64,000 nt of DNA, taken from Schizochytrium sp. TIO01. Its lineage: Eukaryota > Sar > Bigyra > Thraustochytrida > Thraustochytriidae. The notes beneath the pieces were generated by a model. That model was not told where the DNA came from. It was given only the letters and a program-made list of their open reading frames with translations, and ran no database searches. The stretch spans positions 5,756,029-5,820,028 of the forward strand of contig SMSO01000014.1 of assembly GCA_004764695.1 (NCBI GenBank), given 5' to 3'. Positions 1-64,000 of this stretch are shown piece by piece. The translations under genes and the position numbers were made by a program. Every line of letters begins with the position of its first letter. The stretch's first letter is position 1.

Positions 1-203
1 GTGCCTCCCAGCGCCTCTCAAAAACCTTCTCGGGGCGTGGGTCCGTAGGGGGGTCATCAAGCCAAGGTGGAGCCAGCTCAACAGGGGGCCTTGTTCAAGA
101 TGAGTTTAACCAGCGTATGGCTCACTCTGGCCACCAGGGTGCTGCATTCTTTGAAAAGTACCAGAAACGCGAGGCTCAAAAGTACCGCCCTCAGCATCTT
201 TAA
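1..203 (+). CDS. 3' end of an unknown protein (5' truncated)
   Basis: Reading from base 3, the frame is open from the window edge to a TAA at 201-203 (66 codons). The visible part begins Gly/Ser-rich and low complexity, then ends in a charged segment with FNQRMAHSGHQGAAFFEKYQ followed by a Lys/Arg/Gln-rich tail. The aromatic and charged composition looks coding, unlike the other two frames. No family is recognised. The start lies outside the window, so length and function are unknown. It could also be the last exon of a spliced gene. Confidence 0.45.
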   Translation, partial: ASQRLSKTFSGRGSVGGSSSQGGASSTGGLVQDEFNQRMAHSGHQGAAFFEKYQKREAQKYRPQHL

Positions 204-1397
204 AATGGTCTCCAGGCCGTTAATGTTTCTTTTGATAAACGAAGGGCGCACTAGCTATATATCCTAGTCTTCCCTTTTCTGGTGATTTTTCTATTTCAAG
301 TTGGTCTTTGTTAGACTCGTACCACAATTTGCTCGCATCTCTTCTACAGATGCACTCATTCATTGCCTTTGTTTCGGCTGTGTGTTCAATACCTTAATTG
401 CACATCTCGCATGCCGACTATTGCTTGCATGCTTATTTCCGCTAGCGTCCTTCTCTTTCATTGGTTCCTTGCAAACTAGATGAAACCCTCCCAAGACGCC
501 TTCTGCTTTTCCCTATCTGTGGTTAAGAGTAGTAGTATTACCTTTTTATGATCATAGTTGATGTTCTTTTCTCCTTTTGCTAAATAACTCTCTTGTCTGT
601 TGTTGGCCCTGCTACCTGACGCTTCTGAGAAAAACAATGACATTGGATTTTGCATAGGTCGAACTTTGTCCCACCTTTCGTTTCCCCTGTTCTACATCAA
701 CAAATAAAATTTTACTTGTACCTATCAGTAATTACCGAATTGTCAAAGTTTGCTCTGGGCCCCATCAACTTTGCTGTTAATCACATGGTTCCCTCTTTGC
801 TCTCCACCTTCGGCCATGTTCTTATTCTTATGTACTTAGTGGTATATATGCTTAACTCAGGGCGTGCATTTTGCTGGTGATCTTCTACCTAAAGCACAAT
901 AGTGTTCATCTATAGTCGTAAAAAGCCAATAAATTGCTATTAAGCCTGCATTATCTTATAGACTCAAGTTCATGGAGTGGCGCGACAAAGGCGGACCAGG
1001 GCCCTCCTAGAGTTCTACAAACACAACTTAACAGAATGGTGATCTGAGACACCAAAACGTGGGGTGTAGCACATACATATGGCAAACCTTAAGAGTGCAA
1101 CCTCAGCTTAAGACTTGGTTCGAACCATGCCTAGCAAATTGATGTACCGAATGGTTCGTTTGCCTTGCGACGAGCAGTGAGTAACATTTTAAGCAAGTAC
1201 CAAATAGCTATGGCAGTTGAGGTCGACGAATGAAGTTATTGTGAAGGCTACCATCTCTCGAATATTTGAAGAACTTTACTTTGAAGTAACAGACGAAACA
1301 ATAATGACTGCAGTTCTGCAACGTAGCAAAGTGCAGATCCTAGCTTGACTGCACGAATTTCGCCATAAGCTTTCTTTGTAACACATCGATCAGAAAT
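204..1397. other. Intergenic stretch, no gene recognised
   Basis: About 1.2 kb of AT-leaning sequence between the partial upstream gene and the P2X-like gene. Only short frames are open (up to about 76 codons) and none has recognisable protein character. It should hold the 3' UTR of the upstream gene and the promoter and 5' UTR of the P2X-like gene, but I see no distinct element. Confidence 0.5.
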
Positions 1398-2783
1398 ATG
1401 GGGTTTGGGCTCCCAGAAACTATCTTTGGAAAGGATGTAGATGAGGTCTTTGCATACAAGACGAAGCGCATGGTTGCGATCAAGGATCGTCGTTTAGGTA
1501 TTCTCAACTACAGTTTCATGTTCGCCACTCTAATCTATGTGCTCGTGTATCAGATACTCTTTAACACGGGCTATCTACTAATTACCACTCCGTCGGGAAG
1601 CCATCGATTTTCCTTGCGAGCCCTTACGAATGATGTTGGGTGCGACCCCATCGACGATGTTGGCTGCTACACAGTCTCCCCAGATGTACAGTCAACGGAA
1701 TATTGCTCACAGGCGCCAGACGAAAATCAGGGTCTGTGCGTTGCTGAACAATATCTATCAAGCCAAGATGAGCAATGTATGCGAAAACGAGACTGCTCCC
1801 TAGCAGATGAGCTTGATGTGGGTGTAATCGAAGGCAGCGAATTGCTTTTAACTACTCGCATTTTCGAGGTTGCACAGTATAATGCTTGCCCAAACTCAGC
1901 ATCGCAAGCATCAAACTGTGACAGTCTTTGGGAAAATCTTAACGCAACATCGGATTCCTATATTGCTGGTGTTGAAGACTTCACTCTCATGGTCGATCAT
2001 GCTGTAAAGGATAGCAACACCAAATCAGACCTCGCTGGGGTCTCACGTTCCATGAAGGGTGTACTATCTATTCCAAATAATGCTGCACTGTGCCAATCGC
2101 TGGCCAGCCAGAACCGTGTTGTTCGCAGCCCAAAGGGTGTAGCAACGACTACCGCCCCTTGCTTTGTAGACTCTAATTTGCCAGCTGCAGACGACTATGA
2201 TGTTTTCGCTATGACGGAATGGCTTGGCGCTGGTGATCTCGACCTTGATCAGCCATCTGGGTCGAAACCAGGTGAACCTGTGCGTGCGCGAGGAAGCGTT
2301 GTTACATTTACCATTGATTACACCAATGTTCATCCGTGGCTGGGGGCAAGTGATGAAATCTTCTACACGATCTCTGTCGATTTCTTGCCTGGATCATCGT
2401 ATAAAGTGGTCACAAGTAACGATGTTGTTGAGGCAAACTCAACCTTGGGTGTCTCGCGCCGTATTCAAAAGCGATATGGTGTTAAAGTTGTAGTTCTTCA
2501 GACCGGTCGCCTTGGTCAGTTTGATTTTAACACTTTACTTCTTCAACTTGCTGCAGGCTCTGCCTTGTTTGGTCTTTCTGTCCTGTTGACTGACTTTTTA
2601 GCGCTGAGTGTTATGCCCAATAAAGAGCAGTATAAAGCAGCAAAAATTAAAGTCACCGAGGACTTTGGAGATCTTCGCAAGGAACAAAAGCGCCTTCGCA
2701 AAGAGTCTCGCGAGACTGCTGAGTCATCAGACACATCTGCCGTGAACGAGTCTAGTAGTCTCCACACTATCAATGTAGCTTAG
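1398..2783 (+). CDS. P2X-like receptor, trimeric ligand-gated cation channel family
   Basis: A 461-residue single-exon ORF starting at ATG 1398 with P2X architecture: short cytosolic N-terminus, TM1 (about residues 37-57), a large Cys-rich extracellular loop, TM2 (about 383-406) and a charged C-tail. Conserved family marks are the N-terminal Y-x-T-x-R/K site (YKTKR, 20-24), the pre-TM2 block RIQKRYGVKV with its conserved Lys, G-x-x-G-x-F-D, and the TM2 Asp (LTDFLAL, about 399). P2X channels normally open on extracellular ATP, or act on contractile vacuoles in protists. The usual post-TM1 Lys-x-Lys pair and the Asn-Phe-Arg motif of the ATP pocket are not evident, so the ligand is uncertain. 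Loop NxS/T sites (NAT, NST) suit an extracellular or luminal domain. Confidence 0.8.
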   Translation: MGFGLPETIFGKDVDEVFAYKTKRMVAIKDRRLGILNYSFMFATLIYVLVYQILFNTGYLLITTPSGSHRFSLRALTNDVGCDPIDDVGCYTVSPDVQSTEYCSQAPDENQGLCVAEQYLSSQDEQCMRKRDCSLADELDVGVIEGSELLLTTRIFEVAQYNACPNSASQASNCDSLWENLNATSDSYIAGVEDFTLMVDHAVKDSNTKSDLAGVSRSMKGVLSIPNNAALCQSLASQNRVVRSPKGVATTTAPCFVDSNLPAADDYDVFAMTEWLGAGDLDLDQPSGSKPGEPVRARGSVVTFTIDYTNVHPWLGASDEIFYTISVDFLPGSSYKVVTSNDVVEANSTLGVSRRIQKRYGVKVVVLQTGRLGQFDFNTLLLQLAAGSALFGLSVLLTDFLALSVMPNKEQYKAAKIKVTEDFGDLRKEQKRLRKESRETAESSDTSAVNESSSLHTINVA

Positions 2784-3824
2784 ACGTTCTCCTGATTAGT
2801 ACTTTCATGGATGATGTTTTTTCAAACATGTATAGGATTGTGGTTTTAATTTCTGCACAAGCCACAATAAGATTGTTCTAATATTTTGACAACGTGAAAC
2901 ATTCATGTATCCTGCGAAACAACTAAAAGTATTCCTTGATTCGAATCTCACGACCAAATCTCTCTCAGCAATCTTGTCACAACAGCCGAATTCCCATCTA
3001 TAGAAAAACCGCCATGCAACAAACAACTTTGTCGATCAAAATTTTAGATTCATGGCTACAAACAAATCTTATTATCTTGAAGTTTTGCTCTTCCACATTA
3101 GCATGAATTTTCAGTTATCACTTGCCTTACGAAGGGGAAGAATTACCCCAACACGAAAACACGAAAAAAATTAAAAAATGTAAACAAACCAGTACTACTA
3201 GTGGGCAAATAGTGCCTTCTTACGTAACAATACAGGGGAAAATTAAAGAAAGAACAGCAAGAAAAAAAATCACTATATACTCTTATATACAGCTATCTTA
3301 AACTTATAATACTCTCCTCTGAATAGGTATGAATGATCAAAACTAAGAAATTGAGTTGACGTAGTGGAACATGCAAACCATCAATCGCGGCGTTGCCGGC
3401 GAACTCCCAAGGTTTCCGGGAGCGGTCTTCGCCAGACGTATCCTTTCCAGGTCTCCTCCTGAGGTAGAGTTAATCTCCGCCCGCCCTTTCTACTGTCCCT
3501 TTCACCTGTGTAACGAGCGGAGCTTCTCTGTCTCCACTCAAATCTCGAGCGCTGCGCTCCTAGATCACCACGTTTCATCCTTTGTGGCCCTGCTGGAGTT
3601 AGGATCTCCAGAGCGAAAGAGCTTGCGCTTGCGACTTGTGTTTTTCGTATTCATTTTCTTTTCCACGCCTTTCAAAACGCCCGTCACTTTCCTGGCTATT
3701 GTTGCAGTTGCAGTCGTATCTAGGCTTGGCGTCTGAGGTTATTTTTGTATTCGTCGACTTTCAGCTTTCATCTTGAGGCGTCAAGATCTAGCGCAATAAG
3801 TGTTGTTCTAGTGCAGTGGACACC
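2784..3824. other. Intergenic region with the Brr2 5' region
   Basis: About 1 kb between the P2X-like and Brr2 genes. The first part (to about 3360) is AT-rich with A-runs, fitting a 3' UTR and spacer. From about 3370 GC rises toward the Brr2 start, fitting a promoter and 5' UTR. A 121-codon frame at 3371-3736 has no protein-like character and is taken as chance. Confidence 0.45.
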
Positions 3825-6800
3825 ATGGCGGAAGAGCAGGCACGGCAACGTCTCTACGACTACAATGCCAACTCTAATTTGGTAATCAAGACCCACAGCT
3901 CTCGTAGGCAGGTCACAGAACCCTCTGGCGAGGCACAGAGTTTGCGGCAAGGGGTGTCCGTGGCTGACATGGGCTCCAGAGCTAGACCTGAGCGTTCCGC
4001 AGAACTAGAGGCCAAACTCGCCAAGAAACGCGAACGTGAAAGTCGCTTGCAGCAACAAAGTCAGCTTCTCGAAGGGGATCCAAATGGCGGAATGGGCAAC
4101 GTGCATCTGGATGATGACATCTCGCTTGGAGCTTACAGACCGAGCACACGAGAAGCCAGACTTGCTTTTGAGGAACTATTAGCATCGCTTCAAAAGTTTA
4201 TCGGCGATCAGCCACGAGATGTTCTGCATAGCGCTGCAGACGAAGTGCTTGGTATCATCAAGGATCCTGAGCTCACGGCACCTCGCAAGGAAACCGAGTG
4301 CAAGAAACTTCTGGGTAGCAGATTGTCCAAGGTACAATTTACGGACCTTCTCAGACTATGTGAAAGAATCGATGACTACAGCAATAGTAACAATGCTCTA
4401 GATGCAAACCCGAGTGCAACCAAGTCCCAGGCGGATATGGGTGTTGCGGTAGTATTTGAGGGCGATAGCTCCGATGAGTCAGATGAGGAACTCGAGGAGG
4501 TTGTCAGCGACCAAGACTCTAGTGATCAAGACTCTGACGAAGATAGTGGCCCAAACGCTCGTGATGCAGCTCGTAGCAAACGGAAGGGAGCAAGTGGCAC
4601 AACTTCTGCAGACGAAAACGACATCAACGTGCATGATATTGACGCACACTGGATTCAACGCGAACTTGCAAAGTACTACCCTGATGCAAGCGAAGCACAA
4701 AGTCTTGCCTCACAGATTTTCAATGCTCTCAATGAATCAGATGAACGCGCTTGCGAAAATCAGTTAGTTCTTTTGCTTCAATTTGACAAGTTTGACCTCA
4801 TCAAACTCCTTTTGCATAATCGCAAAAAGATTCTCTTCTGCACTCGTCTTAAACGTGCTGGTTCTGATGAAGAACGTGCTCTCATCGAGAGGGAGATGAT
4901 GCAAGATCGTGAAGTTGGAGGCGGCAAAGACATTTTGAAAATGCTTGCTGATCCTTCAGGAAACCCGCCCATTACCGCAAACGGTCAGCAGAGCTCTGGT
5001 GCTGGCGCCAAAAAGGCCAACGCTATTCTTGTTCGTGACGCTGACGAGGACGTCATGAACTCTGAAGATGACGACAGTGATGCCGAAGGAGGTAGCGGGG
5101 CAATGAGGAGCGCACGCCTTCGCGGGGATGTGGAGTCAGTGCGGCCGCCAAAGCGTCTTGATCTCCAAGCCCTTGCTTTTAGTGCTGGCGATCATACAAT
5201 GACCAACAAGGAAGTTCGTGTGAAAGGTGCCCGATGGACCAAGGAAACCAAAGCTTTTAAGGAAGTTCATGTGCCACCACTTAAACCCAAGCCATTTCTC
5301 GAAGATGAGAAACTTTGTGCGATTAATGAACTCCCAAGTTTTACGCATGGAGCCTTTGCCAAGATGACAACTCTCAATCGTGTGCAGTCCCGCATCATGC
5401 CCGCGGCTCTCAAAGGTGATTACAACCTTCTTGTATGCGCCCCCACTGGTGCTGGTAAAACTAATGTAGCTATGCTTACTGTCCTGCACGAGATTGGTAA
5501 GTTTGTGGACCCAGCGACCGGCAAAGTTGATATTCCCCGCATGAAAAGGGAAATGAAAATTGTGTATGTCGCACCAATGAAGGCTCTTGTCCAGGAGGTT
5601 GTCCAAAACTTTGGCCAGCGCCTTGGCGCCGCATACGATTTAACTGTTCGCGAACTATCTGGTGATCAGCAGCTGAGCCGTGCTGAAATTGCACAGACTC
5701 AGATGATTGTCACAACTCCAGAAAAGTGGGATATTGTGACACGTAAAGCTGGTGAACGAGCTTACACCCAGCTCGTCAAACTCGTCATTATCGATGAAAT
5801 TCACCTTCTTCACAATGAACGTGGTGCTGTGCTTGAAGCCATCATCGCTCGAGCTATTCGCCAGCAAGAGATTACACAACAACGTGTTCGCCTCGTTGGT
5901 ATCTCTGCAACTCTTCCCAACTACAAAGATGTTGCTACCTTTCTCCGAGTTCCTTTTGACAAGGGTCTCTTCTTCTTTGACAATTCGTTTCGCCCTGTTC
6001 CTCTTCAGCAACAATATATTGGTATCACTGAAACAAAGCCTTTGCGGCGCTTGCAAAAAGCGAATGAAATTTGCTATGATAAGATTATTGCTGCAATGGA
6101 AAATAATCCTCGTGATCAAGTTTTGGTGTTTGTACACAGTCGCAAAGACACCGCTTCTACCGCACGATACCTTCGTGATCTAGCCGAGGAGCGTGACCAG
6201 CTGGGTATCTTCTTGAATTCGGACGACCGTGCGACCAGAGAGATTCTGCAAAGCTCCGTGGAAGAGGAAGCACGAAACGCTGACCTCAAGGATATGCTTC
6301 TCCATGGCCTTGCAGTACACCACGCTGGTCTTCCGCGCTCGGATCGTACACTTGTCGAGGATCTCTTCAAACGTGGATATATTAAGGTTCTTGTGTGTAC
6401 AGCCACTCTGGCTTGGGGTGTAAATTTGCCTGCTCACACTGTCATTATCAAGGGTACCCAAGTGTATAATCCTGAGAAGGGTCGCTGGACAGAGCTTTCT
6501 CAGCTAGATATTTTGCAAATGCTTGGCCGCGCTGGTCGCCCTCAATTCGAGACAGACACTGAAGGTGAGGGCATTATTATCACTTCCCATGCAGAGCTGC
6601 AATTCTATTTGTCCTTGCTTAATGAGCAGCTCCCTGTCGAGTCACAGCTTATCCGTCGCCTTGCAGATGCTCTCAATGCCGAGATTGTCATGGGTGGTGT
6701 GCAGAATCTTGACGATGGTGCCCACTGGCTTGGCTACACATACCTCTATGTCCGCATGTTGCGCAGCCCTACCCAATACGGCATTTCCATTGATGAAATC

Positions 6801-9800
6801 GAGGAAGATCCTATTCTTCTTCAGCGCCGTCGCGATCTGATTCACAGCGCTGCTCTCTTGTTAGATAAGAGTCAGCTTGTGCGCTATGATCGCCGTACAG
6901 GTGCTCTACAAGGTACCCCTCTTGGTCGCATTGCATCGCATTATTACGTCACTTTCGATTCGATGCAGACCTTTAACGAGCTCCTCCGGCCTACCATGGG
7001 AGATATTGACCTTTTTCGCATGTTCTCGCTTTCTAAAGAGTTCTCTAACATTGTGGTGCGTCAGGAAGAAAAGGTGGAGCTTGCACAGCTTGCAGAGAGA
7101 GCGCCTATTCCGATCAAGGAGAGTATTGAAGAAGCCTCGGCAAAGGTAAACCTCTTACTCCAAGCTTACATTTCAGGATTTCGCATGGAGGGCTATGCCA
7201 TGGCGTGTGATCTTGTGTTTATTCAGCAGAGCGCAAATCGTTTAGTCCGAGCCATGTTTGAAATGTGCCTTGTCCGTGGCTGGGCAGCCCTTGCACAGCG
7301 TTGTCTTGCTCTAGCTAATATGTGTGAGCACCGCATTTGGCCTACCCAGTGTTTCTTGCGTCAGTTTCCCGAGCTACCAATTTCATCTGACGTTGTTAAA
7401 CGAATTGAACGTCGTAACCTCTCTGTGGACCAACTCTGGGACTTGTCTGCTCAAGAACTCGCTGAAGTTGTAAGTGCTGGCGCTACGGGTGCATCTAGTG
7501 TTAAACAAGGTCGTGATCTCCATCGCCTGATTCATTGTTTTCCCAAAATGAATGTATCGGCAGTTGTACAGCCAATCACACGGTCTACCTTGAGCGTTGA
7601 GCTCACTCTTACCCCAGAGTTCGATTATGACGAGTCGCTTTATGGAGATGTATTACTCTTCTACATAATCATGGAAGATTGCGATGCGGAGACGATCTTG
7701 CACCACGAGGTAGTTCTCATTGGCAAACGGAATGCCGATCAAGAGATCCAAACTAACTTCATGGTACCATTGTCCGATCCCATGCCTCCACAATACTTTT
7801 GCAGAGTTGTGTGCGAAAGGTTTCTGCATGCCAGCACAATTTTACCAGTCTCATTCCGCAAATTACTCCTTCCTGAGAAATTTCCTCCCTTTACTGAACT
7901 ACTGGATCTACGCCCCCTCGCCGTGGATCGCGCTGCGCTTGAAGCTGCCGGGGCTAGTGGAGTGGCTGATCAAGCCTGGGTTCAAGCTGCATATAAGGCT
8001 GCGTTTGCTCAACGCTTCAAGACGTTTAATTCGGTCCAAACCCATGCTTTCAGCAGCATAACACAAGATGACCAAGGTGTTCTCGTTGCAGCGCCGGCGG
8101 GCTCTGGTAAAACAGCATTGGCGGAGATGGCCATCATTCGTGCCTTTGCCACAGCTAAAGACCGCCACAGCGTGACATGTGTCTACGTTGCACCATTGCA
8201 GGCTGTTTGTGACCGTCGGCATGCTGAATGGCAAACGTTATTTGGTCGAAAGCTTGGCCTAGTTGTCGCGCGCCTCACCGGTGATACAACTGCAGATTTG
8301 CGCGCTTTGGCCAGTGCCCAGCTAATTATTGCAACAAGCGAAGACTGGGATAACCTTTCGCGTCGTTGGAAGCAGCGTAAGGCAGTGCGTAATATTCGCC
8401 TTTTCATTGCAGATCAATTGCATCTGGTTGGTTCTGCCCCGGGTCCGGTACTTGAGGTGGTTGTCTCCCGAATGCGGTTCCTTGCCTCCGTATCTCCGAC
8501 TCTTCGTGTCCTAGGTTTGTCTGCCTCACTTGCGAACGGAGCTGAGGTCGGAGCTTGGATCGGTGCTAAAACAACAATCAACTTACCACCCTCAAATCGT
8601 CCTAGCCCGGTGGAGATTGAACTCCGCAGCTTTGACATTCACCATCCTGGTACCCGTTTGCTAGCCATGGCGAGACCAGTCTTTGATTCAGTTGTGGCGC
8701 ATGGAGAGCATGGAGCGCGCCCAGTCATTATTTTTGTCCCATCTGCACGACAGGCAAAGGTTACTGCAGTTGATTTAATCAGCTTTGGATCTTCGGCATT
8801 ATTGGAAGAGAAAGCTATTGCTAAAGTCCGTCAAGCCCGTGCATGGGCCTCTAGGTCACACTTCTTTGTTGAAGCTGGAAATGAGGATAGTCTCGCGAAG
8901 CATGCGAATGGATTGCGCGATCCTGCACTTCGTAGTACGCTTCTTGAGGGTGTTGCATACTTACATTCGGGTATGGACAATGGAGATCGTGCAGTTGTTG
9001 AGGCGTGCTTTGAATCTGGAGTCGTGCGCACTCTCATTGTAACAAGTGATCTTTGTTGGGGTCTTCGCTTCCATGCTGATGTGGTGATGGTGATGGATAC
9101 TGCCAAATATGATGGCGCGCAGGGCCGCTATGTGGATTATGCGGTTGCAGATCTCATGCAAATGGTCGGCCGTGCAATTCAGCATGAACAGGCCGCCCAT
9201 TGCCTCATCTACTGCCACAGCAAACGCAAGGCTTACTACAAGACGTTCCTCCATGACGCATTGCCTGTGGAAAGTCATTTGGACCATGTCTTGGCTGATC
9301 ATCTTTGCGCGGAAGTGGTCTCACAGGTCATTAAAAATAAACAAGAAGCTGTGGACTATTTGACATGGACTCTGCTCTATCGCCGACTACCCAAAACCCC
9401 ACATATTATCAGCTTGTGGGCACATCTCCAGAGATTCTTTCCGACTACTTGTCAGAGCTTGTTGAAACGACTCTGGGTGAACTGGCTAACAGTAAGTGTA
9501 TCGAGATAGACAAGAACGATATGGATGTGGCCCCGTTGAACCTTGGTATGGTGGCATCTTACTATTATATTCAGTACATGACCATCGAGCTGTTTTCTGT
9601 AAACCTTCGTCAGCAATCAAAACTACGTACCGTTCTCAACGTACTCGCTGCTGCCGCAGAATTTGAGGATATTGCTGTTCGGTTTGGAGAAGAGCAGGTC
9701 TTGGAAAATCTTGCTCGACACTTACCCTTACCAGCACCCCGCGAGCCTTCTGAGCCCGCCCCTGACTACACGCGGTCTCATGTCAAGACGCATATTCTTT

Positions 9801-10636
9801 TGCAACTTCATTTTTCTCGTCGAACTTTGACAGAAGAGCAACAAACCGATCTGAACACTGTTTTGAACAAGGCTGTACGTCTGCTGTACGCAATGGTGGA
9901 TATTATTGCAAGCAACCGATGGCTGCGTCCTGCATTGGCCGCTATGGAACTGTCCCCAATGCTTGTACAAGGTTGCTGGAATACCGATTCCCCGCTTATG
10001 CAGGTTCCACACTTCGATGCAGCCATCGTCGACCGTTGTCTCAAGGCTGGAGTCAAGGGCGTTATGGATATTGCGGAACTTGAAGATGAACAGCGCGACT
10101 CGGTATTGCAGCTTCCTGCAGGCAAGCTTGAGCAAGTTGCAGACTTTTGCAACGCATATCCGGATCTTGATGTGAAGGTTGCAGTTCAAGATGCTGCTTC
10201 GATTCGCGCAAATGGCTCGGTCAGTGTCAAGGTAACCTTAGAACGTGCCGAGGATGACGACGACGATGATGATGATGAGGCCAGTGACTCTGGACCAACT
10301 GTGTACGGCACAGTTGTGGCGCCGCGCTACCCACGCATGAAAATGGAAAACTACTGGATTGTCATTGGTGATGCAGAGTCTAATGAATTGTTCGCAATCA
10401 AGCGTGTTATGGTGGGCAAGGAACTTAATGTTGACTTGTCGTTTGATGCTCCCAAGGATCTTGGTCCGCGCCAGCTCAATGTGTACGTCATGTGCGACTC
10501 TATAATGGGAGTCAACGAAGTGCACAAGATCTCCTTTGATGTAAAGGAAGGTGCACCTGAAGACGATGATAGTGACTCATCCTCTTCCTCTGGCTCTTCC
10601 GGTTCTTCAGATGAAGAGTCTGGCGATGAGGAGTAA
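3825..10636 (+). CDS. BRR2: Brr2/SNRNP200, U5 snRNP Ski2-like RNA helicase (one frameshift)
   Basis: About 2,270 residues, close to the family's 2,100-2,200. Brr2 unwinds U4/U6 to activate the spliceosome, working in U5 snRNP with Prp8. Two helicase-Sec63 cassettes follow an acidic N-terminal region. Cassette 1 has APTGAGKT (about residue 540), DEIH (about 655), SAT, and LGRAGRP (about 900). Cassette 2 has APAGSGKT (about 1422), but its DEIH box is ADQLH and its last motif is GRAIQH, as expected for the inactive C-terminal cassette. The start is ATG 3825 in CACCATGG; the apparent GTG at 3816 is not needed. The frame changes at about 9390-9392: downstream homology (QNPTYYQL, then DVAPLNLGM) continues in the -1 frame, as if one base were missing in a C/A-run. 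A poly-Asp insert (about 10254-10280) and an acidic Ser-rich tail are distinctive. Confidence 0.95.
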
Positions 10637-11086
10637 GAAAATATCCGGACGATTCTCTTGTGAAAATCTTTTTATTACTTATAGAATCTATAGTTGAACA
10701 CACAATACATTTTTTCCTCTGTTGGGCAACTCCTTCAAAATATATAACCAGTTAAAAGGAAGACTCTAAATTGCTGAATTTAGCGATTGAATATATAATC
10801 ATTGGATACATTTGCAATGATAACAACATAGTATGCTTTCTTTTAAGAAATGTTTTCTGCTCTAATCTAATTTAAAAATTAAAATAAAATAAAAAGACAA
10901 CTTACTTCTACTCTACTTTTACTCTCAGGGACCCAAAGATATCTTTTGCAAGGAATGTTAAGAAAGTGTACATCTTTCTCCCTTGTTTTTCCTGGCGATA
11001 TGGATTTCTTTTGTGGGCATTCTTATGACGCGATGCACAAAATTATGGCGCGATAGAGTTTTGTGCATTCTTAGAGCATACTTGAT
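10637..11086. other. Convergent 3' intergenic region
   Basis: About 450 bp of AT-rich sequence between the tail-to-tail ends of Brr2 (plus) and the HECT gene (minus). It holds short A/T runs that could serve polyadenylation of both transcripts. No gene is seen. Confidence 0.5.
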
Positions 11087-13772
11087 TTACTTCTCTCCAA
11101 AAGTCTCAAGCAAATGCCTTTGAGAGCAAATCATAATAAGACGGGTCTGCAGGTCCTCTTTGGAACTACATGCAGGGATTCGCAGCGTATTAAAACAAGT
11201 CACTGCAGATGGCAGGTGATCTTGATGCAAATCAACTACAAGGTTAAACTCACGAGGTTTGAGGTTACGGAAGCCTCCCACAGGTGTGCTAGAAAGCCCG
11301 GTCGAAAATTGCAAAAGTCGTGCTCTGTGCTCGGAGTCCATCTCTCGAACAATTTCCCAAAACCATTCCAACAAGGTATCTGTATCAACTGACACATTGG
11401 ACTTCTCAGCTGTGCTGGAATGCCACGTATCTTTGGATGATGGAGGTAATGTATGTGCCTGCCAATCATCAACATCAATCTCAGGCACACCTTGCAGCGC
11501 GAGGGCGAGATCAATATAGTCGATGTTATTCGCCTGCAAAGCCGAGGCCGGAATTACTTCGTGGAATCCAGATAAGAAGACTTGCATTTGCTCGCGCACT
11601 TGGCCACAAACGTAGTGTTCGCTTAGTAACTGAATATATTCGAGCTTGTTCTCTTCAGAAAGCATACGTTGTGCACCATTCGGACAAAGCTCCTCTCCGA
11701 ATTCTCCGTTACTGTCCAGCCACACAAATGGGATCTGCTCCACATCCATGACGTTTTTCATGAGATCCACGCCCCCTTGCTGAAGAAGCATAAGCATACG
11801 ATTTTCGAAATAGATTGGGTCGATTGCCCGAACATCTTCACTGTCAATTTCTCGGTCCACCATCATTTTCAACATAGCTGAGCTAAGTGGTAATTGGAAC
11901 ACGGCCTCGTGAGCGATCGCGAGCCCTACCAGCTTTCCGAGGGCATAATAATGCACTGGATCAAGCTTTGGGTTTGCAGCTAGCATAAGGGTGGAATCGG
12001 GAAGAGCACGAAGGATATTAGGTCGAGCGAATCTTGATTCCGAGGGACCTGTTTCCTCTCCAGCTCTTGCGTCGCCATCCTGAGGAACGCGCTTATCGCT
12101 AACAGTGAGCTGGGAGAGTTCCTCGGCAACCAATTTGTACATTTCTGCAGTAAGACCCCCGCCGTCAACTCCAGACTCGCCTCGAAAAGCTACACAGAAG
12201 CCATTTTTAAGTTTCTGCATAGGGAATACAAGAACTTGATTTGCCACCTGGAAAAAGACACAATTTCCGTTGCTGTCAATCCCACGCGTAATTCGCAGGT
12301 TGACCTTGTGGAAAAGAAGATCGTAAGCATCTGGAACTCCGTGAGTCTCCGTAACCTCTTTCCGCAAGCCTTCGATGCGTTCAACATGTGTTGAAGTCTT
12401 GGCACGCTCACCCAGCCGCGTATGCAGAGAAGTCGAGGGTTTCCAACGACGCATACGCATGATCGAAGATTTGATGCCAAGATCGCGAACACGGGGCTTC
12501 CATGACATTAATGAACTTGAAAGCGAGCTGGCTGTTTTTTGTGATTGTTGTTGAGAAGGAGAAGCCATAGCAGTAGCACCTGTCGAATTTCCCGTGGTGT
12601 CATCCAAGATTGCATCATCTTCATCCTTTGTTGCAAGGAATGCTCGCGGATCTGCGTGCAGTTTTGCGCGAAACGGATTCCGCTTTGCGTATTGCAGGAC
12701 CTTGTCACGGTTAGCAAGAACTTTCTCAAGCTCTTCAATGGTGTTTTCACGATCCTGCCACCATTTGCAAAATATGGTCCACGCATCTAACTTTTTGAGC
12801 AGGTATACAAGCACTCCAAACATGGTCAATCGGAACACACCGTATGCGCAACATGTAAGCCCATATAGTTCGGCCTTCGTTAAACTTAGACAATCACCTG
12901 CATTGGGGTCAACCAGGAAACTAGAGTTTGGGTAGATAGCTGCATACGCTGGAGCGAAAGCGTCGTCGTGGCAGACAGGTTGCGTGAGAACAATCTCAGA
13001 AATGTCCAAATCATAAGGTTCGATAGCCTTGAGCATTGTTCTCAAGAAGACGCCACGGACTACACTATGACCTGTGGCCATAAGCACCAAAAGATCAAAG
13101 GAGCGCCACAAAAGATCCCATGGGAAGAACACAATTCTCGTGAAGTTATTGCCGCCAATTAGCCAAGTGTAGTTGACAAGGAAAATAGGAAGCATGTGTC
13201 TAAGTACGCTAGACGTGTAATTCCAGGCTACTAGAACTGACAAAAGCACAGAGATGCGAAAGGCAAAGTTTTCGCGGAATCCATGCTGTGTTGTCCAGTA
13301 TGTTAACAATCTAACGAGTACATGCCACACGGGGAAGCCAACTAAAAGACGAAATGAACAAAAGGTTTCGAATAGCTTTTCACGTACTCGTTTGTGATGT
13401 TTATTTCGTCGCTCAAGAGCGTGTGCTCTTCGAGCAGCAAAACTCATCTCCTGTTGCTGTACTTGGCCAGAGTTAAGATCTGTCGGGGAGGAATCAGCAG
13501 ACAATCGGCTCGGGTTTGGCTGCTGTGGAAAACCTGAAATACTTCCATCCTCTGGGTTGCCTCCTTCGCGATTCGAGACAGATCTTTCAGTGAGGTCCTG
13601 CTCGCTAGGTTCAACTTTATTTTGCTCTGGCTCTGTTAGGCTTGGTTGACAATCTTCTAGGTTGTCACGCGATGATTTGCCAGAATCTGTGATCCTACTA
13701 GCCTCGGTAACATTGGCTTGGTTTCGGGATATCTCATGTTCTATTGTAGTAGACTGTTGTTGTTGCTGTTGT

Positions 13773-13813
<41 letters not shown>

Positions 13814-13825
13814 ACAAAAGTTGCT
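11087..13825 (-). CDS. HECT-type E3 ubiquitin ligase, catalytic part with membrane segments
   Basis: The frame is open on the minus strand from the CAG tract (about 13825) to TAA at 11087. The C-terminal about 370 residues are a HECT domain: FRGESGVDGGGLTAEMY opens the N-lobe, YYALGKLVGLAI is the conserved helix, and the C-lobe ends LPSAVTCFNTL with the catalytic Cys that takes ubiquitin from E2. Upstream lie several hydrophobic segments (for example VLLSVLVAWNY and the LPIFLVNYTWLIGG stretch), so the enzyme is probably membrane-anchored with a cytosolic HECT domain. The 13504 start is TTG. The first in-frame ATG is at 13447, yet the frame stays open, polar and Gln-rich for another 125 codons upstream without any ATG. 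This suggests the true start lies in the neighbouring 13734-14363 frame. Confidence 0.9.
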
Positions 13826-14363
13826 GCGCTTCCTCTTTATCTGTCATAGGGCTAGAGTGTGTGCTCAAAACAAGTGCAGTAAGCACCATTGAAGCGGTGA
13901 TCATGGGGATTTCATATTTTGTCCATGCATTAAGTACCCATTTTGACCATGATCGGGCAAACCAATTTGCGCACAGAACAGAGAACCCCAAGACGCATCC
14001 TACAAGGAGGAATCCACCAAGCACTTCACGCAAGCCTGCAGCGGAAAATGTTGGATGTTGCTCAGATGCACTATTAGAGCTTGACGTGCTGATTGCCGAA
14101 TGAGGCTCTGTAAGTGTTTTAACTGTATCTTCATCGGCACTTGCTGTCTCAGCATCTGAGGATTTGGGTTGCAACTTTGGCAAAAGTGGTTTGGCATCAA
14201 GCTGGCAGTTCACATCATCCTTGATTGACTTGAAAACCTTGGTGAGACTTTCTTGCACACTGTCACTTAGTGGGTTTGTGCGGTTCTCTGTGAGCTGCTG
14301 TACCCTTTCCAAGGCTTCAAGAAGATCTTGATCCTCTCGGCTTTGGATTGTAGATGAAGACAT
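13734..14363 (-). CDS. Probable N-terminal part of the HECT ligase gene (different frame)
   Basis: A 209-codon frame from ATG 14363 with a helical, acidic N-terminus and two hydrophobic segments (about residues 115-135 and 150-167) that look like transmembrane helices. It ends in a poly-Ala run that is the CAG tract (13755-13815) read one frame off. In the other frame the same tract is poly-Gln and continues into the HECT ORF, which has no ATG of its own in this area. I infer one gene of roughly 1,090 residues with a frame change near the T4/CAG junction (13813-13825), caused by a sequencing or repeat-length error or by a small intron. A separate small membrane protein is the alternative. Confidence 0.55.
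13755..13813. repeat. CAG/CTG trinucleotide tract coding poly-Gln or poly-Ala
   Basis: About 59 bp of CTG/TTG triplets on the plus strand (CAG/CAA on the coding minus strand). In the HECT frame it encodes a Gln run, in the upstream frame an Ala run. Its position exactly at the frame change makes it the likely cause of the split gene model. Confidence 0.9.
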
Positions 14364-14656
14364 GTCGTATATCCTAGTGTATCAGTACAGTACTTTTCCG
14401 TTCTTTTTCAGGTAGGATCCGACCCTCACGCAGTAGAGGGTAAGGGCAGCACAACGGACCCAATGCGGGCTTGCTGAGCTCTGGCTAACCCTCGCTTGTG
14501 ACTTGCAAAAGGCAGGGTTCTCCCAACTAATTTTTGGTAGTGCGTCCCTAGAATCTCTTCAGATCTTTTGCGCAGAAGATGGTAGGATATTCGATAAATT
14601 TACCTTGCCAATAGCAGAAGCTCACTTCGCTCGTTCACTTTGACAAGCTTCTTTAG

Positions 14657-15184
14657 TCAAAGACTGTTTAGGTATGCGAGACAGATTTTCTGTCGTATGA
14701 TCCTAGCCAAATGAAGGTGCCTATTATTTAAGTGACCTGGCGCTTGCAAGTCCCGGTACCGTTTGAGATGGCTTCGCGTGCTCTTGAAATACGCAAGAAA
14801 CGCAGGCTTGAGGGGCAAGCAGAGTGAGAATATCTTGGATTTGTCTTTGGTGTGCAAGCTATGAGCTCCGAAGGCGCCTTGGAGCTGAGGAAGAAGCTTA
14901 AGCAACCGCAAGATGGTCAAGTCTTGCGCAATCAGTAATGAACAAGCGGAGACAGTGTTAAAGGACCGGGTCCGTACGGCTAGGGGGAGGTGAAGAAGGC
15001 CTATTCCTCCTGCGTAGATACGCTCCGAGGTCTGCTGCAGCGGCCTGACGAGGTCTTCTCCTAGAAGAGGGTTTGCTACTATCCCTTTGTCAAAACGTAG
15101 CCGCACGATAAAGAAATTGCGAAAAAAGTGCTTTGGATGAAGAAAAGGAGCTATAAAAAGCCTTTTTCTTTTTTCTTTTACCAT
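14657..15184 (-). CDS. Hypothetical protein, 175 residues, doubtful
   Basis: An uninterrupted minus frame from ATG 15184, rich in Leu, Arg, Lys and Phe, with no recognised domain. Its start lies right beside a T/C-rich run. Composition and lack of homology to anything I know make a chance ORF quite possible. It lies upstream of, and on the same strand as, the HECT gene, with a gap of about 290 bp. Confidence 0.2.
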   Translation of the reverse strand: MVKEKRKRLFIAPFLHPKHFFRNFFIVRLRFDKGIVANPLLGEDLVRPLQQTSERIYAGGIGLLHLPLAVRTRSFNTVSACSLLIAQDLTILRLLKLLPQLQGAFGAHSLHTKDKSKIFSLCLPLKPAFLAYFKSTRSHLKRYRDLQAPGHLNNRHLHLARIIRQKICLAYLNSL

Positions 15185-15805
15185 TCTTTCATTCTATTTT
15201 GATTCTCCCATCGATTATTTTAATTCTAACAGCGTACTTTGAAAGTTTCATTATCTGCTCACGCTCTGGGAATCGGATGCAATCTCCTGCACATAGCTGT
15301 CGTGACCAAACTCCAAGGTCTTTGTGGCAAGATCCTTCGTATGGCGTATGAAAGACAAACGAGTCTTTCATCTCTACTGTTCGAACTCGTTGTCATTTGG
15401 CGCCATGATTCTGAGAGACTAAGAAACAGTCCTTCAGCTTGCAACTAATCCATAAAACAAGCACCAGTGCTCTGAGAAATCGATTGCTGCTCATGCTTCC
15501 CACGCTGTAATCCAATTCGCCCACCAAGCTGAGGCAGCTTCTCCACCTCCTCATCAGATGCAAATTAGTTTAGCATGTTTTGGTGTCTTCATCACTTTGT
15601 GTTCTAGCAGATCCTCGGTGTAAGAACCAAGATTCCTCAACTCAATGCGACAACCTTGTTTGCACGAGTTGATCTTGCCAATCTTGCCGATCTTCTTGCT
15701 GATCTTCTTCTTCTCCTCCTCCTATGACCTTACGCCTCAAGCGCAAGTTCGCAGCGAAAGCTAGCGCTCTGATTTTAGCTACGTACTGCATGACAAGAGG
15801 GCAGC

Positions 15806-16060
15806 ATGGAAAGGAAGACCACTGTGGCCAAGATTCCCATCTTGGAACATCTGGATCGAGGAACATTTGGAATACAAGGGCACCTGTGGAACAAACGGAA
15901 CGCCTGGATCTTTGGTGCTTCTCCGTGCGCTGTGAGCACTTTCTCAAAACCGCCGCTGCTCATCGTTAACAACGTTAGATTATCTGATATTGGAAACAAA
16001 GACAAGACGAACCATCCTGCCTCAAGGCTCTTCTCTGCTGTCTATCAGCACGGAGAGTAG
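15806..16060 (+). CDS. Hypothetical small ORF, 84 residues, doubtful
   Basis: Starts at an ATG in fair context (AGCATGG) and ends in TAG. The predicted protein is mixed hydrophobic and charged with no recognised motif. It may be an exon, a small gene or chance. No intron signals or neighbours clarify it. Confidence 0.18.
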   Translation: MERKTTVAKIPILEHLDRGTFGIQGHLWNKRNAWIFGASPCAVSTFSKPPLLIVNNVRLSDIGNKDKTNHPASRLFSAVYQHGE

Positions 16061-17046
16061 CACCGGTTGTAGTGAGCCTGGCCAGGTATAGTGGATTCTG
16101 CATGGACCAAGTTTCTAAAACCTCTGGGCTCAATCTTTCGCGAGGCCGTATAATGCAGGATAGTTCTTGTTTTTTTGTGTTTGCGGGTTGTTTTACAAAT
16201 TTGTTTTAAAGTATGCTTTTTTTATGTTTCTTATTCTTGTTTGCATTGCGGCATTCCCAATAGTAATTGGCTCCACTCCTATAGTAGAGCGTCGTTGCCT
16301 ACTATAGAGAATACTTGGTCTACTGTAGCCTAAACAAACAGGAAAGCAAACTTTGTGTACTCTACCCATTTCAAAGAAGAAAACCGACCGTAGGCATCAG
16401 ATAGTGCCTACTAGAGTTGAATATATTGAAGAGTTCATAAAATGAAGCGAAAAATCAGAGTGTAGAAGCAAAGACGAAATAGAGCTTGAGGGTGACTCCA
16501 TCGTGACGCAGGAGAGGAACGTGTGCTCGTGAGCAGGCCTCATAAGCCTGATCGGTGTGCTTAGGGAAGCCTTAACGCCCCCCTGGCGGCACCTGACCTC
16601 AACAAGCCCGCGTGGGACGTCGCTAGGGCCCGCGAGGGCTTTCATCGGGCGGATCCGGGGAGCTCGCTCTCAATACTGCCTGCAGAACCAGCTTCGGCAA
16701 CGTGTAAGAGAGCCTCTGAGGACATCTAGACAGATTTGAAGCAATTCGTAACTACTTATTGGAGACGGCTCAGGTAAATAAAAGGCTGCAAGAACCCTCT
16801 GAATTTTTGTTCAACATCGAGAGAAGGTGCCAGGGGAATCAACAAATCTTGCTTTAGAATCATCGTGCAATCCTTCGGGGAAAGGTCTACGTTACGACTT
16901 GGACCTGGATCCTGAACTTCTAAACAAATAATCGAGCCCCCGGGGCACTTCAAATCTGAGAAAGTACGTTCGCTCAGCGAACAGGTTAGCCGCGCGGATC
17001 GACGGAGGAGATTATTCATTTTAAGAAACGGTACTCTGAAGGAACT

Positions 17047-18732
17047 ATGCTGGCCACCAAGGGATCTGGGTCGGGCGGCAGCCAGGCCCCTCTTTCCATG
17101 GAGGAGAAACTTGCAGAGTGGAAGAAAAAACGTCAGCAACAGCAAGGCCAACAGCAACAGCAAGGCCAACAGCAGCAACAGCGCAAGGAACCACATGTGC
17201 AGCGCTCGGATCCTCGATCTCTTCAGCATCACATGGCCAAAGTACGCTTGGTGACCCCAGGGTCCCGCTCACGTTTCGCAACATCGCAACAAAGCCAGCA
17301 ACAACGCCCCAGCACGGGTCTTGTAGGCCCTTCACGCCAGCAACCATTTTCAGGATACTCCGGCCGTTCGAAAGCTAGGCCACGCGACGCAGGTATCGGC
17401 AAAGAAAACGAACTGGCCGCCATACCAAAGTCGGCCTCGAATGACCGAAACGACCAGAACTGTGCAACCGGTGCATCCAAACGCAAATGTGAAACAAATA
17501 GCTATAATGCCAAATCTGCGCGGCATACTCAACCCCACGCAACATCTGTGCGTAGACCTATGGTGAAGACCCCTTCGTCCAGTAGTAGTTCCTCCTCATC
17601 ATCATCTCTCAGTAGTGGAAGCCACACAAGCGCAAGCAGCACTGGGAGCAACAAGTATCACACAAAATCCAACGGAGCAGCTCATACATTGGAGGCTTGT
17701 ATAACATCGTCTTCTTCATCATCATCTTCGTCTGTATCTTCGTCCGTGTCTTCGTCTTCTTCATCTTCACCAACATTTGCAAAATCCTCACGTATCGGCC
17801 CTATGACCACTGCAGAGTCCGCGGCACGTGCAGCAAGACGATCAACGATGATCCTGCGCCCTCCTATATCACCCCCATTATCATCTCCAGAGTCACCACC
17901 TCCAGCATATGCGGGCCCAATTCACCATCCTACAGATGTGGGCCCCGAAACACAGTCCATGGAGATCTCCCAAACCCCTCAGGCAGTAGCTGCGTGCGAC
18001 GAAAACCCAATGATGGACAGCACTCGCTGTGACAGCCCTAATGTGCACGATGATTTGCTTGACTGCAAGGTAGTACTTGTGACGCAAGGTACACAAACGG
18101 AAGGTGAAGAATCTTGCTCAGTATCTTGCCAAACTGATGTGAGCGAAGACCCCAGTCGTGATGTAGATGATGCTGTGACTGATGCACAGGGCACAGAAGA
18201 GAGTGATAGTATGGAAAGCCAGCAGATTGAACTTCAAGTCCCCATGCCAGAGGCTGAGTTGAACTTTGATGCGGATGTTAAATTGGAGGTCCGCTCTGCT
18301 GATACAAGCACCTGCTCTGGATCTGATTTCACAGAAGATGTACCCATGCAGACCACATCCCCAAAAACAATTTTTGAAGAAGAGAAGGCATCTCCTGAAA
18401 AAATGCATTGCGCCTCACAAACCGATCAACAGGGTTGGATGGCACCTCCTCAGGAAGTTGTAGACGCGCTGCGATTCGCGAACTCTATTCTCGAACAAAA
18501 AACCGCGCAACTCGAGGGTAAAGTTAATATGCTCGAGGCGACCCTGACGCTCAAAGAGCGCCAGTTGGTGATGGAACGCGAGGACTTCAGCAACCGTGTA
18601 GCCGAAGTACAGCAAGCCATGAAAGCTGGTCTCATGCAGTCTGTTGCCCGCATTCAGGAACTGGAAGGCGAACTTGCTAACGAAAAACATGCAAATAAGA
18701 AATTGAGTCTATGTAACCAGCCAACCGACTAG
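17047..18732 (+). CDS. Unknown Gln/Ser-rich protein with C-terminal coiled coil
   Basis: A 561-residue single-exon ORF starting at ATG 17047. Near the N-terminus, MEEKLAEWKKKR is followed by Gln-rich runs. The middle is disordered with long Ser tracts (about residues 175-245) and Pro-rich stretches, then an acidic region with several CQTD/TQT-like repeats. The last about 95 residues form a clear heptad-type coiled coil, from about residue 465. The layout, with a basic N-terminal helix, a disordered linker and a coiled coil, resembles cytoskeleton- or centrosome-associated proteins, but that is only resemblance. No catalytic domain is present and I assign no function. Confidence 0.75.
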   Translation: MLATKGSGSGGSQAPLSMEEKLAEWKKKRQQQQGQQQQQGQQQQQRKEPHVQRSDPRSLQHHMAKVRLVTPGSRSRFATSQQSQQQRPSTGLVGPSRQQPFSGYSGRSKARPRDAGIGKENELAAIPKSASNDRNDQNCATGASKRKCETNSYNAKSARHTQPHATSVRRPMVKTPSSSSSSSSSSSLSSGSHTSASSTGSNKYHTKSNGAAHTLEACITSSSSSSSSSVSSSVSSSSSSSPTFAKSSRIGPMTTAESAARAARRSTMILRPPISPPLSSPESPPPAYAGPIHHPTDVGPETQSMEISQTPQAVAACDENPMMDSTRCDSPNVHDDLLDCKVVLVTQGTQTEGEESCSVSCQTDVSEDPSRDVDDAVTDAQGTEESDSMESQQIELQVPMPEAELNFDADVKLEVRSADTSTCSGSDFTEDVPMQTTSPKTIFEEEKASPEKMHCASQTDQQGWMAPPQEVVDALRFANSILEQKTAQLEGKVNMLEATLTLKERQLVMEREDFSNRVAEVQQAMKAGLMQSVARIQELEGELANEKHANKKLSLCNQPTD

Positions 18733-20231
18733 CCAGCAAAGGTATTCATTCTGAGGCATTTTCAGTCTTCAGCCTCGGCGCACCTCTGATACCTGTTTTT
18801 GGTTCTCCATGAGCATTGATTGTACTCCTAATTAATATGAACGAGTTTCCCCATTCAATTGTAACCTTCGATCAATTTTGTCACTCTTCAATGTAAGAAG
18901 GGCGACTACACTTCCCTCTGGTGAAGCAAAGAAAAAGAGGAAGCTTGCTTCCTTTTGAAAGATGAAGTGATCATTTTATGCTAGAAAGTTGGTCAATCTG
19001 AGCTTCCACAGCCGCATATTCCCAGTTGGTTGGAACCATATCAAAGAAGACAATGACAGAGTCGGGGTGAAGAAAGGGTGGCCTTCGAAAGAACTGGATT
19101 CAGTGAAGAGCGTGCTGAGGAAAACTTACAGTAGAGTGTGATAAGTATCAGCACACCACTAGTAAATCAGAGGGGGGAATCTAGCTCCTCTAGTGTCCAA
19201 GGGCGGCTATATTTTTGACATGCCTATTGTAGAGGTGAAATACCAGAGAAACGACTCGAAAGATCGCTCTGGAAACCTGCCCGAAGATATAAAAGGCGGC
19301 ATCGACCAGAAATTGAGTCATTTCGCATTGCTGTCTAAAAACGAAATCTTTCTTCAAATAGCCCTATAACGCACCGCTTGTCATGATACTAGACTTTGAA
19401 GATCTCACTAAGAATAGGGTTGAAAGGATCGTCTTGCATTAACGATTCCCAATTACAAAAACCTATCTACAACCCAAAGATACTCAAATTATCCCGCATT
19501 GCCTATGCAAGTGAGCGGGTTGAACATACCTTGCTTTGTAGTGGTATGGCTTGTTTGGAAATAGGAGGGAGACCAGAGGAGATATGAATTTTAGCCAGAG
19601 TAAGCGTACTAGCTTCATTATGCAAGTCTGATGATTTCTAAGACAAGTCTAGGTAGATCCTTGTAATACCTAGGTACCTATGCACAAAGTCGAAAACGGA
19701 TTTAGTGAATGGCAAGACACATAAGGTTATGAGAAAAAACAATCCCATAACTGACGAAAGTTTCTCAGATTCGGCTTGAGAACATCTCTTCCTGCAGTTG
19801 CTAAAGTAAGGTACTCCAATTAATATTCGTTTTATCTTTAATTCTTTAGTTCAATTTATTGAAATTTTGTCTTTTAGTCAACCAGTACGTAGTATCCCTA
19901 GGTCCTATGTAGGTAGGTACTCGCAATAAGGAGAAAAGAACTTAATGAACGAAAATAAATGGAGCTTTCGAAGGATTGCCTGAAACCCATGATTGCATCA
20001 AGGCGACCATTCTCAGAACCTTTGCACAATAACTACTTGATTTACTATCTGCCCAGTTTTGTTGCGAGCACTGATTCCTATACATCTGTATTGCCCCTTT
20101 GACGATCCACTTAAACACATCAACGTCGTGTAGCAGGATAGCTGCCCGACTTTAACGATCTACCTCTAGAGTTAGAGGCTGATAATGGTCTTTTGGTCTC
20201 GAAGGTGACAGAATACAAATCCAGTTTCGCC
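18733..20231. other. Intergenic region, no gene recognised
   Basis: About 1.5 kb between two plus-strand genes. It is AT-leaning with short frames only (the longest is 63 codons at 19396-19587, without protein character). Repeated small CCTAGGTA-like motifs occur near 19669-19680 and 19898-19920. It presumably contains the promoter of the HEAT-like gene. Confidence 0.4.
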
Positions 20232-22397
20232 ATGCAGGCTTGGCTCACGCTCGTGCAAGATGGTCCAGAGGACAACCAAAGCTATGAGCGATATTCTTTC
20301 CAGCGCGACTTTCTCCTCTCGATGAAGACCTCGGAGCGTGTGGTCCTCTTCAGAGATCTTGTGGCTGCTGGCATGGAAGGCGAACTTGGACTTGTCGCAA
20401 TGCTCACTGCAGACTCAACGCTTGTGGGTAACGGGGCTGCCGATGGCAGTGCGAATAGCAAAGCAGCCTCTGTGGAGGCAGAACGTGAAATCATTGTGGA
20501 TCCGACAATAGTGGACAATAAAGCTGCAGAAAGGCTCCAGAAAATTGCAGAAAATAAGGTGCGCAAGTTTGCTGCAAGATCAGCTGCGCTAAGACTTCTT
20601 GCAGCTGCAAATTGTACAAATACTATGGAGGTTGTGCAAAAGGTGCTTCTCGCGCCTCAGGAGCCCTGGCAAATTGTAGTGGCTGCGCTTGAGGCGACGG
20701 ATACTTATTTGGAGCAGCAAAATTTGCAGAGTAGCGGCGACCTACTCGGACACGTTCTGCTTCGTGCAACTCGGGATCAAATTGAATGCGTCCAGCAAAA
20801 AGCAATCGACATCATGTTGCGCTTAGTGAGATCAGTCGATGTAGCTGAAAAGATTGCAGGGCAGGTAATGAAGTTTGAACCTGGATCAATGATTAATGCG
20901 ATTGAGGCATTGGCATCACCAGAACTTGAAAATCATTTACTTCAATATGCTTTTCAAGAGCATGTACATAAGATTGCAGAATTGCTGAGTACGCTACCAA
21001 ATGAAAAGTTAAGCCATTTGGGCAAGGTTCTTGGACGATATATGGAAGATCCTATAGACATGCTTGAGCGCCTTGAAGATGCTTCCTCTTCCGCTCGCGA
21101 CGAGGAAAGTAGCACCCTCGCCAAGACTCCAGAAGTTAACATATTCCCATACCTACTCAAAGGTTATCTTGAGGCAAAACCAAATGTGCAGGTTTGCATA
21201 AAGTTAATGCAAGAGCTTCAGGGTCTCGCTTTATGCAGTGGAGAGTCACGGTTTCCAAAGACATGGCGTTCATGGAGTATCAATCATCGTAAAGACACAA
21301 CTAATGCTACTGCACTTGCTTTGAATGGGGTTCGCGTTGGTCTCACCTGTCTTGTGCAAATTCTTCAGAATCCGATATCGACCAATCTGGATGAGACGTG
21401 CTTCTTGTCGACCCTTATATGCGCGGCAGCGTGGGATCAGCGTTTCATGGGCTTTGATATCGTTCCGGTAAAAGTCGCCGTCGACTGCTTTGAGCTTGGA
21501 AAGAAACTGCAAGAAGCGCTAGAGGAATTTCATCATACTAATCTAGATGCCCCAGACGAGCTATGGGCATTGCTTCGTTCTCGCTTATCGGGAGGTAAAT
21601 GGCACAAGAATGAGTGTCTCGCATGTTCCGCAATGTTAAGGCTTGTCCAACGTGGATCCCGCAAAGAGGTTGGAGGTGAAATTGCAGTAGGTCATTTAGT
21701 TCCAATGATTCTTCCTTTGGTGGATCATGCTTCAATAGAAGTTTGTGTCCCTGGATTTGCTGCATTGCACCATTTGGTTAACATATGGACAACCACGGAG
21801 GTGCGATGGTACGGTGATTTACTTTTGGATCGTGTCATGCTGGTTTGCACTTCCTCAAGAGATCTAGAAACCCTTCAATTATCGTTACCGACCTTGATGA
21901 GTATCCTGTTGCATTTGGAACTCCCTAACCCTTTACAACGCATGAATAAACACCACAATGCTCTTGAAGCCCTACTTCCATGTGCAGAACTTGCAACAGA
22001 AATGGACGTGTTAGCAGCTTTTAGTACCTTGGCGTGTGATCCTTTGGTCCAGCGTTTGCAGCTGCAGAGTATCTATTTTATGCCTCAGATTCTTGAAATA
22101 GTACAACGTGGGATTGGTACAGGTCATCGTGAGGCTCGACGTTCGTGCCTTAATCTTTTGCGCACGATGTTGACCGCTGCGTCACCTCGAATTGCATATC
22201 ACCAACAAAAGATCGTTGCATTACTTGCGCGACATAAGTTTGTTTTACAAGGTCCTCAGAAACTTCCTGTTGATGAAGAAGTGGCAATATCACAAGAGAT
22301 TCTTGCACTTGTTCGAAAGCATGGGTCAGCCAAACTCCTTGAGGATGATCTTTCTCGCCTTGCAAAATTTGTTACCTTTACTGTTGAGGATGATTGA
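20232..22397 (+). CDS. HEAT-like helical repeat protein, TTI2-like
   Basis: The frame is open from TTG 20193, but the first in-frame ATG is 20232 (CGCCATGC), giving 721 residues. The protein is almost all alpha-helical with HEAT-type spacing. The C-terminal half resembles TELO2-interacting protein 2: a conserved helix pair around CVPGFAALHHLV followed by RWYGDLLLDRV, then more amphipathic helices. In other eukaryotes TTI2 joins TELO2 and TTI1 in the TTT co-chaperone that stabilises PI3K-like kinases (TOR, ATM, ATR). It is longer than animal TTI2 (about 500 residues). Another HEAT-repeat assembly factor such as PSMD5 is the alternative. The gene is single-exon and converges on the catalase-related gene. 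Confidence 0.5.
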   Translation: MQAWLTLVQDGPEDNQSYERYSFQRDFLLSMKTSERVVLFRDLVAAGMEGELGLVAMLTADSTLVGNGAADGSANSKAASVEAEREIIVDPTIVDNKAAERLQKIAENKVRKFAARSAALRLLAAANCTNTMEVVQKVLLAPQEPWQIVVAALEATDTYLEQQNLQSSGDLLGHVLLRATRDQIECVQQKAIDIMLRLVRSVDVAEKIAGQVMKFEPGSMINAIEALASPELENHLLQYAFQEHVHKIAELLSTLPNEKLSHLGKVLGRYMEDPIDMLERLEDASSSARDEESSTLAKTPEVNIFPYLLKGYLEAKPNVQVCIKLMQELQGLALCSGESRFPKTWRSWSINHRKDTTNATALALNGVRVGLTCLVQILQNPISTNLDETCFLSTLICAAAWDQRFMGFDIVPVKVAVDCFELGKKLQEALEEFHHTNLDAPDELWALLRSRLSGGKWHKNECLACSAMLRLVQRGSRKEVGGEIAVGHLVPMILPLVDHASIEVCVPGFAALHHLVNIWTTTEVRWYGDLLLDRVMLVCTSSRDLETLQLSLPTLMSILLHLELPNPLQRMNKHHNALEALLPCAELATEMDVLAAFSTLACDPLVQRLQLQSIYFMPQILEIVQRGIGTGHREARRSCLNLLRTMLTAASPRIAYHQQKIVALLARHKFVLQGPQKLPVDEEVAISQEILALVRKHGSAKLLEDDLSRLAKFVTFTVEDD

Positions 22398-22624
22398 CCG
22401 CAACACCTACAGTTTAATTATTAAGCCACCACATGGTACAAACAGACAAGTCCGCCGAAGTCTCTGTTTAAGACATTGCACGAATCAGCAACTCAGAGCA
22501 AATAGCGTCTTCAAGGGTTCTTTTCATTTGGACAAGGATTTGTTCGAAAATCTTATAAATCTGAAACATATTTGTGTTGTCATTTAATTATTGCTGTCTT
22601 CCAATCGCCACTTATATCATAGTG

Positions 22625-22646
22625 TATGTGTATATATATACACATA
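22625..22646. repeat. 22-bp perfect palindrome in convergent spacer
   Basis: A perfect self-complementary (TA)n core flanked by TATGTG and CACATA, lying between the tail-to-tail ends at 22397 and 22683. It could extrude a cruciform or form a 3' hairpin in either transcript. No further role can be read from sequence. Confidence 0.7.
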
Positions 22647-22682
22647 TCCAAACTGGCCATCATGCACAATCATTGTCATGTT

Positions 22683-24347
22683 TTAATAGACGGTGTTGCA
22701 GTTTCCGAAAAAGCATGATTCTATCATCATGTCATGATAATCTAAGGCACTTTGGTCGTCCATTCCCATCATATTAGCCCACTCGATAGCACTATGCATA
22801 ACTTGGTTCCCAGCTGTACGAAAGTTGTTGGCAAAGGCATAAACTGAGTGTCTTACTCGATTGATGGCGCCAAGCGGCATGTGCTCTGGCAGGGTACGAT
22901 AAGGGTGAAGCATGGTAGAGTCACAAAAAAGATCGTCATGCTTGACGTTTTTATCCTGGGAGATGATGAGCTCAGCTACTTTTACAGGCTTAGTTGTCCA
23001 GCGAACACTCGCGTCTTCGATTGGTTGCTCACATGGGTTTTCCTGGATCTGTAGAAACACGCACATGCGGTAGGGCTTCCGATTCTGACGAATTTTATTC
23101 AACTTTAGTGTTTTGCTGAAAGATTTGTAGGAAAAGTCAGAGTCTGACATCTTGCCCTTCCACACAGACTTAGGCAAACGATCAACCTCTCCCTCACAAG
23201 GCTCAATGTGCCATTTAGCGGCTTGGCCCTTGCCCAGGGCCCATGCCCCCCCAGACCCGTAGGTGTTTGCTAGTGGGTTGACATGGAACTCTGTAATCTG
23301 GTTGATTGGAACTGCCGGGGGTGCACCATTGATAAAGTTATCGAAATTTTGTTGAAGGTTTCCATCAACGAAGATGTTGAATGGGACACCACCAGACTCC
23401 TCAGCGCTGCGAACTGCAATAAAAAGCAAGTCTACGGTCCCGTCTTCCTGGAAGGCGTCAAGATCACGATTTTCGAACATTTGTTGAGCAATTTTGGGCT
23501 GTGCAGTAGAAGCCACACTCGAGAGTTTGATGCGTTGAGAACTATTGAAGGCGTCTCGAATCTTCAGGCTCAGGCCTCGAATTCTTACATCGTAAGCATC
23601 GTCAAGCGTAAGATTACGATTTCCACTGAAGCGTGCCTCAACCACAAATTCGCGGCCAGGCTCGGATAACAGACCGACCCTGAAGCGTTCGTCAAGACCG
23701 CCCTCGCCGTGCGGTGCTGTGGCAAGCTCGTCGTTAATTTTGAGGGTGGCTTCAATGCACCCATAACTTTCGCCGTGCATTTGCTTACGAATTCGCTGGT
23801 TCATGTCGCCGCTAATGAGATCAGGTTTGGTAGTCAGATTCAACAGGTCAGAAGCAGATGGGAGCTGGTACTCATACTGAGCGGAGAGTTTCTTGGGACA
23901 CTTCTTCTCGTTAAAGGTGAAGCTGGTGATGTCATTCTTGGTTGATTCTTTGTACTGGCAGCAGTTGGTCACGCCAGCGCCTTCACATGCGAGATCTCCG
24001 TCGTAGGAGCCTTGATAAAGCATTCGTTCAGCCATAATTGTTGCTGTCTGTTCGATAAGATTTTGTTCCGTAGTGTCATCGTACCCATATTCTCGACCAA
24101 GCTGCAACTCGCACTCCGAATTCGGAAACGTTTCGTTGTTGATACTAGTAGTCGTTTCAGGAAAGTCCTCATCATATGTTGCAGAAAGTCTGCTCTGATA
24201 ACATTGTGGACCATACTCAGTTCGGTCCGTCTCAGTGGGAGATGCCGTCAAAGATTTCATGATGCTTGTGAACGGGCATTCTCCGTGCACATTGTGAACG
24301 AGAAGGCTCAAAAGAAGGCTCACGACGAACGCGTTAAAGTTTTGCAT
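22683..24347 (-). CDS. Secreted catalase-related heme protein
   Basis: A 554-residue single-exon ORF from ATG 24347. Residues 1-22 form a signal peptide (hydrophobic VVSLLLSLLV, then small residues before Cys). Catalase-superfamily marks of the minimal 'catalase-like' group are visible: His191-Gly in the KQMHGESYG block (distal His position), the strand pair with RFRVGLL then FVVEARFSGNR (the RFSNG-type motif), NPLANTYGSG, and the C-terminal LPEHMPLGAINRVRHSVY block. Relatives include peroxidases and fatty-acid-hydroperoxide-metabolising enzymes, acting on peroxides via heme. The proximal Tyr ligand is not obvious, so activity is uncertain. Several Cys pairs and NxS/T sites (NET, NLT, NSS) suit secretion. 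Confidence 0.68.
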   Translation of the reverse strand: MQNFNAFVVSLLLSLLVHNVHGECPFTSIMKSLTASPTETDRTEYGPQCYQSRLSATYDEDFPETTTSINNETFPNSECELQLGREYGYDDTTEQNLIEQTATIMAERMLYQGSYDGDLACEGAGVTNCCQYKESTKNDITSFTFNEKKCPKKLSAQYEYQLPSASDLLNLTTKPDLISGDMNQRIRKQMHGESYGCIEATLKINDELATAPHGEGGLDERFRVGLLSEPGREFVVEARFSGNRNLTLDDAYDVRIRGLSLKIRDAFNSSQRIKLSSVASTAQPKIAQQMFENRDLDAFQEDGTVDLLFIAVRSAEESGGVPFNIFVDGNLQQNFDNFINGAPPAVPINQITEFHVNPLANTYGSGGAWALGKGQAAKWHIEPCEGEVDRLPKSVWKGKMSDSDFSYKSFSKTLKLNKIRQNRKPYRMCVFLQIQENPCEQPIEDASVRWTTKPVKVAELIISQDKNVKHDDLFCDSTMLHPYRTLPEHMPLGAINRVRHSVYAFANNFRTAGNQVMHSAIEWANMMGMDDQSALDYHDMMIESCFFGNCNTVY

Positions 24348-24848
24348 TTTCTTGCGGGGGAGCCGAGGAGTACAATGATAGATCAGATCCCACTATCGGC
24401 CGGTACTTGGGATAGATAGGCTAACACTTGACGCTTATTCTTAAGCCAATGAGTGGTGAACTCTTTCTTCAGGCACAGGTTCTCTTTTCGTACCTGCCGT
24501 AGCTCTAGGTATTTTATCGGTCGCTGGTGCCAAGGCTTATTTCGGATTTGCCGACCGCCCTGAGCTGCTGCTGCTGCTGCCGACCGCCCAAGATTGACCT
24601 CGAATCTTACAGACGCCCTTCTTCACTCTACCAGAACTGCTTTTATGCCGGTACGCAAGCCTTTACTTTCTCAGCTAAGCTACCAACCAACTAACTAACT
24701 AACTCGCTACTCAGTCTCACTCACTCGCTCGCTCGTGCGTGAGTGAGTGAGTGTGTCTAGATTTTGCAGGGTTCTTTCTGCAGAGGATTGACTGCAGCGG
24801 CTATGAAATCAATCCCTGCGAAGGGAAGGTCGATTGGCTTTCGAAGAC

Positions 24849-24873
24849 ATCCATCCATCCATCCATCCATCCA
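24849..24873. repeat. CATC microsatellite
   Basis: Six tandem copies of the tetramer CATC, inside a noncoding stretch. Confidence 0.85.
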
Positions 24874-25106
24874 CTCAACGATGTCCAGAACTTCGCAGCC
24901 TCCTTCGGCTTTCTCGCCTTCTCCTCGCAGCATTTCTGGCCGCCAGCGCCTGCCGAGTACCCATCTCAGACCAGTTCGAGTGGTCCACGATTCGGGTGTA
25001 AGTAATCTCAGTGACCGTCTGCTTGACGGGGTCAATCAGGGTACTCGCTGCCGGCTACCGATCGTGGTAGCACTCGCTAGGAACCAGGCCATCTATCTTT
25101 ATCTTT

Positions 25107-25175
25107 CTTTGCTCTCTTTTTTTTCTTTTTCTTTTTCTTTTCTTTTTCTCTTTCTCTTTCTTTTTCTTTTTCGTG
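25107..25175. repeat. Polypyrimidine TTTTTC-rich tract
   Basis: About 70 bp of T and C only (T-runs broken by single Cs) on the plus strand. It is noncoding. Confidence 0.85.
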
Positions 25176-25317
25176 CAGCTGTAATTCTGAGGGATCTTGA
25201 GATGTGTCTTCTTCTTCTTCTTCTCTCTTACCTTCCAATCTTCAATTAAAACTGTCAAATAAAACTTTCCAAATAAAACTTCCATTCGATTTAAAGACAA
25301 ATATGAATGTATACTGT

Positions 25318-25319
<2 letters not shown>

Positions 25320-25373
<54 letters not shown>
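25320..25373. repeat. GAAA microsatellite
   Basis: About 13 perfect copies of GAAA. Apparent Lys/Glu-rich frames across it are artefacts of the repeat. Confidence 0.92.
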
Positions 25374-26078
25374 CACCCTTTTCAATTAATTAAAAGGAAG
25401 TACAAGATCGACGTATACAACGAAGCATATTCGGGTCTTCTAAGTCGCTACAGCTCATCGACTCTCAATTGAAAATGGCAGTCCTTCTCTGAGCGCCTCA
25501 GTCTCAGACTCTGAATGGCCGATGCAACCGCTCCTTAGCTCGGATTTCCAGCGTCCAAGCACTCGATGGATGTCGAGATGTCTAGCTTTTGGGAAGTCCA
25601 GCCCAGCTATCAAAGCCTAAACTCGACACGCGAACTTGCTTGCGTTGAGGCGTTGGTCGAGCGTGAAGTAAACAAAACCAACCGAATACATGGACATCTC
25701 ATCTCGGGTTGCCTAAAACTGACGCGCCATAATGCATTCATTCCACATCAAAACAGACGTGGACGAAATCACGGCCTTCGCAAGAAAGCATCGGCCTTCA
25801 ATAGCCTCTGGGCTTTGTAAAGCTTGGGCCAACTTGAACTTGAAGAATCCGATAAACTAATGAGTTGATGAATGCCAATGAGAGATTCTTCCTTCCCCGT
25901 CATGACTTCATCGACCATACAGAACGTTTAGTTGCTTAGTCAGTTAGTTACCCATCCCCGCGTACCTATCTTTATTGCCGATTGGAAGAAGGAAGATAGA
26001 TATCTACCGATCTTACGATCTGTCTATCTGACATAGTCGGAACGTGCTGTTGAAGATGAAAGCATTCACCCACTCGCC

Positions 26079-26146
26079 CATTCATCCATCCACTCATTCG
26101 CCCATCCATTCATTCATTCATTCATCCACTCATTCATTCATTCATT
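26079..26146. repeat. CATT/CATC/CACT degenerate microsatellite
   Basis: Imperfect tetramer array of CATT with CATC and CACT variants, about 68 bp. Confidence 0.8.
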
Positions 26147-26689
26147 TTCTGCAAACCAATCTAGTTTGGAATACCTACATGTCATCTTGATGCAACAGAG
26201 ATTTCGCATCAGCTTTGCTGCGTTGCTGGTTTTCAAAACCTACCTGAACAGTAGTAGGTACGAAGGCATTGTTGGAGGTTGCTGAATTAAGGGGACTCTA
26301 GCGCACACCTTACTTCATGTGCTCTCATCTGAAGGAAGCACCGCCGTTAGATTATTGTTGTATCCCTATCATATGATATTTACTTTACTTTATTTTAAAA
26401 ATATAAATAAACATAAAAGTAGTAACGGTAGTAAAAGAAAGGCATGTGCTACTAGAAATACGCTCTCAAGCCCTTTATGGTAGCTTTTTTTATTTTAAAA
26501 TTATTTGTTTATTATTATTATAAAAATGTTTGTTACTTTAGTATGAAATTAAACTCGTCAAATTGGCGATTTCTTATCGTTTCTAGTATCTAGGTACTAC
26601 TCGGCTCTTTTCTTCACTTGTTCGTTTTTACTTTTCTCTCTCTTCGTTCGAGTTGCTCACTCGCTCGTTCGCCCGGACGAAGAGCCTCT

Positions 26690-26818
26690 GAGAAAAGAAG
26701 AGAAAAGAAGAAGAGAGTAAAGAGAATAAAGAGAATAAAGAGCATAAAAAAGAATAAAAGAAGAGATTAAAAGAGATTAAAAGAGAATAAAAGAGAAGAG
26801 AAGAGAAGAGAAGAGACC
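26690..26818. repeat. Purine-only AAGAG/AAAGA tract
   Basis: About 130 bp made almost only of A and G on the plus strand, with units such as AAAGAGAAT and AAGAG. It could adopt triplex DNA but is noncoding. Confidence 0.8.
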
Positions 26819-29476
26819 AGCCCGCTCTTAGCCAGACCGGCCTTCAAACCTTCGCTGCAGCTTGACACACGCTGGAAGATTATATCTCTTCGGTCATCGA
26901 GGTCCTCGTCCAAGCGTCCCTCGACTTGCAGGACTAAGAGCACCCTCTGCCGCAGAGTACGCAAAGAAAGCAACGCAACCTGGGTCGTAGCCTGGTTCGC
27001 ACGATTTTTGTAATCTAGTCAATTAATCTACGGGTGCGCGCTTGCTGAGAAAGACATCTTCGTCGTAATAAAAACCACGTTCCATCAAAGAACAAACAAC
27101 AAACAAAGCTCTTAAACGTGATCAGCCATTAGTACACACTCCTGCACAAGCGAGCTCGCTAGGCTAGATATAGATAGCAAGCTCTAGGAAGATCTAGCAG
27201 TCACTCCTGATCAACCCGCCTTGAAGAAAGATGTGCATTGGTTATCGGCCTTTGAGTACAGCGCCTCGATTTGAAGAAACCTTCTTCAACGAGCGCAATC
27301 GACCTATGTCCACCTGCGAAAGCAATGCATCTGAATATGTTCAGGGTTAAGGTACGCATCGATCGAACAGCCTCGAGCAGCTTCGAGTCGCGTGTGAGTA
27401 CCTCGAATAGCCATTAGGCCCTTATGGGCCATTCATTCATGCACATGCTGCCTACTTTTTTGTGCAGCAACTCGCAAACTTGACTTGACTTGATTCGACT
27501 CGACCCGACTCCACTCGCTCCGGTTTGGTTTTGTGTCAGACAGACAGGCCGTCCGAAACCTTGAACTCTTCGAGCCTGAGAAGGGACCTCCTGATCGCCT
27601 TCAAGTTGGCCATGGACTTAGGTTTACAAGTTAGCAGACAGTCGATGAATGCAATAGCGGAGAGCTCTTCCTTTTCCTCCGGCTCTAACATATTACGATT
27701 GCTAGCTACTTTTATTATTATTTATGTTTTTAATTAAAATATATATTAAGGTATAAAATCAAAAAATAGAACTTCATTTTTAATTAAAACGTAATCTTTA
27801 GTCAAAAAATATAGAATCAAAGGCGCAAAACGCGACTAGCTAACAAGTGAAAATCTCGCAGAAACGACGCGCCGGCAAAGAAACGCAGAATCTGCGTTGA
27901 CTCCATCTGGTGAGAGCTAGTTGCTTGGTTAGGATAGACGTGAAGCTAGCTCCTACGCAACAGCCCCGAATGGAAACGAGAAACAAAAATTAATAAGAAA
28001 ATAAGGAAACATTCATCACTATGATGATGATTTCTTCCTCTTTTCGGGGAGTAAAATATCTTATAATGAGCAAAGCCCACTTGACTCTGGCTGAAAAGAA
28101 GTATACTCAAAAAATTGGAATGGCTATCGACTGCGGGGCCTTTAGATGTTTTGGAGAGCCCAACGAAGGCTCGCGAGCAGAGGATTACCTCAGCGTGGCT
28201 ATAAAGAGCCCAGACAACTAGGCAACGCAAGAAGACAGCCAACTACTTATACCTCGATGCTGTACCTTGGGAATTAACCTTTAAATTTAAATAAAACAAA
28301 TGTTTCAATTAACTATTACAAAAATTGTACAAGCGTCATGGTTTCCCTTTGTGCGCCTCCACAGTGCCCCCCGCACCTCACATTTCCCATTCAGTATGTC
28401 CCCACAGTATCGCAATTCTTTCAATGTTCGTGTTTGCTTACTCCATCTTTGATTTATGCAATCCCATTCGTTTTCTGTGAAGCGGACGAGATTGAAGACC
28501 AGACGACACGGTGGCCGTGGCGCTGGCGTTAAGATCTTGTGGAGCATTGGCAAGACTCATGCATGGCTTCATCTGAACATCGGTCTCCAGGAAATCGGCA
28601 TCGGTCTATGCAATGCCTGAAACGACACAGGAATTCCAATATACGCAATGGCGATCGGCAAGGAAAGCTATGATTTGCAACTAAAATTCATCCTAATGCA
28701 GGATGTGGAGGATGCTTAGTTGTGCTAATGATCGTATTAAACATTCTTCAATTCACTGGAGAGACGTAGCAAAAGAAATACAGCAATAATGGAAATTTCA
28801 CGCTTTCAAGACCATCACCAGAACTGCAGCCATTAAAACGAAGCCATGGATGGTGAACCTCTGGGAGGCTGTTTCGACAGACTCTGCGCGACCATTCGCT
28901 TCACTAAGATGCCATCATACATCAGAATCGTGGTATTAAATGATTTCCCTTTCACGCAATTCTATCCACTTTAGTCTCAACGTCAAATATAGCTTCTATC
29001 TACCTCCCTCCCATCCATGTTTTTCCAGTCTTTTCTTTTTGTTTAACGGGCTCTGCCTTGAAAAGGTATTCGGGGGAAGAGAATGTGAACACCTTCTAGC
29101 ATAAGGCGATATTCGAATGCAAAGGAGGCAATACGAACAGTAGTAGTTCAATTTCTTGACCATAACAAAGTTCCGTGTCACAGCTCAACTGCATCGGCCA
29201 TCCAAGATATCGTCTGCTGCAGTTGCAAAAAGTGAAATCTTCGTGATCAAAACAGAAGCAAGAAACAAGCAACAATTCCAGCCGCTTACCCTGCCATGAG
29301 CACTGGCCGCCTTCTACCTAGGTAGTATCACGCGTTGGACCAATCGTGCACAATTTAGTTTGTAAGCCTTCACTCTGAGCCACTCCACCCAACGCCCGTC
29401 TGATCCCCATTCCTCGATCTGATTTAACTTCAACCTGCATGATGCAAATATAACAGGTCTGCTATCATGCACAGGG

Positions 29477-29535
29477 ACAAACAAACAAACAAACAAACAA
29501 ACAAACAAACAAACAAACAAACAAACAAACAAACA
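29477..29535. repeat. ACAA microsatellite
   Basis: About 15 copies of ACAA, noncoding. The opposite strand gives a meaningless Val/Cys/Leu/Phe frame. Confidence 0.92.
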
Positions 29536-30002
29536 ACAAAGCGATGTCCCTGCATCAAAGCTAAGTCACCATAAAGCCCAAGTTTGGGCTGCTCAGGGCG
29601 GATTTTTCAACTCGCATCCATTTCCATGAGAGTCTGAGACAAAAAGTGGTGGGCATTTCTTTGCCATTTCTGCAGCTGAATCGGCCGCTAAACTAGTGAC
29701 TCTCGAAAGTGGTCCAGCTTGTTAACCAAGAGCGTACTGCGAGCCGTAGCACGCTTCTAAGCTACTGTTACGAGGCAGGTCACCGCATACTTCGTTCGTA
29801 CGAACCCCTTAGTGCGTGCTAGGCGCGGCCTAGGGCGCTCGCTGCCTTCTTATGTTGATAGGAAAGAGGCACTGCGATCGCTGAGGATTTCTACATGATG
29901 AGTTAGAATGTATCGAGAGCGACCTGGAATTATGTATCATGGCTTCTCAAGAACGGAAAGTCGATTGATTTATTATCATTCAGGATCTACGCGTGTATGC
30001 AT

Positions 30003-30032
30003 CTATGTATGTATGTATGTATGTATGTATGT
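30003..30032. repeat. TATG microsatellite
   Basis: Seven copies of TATG lying 15 bp upstream of the ATG at 30047. Confidence 0.85.
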
Positions 30033-30046
30033 TTTGGTCTTCAACG

Positions 30047-30247
30047 ATGGCCGGTGGCAGCGCCAAGGACAGGCAGGAGAGCTTCAGAGCCCGTCTGGTT
30101 TGGAGAGAGCGTGAGCGATTTCAGGTTTCTTTAGAGCAGCCATTTTCTCAGGATCAGGAGCAGCTCGTTGATGTGGTTGATAAATTTAACTTGTCCCAGC
30201 AAAACTTGCGTCTTGAAATTCTGTTTGGCACCAGGGTTGGAGTTTAG
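30047..30247 (+). CDS. Possible small protein, 66 residues
   Basis: ATG at 30047 in strong context (ACGATGGCC) opens a frame encoding a charged, helix-prone protein (begins MAGGSAKDRQ, with a run rich in Arg/Glu, then Gln/Asp-rich helices) and ending at 30247. The composition is more protein-like than surrounding frames, but there is no homology I recognise. It could be a first exon. Confidence 0.25.
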   Translation: MAGGSAKDRQESFRARLVWRERERFQVSLEQPFSQDQEQLVDVVDKFNLSQQNLRLEILFGTRVGV

Positions 30248-32942
30248 AACAGAAACTAACTAGCTCCGCTACCCAAGCCAACCAGGCTCCACCTCCCATC
30301 AACTTTCTGCTGCCGATGCCGGTGCTTGCTTCTCGTGGCGCGCCATCGTATGGTCTCGCAGTCCAAGCGAAGCAAGCCGCCTTCACCTCCCAAAGCTCTT
30401 AAAGATGTTCTGCGCTGTCAGCAATTCCGCGCGAGGCAGAGCAAGACAAGTCTGGCTCGAGGTGTGCGAGCGTGAACCTGGAACTCGCTCGCTCGCCACC
30501 ATCGTGCAAGCCCAGGTTGCCTGACCGAGCACGCAAACGCGAGTGCTGTCCTTGGCTGGACACAGCTGCCAGGAAAGCAAGCGAGCAAGGCTCGGGGCGG
30601 TGGAAATCTTGACGTGCGCGGTGAAGTTTAATTGCCAAAGAGTGCCCTCGGCGCTGATCCGCGCTCCCCGTCACAGTGGCCCACAGCTACGCTTTGCGAG
30701 CGCAGAGCCGAGTGGGGATTTCACAGCGCAGAGCTTCGCCTGCTGAGGGAGGCCTCCTTCCTCCAACGTAAACACTTCATTATCTTGTCTCAGCGAGAGA
30801 ATCCATCTTTCGAAGACGGTGGAAATCCAAGTGCCAAGCGCGAACAAGTCCTGGAAAACGAGCTCGGCCGCTGGGATGGCGCTACTCGATCTCAGACCGC
30901 TCACCGCAGAGGCCTGGATCTTCTTCGATGAGAGGATGGTCATCAAGAAACGACAAGGCCAAGTGACTCTATCGTCTCTGATTCACTGGGCGTCGGGCTT
31001 GTAGTGGATGGTAATCCCAAACACGAGTTGATGCTCATGCACCTCCTTTTCATGCGCAAATTGATGCCATTACTACTCCTGCTGCTGCTGCTGCCGATGC
31101 TGATGCTGGCGCAATATTTGAGCGTCTCAAAGAAATGCGGATTCAGAGGCACTGTTATTGCGGGTGTCGTCCGTTGAAGCATCATCGTCGTTTCGTGTAT
31201 ATGAACGAGTAAGAGGGGAGGGAGCCAGAAATTGCGATACATCAGAAATGAGCGCCCAAAACGCAAGTTTTTCTTTATATTGCGCTGCCCCTCATCTGGA
31301 CTAACAAATTGCTGAAAACCTGCTCGTTCGTAAACGTGAAATGAGTTCAAGATCATAAAGCGGTTCCCAAAACTCAGCCGATCTTTCCATTCCTGGGCAA
31401 TCTGAATCAGAAGAAATCTGGACTAATTAAAGTGTTGTATTCAGAAGACGAGTTTCGATGAACTACTAAACTCGCGTCCGTTTGTAGCGTGCAGCACTAA
31501 TCAAAACTATCAAAAATACTTTTTGTTTATCTTTTCGATACTTTCTTAAGGTTTCAGTATCCATGAAACAATTGGTTGAATAGGACAGAGTGACCTTCAG
31601 ATGGAACTTGCACAAGCGCAAAAACGGACGTTCATACTTCCATTACTGTTCCTTTTGTTGAAACAACTTCGAGCCTGTTGAATTCGAGCCCACCGAGAAA
31701 CCGAACGTCTTTCATGTCCAATCGACATCGAGGTTTCGAGTTAAGTTTTGTGCATGTTCATGAAAAAACTGCGCAATTTTAGATTACACGTCCGTCTGTG
31801 GAAATACTTCAATCCATTCCAATCCCGCTGCGATCGCCCAACCAGCTTCCTCGCCGTCCGTTCTACTTGCGTTCCTTACGCCGCCTTTGCTTTGGCTTCT
31901 TCCTCTAGAGCTACTTAGGCAACAGCCTCTATATTGTACACGGTGAAAATCTCTAGCCCGATACTCGAAGGCTTCCTGAAACACTGAATAAAATCCAGCC
32001 AGCCTCCCATTACTTCAAGTTCATGCCACCCACAAACTCTTTTGTACAAAGCTCGGAGTATGGAATTATCTGCTTCCTCCGAGCCAATCGGTACTGCATG
32101 TCCAATCTTCAATAAAACACCTAAATCTCATGGCCTCTCGTTGTTTCTGCCGTACTTGTGCACACAGAATTGGCTTCCTGTATACAATTCTACTTCAAGT
32201 CTGGTTCCTGCTCCGAGTCGTTCATTATTTTACAGCAAGGAGGAAAAATCTCCAGATCTCTGGCAAAAGTTCCGCATGTTCCAACTATTCCAATTGTTCT
32301 CATTACTCATCCATGCCTTCAAGGCTGTCAAGATTCGGCCCCTCTGAAGTTTTGCTCATTCTCTCTCTAGAGAGACTAGAGTAACTTGCCTATGCGCCAG
32401 TCCTCGTCGCGTGTTTCTACAAACCACTAAGCCTATTCTGACCTCAGCTCCTCCCCGCCTCATGCAGTCCAAGTCTTTGGGAGAATGAATTACCAATTCT
32501 GATCATCTATTACACACCCCTATGTTTTCAACTTTTTCCCACGCTATTTTCACGACACGATGGTCAACTTTCTAATTAAAGAAATCACGCATAGTTGATA
32601 GCAGCAGTAGCAGTTACTTAGGCAGGCAGCATGCGGCGAAATATGTGTATTATTATGCTTTTACCTTCTGCTGTAGGCTCGATATTCTTATTGTGTAATA
32701 GTGCTGATGAGTGCTGATGTAAAGGTTAGTAGGAGTCCTAACAGAGAGAAAGAGCGAAAGACTTAACTAAGCTATCGAAGGAGCAGAAAGTGGAGTAGTA
32801 AGTATCATCGCGGAAAGAGCGCAGGACCACAAGGAGCAGAAGCGAAAGGAGAGCAAAGGCACGGCGGTCTGCACTAGACTTGCAGGGTCAGGGCAGTCGG
32901 CATCGCCGGGCGTGTTTTTCGCTTTAACTTTGGGGCGAGAAG

Positions 32943-33515
32943 ATGGACTTGACGGGCCAATGGGAGCTCGACAAGGAGCGCAGCGAGAGCATGTACCCGC
33001 ACATGAAGGCGCTCGGGTGCGATGAGATCGCCGCCCTTGCTTCTGAGAAGCTTAACCTGAAGATGCATGTCGTGCAGACTAGCGATATGCTCTCAGTGTG
33101 GCAGCAGTCACAGCTCGGCGTGGTACACCGTTCGCTGCACATTGGCCAGGACACGCAGGAGTCCTCATCGCAGGGTGACCGCAAGGTCTGGGTCACCATT
33201 GGACCCAAAGAGATCACCGTCGACACCAAATTCAAAAATGGACGCCTCCTCGACACTCGCACGCTTGACAGAGATCGTGCCACCGGGGATACCATCATGT
33301 GCACAACCATGACGCTCACCATTCGGCAGCCGTCCAACACAGTACGCACGCGCCGCTACTTCCGTAGAGTCGGCGAGCCAGACCCTGAGATCGTCAACAT
33401 GCCTGTTGACCAGATCGCGACGCTCGCAGGACTCCCGCCCCCGACGGCACAGCCTAGTCAGTCGCAGGGCCAGCTCGGAGGTGCATCAGCAGGAGCCTCT
33501 GGCGCAGCAATGTAA
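32943..33515 (+). CDS. FABP/calycin-like small soluble protein
   Basis: A 190-residue single-exon ORF from ATG 32943. It begins DLTGQWELDKERSESMYPHMKALG, the pattern of intracellular lipid-binding proteins (the first strand with G-x-W, then two helices), followed by alternating beta-strand-like segments with conserved R-T-R-R-Y-F near the end of the barrel. A Pro/Gln/Gly/Ala low-complexity tail (about residues 160-190) follows. FABP/lipocalin relatives bind fatty acids or other hydrophobic ligands in the cytosol. No signal peptide is present. The family call rests on the N-terminal pattern and size, so the ligand is unknown. Confidence 0.6.
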   Translation: MDLTGQWELDKERSESMYPHMKALGCDEIAALASEKLNLKMHVVQTSDMLSVWQQSQLGVVHRSLHIGQDTQESSSQGDRKVWVTIGPKEITVDTKFKNGRLLDTRTLDRDRATGDTIMCTTMTLTIRQPSNTVRTRRYFRRVGEPDPEIVNMPVDQIATLAGLPPPTAQPSQSQGQLGGASAGASGAAM

Positions 33516-34604
33516 TGGAGCCGCCTTCCTCGACCTACCATAGTTTCCAAGGTTTCCAAAATGGAATTGGGGTTTTTTGCACTGCATAGCCTTGCGTCCA
33601 TTTGATACACACCTCTAGACTTCTCAAAGGGTGTATCAGATTATGAAGTATTGGCCAGCTTGCGAAAATGCTTAACCATTGGTATCTTTATTTTGGAAAT
33701 GTTTTGAGGAAAACGAATCAAAGACAAGACAATTAAACAGTTTGCTCTTGCCGCTGCGCGCTTTGGCTGGGCTTGCCACGCTGCGCTGCTACCTTCTTAC
33801 TTTCTATGACTTTGTGTAATTTACTTGCCGTGCGAAGGTTGACCGCGATGCGGTTTGTTATTCTACACCTTCATCTTAGGGAGTAATCTAGGCTATAGAT
33901 AGCACAAGAAGTGGTTGACGGCGAAGTTGCACACGCACCTATCACACATTAGACATACGTTTTATCAATATCACACAAAGAGCGTCCGCTTTTTGCAATC
34001 CGGAAAATAAATAAACTGCATGCAGAACAGAAGTTACGACCCGAGTTCACTCTCTTGACGAATGCGCTGATGCGTCATGTCATTTTCCCAGACTTAGACT
34101 TAATCTAATCCTTTTTATAAACCTGGAATAATAGATCTTCTTGAGCCGTGAAATTGTTCCAGCTGATACTACTTTTACTATTCAATGCTGCTTTGATGAA
34201 CAGAAACCAGCAATCTAAATCCTAGCATATGGGCAGCAACCATGTTATAATTACTTTGAACCAGGCCCATGCACAAATGTCATGTCAAGTTTGTTGACAA
34301 CACGTCTCCCCTAATCTAGTTGCACTCCTTTTGTATAATTTATGGAACTGTGACTTACTTAGGATAGTTTTCTTTTTAATTGTTCACAACTAATTCCATT
34401 GATTTAAAAAAATTGGTAGATAGATGCTATGCAAATACTCCTAGATAAAGCAATACCGCATACCAAGTGGTGCGTACGAAATAAATCGTATCGGAAAAAG
34501 AAAATTATGTCTGGCCTTTCTAGATTTACAGATGGTGGTTTTTAACGGTGTGTAGAGTTGTAGGCTTGATCTTCTTGATTCGGTTGAAAAGAACTCGTAA
34601 ATAT
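33516..34604. other. Intergenic region between convergent genes
   Basis: About 1.1 kb between the FABP-like gene (plus) and the TBC1D31-like gene (minus). It is AT-rich with no gene recognised. An 8-bp inverted repeat (33603-33610 with 33631-33638) lies in the likely 3' UTR of the FABP-like gene. Confidence 0.5.
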
Positions 34605-37600
34605 CTAATTTTCATCATCTTCGAGCTCCTCACGGAGAGCCGTGAGATCCGAACGTTCCCCACGAATACGTCGAGTCTCACGGTCAGTAGCAGAGCGCAC
34701 ATAAGCATGCTTAAGTTCAAGTTCGTGCTGCTTGCGCAAAAGCTCGTCCTCCACGGCCTGGTCTGAGCGACGCTGCTCATCAAGAGCAAGAAGTTGATCC
34801 TGAAGTTCCTGCTCTTCTTTATCGAGCTGAAGACGGGTTTCCCGGATCTTGCGCTCGGCTTGAAGCTCAAAGTCACGAAGATTTTGCTCTTGCTGGAGCA
34901 TCTCTAAACGCATATCACGCTGCTGTGCGTCCCGGAGAGCCTTGCGCCTTTCATCGGCAAGAAGTTGCGCGCGCTCGGCGGCGACACCCTCTGTCCAAGA
35001 TTTGTACTGATCATTAATGCGAGACTTTGCTCTTTGCTCCTCTTCAGCCAGCAGGCGTTCTGCCTCTAGTTTCTTATCAAGATCCTGGTGGAAAGTCTGG
35101 GATACATCTTGCTTGAAAGTACGTACCTGTCGCTCTCGCTCAAGCGCGGCAATTTTAAGCTGTGACTCCATCTGCTGCACAGAAAATTTGCTCTCAAGTT
35201 GACGGCGTGCCAATGAGATCTCCTTGAGTCGTGCGTCTCTTGCACTTTGCTCTGATTTCAGCTCACGCTCGATCCGCATTTTCTCATCCTCAACTTTCCA
35301 AGCATGCTCTTTAAGACGCCAGTCAAGCTCACCTTGCTTGGTCATTCTTGCGCTAGAAAGTCGTACATCCTGCATCTCTTGCTCGAGCAATCGCTCAGCG
35401 TGAATCTTTTGCAGTTTAAGCGCTGCATCTGTCTCGAGTGCTTGGATACGCTCCTCTTCGCGATGCGCTTGCATCTCGAGCTCGCGCAGGCGCTCCTGGT
35501 GGTCTAACTCTGCCTGAGTACGCGCAGCCTCCGCCTGTCGGAGCTGCTGCTGCAAGGACAAGTTGTCCTTGGCCAAATCTTCCATCTTTTCAATGCGCTC
35601 GAGCCGCCGCAGACGAGTTGCACGATCGAGTTTTTCTTTTTCTTGCAGACGTTTTTCTTGCGCAGCGGTCTGCTCAGCGCGACGTTTGTCTTCCTGCTTA
35701 AGGAGCTGCTCTTGGAGTCGCTTATAGCTTTGTTCTTGCTCCTCAAGCTCAGCTGTCTTTTTCCGCAAATCTTCAACATAGTCTCTCCGCTCTGCCAACA
35801 AAGCTTCCTCAGCAGCGATGCGTTTTCGTTCCTGACTTTCGTAGTCCACAGTAAAGCGAGGATATGACTGAAATGCTGGATAAGTGTTTCCACAAGGCAG
35901 GATACGTGGGCCATCATCCCGTTGACGACCCTCCTGCTGCTTGTAAGCCTTTTCCTCAAAAGATTCCCAAAAACTGCGGTATTTAGTGCCACGACAGAGT
36001 GCCATTGTGGTCTTTATCCATCGGCGTGCGTCAATTGGATTTGGTCTTCGGAAAAAACCTTCCAAGTCATGCTTGCGACGAAGAGACAAAATACTATTAC
36101 GAAAGTAACGAAGATAGGATACCACCGCAGCCTCAAGGAACCATGATGGAGAGAAATCCTCACGAGAAAAGTCTTTGTGCACTTGCATTACAATGTGGTC
36201 CCAAAGGCGAAGCCAATCTCGCTTATCCAAGACCTCACTAAAGAGACTTCGAAGCATAGGCCAAGCATACTCTCCACTCGAGATCTCACGCTCCACGAGA
36301 TGTTCGAGCAGGCTTGGGTCTACAATTTCGAGAAGCTTCTCGACTCTCGCCAGCACGAAGACTGGCATGTGAGGAAAACTCTCGAACCAGTGTCCGCAAC
36401 AACGGAAGAGAATCAGCATGACAGTTTCAAAGGCTGCTAATTCATCGTATTCATACAAGCGTACAAAGGGGTAGGCCATGGCGGGAAGGTAAGATGTTTC
36501 CTCGAAAACAGGACACCAATGCGCAAATGCAAAGAGCACCCTTTCAAGACGACTGAAAACTTTGCGGCTCTTAACAGGGAACCGCTCATACAGAGAATTT
36601 GCCCACGCCGGATGAGGGCCCTGGCGAGTCAAATTGGCGTATGCATCAGCGTTCTCGGGTAGGCGCAAAAGAAACCTCCAAACAAGGGTTCGATATTTCT
36701 CAGGAAACTCGCCAAAGTGCTCGAGGGTACGCTGCAGCTGCTGTGCATTGAGTGACTTGTCTTGCTTATTCAGGTTTCGTGCAAGACGAACCAGCGGTGG
36801 GGTGCGGGGCTCTTGTCCATAACCGCTGGTGGTGTCATCGACAACGAGTTTTTCGGCACGTCGTACAGTTTGTGCAGGAATTACACCGCGTGTGTCCATC
36901 ACAAAGGGGCGACGCGTATTCCGAGTTGAGGTGAACTTGTCTGCTGCGTCCAGGTCATGCAGAGTGAGCTCACCTTTGCTAGTACATATGGCCACAATGG
37001 ATCCACTGACATCAAAGGAAACCGCAACATCTGTGGCAATGTGCATGACTGACCGCGCATCACCGCGCCCCAGGACCTGCAAGACGCGCACAACGCCATC
37101 ATCGCCGAGCACAAGTACTTTAAAGTCATCCTCTACAAATTTGATCTGCACCACCGCTGTGACTTGGCTCGGAAGCTCTATTACCCGAATCAACGCCTGA
37201 GTCCTCAACTCCCACACAAAAAGTTTACCCGGCGCTCCTCCAACAACATACTTTGAGTCCGGCGATACTGCAATGCACGACAGCGCCGCCTCCTCTTGAG
37301 TCTGCAGCCTCACCAGGAGCTCAAACTCGTGAGCTCCCCATCCTAGCACCGACCCGTTTCTGAATGCTACCAACACAAGGTCTCCTCTTCCCGTGAACAC
37401 CACTTGCACTACGCCAAGGCCTCCGCCGCCTAAGCTCTTAACGCGCCGCCAGTTCTCCGTCTCCCACAAAATTACACGCTCCGCTGAAGCCGTCGCCGCC
37501 AGAGATCCACTCGGATGGTATGCCACACTGCATACAGTAGACGAGTGGCCTCGTAGCTCTGCACTATCCTGCGTGGCCCCTTCGCCGTCATCATACTCCG

Positions 37601-37955
37601 AAATGGGAATTCGCAGCGCCCCGTTCGCTGCTTGGAGTCCAACAAGAATTTCACGCGGGTTGGCTCCAGGAGCGATAGCAATCACGTCGGGGCGCGGCGC
37701 GAGAGAGGAGAGACGACGAAAGGCACCGGAGAGTGCGTGTATAGCGAATAGGTCCCCACGGTGGGTGGCAGCAATGACTAGGGCGCCGCGACGTGCGATT
37801 GAGTTCGCGATGAAGCGACCGCGGTCGCCGGCGTTGACCACAGCAAAGCGGCCGCCATCGCGCAGGCCTGAAGGACGACGCGAGAAGAGCAAGCCGGAAC
37901 GCGAACCACCTACTGAAGTGGACACTTCCGAACTGGTGCCCGTGCTCGACACCAT
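34605..37955 (-). CDS. TBC1D31: TBC1D31-like WD40-TBC-coiled-coil protein (centriolar/ciliary)
   Basis: An 1116-residue single-exon ORF from ATG 37955, close to human TBC1D31/WDR67 (about 1,066). Order: WD40-type beta repeats (about residues 20-360; for example a VAYHPSGSLAATASAERVILWE blade), a Rab-GAP/TBC domain (about 400-640; opens FPEKYRTLVWRFLL and contains YPFVRLYEYDELAAFE and RDWLRLWDH), then about 400 residues of continuous Glu/Gln/Arg-rich coiled coil. In animals the protein sits at centriolar satellites and basal bodies and supports cilium formation. I see no clear IxxDxxR arginine-finger motif, consistent with a scaffold rather than an active GAP. Its presence suggests the organism builds cilia or flagella. 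Confidence 0.85.
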   Translation of the reverse strand: MVSSTGTSSEVSTSVGGSRSGLLFSRRPSGLRDGGRFAVVNAGDRGRFIANSIARRGALVIAATHRGDLFAIHALSGAFRRLSSLAPRPDVIAIAPGANPREILVGLQAANGALRIPISEYDDGEGATQDSAELRGHSSTVCSVAYHPSGSLAATASAERVILWETENWRRVKSLGGGGLGVVQVVFTGRGDLVLVAFRNGSVLGWGAHEFELLVRLQTQEEAALSCIAVSPDSKYVVGGAPGKLFVWELRTQALIRVIELPSQVTAVVQIKFVEDDFKVLVLGDDGVVRVLQVLGRGDARSVMHIATDVAVSFDVSGSIVAICTSKGELTLHDLDAADKFTSTRNTRRPFVMDTRGVIPAQTVRRAEKLVVDDTTSGYGQEPRTPPLVRLARNLNKQDKSLNAQQLQRTLEHFGEFPEKYRTLVWRFLLRLPENADAYANLTRQGPHPAWANSLYERFPVKSRKVFSRLERVLFAFAHWCPVFEETSYLPAMAYPFVRLYEYDELAAFETVMLILFRCCGHWFESFPHMPVFVLARVEKLLEIVDPSLLEHLVEREISSGEYAWPMLRSLFSEVLDKRDWLRLWDHIVMQVHKDFSREDFSPSWFLEAAVVSYLRYFRNSILSLRRKHDLEGFFRRPNPIDARRWIKTTMALCRGTKYRSFWESFEEKAYKQQEGRQRDDGPRILPCGNTYPAFQSYPRFTVDYESQERKRIAAEEALLAERRDYVEDLRKKTAELEEQEQSYKRLQEQLLKQEDKRRAEQTAAQEKRLQEKEKLDRATRLRRLERIEKMEDLAKDNLSLQQQLRQAEAARTQAELDHQERLRELEMQAHREEERIQALETDAALKLQKIHAERLLEQEMQDVRLSSARMTKQGELDWRLKEHAWKVEDEKMRIERELKSEQSARDARLKEISLARRQLESKFSVQQMESQLKIAALERERQVRTFKQDVSQTFHQDLDKKLEAERLLAEEEQRAKSRINDQYKSWTEGVAAERAQLLADERRKALRDAQQRDMRLEMLQQEQNLRDFELQAERKIRETRLQLDKEEQELQDQLLALDEQRRSDQAVEDELLRKQHELELKHAYVRSATDRETRRIRGERSDLTALREELEDDEN

Positions 37956-39166
37956 CCTCGCTCACAGCGCGCACGCAACCTTCTCCAGCTCGGTTGCGAT
38001 CGCAGTCTGGAGCGCGATTTGCCTTCGTGACGGTTTGCAAAATTCAAAAACGCGATGATAAAACAAACAAAAAGAAAAAAATAACTAACCAATAGCCTAG
38101 CACTCCCCAGTTACTAGCTGCGCAACGCATTTTGGGGGATCACAGAGGAACTCGTAAGGATTTAGTAAGAGTAGTGGGCTTGGAAAAAAATGAAAGGGAT
38201 CGAAGGCTTTTGCTTTATAGGTATAAGATCACGGAGTTCCGAAGGACAGCAGATTATAGGAATGCTGTACTTAAGAAGATCCATGTTACGATGCTGAGGG
38301 CTGGGGTATACTCGGTGATCGCAATTAGAGGGGGCTGGGAGTTTGGAGAATTAAAGATTTTGTTTATTGAATATAATGCTGAAATGAGGCTTCAAGTTTT
38401 TTAATTCATGGGACTAGTTCTCAAGAACTAGGAGCGGATGGGCCAAGAAGAAGAACTATGCATTGGAGCAGAAGAGAGAATGTGAATTACATTTGCTCCA
38501 ATTCATGACATGTCTGCGCTGCTGAATCAAACTTCTGGGTCTAAACGTTGCTAAAGAAATGCAAGTCGCTTACGGAGTATTTTCTAGCCGTGAATTCATC
38601 AATGCAAGTAACGTTGCAAATGAAAACCTTACACCAATTATAATTAGCACCATAGATGTTGATAGAGACTCGCCACCTATTGAAATAATATACAGCTACT
38701 GCCTAAGCTTACCTAACCTTACCTAACCTGGCTCTCCTGTCTGTTGGTCTGACATTATACATTCATCCCTGCCTGTATCCAGACCCGAAACCCCCATAAC
38801 TCATATATCATTCTCTTTCTCTTTCTCCTGAGCTTCCCATCCTTGTCAGACTACCTCTGCACGCTTCACGGCACAAGCTACTCTGCAATACCACCTATGA
38901 GTCGTGCCCTTCTTTGTAAATGCTTTGATGCAAAATTAGATGCAAACCCTTCACAATACATCTAGATATTCAGTTTTCGTGTCTTCGTTGTGAGTGGCAA
39001 CATTAAAAGCCTTCAGTATTTAAGTTCATTGAATATGCGGTGGTTCCAAAGAAATGTGTATTTGTCTTAAAAAACAATTGATGCTCAACTTTCATCTTTA
39101 CAAATTATCAAAACAAAAAATAGAATTTCTTTGGTGTAAACAGTGTTCATCACCGATAGAACTGGG

Positions 39167-39197
39167 TGTATATCTCTTTGCTCAAAAGAGATATACA
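39167..39197. repeat. 13-bp perfect hairpin
   Basis: Arms TGTATATCTCTTT (39167-39179) and AAAGAGATATACA (39185-39197) are perfectly complementary around a 5-nt loop. It is isolated in noncoding sequence. No T-run or flanking gene end explains it as an ordinary terminator. Confidence 0.75.
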
Positions 39198-42100
39198 TTT
39201 GCCTGTTGAAACACCTGTCGGATGCAACTAATCAACGGCGGATAGAAGGAGGATGAGGTGCGTCATTGTCTTCTTTGACTTGTACTGAACTACCGTTTGA
39301 CTTCCGGAGCATTTTTTTGCTTTTTATATTGAATGCGGCAAACTAGAGCACACTGTACATAGGCACTACACCTACAACAGCCCTCAGAAGGCGATGACGA
39401 GCCTGGATTTCTCGGCCTTCTTTTTTATCGGTGATGATGCATCAGAGTATATAAACCGAGTTCTTTTATGTTCTCTTCTTTTTCATGTTAATACAAAGTC
39501 ACTGCACCATTTTTATCAATGTTTGATCTGATACACAGCTATCAAGCATTGATTTTGGCTTTGCCTGAATGATCTATCTGTTTTAAGAAAATAAAATATT
39601 GGGCATGCTGCCTGGAGACTCATTATCCTTCTTTCCTATCGATGGGAACCTTTTTCAAGCTTCGACGTCGCGTCTATTCAGCATCACAGCGACGAAGCAT
39701 TCGAAGTCGTTTCTGAGAATATACTCATCATACATCCGACTTCGAAAAGACCTCTACTACGTCAAACAGAACTCTTCCACTCTCAGAAGGTCCATCTTGT
39801 AGGTACCATGTAGTAGCTACCTACTATCATATGCCGCTAATATTGGTCACCATCGAGGAGATACTGAAGCTGCACTTTTCCAGCATGAGTTGTTCTTTAG
39901 AATACAATATGTCAAGAGCTATTGCTCAAGAAGGCCGTGCAGCGCGTTGCGTCACCAATGTTGCCTACATCCCCAGCATAAAGCTCTTTATACAGCTGGG
40001 AGAAGTCAGATTTAGGTGGCGCTCTGTTCCTACTTTATCTATCGCTTTAATCAAGAAGAGGCCAAAAGCGAAGGTGACGCGTACTTTGCTGGCATCGTAT
40101 CTCGGGTAGAGGTCGCGTCACCAAGGTCTTCTTCGGCGTACAATTCCAAGTCGTTGATGGTAGATGAGGAGAAAGCGCCTGGCTGTCGTGCTGTAGGAAA
40201 TACCAAGCTTGAGGAAGACGCGAGGGACTGGGATGGAGCTAGACGGCACAAGAACCAAGGAAATGGCCAGCGAAATCGTTCAAACTGTTGAGGTTTTTGT
40301 TTCACTTTGTACAATTTCTCTCTTTGAGACAAATAGATTCTCGCTGACGTGCACTAGGATATCACTATTGTATACACTAAAACCTAGAGCGGTGACATAC
40401 GTAGCTTCTTCCAAATCGACCCAAAAGAAACGCCGTGAGAACAAGGTTCCTCAAAGTCGCTGCAGCATTCATACTGGTAGTATACAGGTTCGTTTCTTTT
40501 ACTGGTGAACTTCTATTTGACGGCCATGGGATGTGTGCAGAGAAAGAGCTCTGCCTCTTTTTCTTTACATTTTTTAAAAATGATGAATCACTGCCAAGAT
40601 CTACGAGACTTTTTTGTTTTAAATCTCTTCTTTTACATTTTCTACAGAATAAAGTTGTCATAGGCTGTCAGCAGCAAATTCTTCGACAACCAAAGTTTAT
40701 TGAGCTTTTAAGGAAGTAACACCTTCTGCCTGGCTCAACTTTCCTAGAAATGCATGCAACGATCAAAACGTTAGTAGGTAGGTATATATATTGTTTTAAG
40801 TGGTGTGTTTTTTTACATTTTTATTTTTTATCATTCCGCAATTCGTACGAAATACAAATGATGTTCATCATTGAGGCAAGATGACTCGTCAACTTGTAGT
40901 CTATGTTTGTTTGCCTATTTTGGCTGCCTCAAGCTTTTTAGAATGTATGGCGATGTCTCTCTAAACGCATTGTGGAGAATTGATCTTTGATACTGAAAAA
41001 AACTAAAACTAAAACTAAAACTAAGGTATAAAAAGTTTTTACTCCAAGTAAGAGGATAGGAATAGCCTCTGATGACTGGTGAGAGTGGAGTTTTATTCTC
41101 TTTATTTTATTTCCGTAGTCCTTTTACTCCAGCTCTCTACAGCTACAAGAAACCATTCAAATTTATCCTGGTACTAATCGTCCACCCACTTCCAGGAATT
41201 ACTTTCGACTGGAGCGGCGTAGAAACAGTGCACGTTTCATAGACTGTAGCCTTATCATCCAGCTAACATCGACATCACTTAGCCGTTCATTCCTATTGTC
41301 CCCTTAATGATGCAATCTAATAACCATGTAAGCCAACTCAAATCTATATTTCCTACTTTAAAATAGCAGTGCATGTTATTACCATTCCTCTCCTTCGTTA
41401 TCACTTTCTTATGCCACCTCTGACAGCACTTATTCTGATACCTACTACTTCGATATTTCTCAAGCCTCTCCTGTTAATGCAGGATGCTCGTCTCATTCAT
41501 TTTTTAAAGATATGGCTGGGGCAATCACAGAGGGTTGATGAGAGTCGTTACCGCCCAAAGTACATCATCAGTAGCATCTTTCGCTCCCTCGGCTCGCAGT
41601 CAACGTATCATATCGACCCGATGTTCCTCACAAACCGGACTGTATCGCTGAGTTTCCACGTAAGATGCAATCAGCTCAAGATTTTAAAAAGGCCAGAGCT
41701 CAACGCTCGAGCCTCAAAAGAACTTCACCTCTCAAACAAAGTCGTTCTGCTCGGAACTCGCATGTCCACAAAGGCTGCGCAACCCATTAAGCGTGAGCTC
41801 CACACATACCAGACTGCGTGTACCTCGGCTTTCTTTGCGATTGACCGCCTCTGATTCGACACTGGTCATTCATTCATTCATTCAATCACATCCATTGCTC
41901 AAGTAGCTGATTCTTCATCTGGCCGCCGCAGAATCAGGTTCCGAGCGTGGGTGTAGATAGACAAATGTCCCAGCAGAGCGTTTGAGGAATATCACCATAA
42001 GCCACCTTCGTCCACGGTCGCTTGGACGCAAAGCTTACTTCATTCCCGCAAGTACATTAGCTTTCTATAGAATTCCGAGGCCAAGCAAGACCCAAATATC

Positions 42101-42724
42101 ATGCAGGGTCACTGTGAACTCCTAAAAGTACATGGCAAATGTCGAGAAAAGAAGAAGTAGTCTCAGCTGGCAAAGGCGTCAGCGATCTCGTTATTCTGCA
42201 CAACCGCAGATCAGAGTGTGTCTGATTGAGTGTTCGATCGATTTGCAAGTGCCAGAGGACTCTACGTTGAGAATGAATACAAGAGATATTGCTTTGGGGC
42301 CTGGCTGGGTCAGCGAGAACTCGGCTTTCTCTCACTTTCTATCTCATTCCTGGGACATGAGAAAAAGAACTGCTTTTGTTTGTTCTGTTTGTTTTATGGG
42401 AAGAAAACTTCCTTCTCTTCTTTCTATTGAATTTTGTGAAACTTGCAGTTTGCTTGCTTCAGACTGCAGTTTTATCTTTATGCCGTTGCGTCAGCCTCGC
42501 GTATTGCGTTGTCCTGCACAGTGCATTTTGATGGGAAACGTGAGGGCGGCTCCGAGACATCCCGAGCCTCTGCAGAGACTCCTTGAAAATTGCTGATTGT
42601 TTCTGGAGTTGCTTTTTGCATTCAGAAGTGCGGGGTTTTCTTTTTCGATTTCCTTTTCTATTTCTTTTCTTCTTTTATGCTTGTCTAGTATAATATTACC
42701 ATCGCTAGTGGCTGTTGTTTGTTT

Positions 42725-42754
42725 GTTCGTTCGTTCGTTCGTTCGTTCGTTCGT
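42725..42754. repeat. TTCG microsatellite
   Basis: About seven copies of TTCG, noncoding. Confidence 0.85.
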
Positions 42755-42983
42755 TGGTTCGTCCTCCACAGAGTCGAGCTTTCAAAGACATCTACAAAGT
42801 CCGAGGTTTTTACAAACAAAATTGTTGCATACTGAGGCTGCAAGGTGATTGCCCAAGTGCCTATGTGCTCTTTGAAAACTGTCTAGCTCCAACCCAGGAA
42901 TAGCAATCCTCAGCTTTTTGGCTTTGAATCTGTTTATGGCCATACACTGAGAACAATTTAGTTTTCTTCGGCTTTTCTTTAGC

Positions 42984-42986
42984 TTT

Positions 42987-43030
<44 letters not shown>
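42984..43030. repeat. TTTC microsatellite
   Basis: About eleven copies of TTTC, noncoding; lies about 540 bp upstream of the LRR gene start. Confidence 0.9.
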
Positions 43031-43573
43031 TTTAATCGCTTATAATAAAAAAAACTTTTACTCACCTCGCAAACCTGCACTTGGTTGGTTAGTTTCAAGC
43101 TGAAAAGCTCGTGTTTGGCCTTCTTCAGCTTGCCCTTCGCAAACTAGCTCACAGCCAGCCTCAATGACGGAGCGGCGATGTTCCCCAAACAGAGACGGGA
43201 ACAGGGCTGTCATTCGAAAGGACGTTCACCTCTTACAATCGTTCAGTGTTTACGGTTTACCTTTTATTTCTTATTAAGGTTACTACAAAACCAAACAAAA
43301 TGTTTATATTTCAAAGAATTCCCGTTGCCAGCACGCACTGCAGCAAACTTTTCGTCAAACCCCAATCAAATTGCAAATCATAGGGTTCACTGCGGCTTCT
43401 GCGGCAGCGTGCAGGTGGCAATAACGCAGCAGCAGCCATACTCGACGGCCAAACACTGAGCGCAGCCTGTCTGGGTGCTTCGCGTCTTCAAAGGCCTTTG
43501 CCGGAATCGACGGGAAGCTGGCGCAGGGCTCAGGAACCGCCAAAAGAGGTACTCTTGCTGCCAGACAGACAAC

Positions 43574-45398
43574 ATGGCCACTACGAGCAGAGGTCGCGAC
43601 AGCTTGAGCGATGCTCTCAAGCGAATGCGGGAGGGCTCGAAGGAGATTGAGTAAGTTACTAGTGGCTGACACCATGGCTTCTACGCTGGACTGGCGCCAT
43701 GCGTACAAAAGAATGAAGAACCTAAGACTCACAGTGCAAGCACCTACGCCCAACGCCTTTATGCAATTTTGCTTTATTTGATGGGTTGCGTATAACATGG
43801 CACCTACGTTGCCGGGGTTTCGTCATACACAAAAGGCTTACAAACAACCGACTCTGTAACCAGGAAGTCGAAGAACTTGCACGCGATCTCATTAATAATT
43901 CTGCTGTGGAGGTCTTACGGTACGTAGATATGAGAACTACAATCCAAAAGCAAAAACACCGCCAACTGACATATGCATTGTTTTGATATCCGTAAGACAG
44001 TCTTCGAAGCTTTCGTATTGGGCCACAGGGTGCTAAAGCCCTTGCCAACGCTCTCGAGAAGAACACATCTCTACGCGAGCTCTAGTAAGTCACTAAAATT
44101 GGAATGTCAAAGTAGCAAGCCCTCAAACTCACATGGGATTCACTCAACTCAACAACAGCTTTTCTCACAATAAAATTGGAGCGGAAGGCGCCAAAGTTTT
44201 GGCAGCAGCGATTTCGAAGAACCAGACACTTGAAACTCTTGCGTAAGTTAAAATCGGCTATCTATTTTACGCCCTTGACGTTAGATGTGAGGGAGTCAAC
44301 TAACAAGTGTAACATGTCATTTTGGGTTGATACATAGACTTGAAAGTGACGACATTCGTGTAGAAGGTGCCAAAGCAATGGCACGTGCCCTCGTGCATAA
44401 TAAGACACTGAAGAACCTTTAGTACGTGCGTTTATCTCCGGGATTGAGAAGAAATAACACTGGAATGTCTAACTAACTCATTCCTGCTCAATGGCTTTTT
44501 GTTTGGTCCTCTTTCCGCTCTGAAAAACTACGGTATATTTATGCATGATCATAGCATTGGTGGAAACGTAATTGGTGATAAGGGTGCAATTGCTATGGCC
44601 AAGGCTCTCCTCAAGAACACGACAATTCAAGAATTACAGTAAGTCAGAATAAGTATGAACAACAAAATGCTTTACGAATCAGAAAGCTGCTTACAGAGAC
44701 TCTAACAATATGCTACTATTTATTTTTTTAAATTTCTTTCAGCATTGGCGGAAATCAAATTGGCGATGTTGGTGCAATGGCCATTGCTAAAGCGCTCGAA
44801 GTCAATCAGACTCTTTTGGAGCTCAAGTAAGTTTTGTTGGTCTAGTGCTTGGTCGAGCGAGGTTCCTAACGTATTTCTCTCCATCAACAGATTGTACAAC
44901 TGTAAAGTAGGTTTGTGCGGAATTCAAGCTCTCAACAACGCACTTGGTAAAAACCAGTCTCTTACAGATCTTTAGTAAGTTTTGTTAATGGCATACGCTG
45001 CGCTCTTGGTCTTGCAGGTCACTCACGTGAGTCTCCACAACTTTTTCTGTTTCTTTCTTTTAAATAGTCTTGGGACTTTCTTGGAAAGATACTACCTGAA
45101 ACAACTTGGCATGAATAGGAAGCTAGCAACGCTCAAGAAACAGATTGCGGAATCAGAGCAAGCTATTGTTGAGCTTGACTTCGCCATCGAAGTATCCGAG
45201 CAACATGGCATGATGATGAAATGCAAACGGTCTCACCCGCATGACAATCAAGATGAGAAAGGGAATCAAGAAGTATTCTACAAAGAACTTGCCATCCGCG
45301 ACCTTGAGAATAAACTCGTTGATGCTCGTATCGAGATGGAGCGTCGCGCTAGTGTGGTCCCATGGTTAGGTGATTTCATTGTACGCACTTCTGCCTGA
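43574..45398 (+). CDS. Ribonuclease-inhibitor-type LRR protein in nine exons
   Basis: Spliced gene of 331 residues. Exons: 43574-43650, 43836-43919, 44001-44084, 44159-44242, 44338-44421, 44555-44638, 44743-44826, 44891-44974 and 45068-45398. Introns (64-185 nt) begin GTAAGT, GTACGT or GTACGTG and end AG, all in phase 2. Exons 2-8 are each exactly 84 nt and encode one 28-residue RI-type LRR (pattern L-x-x-N-x-I-G-x-x-G-A-x-A-h-A-x-A-L-x-x-N-x-T-L-x-x-L). Exon 1 gives a 25-residue N-terminus; exon 9 gives a coiled-coil C-terminus of about 109 residues ending in TGA. RI-type LRRs form horseshoe interaction surfaces; the partner is unknown. It is the only clearly intron-rich gene here. The splice model is mine from sequence: every junction keeps frame. 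Confidence 0.85.
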
Positions 45399-45750
45399 TC
45401 GTATTCCAGTATATTGCGTTGACAGGCTTTCAAAGTAAAAAGGGGCGACCTGGAAGCACGTGAAACCTTTGGTATCAGACTTAGTGATAGAACGGGTTCA
45501 AAAAAAATTAAACTCCTTAGTTTAGTTTCATACACATAGAGACATTGTAATCAAGTTTAAAACAATTCACAATCATATCCACCAACAACGTCAACTCTTG
45601 CCAGCAGTCTACACGGCATCGTCCCTTGAATGCATTCTTCTTCACAACATATGATGAAGGGAGTACGCACAGTGCTGTGAGTTATATTGGAAGAGAACTG
45701 AAGAGACAGAACGAGCATAAATGATAGAAAATCCCCTTCATTACCTTCTC
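45399..45750. other. Convergent spacer between LRR gene and SDR gene
   Basis: About 350 bp between the end of the LRR gene (plus) and the end of the SDR gene (minus), presumably both 3' UTRs. No other element is seen. Confidence 0.5.
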
Positions 45751-46548
45751 TTACATGGCAAGACCTCCATCTACACGGAAAACCTGACCAGTCACATAAG
45801 AGGACTGAGGATTCAAGGTGAGATATTCTACCATGGATGCAACCTCGTCAGTATATCCGAAGCGCCCGAGCGGGATTCGTTCAGAGGTTGATTCTGCGTC
45901 AAGATGCTCAGTCATATCTGTGGCCAAGAATCCAGGTTCCACGAGGTTTACTCTGATCTTTTTTCCAGCAAGCTCCCGGGCCAACGACTTGCTGAATCCA
46001 GCCAGCCCTGCCTTCGATGCACTATACACGGTTTGACCCGCATTGCCCATGGACCCAACAACGCTGCCAATGTTCACAATAGATGGGCCCGGCCAGGCCT
46101 TCTCTGAGCTCCAGGAGGTCGGGTTCTGTGACGCACAGCGCATAAGATCCTTAAGCACAGCTTTGCTAAGCAGCATGGGGCCCAAAAGATTAACTCGAAG
46201 GGTGTCTTCCATGACCTTTTCGCTCGTACGCATAAGTAAACCTTCTTGGAGAGTACCTGCGGCATTCACGAGAACACCAATCTGATATTGCTTGTCAAAG
46301 TTGGCCTTAATTTCGGCCACAGCCTTTGCAATGTGCGAACTGTCGCTCACATCGCAGATAACAGGAAGCACCTTAGCCGTGGAACCCTTCTCTGACGCGA
46401 TGGCCTCAACTTCGCGTGCAGTGGCCTCAAGGCGATCAAGACGCCGCCCTAGCACCGCAACACCAGCAAGCACCTGGCCATGCTCCGCGAGGACCTTCGT
46501 TACAGCACGCCCAAGCCCACTTCCACCTCCGCTGACCACTGCAAGCAT
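45751..46548 (-). CDS. Short-chain dehydrogenase, 3-oxoacyl-ACP reductase/CBR4 type
   Basis: A 265-residue Rossmann enzyme starting at ATG 46548. The open frame runs further to GTG 46692, but the added 48 residues are not SDR-like and lack an ATG. Motifs: nucleotide-binding GGGSGLG (7-13), NAAG (95-98), Asn120, catalytic Ser162, Tyr175 and Lys179 (YSASK), then PG and a C-terminal TGQVFRVDGG typical of FabG-type ketoreductases. It likely reduces a 3-oxoacyl thioester or similar carbonyl with NADPH, in fatty-acid synthesis. A mitochondrial role like CBR4 is possible but no clear targeting peptide is seen. Quinone or other carbonyl substrates are alternatives. Confidence 0.85.
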   Translation of the reverse strand: MLAVVSGGGSGLGRAVTKVLAEHGQVLAGVAVLGRRLDRLEATAREVEAIASEKGSTAKVLPVICDVSDSSHIAKAVAEIKANFDKQYQIGVLVNAAGTLQEGLLMRTSEKVMEDTLRVNLLGPMLLSKAVLKDLMRCASQNPTSWSSEKAWPGPSIVNIGSVVGSMGNAGQTVYSASKAGLAGFSKSLARELAGKKIRVNLVEPGFLATDMTEHLDAESTSERIPLGRFGYTDEVASMVEYLTLNPQSSYVTGQVFRVDGGLAM

Positions 46549-47321
46549 CTTTAATATCACCAATCGCCTTTCTAGTCCGTCCCAAACCTGCCCAAACCCT
46601 CCTAAATCCAGCTTTGATCGTGTTTCTAGCTCTCGACAACACTGTTCCTCCTCTCCACTGCGCTGCTGCAGCTTTGAAACGGGTTCCCCCACATCTCGAA
46701 TCTGTGGTGTTGTTGAGGGAGGCTCCGCAACAGCGGCAGTTAGGTTGACAAAGCTAGGGGCGGAGGCTTATGTGAGCTTAGGGAAAACTCGTGAGAGAAG
46801 GAAACCTTCAAAACCGAGTGATTTATAGGATAATGGTAATTAAAATCGATTGCTCGATTGATCAACGATCGAAACTAAAGAACAGAGTAGGAAAGCTAGC
46901 GAGCGAGCGAGCGAGCACGCGAAGTAGAGCCGCGTAGGCTGCTTAGGGTCGTGGCGGTGTCGCAAGGAGCTTCTGCTTAGCGTGTCTGCACGGTTTTGAC
47001 ACGAAGTAGAGAGAGATTAGGCGAGGAGAACTTGAGAGCTGAGATCAGCTAACTTAACTACTGCAGCCCGACGCTCGAGACGTGCTGTACCAGGATTATC
47101 AGCGTACTGGCTGTGCAAAGCAATTGGGGTGTAAAAAGTCGTGCTCTGTCTTCTTTAGTCTTCTTGGACCTAAAGGGATAACCACAAACCGTGTTGACTT
47201 TGCGCGGCTGCTTGGGATTGGGGGCCACTATCAAAGCTGGGACCTATCCATTATACTCAGATCATTGAAGTTTGCTCAAGCTTGCTAACGCTCCTTCACT
47301 CCAACAAACTTGCAAGCAACA
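46549..47321. other. Divergent promoter region, SDR and ORC4
   Basis: About 770 bp between the head-to-head SDR (minus) and ORC4 (plus) genes, so both promoters should lie here. A short GAGC repeat occurs at about 46897-46915. No coding signal is convincing. Confidence 0.5.
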
Positions 47322-50300
47322 ATGAGCTATAACCCACTCACCCCATCACGTCGTGAAAACTCACGGGACTCCTTTGTGTCGGCAGCAAGTGGAACGAATA
47401 GAAGTGTTTCCAGCAGCAACAAGCACATCAATCGTGTGACCAACAACACTTGTGGGTCACCACTTCTGGCAACACTACGCTCACCACAAACGCAACGCAT
47501 TAGCACAGATACTGGCAAGACGGAAAGAGGTTCTCCTGGTAGCGTACGTTCTACAAAGAAACGGCAAGAACCCTCAACACTGTCATCATCCATACAAGTG
47601 CACAGATCAGCAGCACAACCTCAGAGCCCAGCTAGTTCGGTCTCTTCCGACGGTGACACAAGAAGCTTAAAACGAAAAATCGAGATTGCACAGAGCAGCA
47701 ACACGCTACGACCTAAACACACGCCCATCAATGACCCGGATGATGCTTTCATTGATGATGGCCTAAATACGGTTGATCGAGAGATTTTGTTGAATATGGC
47801 AGAAAGCCAGGAGAGCATTGCTAATCGCGGCCGTGCCTCGAACTCATCATATCGTTCAGCAAAGTCTACATCCCGAAGCAATGTCTTGAACATTCCTGTT
47901 ATCCGCGAGGGGGCAGTTAATGACTCTGTTGACCTTGTGGGTGCTGATGTGATCAATCATACAAGCAATTATTACCAGGATCGCAACAGTGAAGTTAGTC
48001 ATTCTAATGCGGACAGGAATTCTGATATGGACGATGGTGAGCGTGGTTATGATGACAACTTCCAACCTCAAACTCAAGATGATATAATATCTAGCTCAGA
48101 ATCGTCACGTGATGGACAAGAAGTCTTTGTACAGCACCAAACCCATACCAGCTCAGACGCTCTAAAGAGCGATAGAGGCCTTTCTAATCAATCGGAAAAC
48201 GAATATGCACCTGCAGAGGTGAGACTTAAGAATCCGGCACAGCACATGGAATCTTCAACGTCTTCTTCGTTTCTGACTTCATCAACGGGATTTGAAAAAA
48301 AGCAACCTTCTCAAACTGCCGAAGTAAAAAAGCTTACATCAGAAGCAGAAGACCGCAAGCCACCAAGACTTCCTTTGCAAGGGTCTGTCTCAAGTGAAAT
48401 AACCAAAGAAAGATCAGATAACACTTCCAAAGTGCACGAAAATCAAAATACATCAAGGGAATCCGACATGGAGGTTGACTCAAGCTCGGCCGTGCCTTTG
48501 CCAGCAGTTGTAGATGACAAAATGAGCACAATCGAACCAAACATTATGCAACAGTACAAGAGCTTTGCTTCAATCGATACTAAGGAGGAATTGGAAAGAG
48601 ACAGCAAAGTTGGTTCGTTGCCTTTCTCATCTGATGGTGTTTCTTCTCCTGCGGAATCAAATGAAAACAAGTCTGCTGGTATGAGAGCAAACGCTCTTCC
48701 ACTCTCAACCTCTTCGGAGCAGGGCCAAAAAGGAGAGACTGACGAGCAGATGGATAATTCTTCATGCCAGGATGAGGGTATGTCTGATGAAGATGGACTG
48801 CAGATGATTACTCAAGCTTCTCCACGCTCAGTATCGGCAAATGAGGCAGGTAGATTCCGAGAAGCGCTTAGGTCAGAGGACAGGAGCGAATACGTAACAA
48901 TGCCAACACAAGCTCAGGAGGTACCTTCGCCAGAATGTAGAAGTGCAGATGAGCAACTGCACCAAGTCTCGATGCAGCAACTTGAGGAAAAAAATCAACT
49001 CAGGAACAGGAGCAACAGGAACAAGATCAATCTGAAAACTCTGGAAAACAGCAGCACCAGCTTGCACAAAACAAAAAAGAGCAAGAGCACCCAGAACCAA
49101 CTAAAGAAAATCAACAACAGTATAAGGAGGCACAAGAAGAGCAGCAGACTACGACGAAAACTGAAGAAGAGCAGCATCCTGAAGAGTCAGAAAAGATCGC
49201 TGAAAAATATCAAAAACCTGAAGAGACCAAGAAGATTTCTGAAGAAGAGCAGCAGCCTGTGAAAACTGAAAAGGCTGCTGAAGAAGAGCAGCAGCCTGAA
49301 GAGTCAGAAAAGATCGCTGAAGAAGATCAAAAACCTGAAGAGTCAGAAAAGATCGCTGAAGAAGAGCAGCAGCCTGTGAAAACTGAAAAGGCTGCTGAAG
49401 AAGAGCAGCAGGCCATGGAAACTGATGTTGTGGAGCAGCATCCTGAAGAGTCTGAAAAGATCGCTGAAGAAGCGCAGCATCCTGAAGAGTCTGAAAAAAC
49501 TGCTGAAGAAGAGCGACAACCTGAAGAAACCAAGAAGAATGTTTCCGAAGAAAAGCAGCAGCCTGTGAAAACTGACAATTCTGTTGAAGAAGAGCAGCAA
49601 CCCATGGAAACTGATAAGGCTATTGAAGAAGACCAGCATCCTGAAGAGTCAGAAAAGATCGCTGAAGAAGCGCAGCATCCTGAAGAGTCTGAAAAAATTG
49701 CTGAAGAAGAGCGACAACCTGAAGAAACCAAGAAGAATGTTTCTGAAGAAAAGCAGCAGCCTGTGATAACTGACAAGTCTGTTGAAGAAGAGCAGCAACC
49801 CATGGAAACTGATATGGCTGTTGAAGAAGCACAGCATCCTGAGGAGTCTGAAAAAAATGATGAAGAAGAGCAACAACCTGAAGAAACCAAGATGAATGTT
49901 TCTGAAGAAAAGCAGCAGCCTGTGCAAACTGCCAAGTATGTTGTGGAAAAGCAGCAGGCCATGGAAACTGATAAGTCTGTTGTAGAAGAGCAGCACCCTG
50001 AAGAGACCAAGAAGATTTCTGAAGAAGAGCAGCAGCCTGTGAAAGTTGATAAGGCGATTGAAGAAGACCAGCAGCCTGAAGAGTCTGAAAACATCGCTGA
50101 AGAAGATCAAAAACTTGAAGAGACCAAGAAGATTTCTGAAGAAGAGCAGCAGCCCATGGAAGCTGACAAAGCCGTTGAAGAAGAGCAGCGACCTGAAGAG
50201 AGCAGCAAGGCTGTTGAAGAACAGAAAAAGGTTAATGAAACTGAAGAAGAAGAGCAGGTCAAGGAAACTAAGAAGATCGTTGAAGAAGAGCAGCAACCTG

Positions 50301-52483
50301 AGGATATCGAGGAAGTACAGCAGCAGCGAACTGATGAGAAAGATCAAGAAGGACAACCACAAAACATTGAAAAAATGCAGATGCGACCAGAGATGGAAAA
50401 GAAAGAGCAACCCGAAGCAAATATTCAAATGGACGATGATACTAAATCATTAGCCAATGAACCGAGCTCCAGTGATGTTAATGATGGCACACTCGGTGAA
50501 ATGCCGTCAGATATTCCCGTGATCTTGAAGTCTACTGACACCAAGATGAATTCAATACATTCCGTGGAAGTGATGTCAACATCTAACACTAGAAGTGCGA
50601 TTGTATCTACCCCCTCATCATCAGCTTCTCAGGAGGAGAATCCTGCGCCTCAGAGCAAGGTACTGCTTACTGGTCGCCCTCGTAAGCGTTGCTTGAGTAC
50701 GGATGATTTATCCGCATTACAAACTAGCAACGAGCAGACTTCTGAAGATATTCACCAAGAACCTAAGAAAAGACCAAAACTTTCTTCAGAAAACAGCAGC
50801 AACAATGAAAACCAAGACAGCGTCAATGCCAAATGCCTTCTCCCATCAATATCTCAGAGTGACGACGATATGGACATTGAAGACGAAACAGTTCTCCCTA
50901 CCAATGAGAATAAAACTCAAAAACCTCGGAAAAGCCTGCAGGAAGTTTTGTCCAGCAACGTTGGTTTGACCCCAGCTCCATTGCACAGTCGCTCCCGTGA
51001 ACCTCTTCAGGATGTGTCAGCTACAGTCAGACGACCAAGCGTACAACCAGGCAGTGGTCCGTTGGCCGAGGGAAGTTCAAGCACGGTCAGTTCTCATCAC
51101 CGGTTGCCCAAATCTACGAAAGAAACCGACCAACGACAGCAATCCCAAATAGTTCGGGCTGCAAGCTCTGAAGCTGACCGTGAGGTTGTATTTTGGGAGC
51201 GTATGGCCATTCTCAAGGAGAGAACTCAAGATGATTTTTGTGATGGTCTTCAAGGCTTTGGCCTCGAGACTGAGCAGCAGGAACTACGCTCGCTTGTTCA
51301 GGCCGCGGTCGAGAATGGCGAGAGTAGCTCACTTGTAATTATGGGCCAGCAAGGCGCTGGTAAAAGTTTTCTGGTAGACAAAGTACTGCGAGACGTCTCT
51401 TCTGAAGGCCATACATTTCTTCGAGTTTCCTTAGACGGCAACCTACAAGTGGATGATCTGAGTGCACTCAAAGAAATAACTCGCCAACTGTGCCTTGGTG
51501 GCGCACGAGCCCAGTGGAAGCGAGGCACCTTTTCACAGCATCTGCGCTTCCTTTTGTCTGTACTGTTTGAAGGAGCTCACAGCGGTCAACGTGGTGTTCC
51601 TCTTATTTTTGTACTGGAGCATTTTGAAGCTTTTGCACAACGTCGAAAGCAAACATTGTTGTATAATCTTCTTGATCTTACTCAGTCTAGAGATGCACGC
51701 ATAGTGCTGATTGGTTGCACTCATCGGATTGATGTTGTGGAGCAAATGGAAAAGCGCATCAAATCTCGTTTTGATAACCGTCAGATGTTCCTTGGCTGTC
51801 CAAGTTTTGACGTTGTCCAAAAGATTTTGCTTGAGCGTCTCATGCTGCCAGGTCCAAAGCACGCGAATTGGAACAATAAGATCCAAAAGCTGCTAGGTAA
51901 CGGGAGTGACGAACCCTCACGCGGGGCAATTGAGCTGATGCGCCTAGCTCAGCTTGGTTTTAGTACTGGTTGGTTCCTGCGGCTTGCTGACATTGCTTTG
52001 TCTCGCCTGCGTATGCGTCACCGTCGTGGAACTAGGCATTTGGACGAGTTTGTTGTCTCAGATCTACGAGATGCTGCTAATGCTTTGCAGACTGATGTTC
52101 GTGAGAATATCGTTTTTAGCCTTTCGACCATGGAAATTCTGCTTTTAGCGTCGGTTATCCATATGGAGAAGCTACAAGAACGCCGTGCGTTTAACTTTGA
52201 GCTAACCTATGCACAAGCCTCAAAGTACTATTGTCTCGAGGACAATCACGAGCGTCCACTCTCTCGCGCGGTTGCACGCAAATCCTTTGAGCACCTTGTA
52301 GAACTAGGTATTTTCTGCCCAGCCCAAGAAGTTGGTGCTGGCCAGGGTCGAGTTGCAGGCCCGGCCCACCGTCTTCATCGGCTAATGATAGACCCCGAAA
52401 ACTTCTTGGATAGCCTACGCGAAAACAAAATCAAGTGCCAGTCGCTGCTCCAGCAGTGGGCCTTGTCAATGTGTACAACATAG
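47322..52483 (+). CDS. ORC4: ORC4, origin recognition complex subunit 4, with giant N-terminal extension (one frameshift)
   Basis: The C-terminal about 430 residues are ORC4: Walker A GQQGAGKS (about nt 51344), the ALKEITRQLCL block, PLIFVLEHFEAFAQ at Walker B, QTLLYNLLDLTQS, and KRIKSRFDNRQ carrying the arginine-finger region that contacts ORC1 ATP. A winged-helix segment follows, ending at TAG 52483. ORC4 helps load MCM at replication origins. Upstream, about 1,200 residues are disordered: Ser/Asn/Asp/Gln-rich, then a 13-residue acidic repeat array, then a Ser/Pro linker. The start is ATG 47322 (the TTG at 47310 is not needed). The frame changes at an A7 run (48988-48994): one more A would join the two frames into about 1,720 residues. 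Typical ORC4 is about 430 residues. In Walker B the usual DE is replaced by EH. Confidence 0.88.
49161..50300 (+). repeat. 13-residue (39-bp) coding repeat array in ORC4, 198-bp higher-order period
   Basis: About 29 degenerate units of the pattern QQPEESEKIAEEE, with variants such as QQPMETDKAVEEE and a 14-residue form ending NVSEEK. Five units form a higher-order block: the sequence at 49441 recurs at 49639, 198 bp later, nearly identical. The array is rich in Glu and Gln and would be a long acidic disordered or single-helix segment. Antisense frames across it are meaningless. Confidence 0.9.
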
Positions 52484-52877
52484 GCACCAAGACTTGACTC
52501 CTTACTACCATAGACTCAAAATTTCCCTAATATGAAATCAAAGATCTTTTGTATCAAGCAACTTCATTTTAGCTTTATCCGCAACATATAGACGAGGTTT
52601 TGGTATCTTTTGTTTCTACTTTCCAAGCTTATTTGAGGGCTTAGTACATCAAAAGGTAGCAATCTTAAAAATGACTTTCAAGTTGTATATAATTTTGATC
52701 AAGTATGTATGTATAGTTTTCTAATGGAGGCACCAGAATCAGCTATTTGTAAAAGGGTGTACGCAAAACGAATAGATGATCCATCTTCATGCACGTTTTG
52801 GGAGTTTAAACAAAAATTTGCACAATTGAGTTCTGATTGATTCCGAAGGTGAGGTGACTGGCAGCAAAGCCGCCACA
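52484..52877. other. Convergent spacer between ORC4 and MEKHLA genes
   Basis: About 390 bp of AT-rich sequence between the ends of ORC4 (plus) and the MEKHLA gene (minus). No gene or RNA is recognised. Confidence 0.5.
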
Positions 52878-53408
52878 TCATTCAACATACTCGATGTTCG
52901 TATTGAAGAATGCGGCTTGGCCACACGTTTTCTCGCTATCATCCTCAAGAACATTCCATACGTGAGCATCCTTAATCCGAAACTTGCGACCAGACGCGCT
53001 AGTGCGGATCCCAGAGTAGTCCGTAACAAAGCCATCACGGGCCACACGGTCGAGGAATTCTTGTCGCTCAGCGCGCTCCATCGGACCCGCCGTAAGGCGA
53101 CCTGGCATGGTGGTGAGCTGTTCATAGTTAACCTCAAAGAGCTTTTGCGCGCCTAGGTTACCGTAGTTAAGGATAGGGTCTTCTTGGAAACCAACCGAGA
53201 GGAGTGCAATGGATTCATCATTGTGCATTTTAAGCCAATCCTTTGCGGGATCCTCCGTCAGTTTGCGACCTGTCAGCCGTTCAAAGGACTTTAGAATGCG
53301 CACTACATGTTGTTGCATTTCCACAGAATCCTCAACACGTGGAGAAGGGCCCATGAAATTCGGTTTGTAGACCGAGAAAACAGCTCGGCCTAGTCCTGAG
53401 GAAGCCAT
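52878..53408 (-). CDS. MEKHLA-domain protein
   Basis: A 176-residue ORF from ATG 53408 (the frame extends to a GTG at 53438 without need). Nearly the whole protein is a MEKHLA domain, a PAS-related fold: FERLTGRKL, DPILNYGNLGAQKLFEVNYEQLTTMPGR, then ERQEFLDRVARDGFVTDYSGIRTSASGRKFRIKDAHVWNV. Plants carry this domain at the end of HD-ZIP III factors; bacteria and algae have stand-alone versions like this one. A sensory or ligand-binding role is inferred from the PAS likeness; the ligand is unknown. It is transcribed divergently from ARL2. Confidence 0.85.
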   Translation of the reverse strand: MASSGLGRAVFSVYKPNFMGPSPRVEDSVEMQQHVVRILKSFERLTGRKLTEDPAKDWLKMHNDESIALLSVGFQEDPILNYGNLGAQKLFEVNYEQLTTMPGRLTAGPMERAERQEFLDRVARDGFVTDYSGIRTSASGRKFRIKDAHVWNVLEDDSEKTCGQAAFFNTNIEYVE

Positions 53409-54028
53409 CACAACTAGTTCAAGTTTTATTCTAACCACAAGTGCCTCCTACAAAGTGAAATTCGTGTAGGATTCTTGCGATAGCACGGCCTAGAGGTTCT
53501 CTTGAACTTTCAGGAGAAAATTTGCTTAAAGTCAGGCCAAGCGGCCCTATAAAAGCGTATTGCTTCACCGCGGCCAAGATTGCAATGTTTGCTCTGCCAG
53601 AGGAGTGACAATTTGCTCAGTTTGTCACTCTATTCTTTATGAACGAATTGAAGAATAGAAGTCTGATAGAATGTGCTATATAAAAGTTTAAGAAGCGAAG
53701 AAACAAAAGGGCCGCAGAAGAAAAGAGAAGCATAAAGCCTCAACAGTAGCCCAACAGCAAAACTCAATCGAACGAACAACTGCCCGAGCGCGAAACCGCG
53801 TCGTCCACGTAACTACGTGGCCGTGGTGTTTATATCAAGAGAACCGCGTGAGACGGAAGGCTTTTAGATCGCACCGTGCCGAGAAGAGAAACCTATCAGC
53901 TTTGCTTTTTTCGACGGTTTGGTAGTGAGGGCCAGACTTGGCCAAAACCGGTTGGGCATCCAAGGGAGCTTGCACAAGTGCCAGGCAACGTGAAGGCTGA
54001 AGATAGGTGAAAGCATAAGCCTGGCAAA
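53409..54028. promoter_or_regulatory. Bidirectional promoter region, MEKHLA gene and ARL2
   Basis: 620 bp between head-to-head genes. It contains TATA-like CTATAAAAG (53548-53556) and TATATAAAAG (53677-53686), both in plus orientation. A 9-bp perfect dyad, GAGTGACAA (53603-53611) and TTGTCACTC (53622-53630) with a 10-nt spacer, lies between them and could bind a dimeric regulator. No binding protein can be named. Confidence 0.4.
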
Positions 54029-54589
54029 ATGGGCTTGCTCACAATCTTGAAGAAGCAAAAGCTGAAGGAGAAGCAGATGCGCATCCTGATGCTCGGCCTG
54101 GACAATGCCGGTAAGACAACAATTCTAAAGAAATTCAACGGAGAAGACATTGACACAATCAGCCCAACTCTCGGATTCAATATCAAAACTCTCGAGCACC
54201 GGGGCTATCAGCTCAATGTATGGGATGTTGGCGGTCAGACAACAATTCGATCTTATTGGCGGAACTATTTTGAAGAGACGGATGGACTTATTTGGGTAGT
54301 TGATTGTGCGGACCGAGAGCGATTGGCTACTTGCCGCGATGAGTTGCATAATTTGCTTCAGCAAGAGAAACTTGCAGGGGCATCAGTTTTAGTGTTCGCG
54401 AACAAGCAGGACTTAGCTGGTGCACTCTCGAGTGAGCAAATTGCAGAAGTTCTTGAGCTTGGATCTCCTATCTTTAAAAACAGGCACTGGCAGATTCATC
54501 CGTGCAGTGCTGTGACCGGCGAGGGCCTGGTTGATGGTGTTGACTGGATTGTAGAAGATATTGCTTCTCGAATCTACCTCATGGACTAA
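54029..54589 (+). CDS. ARL2: ARL2, Arf-like small GTPase
   Basis: 186 residues from ATG 54029, the usual ARL2 length (184). It has the [20 protein letters not shown] start typical of ARL2, P-loop GLDNAGKT (23-30), switch I with TLGFNIKTL, switch II WDVGGQ (65-70) and NKQD (125-128). In other eukaryotes ARL2 works with tubulin cofactors D and E in tubulin dimer assembly and releases lipidated cargo from PDE6-delta-type carriers. Gly2 is present, although ARL2 is generally not myristoylated. It is single-exon and complete; no odd residues are seen. Confidence 0.95.
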
Positions 54590-55024
54590 ACTATATAGAA
54601 GTTGTGTGCCTTCGCATCACTTTCTCTACAAAAGCGGATTCGATTTCTAAAATAAAATAGTCCTGCTTGCCCAAATTATTCATGTGTCAAAAGTACCGGG
54701 TCGTTTCTCTGTTTCGTTCATTTTTCAGATCATTTGGTAGACCTCTTCTTAGCTTGTTATTCTCTTTTTAAAACACGACAACGATAAATTATACAAAATA
54801 AAGAGATAAATACCCTTCAATCAGCTTCTAAATACATCCATCAACCCAGATTTTTCAAGTATAAAAGAACACAGTATGCCTTTTCAGATCTTTCATGCAC
54901 TTCCATTGGCTATGTCACTAAAAAGGACACGACTGAGAATTAAGACTTGTATGACATCGTATAAACGGTAGATGAAGGATAGATAAAGGAAAAAGGGGGA
55001 AAGGAAGAAAAGAGGAAAAAAGAA

Positions 55025-55048
55025 TGCGGTCTCCGCGGATCGAACGCA

Positions 55049-55081
<33 letters not shown>

Positions 55082-55097
55082 CCTGAGCTAAGACCGC
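55025..55097 (-). tRNA. tRNA-Phe(GAA), copy 1
   Basis: Full cloverleaf on the minus strand: 7-bp acceptor GCGGTCT/AGACCGC, D stem GCTC/GAGC, anticodon stem TCAGA/TCTGA with loop CTGAAGA (anticodon GAA), 5-bp T stem with one G-U, T loop TTCGATC, discriminator A73. No intron and no encoded CCA. A T-run follows the 3' end as Pol III terminator. The A and B box promoters are internal. All nine copies share this 73-nt body exactly. Confidence 0.97.
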
Positions 55098-55656
55098 TTT
55101 TCAATTGTTGAGAGTGGTTGAGCCTAGTTACATATATTCACTCATTAATTGTAATTGTATATTTTTTTAATTTAATATAAACAAATTAAAGAATATAGGA
55201 GACGCTGATGCTTCGCAGAATTCAAATGAGCGCTACCACGAAGATGACAAAGGCAGAAAGAGATTCATTTCATACTCTATATACTTGCTTCCTAACATCC
55301 ATGTTTAAAGTATGTGTGATTAAGTCTATCACTGACTCTATCTATAGCCTAGATTCATCTCTTTTCTTAGTTTCTTCTTGTTTTGAACTGAATGTCATTT
55401 TTGTACTCTTTTACCAGGAATAGGGAAAAAAATAAAGCTCACTATGGCTCACTGATGTAGGTACGTAGAGCTTGATGATATAAAGTTTGCTATAATAGAA
55501 TAATCACCTTGGAAATTTAATCAAATAAGTATGCTTCTAGAACTGTATCCATGAAGACCATCCAAGGAATTAATATAAAAAGTGACTTCTAATTTTTGTA
55601 TTCCTATCTTCCTATCTTAGAAGGGTATTTTAAATTTTAAGAAAAAGAAAAAGGAA

Positions 55657-55680
55657 TGCGGTCTCCGCGGATCGAACGCA

Positions 55681-55713
<33 letters not shown>

Positions 55714-55729
55714 CCTGAGCTAAGACCGC
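55657..55729 (-). tRNA. tRNA-Phe(GAA), copy 2
   Basis: Body identical to copy 1, A73, 3' T5 run (A5 on plus at about 55648-55652). Its 5' flank resembles that of copies 1, 4 and 5. Confidence 0.97.
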
Positions 55730-56067
55730 TTTCTATTTGTTGAAACCCAGAGTGGGATGGTTATTTATAAAGCGTTTCTCCTGTTTAATAGCAGAGACTT
55801 TCGATTCAAACAAAAAGTGATACCTTGCTAATTTAACTTTGATTTGGGAGTGGTTTTTGTAATAGCATTACAAAGATATATATAGACCAGGGCTGGAGGA
55901 AAAGCCAGTAATCCACAGAATCTTGTGTAATTATCCTTCATTGTGACTGACAGTCGCAAAGGGGCATTTGACCTCATACCAAAAGGAAATGGAAGGGAGG
56001 GCCGGGGAAATAATTTATTTTTAAAAAAAAAATGTATCTTGCAGATGAAAAGAAAAGAAAAAGGTAA

Positions 56068-56091
56068 TGCGGTCTCCGCGGATCGAACGCA

Positions 56092-56124
<33 letters not shown>

Positions 56125-56140
56125 CCTGAGCTAAGACCGC
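56068..56140 (-). tRNA. tRNA-Phe(GAA), copy 3
   Basis: Body identical to copy 1, A73, T5 terminator 3' of the gene. It is only 95 bp from copy 4; the 5' flank is partly diverged from copies 1, 2, 4 and 5. Confidence 0.97.
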
Positions 56141-56235
56141 ATATTACATGTTACTCAAAAGTTCACATGAACATATATATTTACTGTATGGATAATATCG
56201 CCAACAATTATGAAAATAGAGTAGGAAAAAGGAAT

Positions 56236-56259
56236 TGCGGTCTCCGCGGATCGAACGCA

Positions 56260-56292
<33 letters not shown>

Positions 56293-56308
56293 CCTGAGCT
56301 AAGACCGC
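56236..56308 (-). tRNA. tRNA-Phe(GAA), copy 4
   Basis: Body identical to copy 1, A73, T5 terminator. The first bases of its 5' flank match copy 1 (GCTTTTCAATTG on the plus strand). Confidence 0.97.
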
Positions 56309-57102
56309 TTTTCAATTGATATTGGGGAAGGGTGCTTGGTCACTCATGATGACTCCGTGCAAATGCAGAAGAGTAATTTGGAATGCGGAATGCAATTTAC
56401 TAGGCTTACCCACCACAACTTGAATAACAAACAATAGTTTAGACTGAAGGTAAGAACATTTCGAGAGCTGATGCGACGCAGTACTGGGTATATATGCACA
56501 AATGTGTTAAGCGCTTTCTATGTAGCTCTTCTTCTTTTTTTTAGTTGCGAATATGGTAAATTTGAGATAGGAAAAGACGACATAGGAGATCCCCCTTTCT
56601 GCAATCTAGTTCGAACCCTCAGTTTCAAACAGAGGTGGCATTCTGTTTTGTTTTCATTATTGCTGAGAATACTGTGGAGATTCATTTAGTGTTTTTACGC
56701 ATAAACATACATTCTGAACTTCTCTTCGCCATGAGTTGAGAGAAAGAAATTGGTGTCTATGTTCAAATGTACAGTACTTATAGGTATAAACATATTTACA
56801 AAGGGTAAACAATTATAAACACTATACTATTAAATTCTGCCGAAGTAAGCTTGTTGTTCACTTGTTTATGCTGAGGGATAATCAAAGTTGAAAAGTAGCA
56901 AAACTGTCTTGAGGAAGGGCATCGGAACTAATTTTAAAAAATAAATTAAAACTACAGCTTTTTACCCCAAGTGTAGAATATAAGTACTGAAGTAATACCA
57001 GCATCTATGACCCAGCAACTCAGCAAAAGCAGGATAAAGCTGCACATTGAAGCCATCCTTACATAGTATTTCCTGCTCAAAGGTTAAAGATTAAAAAGGA
57101 AT

Positions 57103-57126
57103 TGCGGTCTCCGCGGATCGAACGCA

Positions 57127-57159
<33 letters not shown>

Positions 57160-57175
57160 CCTGAGCTAAGACCGC
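57103..57175 (-). tRNA. tRNA-Phe(GAA), copy 5
   Basis: Body identical to copy 1, A73, T5 terminator. The 5' flank is of the copy 1/2/4 type. Last member of the first group. Confidence 0.97.
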
Positions 57176-58879
57176 TTTCCATATGTTGAAGCGATTTCTG
57201 CAGTGCTACTTCTTTAACACCCTCACAAGTGTCACCTGAGAGCCACCCATCTTAATCCATTTGGTAGAAAACTCCAACATGTGACATGCAGTCACATGTG
57301 ACTAGTTTTACTTTACTCTTATTATATAATGGCTACCTGGAGATATAAAAAGAAAGGTACCTTACCTAGCACCACCGCGGTCAATGTTCAGGCGCTGAAG
57401 AGAAGTAAGAGATTGGAAAAAGGTATGTTGTTTTCTTTCATAAACACTGATAGGACGCCTCGCTCAATGAAATCAAGGTCCGTGGAGCGCTGTCTACGAA
57501 ATGGTTTGGTTGCGCTTGGTTGCGCTTGACTTCGTACTTAGCAAGATATGCTTTGCTCATTGTCATCCCAAATTAGGAAGCGATTTTCTTGCCCCATGCA
57601 AGACAACCAAGCAAGCGCAATGCAACCTCAGCAATCACAATCTCTGTGTGTTCAGGCTCGGCGTTTATAATGGTTGGCACCGGGTTAACCATTCCGCTGT
57701 CGTTGGACATTTCCTCTGATGTCCTGTATATCCTATAGAGAAAACAAAATTGCACCGGCAGCCCATGCGGTGAATTGATCCCAGTCGGTCCCATTGCCTC
57801 TATAAGCAGTCATTAGTCTGAAGAAACTCTCTGTCTTCTATTGCCTTTTAGGGGTACTTCTTGCTTCGTCTAAATCTTCATGCAGCCCGCCTTCCTTATC
57901 CTCTCGGGGAGCGTACTTAATCTTAACCTCCTCCGTATATTTCTTCTACTTCGGTCCTCTCTGATAAATTATAGCTCGCTTATTGTCTCGCCTCTGCTAC
58001 TGCTCCTTGTGTTGATCTTCTGCATGTACGCCTGGCCAGTGAGCATCCTCATCACAAAATCATACAGGGAGCAAGCATATCGTTTCTTTGACCTTTGTCG
58101 TTGGTTCAGCCTTGCTCAGTCAATATCTAGCTCGACAAGTTCCAACCTTTAGGACCATCATCACTAGTAATGTAAAATGGATCTCAAGCTTTTGCTAATC
58201 AATAGCATAATCTAAATCACCTTTAATGGAGGATGAAATTCACCATAACGGATGCAAGGGGGATACACGCAGGGTCCTTTCAATATCTCTCTCAAAAGGT
58301 GTTGTTCAGTATAAGCACGATGTTTTTAGCTGACAGAGTATCGATTTAATCAAGGTAAAGCAACTCTTGTCGAATCAAATCCTAAAGAACGCACTACGAT
58401 TATGAGTAGCGTGAGTAGGGGCTGGTATAAAGATGTATGTGCGATCAAAAATGGCTACAGCTGCTTGTGTTAGGCTGCTTGTGCTAGCCAAGAGTACGTT
58501 TGGTATGCATACAAGCGTCGTCTAAATTATATTCCTCTGATGGAATACTAGAATCAGTACTGAATCAATATTGAATCAGTATTGAAAAAGCTAATACAAG
58601 TGCTGAAAGATGAGTCTGGTCAGCTAGATGTTGACTAAGATTAAACTGAAGGCAAAAGAATGGAAATAGGCTCGATTAGTGTTATCTTTAAAAGTTGGCG
58701 ATCTGCTGTCCTTAGGAAGCAGGCTGATCCATGCTACAATTAGGAGGCCAAGAGAAACTTTTTCTGTACAAATTGAAGGAGCCAGATTAACTTGTCTCTT
58801 TAGCCATCAATCCAGATAGTGCCACATTGGGTTCTAACGAATGCATTTGTACGCCTTTAGTTCTCGTCTATCATAACTA

Positions 58880-59010
58880 CACAACCGTGATCCTAGTTGT
58901 ATAGTTCTGTACCTATGTAACTCCCAAATTCCTCGGGGATCAGAATGGAACGACAAGCACTGTAGCAATGATTCGTCCGATAGTCATTTCAATTGAAAAT
59001 CTCAGCAATG
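58880..59010. repeat. Diverged direct repeat, copy A
   Basis: Aligns by eye with 61850-61980: shared blocks include CTAGTTG, TAGTTCT, AATGGA-CGA, GCAATGATT-GTCC and TTCAATTGAA-ATCT in the same order and orientation. It is probably an old duplicate or mobile-element remnant. Confidence 0.55.
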
Positions 59011-59285
59011 AGCTTAAGTTTGAAAACGCAATGTTGATTGTGTCCTAAGTTCTTATTATACAGAGTATTTGTATTTACAAATGTGGATGAGATTCGGGAG
59101 TTGAAGATTTTGGAAGGCGACAGCTTAACAAAGCGCCCTCCCCGTGAACAAGAGCACACAACGCTCTCAAAAGGTATAAAATAACTTGCAAGCCGATGCA
59201 ATGCTTTGCTCTAGTGAATTTAGCGGGATGGTCCCTTCCTTTTCAGCAGCCCCCCTCCAATGAGTGGGCTGTAATCTATGCAACC

Positions 59286-59845
59286 CTAAGTTTTTGGTCT
59301 CACAATCACCTTAAGAACGTCATGAGCTAGTACCTGTTGTAGTACTTTGCAGATTAAGCCTATTAAGAACATAGCTCGTACAGTTCTGACTTCGATAGAA
59401 CCTCTTAAATTCCTCTCGCAATTTTGAGATATACGTTCGCAGCGCTTTAGCGCTCTCTCTATGGTCTCGTCCTTTGAAGAAGACAACTACCTTTATTCTA
59501 ATGGAGCTTAACAGATGAAGTAAGGCGATATTCCTGTGTAAGTCATACTCAGACTGCAAGAGTGGAGCAAATGATTTATATCAACTTTAGCTGGGTTGTA
59601 TCTAAACCTTTTAGTTTACGTCTGACTAAAGCAGCAAATTATTAATATGCGTATTTAGAGAAAACAGACATTGTTTAAGTCATTTAAATTGTGTGAATTC
59701 CCCTAACCTCTTCAGGAGCGTCTTGATCACCCATTTCGTATGCTTCTCCCACTATTGTAATTAACTCCTTGACAGGAACAGCTGCTCTTCTCTTCGGGTT
59801 AAATGCTAAATTTATTTCCCCCCTTTTAGAATGGCCAACTGGCAT
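59286..59845 (-). pseudogene. Possible decayed coding fragments between tRNA groups
   Basis: Three short minus frames lie in a row: 59684-59845 (53 codons from ATG 59845, begins MPVGHSKRGE, strongly protein-like), 59320-59559 and 59286-59486 (overlapping frames with helical Lys/Arg/Glu content). No family is recognised. Order, strand and broken frames suit a degraded gene or transposon, but small chance ORFs in AT-rich DNA remain possible. Confidence 0.25.
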
Positions 59846-60448
59846 GTTTTATCTCCTAATGCAAACCTCACTACCTTCATAAGCTTCGCTTGTATGAGCT
59901 GAAGCACCAGAGCAGCGTCAGGGTACCCAGTTTACAGAACCGGAATCCGACTCCTACACTGCTTCAAAGCCTCATTTTCCCACACAAGTAGAATTCAGGG
60001 TGAACAAATAGCACACATTTTACACAGATACGAGCAAAACATCCATCATCTTTCCAAGGCAAACCAATGAACAACTTATGTGCATTATTTTGACCAGGCA
60101 CTGCAATCCTGGGAGGAATTGACTTTTTATATCTCTAGCTAGAGAACATTGAATTTTAAAAATTAACAACAAAAAACTATTCAGAGAACAAACAGTCTTT
60201 ATCTACTTATTCACCTTCCGTATTTAGGTGGTCGTGTGTCTCTTAAAAAGTCGAAATGAGGAATGTAGAGCTTTATACAGATAAGCATGGATGGTAGCTT
60301 GTCATGGTTTTGGATTTAATTTTTTTTAAATAAAAAATATGTATATAAATTGTGTATAAAGAGAAATATTGGTAACCATATACAATATAGGTAAGAGTAA
60401 GTACTGCCTAGCTACTAAAAAGTAGTGTTTAAAATTAAAAAATATTAA

Positions 60449-60472
60449 TGCGGTCTCCGCGGATCGAACGCA

Positions 60473-60505
<33 letters not shown>

Positions 60506-60521
60506 CCTGAGCTAAGACCGC
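60449..60521 (-). tRNA. tRNA-Phe(GAA), copy 6
   Basis: Body identical to copy 1, A73, T-rich terminator. First of the second group; flanks are unlike copies 1-5. Confidence 0.97.
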
Positions 60522-60969
60522 TAATTAATTAGATGATGGCAATGCTCGCAAAGTTTCAAATGAACACAAAACCAATCTTTCACGAAACAACCCGATCAAT
60601 CCTTCAATTCTATCATAATGTGGGAGAATTCATGAAATCTCAAATCCCTAACAAAAGAAGTCTTTCCAAATTGACTGCATAAAGAGATAATAAATCAACC
60701 ATAGCATACAAACTAGGGATACTAGGAACATATATCTTTTAGTCTACCCTTTCTAGTTGCTTCTTTTTGTGGTTACCCTCTATAATAGTATCATCATTTT
60801 GCTTGTACAATAGTTCGCTGTTTTACAAGGTTATCTAAATTTCTAGTGTCACAAGTTTACGACTCAAAAGTAACGAAATGAATTGTACTATGTGGTAGCT
60901 TCGATTAATTATTTTTAATAAAAATTAAAAATTAAAAAATCAACTGAAATTGGGGGAAAGAAAAAATGA

Positions 60970-60993
60970 TGCGGTCTCCGCGGATCGAACGCA

Positions 60994-61026
<33 letters not shown>

Positions 61027-61042
61027 CCTGAGCTAAGACCGC
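60970..61042 (-). tRNA. tRNA-Phe(GAA), copy 7
   Basis: Body identical to copy 1, A73, T6 terminator (plus A6 at 60961-60966). Flanks are diverged. Confidence 0.97.
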
Positions 61043-61450
61043 AACGGAAAGCGAGCAAGTCATTGCTGGCTGTTGACTGAATACTTCGTCGGTAAAGTTA
61101 TAATTATTATGATAGTGTATGTTTTCTAAAACTCGCTTTCTCATTTTTTATTTAGTTAAAATTTTAATTCTAACTTTTGAAATTAATTATTTAAAATAAA
61201 TAAATAAAACATAAAACACAAAACATGAGGACCTTCTGATATGGATTGACCAACAAGAGATTTATTTATGGTGTGTGAAAGATGCGCCTGGAATTTATCT
61301 ACTACTTTAAATGACTTGTCTGCAACTTTTCCTTTAAATAAATAAACTGTAATGTGCATTTCTGCCCTAGTTTTCGTTGTTGATGTTCCTGCTTAGTTTT
61401 TCGGGAGAAATTTTTATTTTAAAAAAAAAATAGAAATTAAAAAAAAATAA

Positions 61451-61474
61451 TGCGGTCTCCGCGGATCGAACGCA

Positions 61475-61507
<33 letters not shown>

Positions 61508-61523
61508 CCTGAGCTAAGACCGC
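61451..61523 (-). tRNA. tRNA-Phe(GAA), copy 8
   Basis: Body identical to copy 1, A73, long T-run terminator. Flanks are diverged. Confidence 0.97.
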
Positions 61524-61849
61524 TAGTAACTTGAGGGTGATTGTATTACCACCTTGGTGGTAAGACTCGCGATTGAAGACTTTTGAGTCATCTCCGCGTT
61601 CTCGTGCTAGATTTGGCTATTTCTGATCTTCCTTTCTTTTCCTAAAAACCTCAGCGCTCTTGCTCTTGGTCTTAGTGATCTACTATGCTTGGAATTGAAT
61701 TTTGAAGGCAAACTGAAATTAGGGACTATTACACACTTGACTTGTATCCGCCATGATTGACAAGTAACCGCTTCGATTACAGATTTAGATTCCACCGTGC
61801 TCGATTCTAAGTGCTACACATGTGAACTTTGGATCTTGGCTCATTAACC

Positions 61850-61980
61850 ACGCAATAAGTCTAGTTGGCTAGTTCTATTCTAAGTAAGTCCAAAATCCTT
61901 GAGTGCGTACAATGGAGCGAATGCTGGCAATGATTTGTCCACTAGTTCCTTCAATTGAAGATCTAATAATTTGTCTGTAC
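61850..61980. repeat. Diverged direct repeat, copy B
   Basis: Partner of 58880-59010, same orientation, lying between tRNA copies 8 and 9. The plus-strand reading of both copies keeps a similar short peptide (AMI-x-P-x-V-x-SIE-x-L), hinting at a coding ancestor. Confidence 0.55.
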
Positions 61981-62502
61981 CTATTGTGGCATTGTGGAAT
62001 GCATTCATGCTGGACGTTCGAGAAGCGCATAGAGAACCATTCAAGGTAGAGTAGGTGTAGTAGACTTAATATATTCGTATTGTTGCGAAACAGCTGTCTT
62101 GAGGGACCCATAGTTCCCACGGGTTATAACTTTATAACTTAACACTCTTGATAATCACTTCACTAAGAAGGCATTTCTGGCATGCCTCTTGCCAAGATTT
62201 GTTCCAATCCAGTTTAAACTCCATCTCGGGAATTGAACATTTTCGAATTTTCCAGCCAGATGACTCAGATAACATTTAAACAGACTTCAATACCTACCAG
62301 TTTAATTTCCCCCAAGATGATTATAAAGCAACCGTTCAAATGATTGTAAAAGTAGCTGTGTTCAGAGTCTTGAGGTATAACGTCGTTGTTAGTATGCTCT
62401 TCTCAGGAGTGGTAGGTGGTAGAATGTAAAAGGTAGAGGCGGGGGAGAAGTAAATTTTAATTTATAGAGAAAAAAAAAAATATGGGGAGAAAAAAATAAT
62501 TT

Positions 62503-62526
62503 TGCGGTCTCCGCGGATCGAACGCA

Positions 62527-62559
<33 letters not shown>

Positions 62560-62575
62560 CCTGAGCTAAGACCGC
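62503..62575 (-). tRNA. tRNA-Phe(GAA), copy 9
   Basis: Body identical to copy 1, A73, T6 and T10 runs 3' of the gene. It lies 230 bp downstream of the Fanzor stop codon, on the same strand. Confidence 0.97.
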
Positions 62576-62732
62576 ATGTTTAACATTAGATGTTTACAAA
62601 AAGAGCAATTGAACATATATACCTACTCTAACAATATGGAATAAGCTATACAAATAAAATCGGTGGAAATATATAACCTCCAAATAGTACTAGTGTCTCT
62701 TAGATTTTAAACTACAAAATTTGCAAAACTTG

Positions 62733-62798
62733 CATTTCATAGAAGGAGCTAAGACTCCATCACGGACTAGTTAGACTAACCCGCGACTCAATGAAATG
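62733..62798 (-). ncRNA. Candidate Fanzor guide-RNA scaffold (predicted structure)
   Basis: On the minus strand, just after the Fanzor stop, an 8-bp outer stem (CATTTCAT 62733-62740 with ATGAAATG 62791-62798) encloses two hairpins: 62764-62782 (8 bp with two G-U pairs, 3-nt loop) and 62745-62758 (GGAG/CTCC, 6-nt loop). TnpB and Fanzor guide RNAs arise from the 3' end of the nuclease gene, so position and strand fit. Structure was found by eye only, and a competing hairpin (62796-62802 with 62808-62814) overlaps its edge. Confidence 0.4.
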
Positions 62799-62805
62799 AT
62801 TTTTT

Positions 62806-64000
62806 TTAAATCATGTCCTTGGATAGGTAGCGTAAAAGGATGCCTCTTGCGGCATGGACATCACGGTCTGCTACATGGTTGCACTTGAGATTAGGGCATT
62901 GGAAAACCTTGGATGCCCCGAGTTTATGGTGGAGGGTACCGCACTCATTGCATGTTTTTGAAGTGTAGCTCTCTTGGCAAAGAACAAGCTTGCACCACGG
63001 GAACATCTCAGCCTTATGAATGAGAGCCTGGCGGAACCCAAAATGGGACCAACGACACATCATTCGAACAGACTTCTTGGATATCCGTCGCTCCATCCTC
63101 CTGCTCATCTTAGAGGTTTCGAATTTAGGCAAGAGAATAACACGATAGTTTTCACAAAGCCAAAGCGCGAGCTTGCGGTGAATCTCAGTGATCTTGTTCT
63201 TGATCTTGAGTTGGGCGCGATAGAAGGCGCGCTTCAAGGGGGTGTTGAAATCGTATGCAGTTTTCTTTTTATTTTCTTGAGCTTTATCAATCCTGCTTTG
63301 GATCTTATCAACGCGGCGACAGAGATAGAATATGGTTCTAAAATCTTTCCCTGTGCCCCATTCAATGGCGCGGCCATCAGCATCATACATCGTCTGAAAC
63401 GAGCGAACACCTGGATCTAGAGCAATGACACTGTGGTGCGCCTTGGGTGCCTGGTCCATTGGACGCTTTTCTTCTTCTCGTAAGAAGCAGAAGTACACAT
63501 GCCCAAGGCGATTCATTTGCACACGCATGGCGTTCTTAATCTGACTGGGGAACTTTTCTTTGCGCGTACGAAACTCTTTTAGAAAGCTGGTGGTCTTTGA
63601 TTTCTCCGTATTCCAGATACGTGCGTTCACTTCGAAAATCTGTGATTCATCACGCTTGGTCCGAAACTTATAAAAAGATTGCTCATGAACTTTCTTTTGT
63701 ACAGCGAGTTCTTCGTTTTTGGCTCGTCCAGAGTTAAGAGCCTTGAAGAAATCCAGAATCCCGGAATCACGGATAGCCTGTGGGACCTCGAGAACCCATT
63801 CAGGAGCATCATGCCTTTCTTTAGATCGAACGGCTTTCTTTTCTCCATAGAGGGCACCATACGTTTGGGGATTCCCATCTTCATCTACTAAAACCTGCTT
63901 CGTCTTGGAATCCTTTTTGATGCACGCTTCTTGATGCAATTTGATGGCTTCTTCATCGCCCTTCGCCACGTCTCGGTGAAACGCAACGCCAGTATTGTAG
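62806..64000 (-). CDS. Fanzor, eukaryotic TnpB-like RNA-guided nuclease (N-terminus outside window)
   Basis: The minus frame is open from the window edge to TAA 62806 (about 398 codons seen). The GTG at 63969 is not a start: the frame continues to 64000 with NTGVAFHRDVAKG. RuvC-like nuclease motifs are complete: ALDPGVRSF with Asp at 63415-63417 (RuvC-I), VILLPKFE with Glu at 63118-63120 (RuvC-II), zinc ribbon CNEC...CPNLKC, and ADRDVHAARGI (RuvC-III Asp). ESYTSKTCNECG is the TnpB/Fanzor hallmark before the ribbon. Fanzors are transposon-encoded nucleases that cut DNA guided by an RNA from their own 3' end. No frame break is seen, so it may be functional. Subfamily (Fanzor1 or 2) and any partner transposase lie outside what can be seen. 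Confidence 0.9.
   Translation of the reverse strand, partial: YNTGVAFHRDVAKGDEEAIKLHQEACIKKDSKTKQVLVDEDGNPQTYGALYGEKKAVRSKERHDAPEWVLEVPQAIRDSGILDFFKALNSGRAKNEELAVQKKVHEQSFYKFRTKRDESQIFEVNARIWNTEKSKTTSFLKEFRTRKEKFPSQIKNAMRVQMNRLGHVYFCFLREEEKRPMDQAPKAHHSVIALDPGVRSFQTMYDADGRAIEWGTGKDFRTIFYLCRRVDKIQSRIDKAQENKKKTAYDFNTPLKRAFYRAQLKIKNKITEIHRKLALWLCENYRVILLPKFETSKMSRRMERRISKKSVRMMCRWSHFGFRQALIHKAEMFPWCKLVLCQESYTSKTCNECGTLHHKLGASKVFQCPNLKCNHVADRDVHAARGILLRYLSKDMI

Follow-up and report, generated by a model that had tools for sequence, protein, structure and literature searches.

Fanzors are RNA-guided nucleases of eukaryotes. IS607 elements carrying Fanzor2 have been reported in eukaryotes and giant viruses, among them ACa-1, CRv-1, and ISvMimi (Bao and Jurka 2013, PMC3627910; Yoon 2023, PMC10711439). 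The accessible part of the latter source gives the Fanzor fingerprint as a DPG motif plus a RuvC2 glutamate located six residues before the zinc ribbon (PMC10711439), and a pseudoknot is reported, in texts accessible in part, for the RNAs of TnpB and Fanzor2. IS607 elements exchange 2 bp, with GG as the core, and carry "two orfs, which often overlap" (PMC6188088), and their coding regions are elsewhere described as overlapping or separate (PMC9956272); the accessible portions of these two texts give no lengths. Any overlap between the nuclease and tnpA frames goes unmentioned in the available text of PMC3627910 and PMC10711439, from which the word "overlap" is absent, and no description of an overlap running through tnpA was found in the available text of these two papers or of PMC10432273, PMC11423790, PMC7262427, PMC6188088, PMC11061315, and PMC9956272. 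Searches of the openly available literature gave, among the results listed, nothing on TnpB overprinting or overlapping genes, and a search for Fanzor in thraustochytrids found no literature.

The minus strand of the window (the whole stretch of 64,000 nucleotides that was analyzed) is open for 397 codons between positions 62806 and 63999 and then runs off the window edge, in line with the original prediction of an intact Fanzor with about 398 visible codons. The reading frame and the profile searches identified this segment as the C-terminal 397 codons and the stop of a Fanzor2 frame. Upstream extension, which had been proposed as a check of the unbroken frame, met neither a stop nor a frameshift: the Fanzor frame reaches C13:5820822 and has 662 codons in total, the remainder lying beyond the window. 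The predicted kinship with TnpB was borne out by the Pfam profile Cas12f1-like_TNB (PF07282; 51.2 bits, above the cut-off of 26.3), and the Fanzor part also matched HTH_OrfB_IS605 in Pfam. The score against the NCBIfam model guided_TnpB (NF040570) was just below the threshold (93.1 bits versus the required 100), and the IS607_TnpB exception model was clearly missed (62.3 of 350 bits). The genome holds 34 matches to the Cas12f1-like_TNB domain, and the Fanzor cores of 12 chosen copy pairs showed dN/dS values of 0.21 to 0.49; the domain is therefore more than a chance match. The best solved relative by sequence was the TnpB-like protein L79 (PDB 9b0l; partial match, E = 5.1e-19), which we take to be from Mimivirus, and whose chain has about 118 residues ahead of the homologous start.

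The three RuvC acidic residues and the complete zinc ribbon claimed for this protein were recovered as invariant columns of an alignment of 26 sequences (the window protein and 25 relatives). They correspond to the catalytic aspartate D195 in the DPG motif (LDPGVR; 63415..63417, minus strand), the catalytic glutamate E343 in the alternative position (62971..62973, minus strand), the catalytic aspartate D380 (62860..62862, minus strand), and cysteines C350, C353, C368, and C373, which form the CxxC and CxxxxC pairs (62881..62952, minus strand; profile and alignment). R379 was also invariant. E343 lies six residues ahead of the ribbon (ESYTSKTCNEC) and corresponds to the glutamate of the Fanzor fingerprint; the glutamate of LLPKFE was not invariant in a four-sequence alignment. 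The DPG motif in RuvC1, the alternative glutamate, the adjoining IS607 transposase gene, and the lack of terminal repeats upon inspection of the ends of the window element lead us to assign the protein to Fanzor type 2. Fanzor1 was ruled out by the absence of terminal inverted repeats and target duplication at the element, and IS200/IS605 was rejected after searches of the two element proteins in Pfam and NCBIfam gave no match to a Y1 HUH transposase.

The Fanzor2 frame is part of a 2.2-kb IS607-type element (locus L009, about 2726-4937) encoding its own serine transposase, TnpA. The in-window part occupies 62697..64000 on the minus strand, and about 0.9 kb more lies beyond the right edge. The second frame encodes 232 residues matching the IS607 transposase model NF033518 (144.6 bits, cut-off 110), and resolvase and HTH domain matches were also found by profile search. 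The element has neither terminal inverted repeats nor a long target duplication, and its 2-bp core is AG instead of GG. The right end reads CTAAGAG in 17 of 18 copies and CTAGGAG in one, and the next base was A or T in all 18. Nineteen left ends were compared, 17 of them from the 18 copies and two additional ones; 15 had a CAG no more than 21 nt to the left of their conserved block, versus 28% of control windows, and four had none. A search with the joined flanks of 13 copies revealed paralogous empty sites for two of them, L015 and the window element. Both are consistent with integration at (C)AG^W in which the AG doublet alone is present at each side, and the empty paralogs of L015 carry AA in place of AG at the occupied site. 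From these observed ends and empty sites we infer that the TnpA serine recombinase would mobilize the element at (C)AG^W sites, the exchange taking place across the 2-bp AG core.

An older copy of the same family, in inverted orientation, has the window element inserted in its left end. Older, diverged copies adjoin three young ones (L017, 1968-2615; L025, 3748-4384; L009, about 4961-6326). Left junctions were variable in general across copies, and in L020 the usual terminal bases of the left end, near position 2805, are replaced by 11 nt that repeat the right flank. These ragged left ends and the 5'-truncated copy L012 prompted us to consider retrotransposition, which was rejected: neither a tail nor a long target duplication is present, nothing but the AG core appears at the empty sites, and a TnpA of IS607 type is encoded within the element.

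The genome (64 Mb, 37 contigs) carries a family of such copies. Among the 20 loci fetched, 18 had a copy aligning over the element, and L026 and L028 had only older, diverged ones. A single uninterrupted frame of 615 to 682 codons running through the Fanzor C terminus was found in 14 of the 20 loci, including that of the window element, which had been described as undecayed. This intactness was taken from the frame scan, since the alignment-based count is too low (gaps in A-runs fall in the stop). The frame of L021 extends past the usual stop. The closest copy to the window element shares 99.6% DNA identity with it. The flanks of the young copies differ, indicating a recently mobile family. 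The tnpA gene is intact in 9 of 18 copies; it is broken in L013, L014, L016, L018, and L022, where the Fanzor frame is open, while L012 is without the 5' part and L020 has tnpA present and the Fanzor broken. For the same 12 copy pairs, dN/dS of tnpA was 0.31 to 0.62. Judging by these open frames, together with the purifying selection and the recent amplification, the window Fanzor may be active as an RNA-guided nuclease. The 14 uninterrupted Fanzor2 frames, the paired TnpA, the defined ends, and the predicted CAG target allow a direct test of what a Fanzor naturally does in transposition.

Copies L014, L016, and L018 form a subfamily whose tnpA carries the same insertion, about 295 bp long and with TAACC repeats; further left ends of this subfamily lie at C13:2774504 and C13:5455775. 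Because these copies have different flanks, this subfamily has spread without an intact tnpA of its own. A spliced intron was rejected as an explanation of the insertion, since no GT start was found at its edge and tnpA has stops in these copies. In alignment A1 (columns about 60-112 and 276-296), copies differ blockwise, QTYGALYGEKKAVRS versus KTHRALGGELNAVRY, as if they were mosaics made by recombination.

The final 109 nt of the element are noncoding (62697..62805, minus strand) and form the predicted scaffold of a guide RNA (reRNA), with stem-loops and a TCTTAG/CTAAGA pseudoknot, ending in CTAAGAG; the host flank, starting at 62696, is the predicted source of the guide. On 18 right ends, RNAalifold had the terminal CTAAGA pair with TCTTAG, a predicted pairing that corresponds to the pseudoknot of the known RNAs; none of 35 pairs showed a double-sided change. 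An alignment of 18 right ends, young and old, chosen among 35, was used for pairing and covariation. Pairing was possible in 87.7% of cells, versus 34 to 48% in slid controls. Double changes occurred in 10 cells (4.7 in shuffles; reached by 2 of 500) and in 6 pairs (3.2 in shuffles; reached by 24 of 500), and further pair types at the right end showed no excess over shuffles (266 of 500). The modeled right-end structure is well supported by pairing and modestly so by covariation. A guide RNA with stem-loops and a pseudoknot is probably made from this end, as predicted for Fanzor2. By analogy with characterized TnpB and Fanzor systems, such a guide would be built from the structured right end and the adjoining host sequence, and Fanzor2 would cut the unoccupied site beside a CAG-like motif, favoring retention or copying of the element.

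Judged by its sequence, the locus is a Fanzor2 in a young IS607-type element of a eukaryotic nuclear genome, a kind already known. It shares with the described Fanzor2 IS607 elements the TnpA-type serine recombinase, the lack of terminal inverted repeats and target site duplications, the DPG motif with the alternative glutamate, and the right-end pseudoknot RNA (here predicted), and differs from them in its host, its larger set of uninterrupted copies, and its mapped empty sites. The cyanobacterial pro-Fanzors (PMC10711439, accessible in part) have the same fingerprint, a partner TnpA, and the +1 overprinting described below, but they are bacterial and only 28 to 42% identical in protein sequence in the best segments. 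Ordinary IS607 elements (e.g., L137, L138, and L140) have the same two-gene layout and a serine recombinase. In contrast, they do not keep the +1 frame of tnpA open, and 6 of 7 annotated pairs overlap by 4 to 50 nt, the seventh not at all.

Relatives were collected with a profile built from the window protein family, a cyanophage protein, and a cyanobacterial protein; earlier, narrower profiles had recovered none. It was run against contigs of prokaryotic genomes, a collection without eukaryotes, and against viral contigs. Relatives were encoded in 114 of 165 prokaryotic contig stretches. The 80 kept comprised 79 with cyanobacterial titles (names as read) and one from a Caldilineales MAG, and the viral contigs gave seven matching loci. 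Among the 90 loci examined, 84 had DPG and the alternative glutamate, and 76 had a tnpA in the available flank. A tree was built from 93 sequences, after 11 loci had been excluded manually and duplicates removed, and with 9 of 14 viral loci of the alternative-glutamate type used. In it, the copies of this genome fell in a clade of 84 tips with a support of 0.911, which included none of the 9 ordinary outgroup TnpBs. Their nearest relative was L129 (support, 0.86). This locus (2198-3655), on a viral contig of 175 kb, is a solo gene of Fanzor-like type, with no convincing tnpA nearby.

The nuclease frame of these elements overlaps tnpA to an extent that has, to our knowledge, not been described across the Fanzor2 lineage (707 nt in L023). 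Of 54 loci that have a long tnpA, 52 carry the tnpB frame in +1 relative to tnpA, and this frame is open through most or all of the gene. The expected number of stops was obtained by shuffling synonymous codons within each tnpA, which keeps amino acids and codon usage. Over the 54 loci, which include three near-identical viral copies and many related ones and are thus not independent, 22 stops of the tnpB frame were observed inside tnpA versus 220.3 expected, with P < 0.05 in 48. There were zero stops in 35 of 54 loci in the run including the window element, which itself has 0 versus 3.4 expected. In the exceptions L054, L088, L102, and L111 the tnpB frame opens more than 150 nt into tnpA, and L088 and L111 are not in +1.

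Controls did not show this pattern. The +1 frame of the tnpB core had 1,259 stops versus 1,155.2 expected, and that of 210 other genes on the same contigs had 4,156 versus 4,070.4 (10 genes with P < 0.05, none fully open). The +2 frame of tnpA was not depleted (means of 12.9 and 13.6), nor was the +1 frame of 12 ordinary IS607 tnpA genes, taken from 25 listed matches (111 versus 118.4, none with P < 0.05). Some depletion was found in the +2 frame of the 210 neighboring genes (4,512 versus 4,782.4, P < 0.05 in 33), and two of the 12 ordinary tnpA genes had P < 0.05 in +2. A second set of 45 viral loci, from which 12 were dropped as duplicate, short, or running off, was sorted by inspection, since pattern sorting misses proteins with lost ribbon cysteines. 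Its 14 alternative-glutamate loci, among which the near-identical L165 and L168 lie on contigs also represented in the first set, had 26 stops versus 72.1 expected (P < 0.05 in 9), while the 15 loci with another tnpB showed no depletion (169 versus 161.4) and the 4 without tnpB had 34 versus 44.3. In statistical terms, these counts argue strongly for selection on the nuclease frame inside tnpA.

The dN/dS of the overprinted frame within the eukaryotic copies (0.16 to 0.99) was not convincing alone, so we turned to the relatives. In 22 related, nonindependent pairs, dS was lower in tnpA than in the tnpB core in 21 (median dS ratio of tnpA to tnpB, 0.46), and the dN/dS of the tnpB frame inside tnpA was 0.68 (above 1 in 4 pairs), versus 1.65 when the tnpB core was read with an equal frame shift. 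The loci where tnpA has decayed were also informative. Nine loci with at least three tnpA stops (L050, L052, L055, L068, L072, L075, L085, L087, and L106) together had 39 stops in the frame of tnpA and 89 in the third frame, compared with 2 in that of tnpB; we relied on these because a lone stop may simply be where tnpA naturally ends. Among 70 loci (16 having been dropped), 31 were free of tnpB-frame stops along the entire region homologous to tnpA, part of which can lie ahead of the point where the frame opens; L105 had 12.

The first ATG lies at most 10 codons from the frame opening in 70% of 50 loci versus 19% expected, and in 26 of the 50 it is 7 to 22 nt after the first ATG of tnpA. In all 11 copies with an intact early tnpA (a subset of the 18, the others having indels, the insertion, or a truncation), the tnpA ATG is followed next by one in the Fanzor frame. 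Leaky scanning would fit this order of AUGs, but the strong context of the tnpA AUG (AnnAUGG) and the presence of other AUGs upstream count against it, and an internal promoter for the long form of the nuclease is an admissible alternative. The nuclease frame would start near the start of tnpA and not after it, and we infer that the +1 overprint adds an N-terminal extension of about 200 residues. The extension of the window family matched a profile of the relatives' extensions (E = 2.5e-20, partly from shared TnpA residues) and carries a PYW...SWF motif. The 12 extensions of alignment A9 had no convincing match in the PDB (best E = 0.064), one edge match in Pfam, and none in PHROGs. The full extension profile did not match L129, where a possible PYW...SWF motif is weak (8.9 bits versus 8.7 for the best shuffle, with only 11 of 500 shuffles scoring high enough to be reported). 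Since the frame survives the decay of tnpA, our guess is that the extension would be an auxiliary domain of the nuclease rather than a link to TnpA.

The reading that we favor, with a probability of about 0.8, is that of a young IS607 transposon with a Fanzor2, moving by exchange over an AG core, drawing its guide from the right end, and bearing an overprinted extension. Bacterial contamination or a misassembled bacterial contig hardly comes into consideration as the source of the copies: their nearest relatives in the prokaryote-only contig collection are indeed cyanobacterial, but at just 28 to 42% protein identity, whereas right ends of at least 85% identity are spread over 12 contigs of the 64-Mb genome, older decayed copies reside in the same genome, and the window copy lies beside tRNA-Phe genes. 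It is also unlikely that the open frame inside tnpA is an untranslated by-product of the amino acid and codon make-up of TnpA, with the nuclease starting downstream. TnpA residues do fix much of the +1 frame, from which the shared PYW/SWF motif partly follows, and RefSeq starts the Trichormus TnpB at 2004, the frame opening at 1476. Yet the shuffles preserve amino acids and codon usage, there is no depletion in the ordinary IS607 tnpA genes or in the 15 viral loci with other tnpB, and the frame is nearly open where tnpA has decayed.

A programmed frameshift early in tnpA, by which the open frame would serve a TnpA-TnpB fusion, seems to us quite improbable. A frame open from near the start of tnpA would serve such an early shift equally, and the +1 relation is fixed in 52 of 54 loci; however, the strong enrichment of ATG near the opening of the tnpB frame is not needed by a fusion, and this frame is kept although tnpA has decayed. 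Returning to the overprinted extension, we lean toward the wider view that the whole pro-Fanzor/Fanzor2 lineage makes a long nuclease that has not been described, its domain of about 200 residues being overprinted on the transposase gene already in the bacterial ancestor, carried into eukaryotes and viruses, and outliving the transposase, perhaps even in the solo gene of L129. If the lineage from which Fanzors come carries a conserved extension that can escape annotation, proteins made from the starts as annotated may be missing a functional portion; if true, this same-strand overlap spanning nearly the whole second gene would be a testable case.

Several other observations were made along the way. 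In the Microcoleus phage My-WqHQDG (L046, 1799-3484), a Fanzor-like protein of 561 amino acids, annotated as hypothetical, starts where the overprinted frame has its first ATG, and the overlapping tnpA is unannotated. Viral loci L156 to L159 and L161 to L163 have TnpB-like alternative-glutamate frames in which zinc ribbon cysteines have been lost (e.g., TSKTHPQTGEI) and the RD motif is kept. The genome encodes a PfaA-type PUFA synthase (1,157.4 bits including neighbors in frame, cut-off 1,010.1). Synthases of this kind mark thraustochytrids, so that a host from this group is likely, which lends the original placement in a protist indirect support. Between positions 55025 and 62575 of the window, a 7.5-kb stretch of the minus strand carries nine tRNA-Phe(GAA) genes that score equally in Rfam; the last of them adjoins the Fanzor element.
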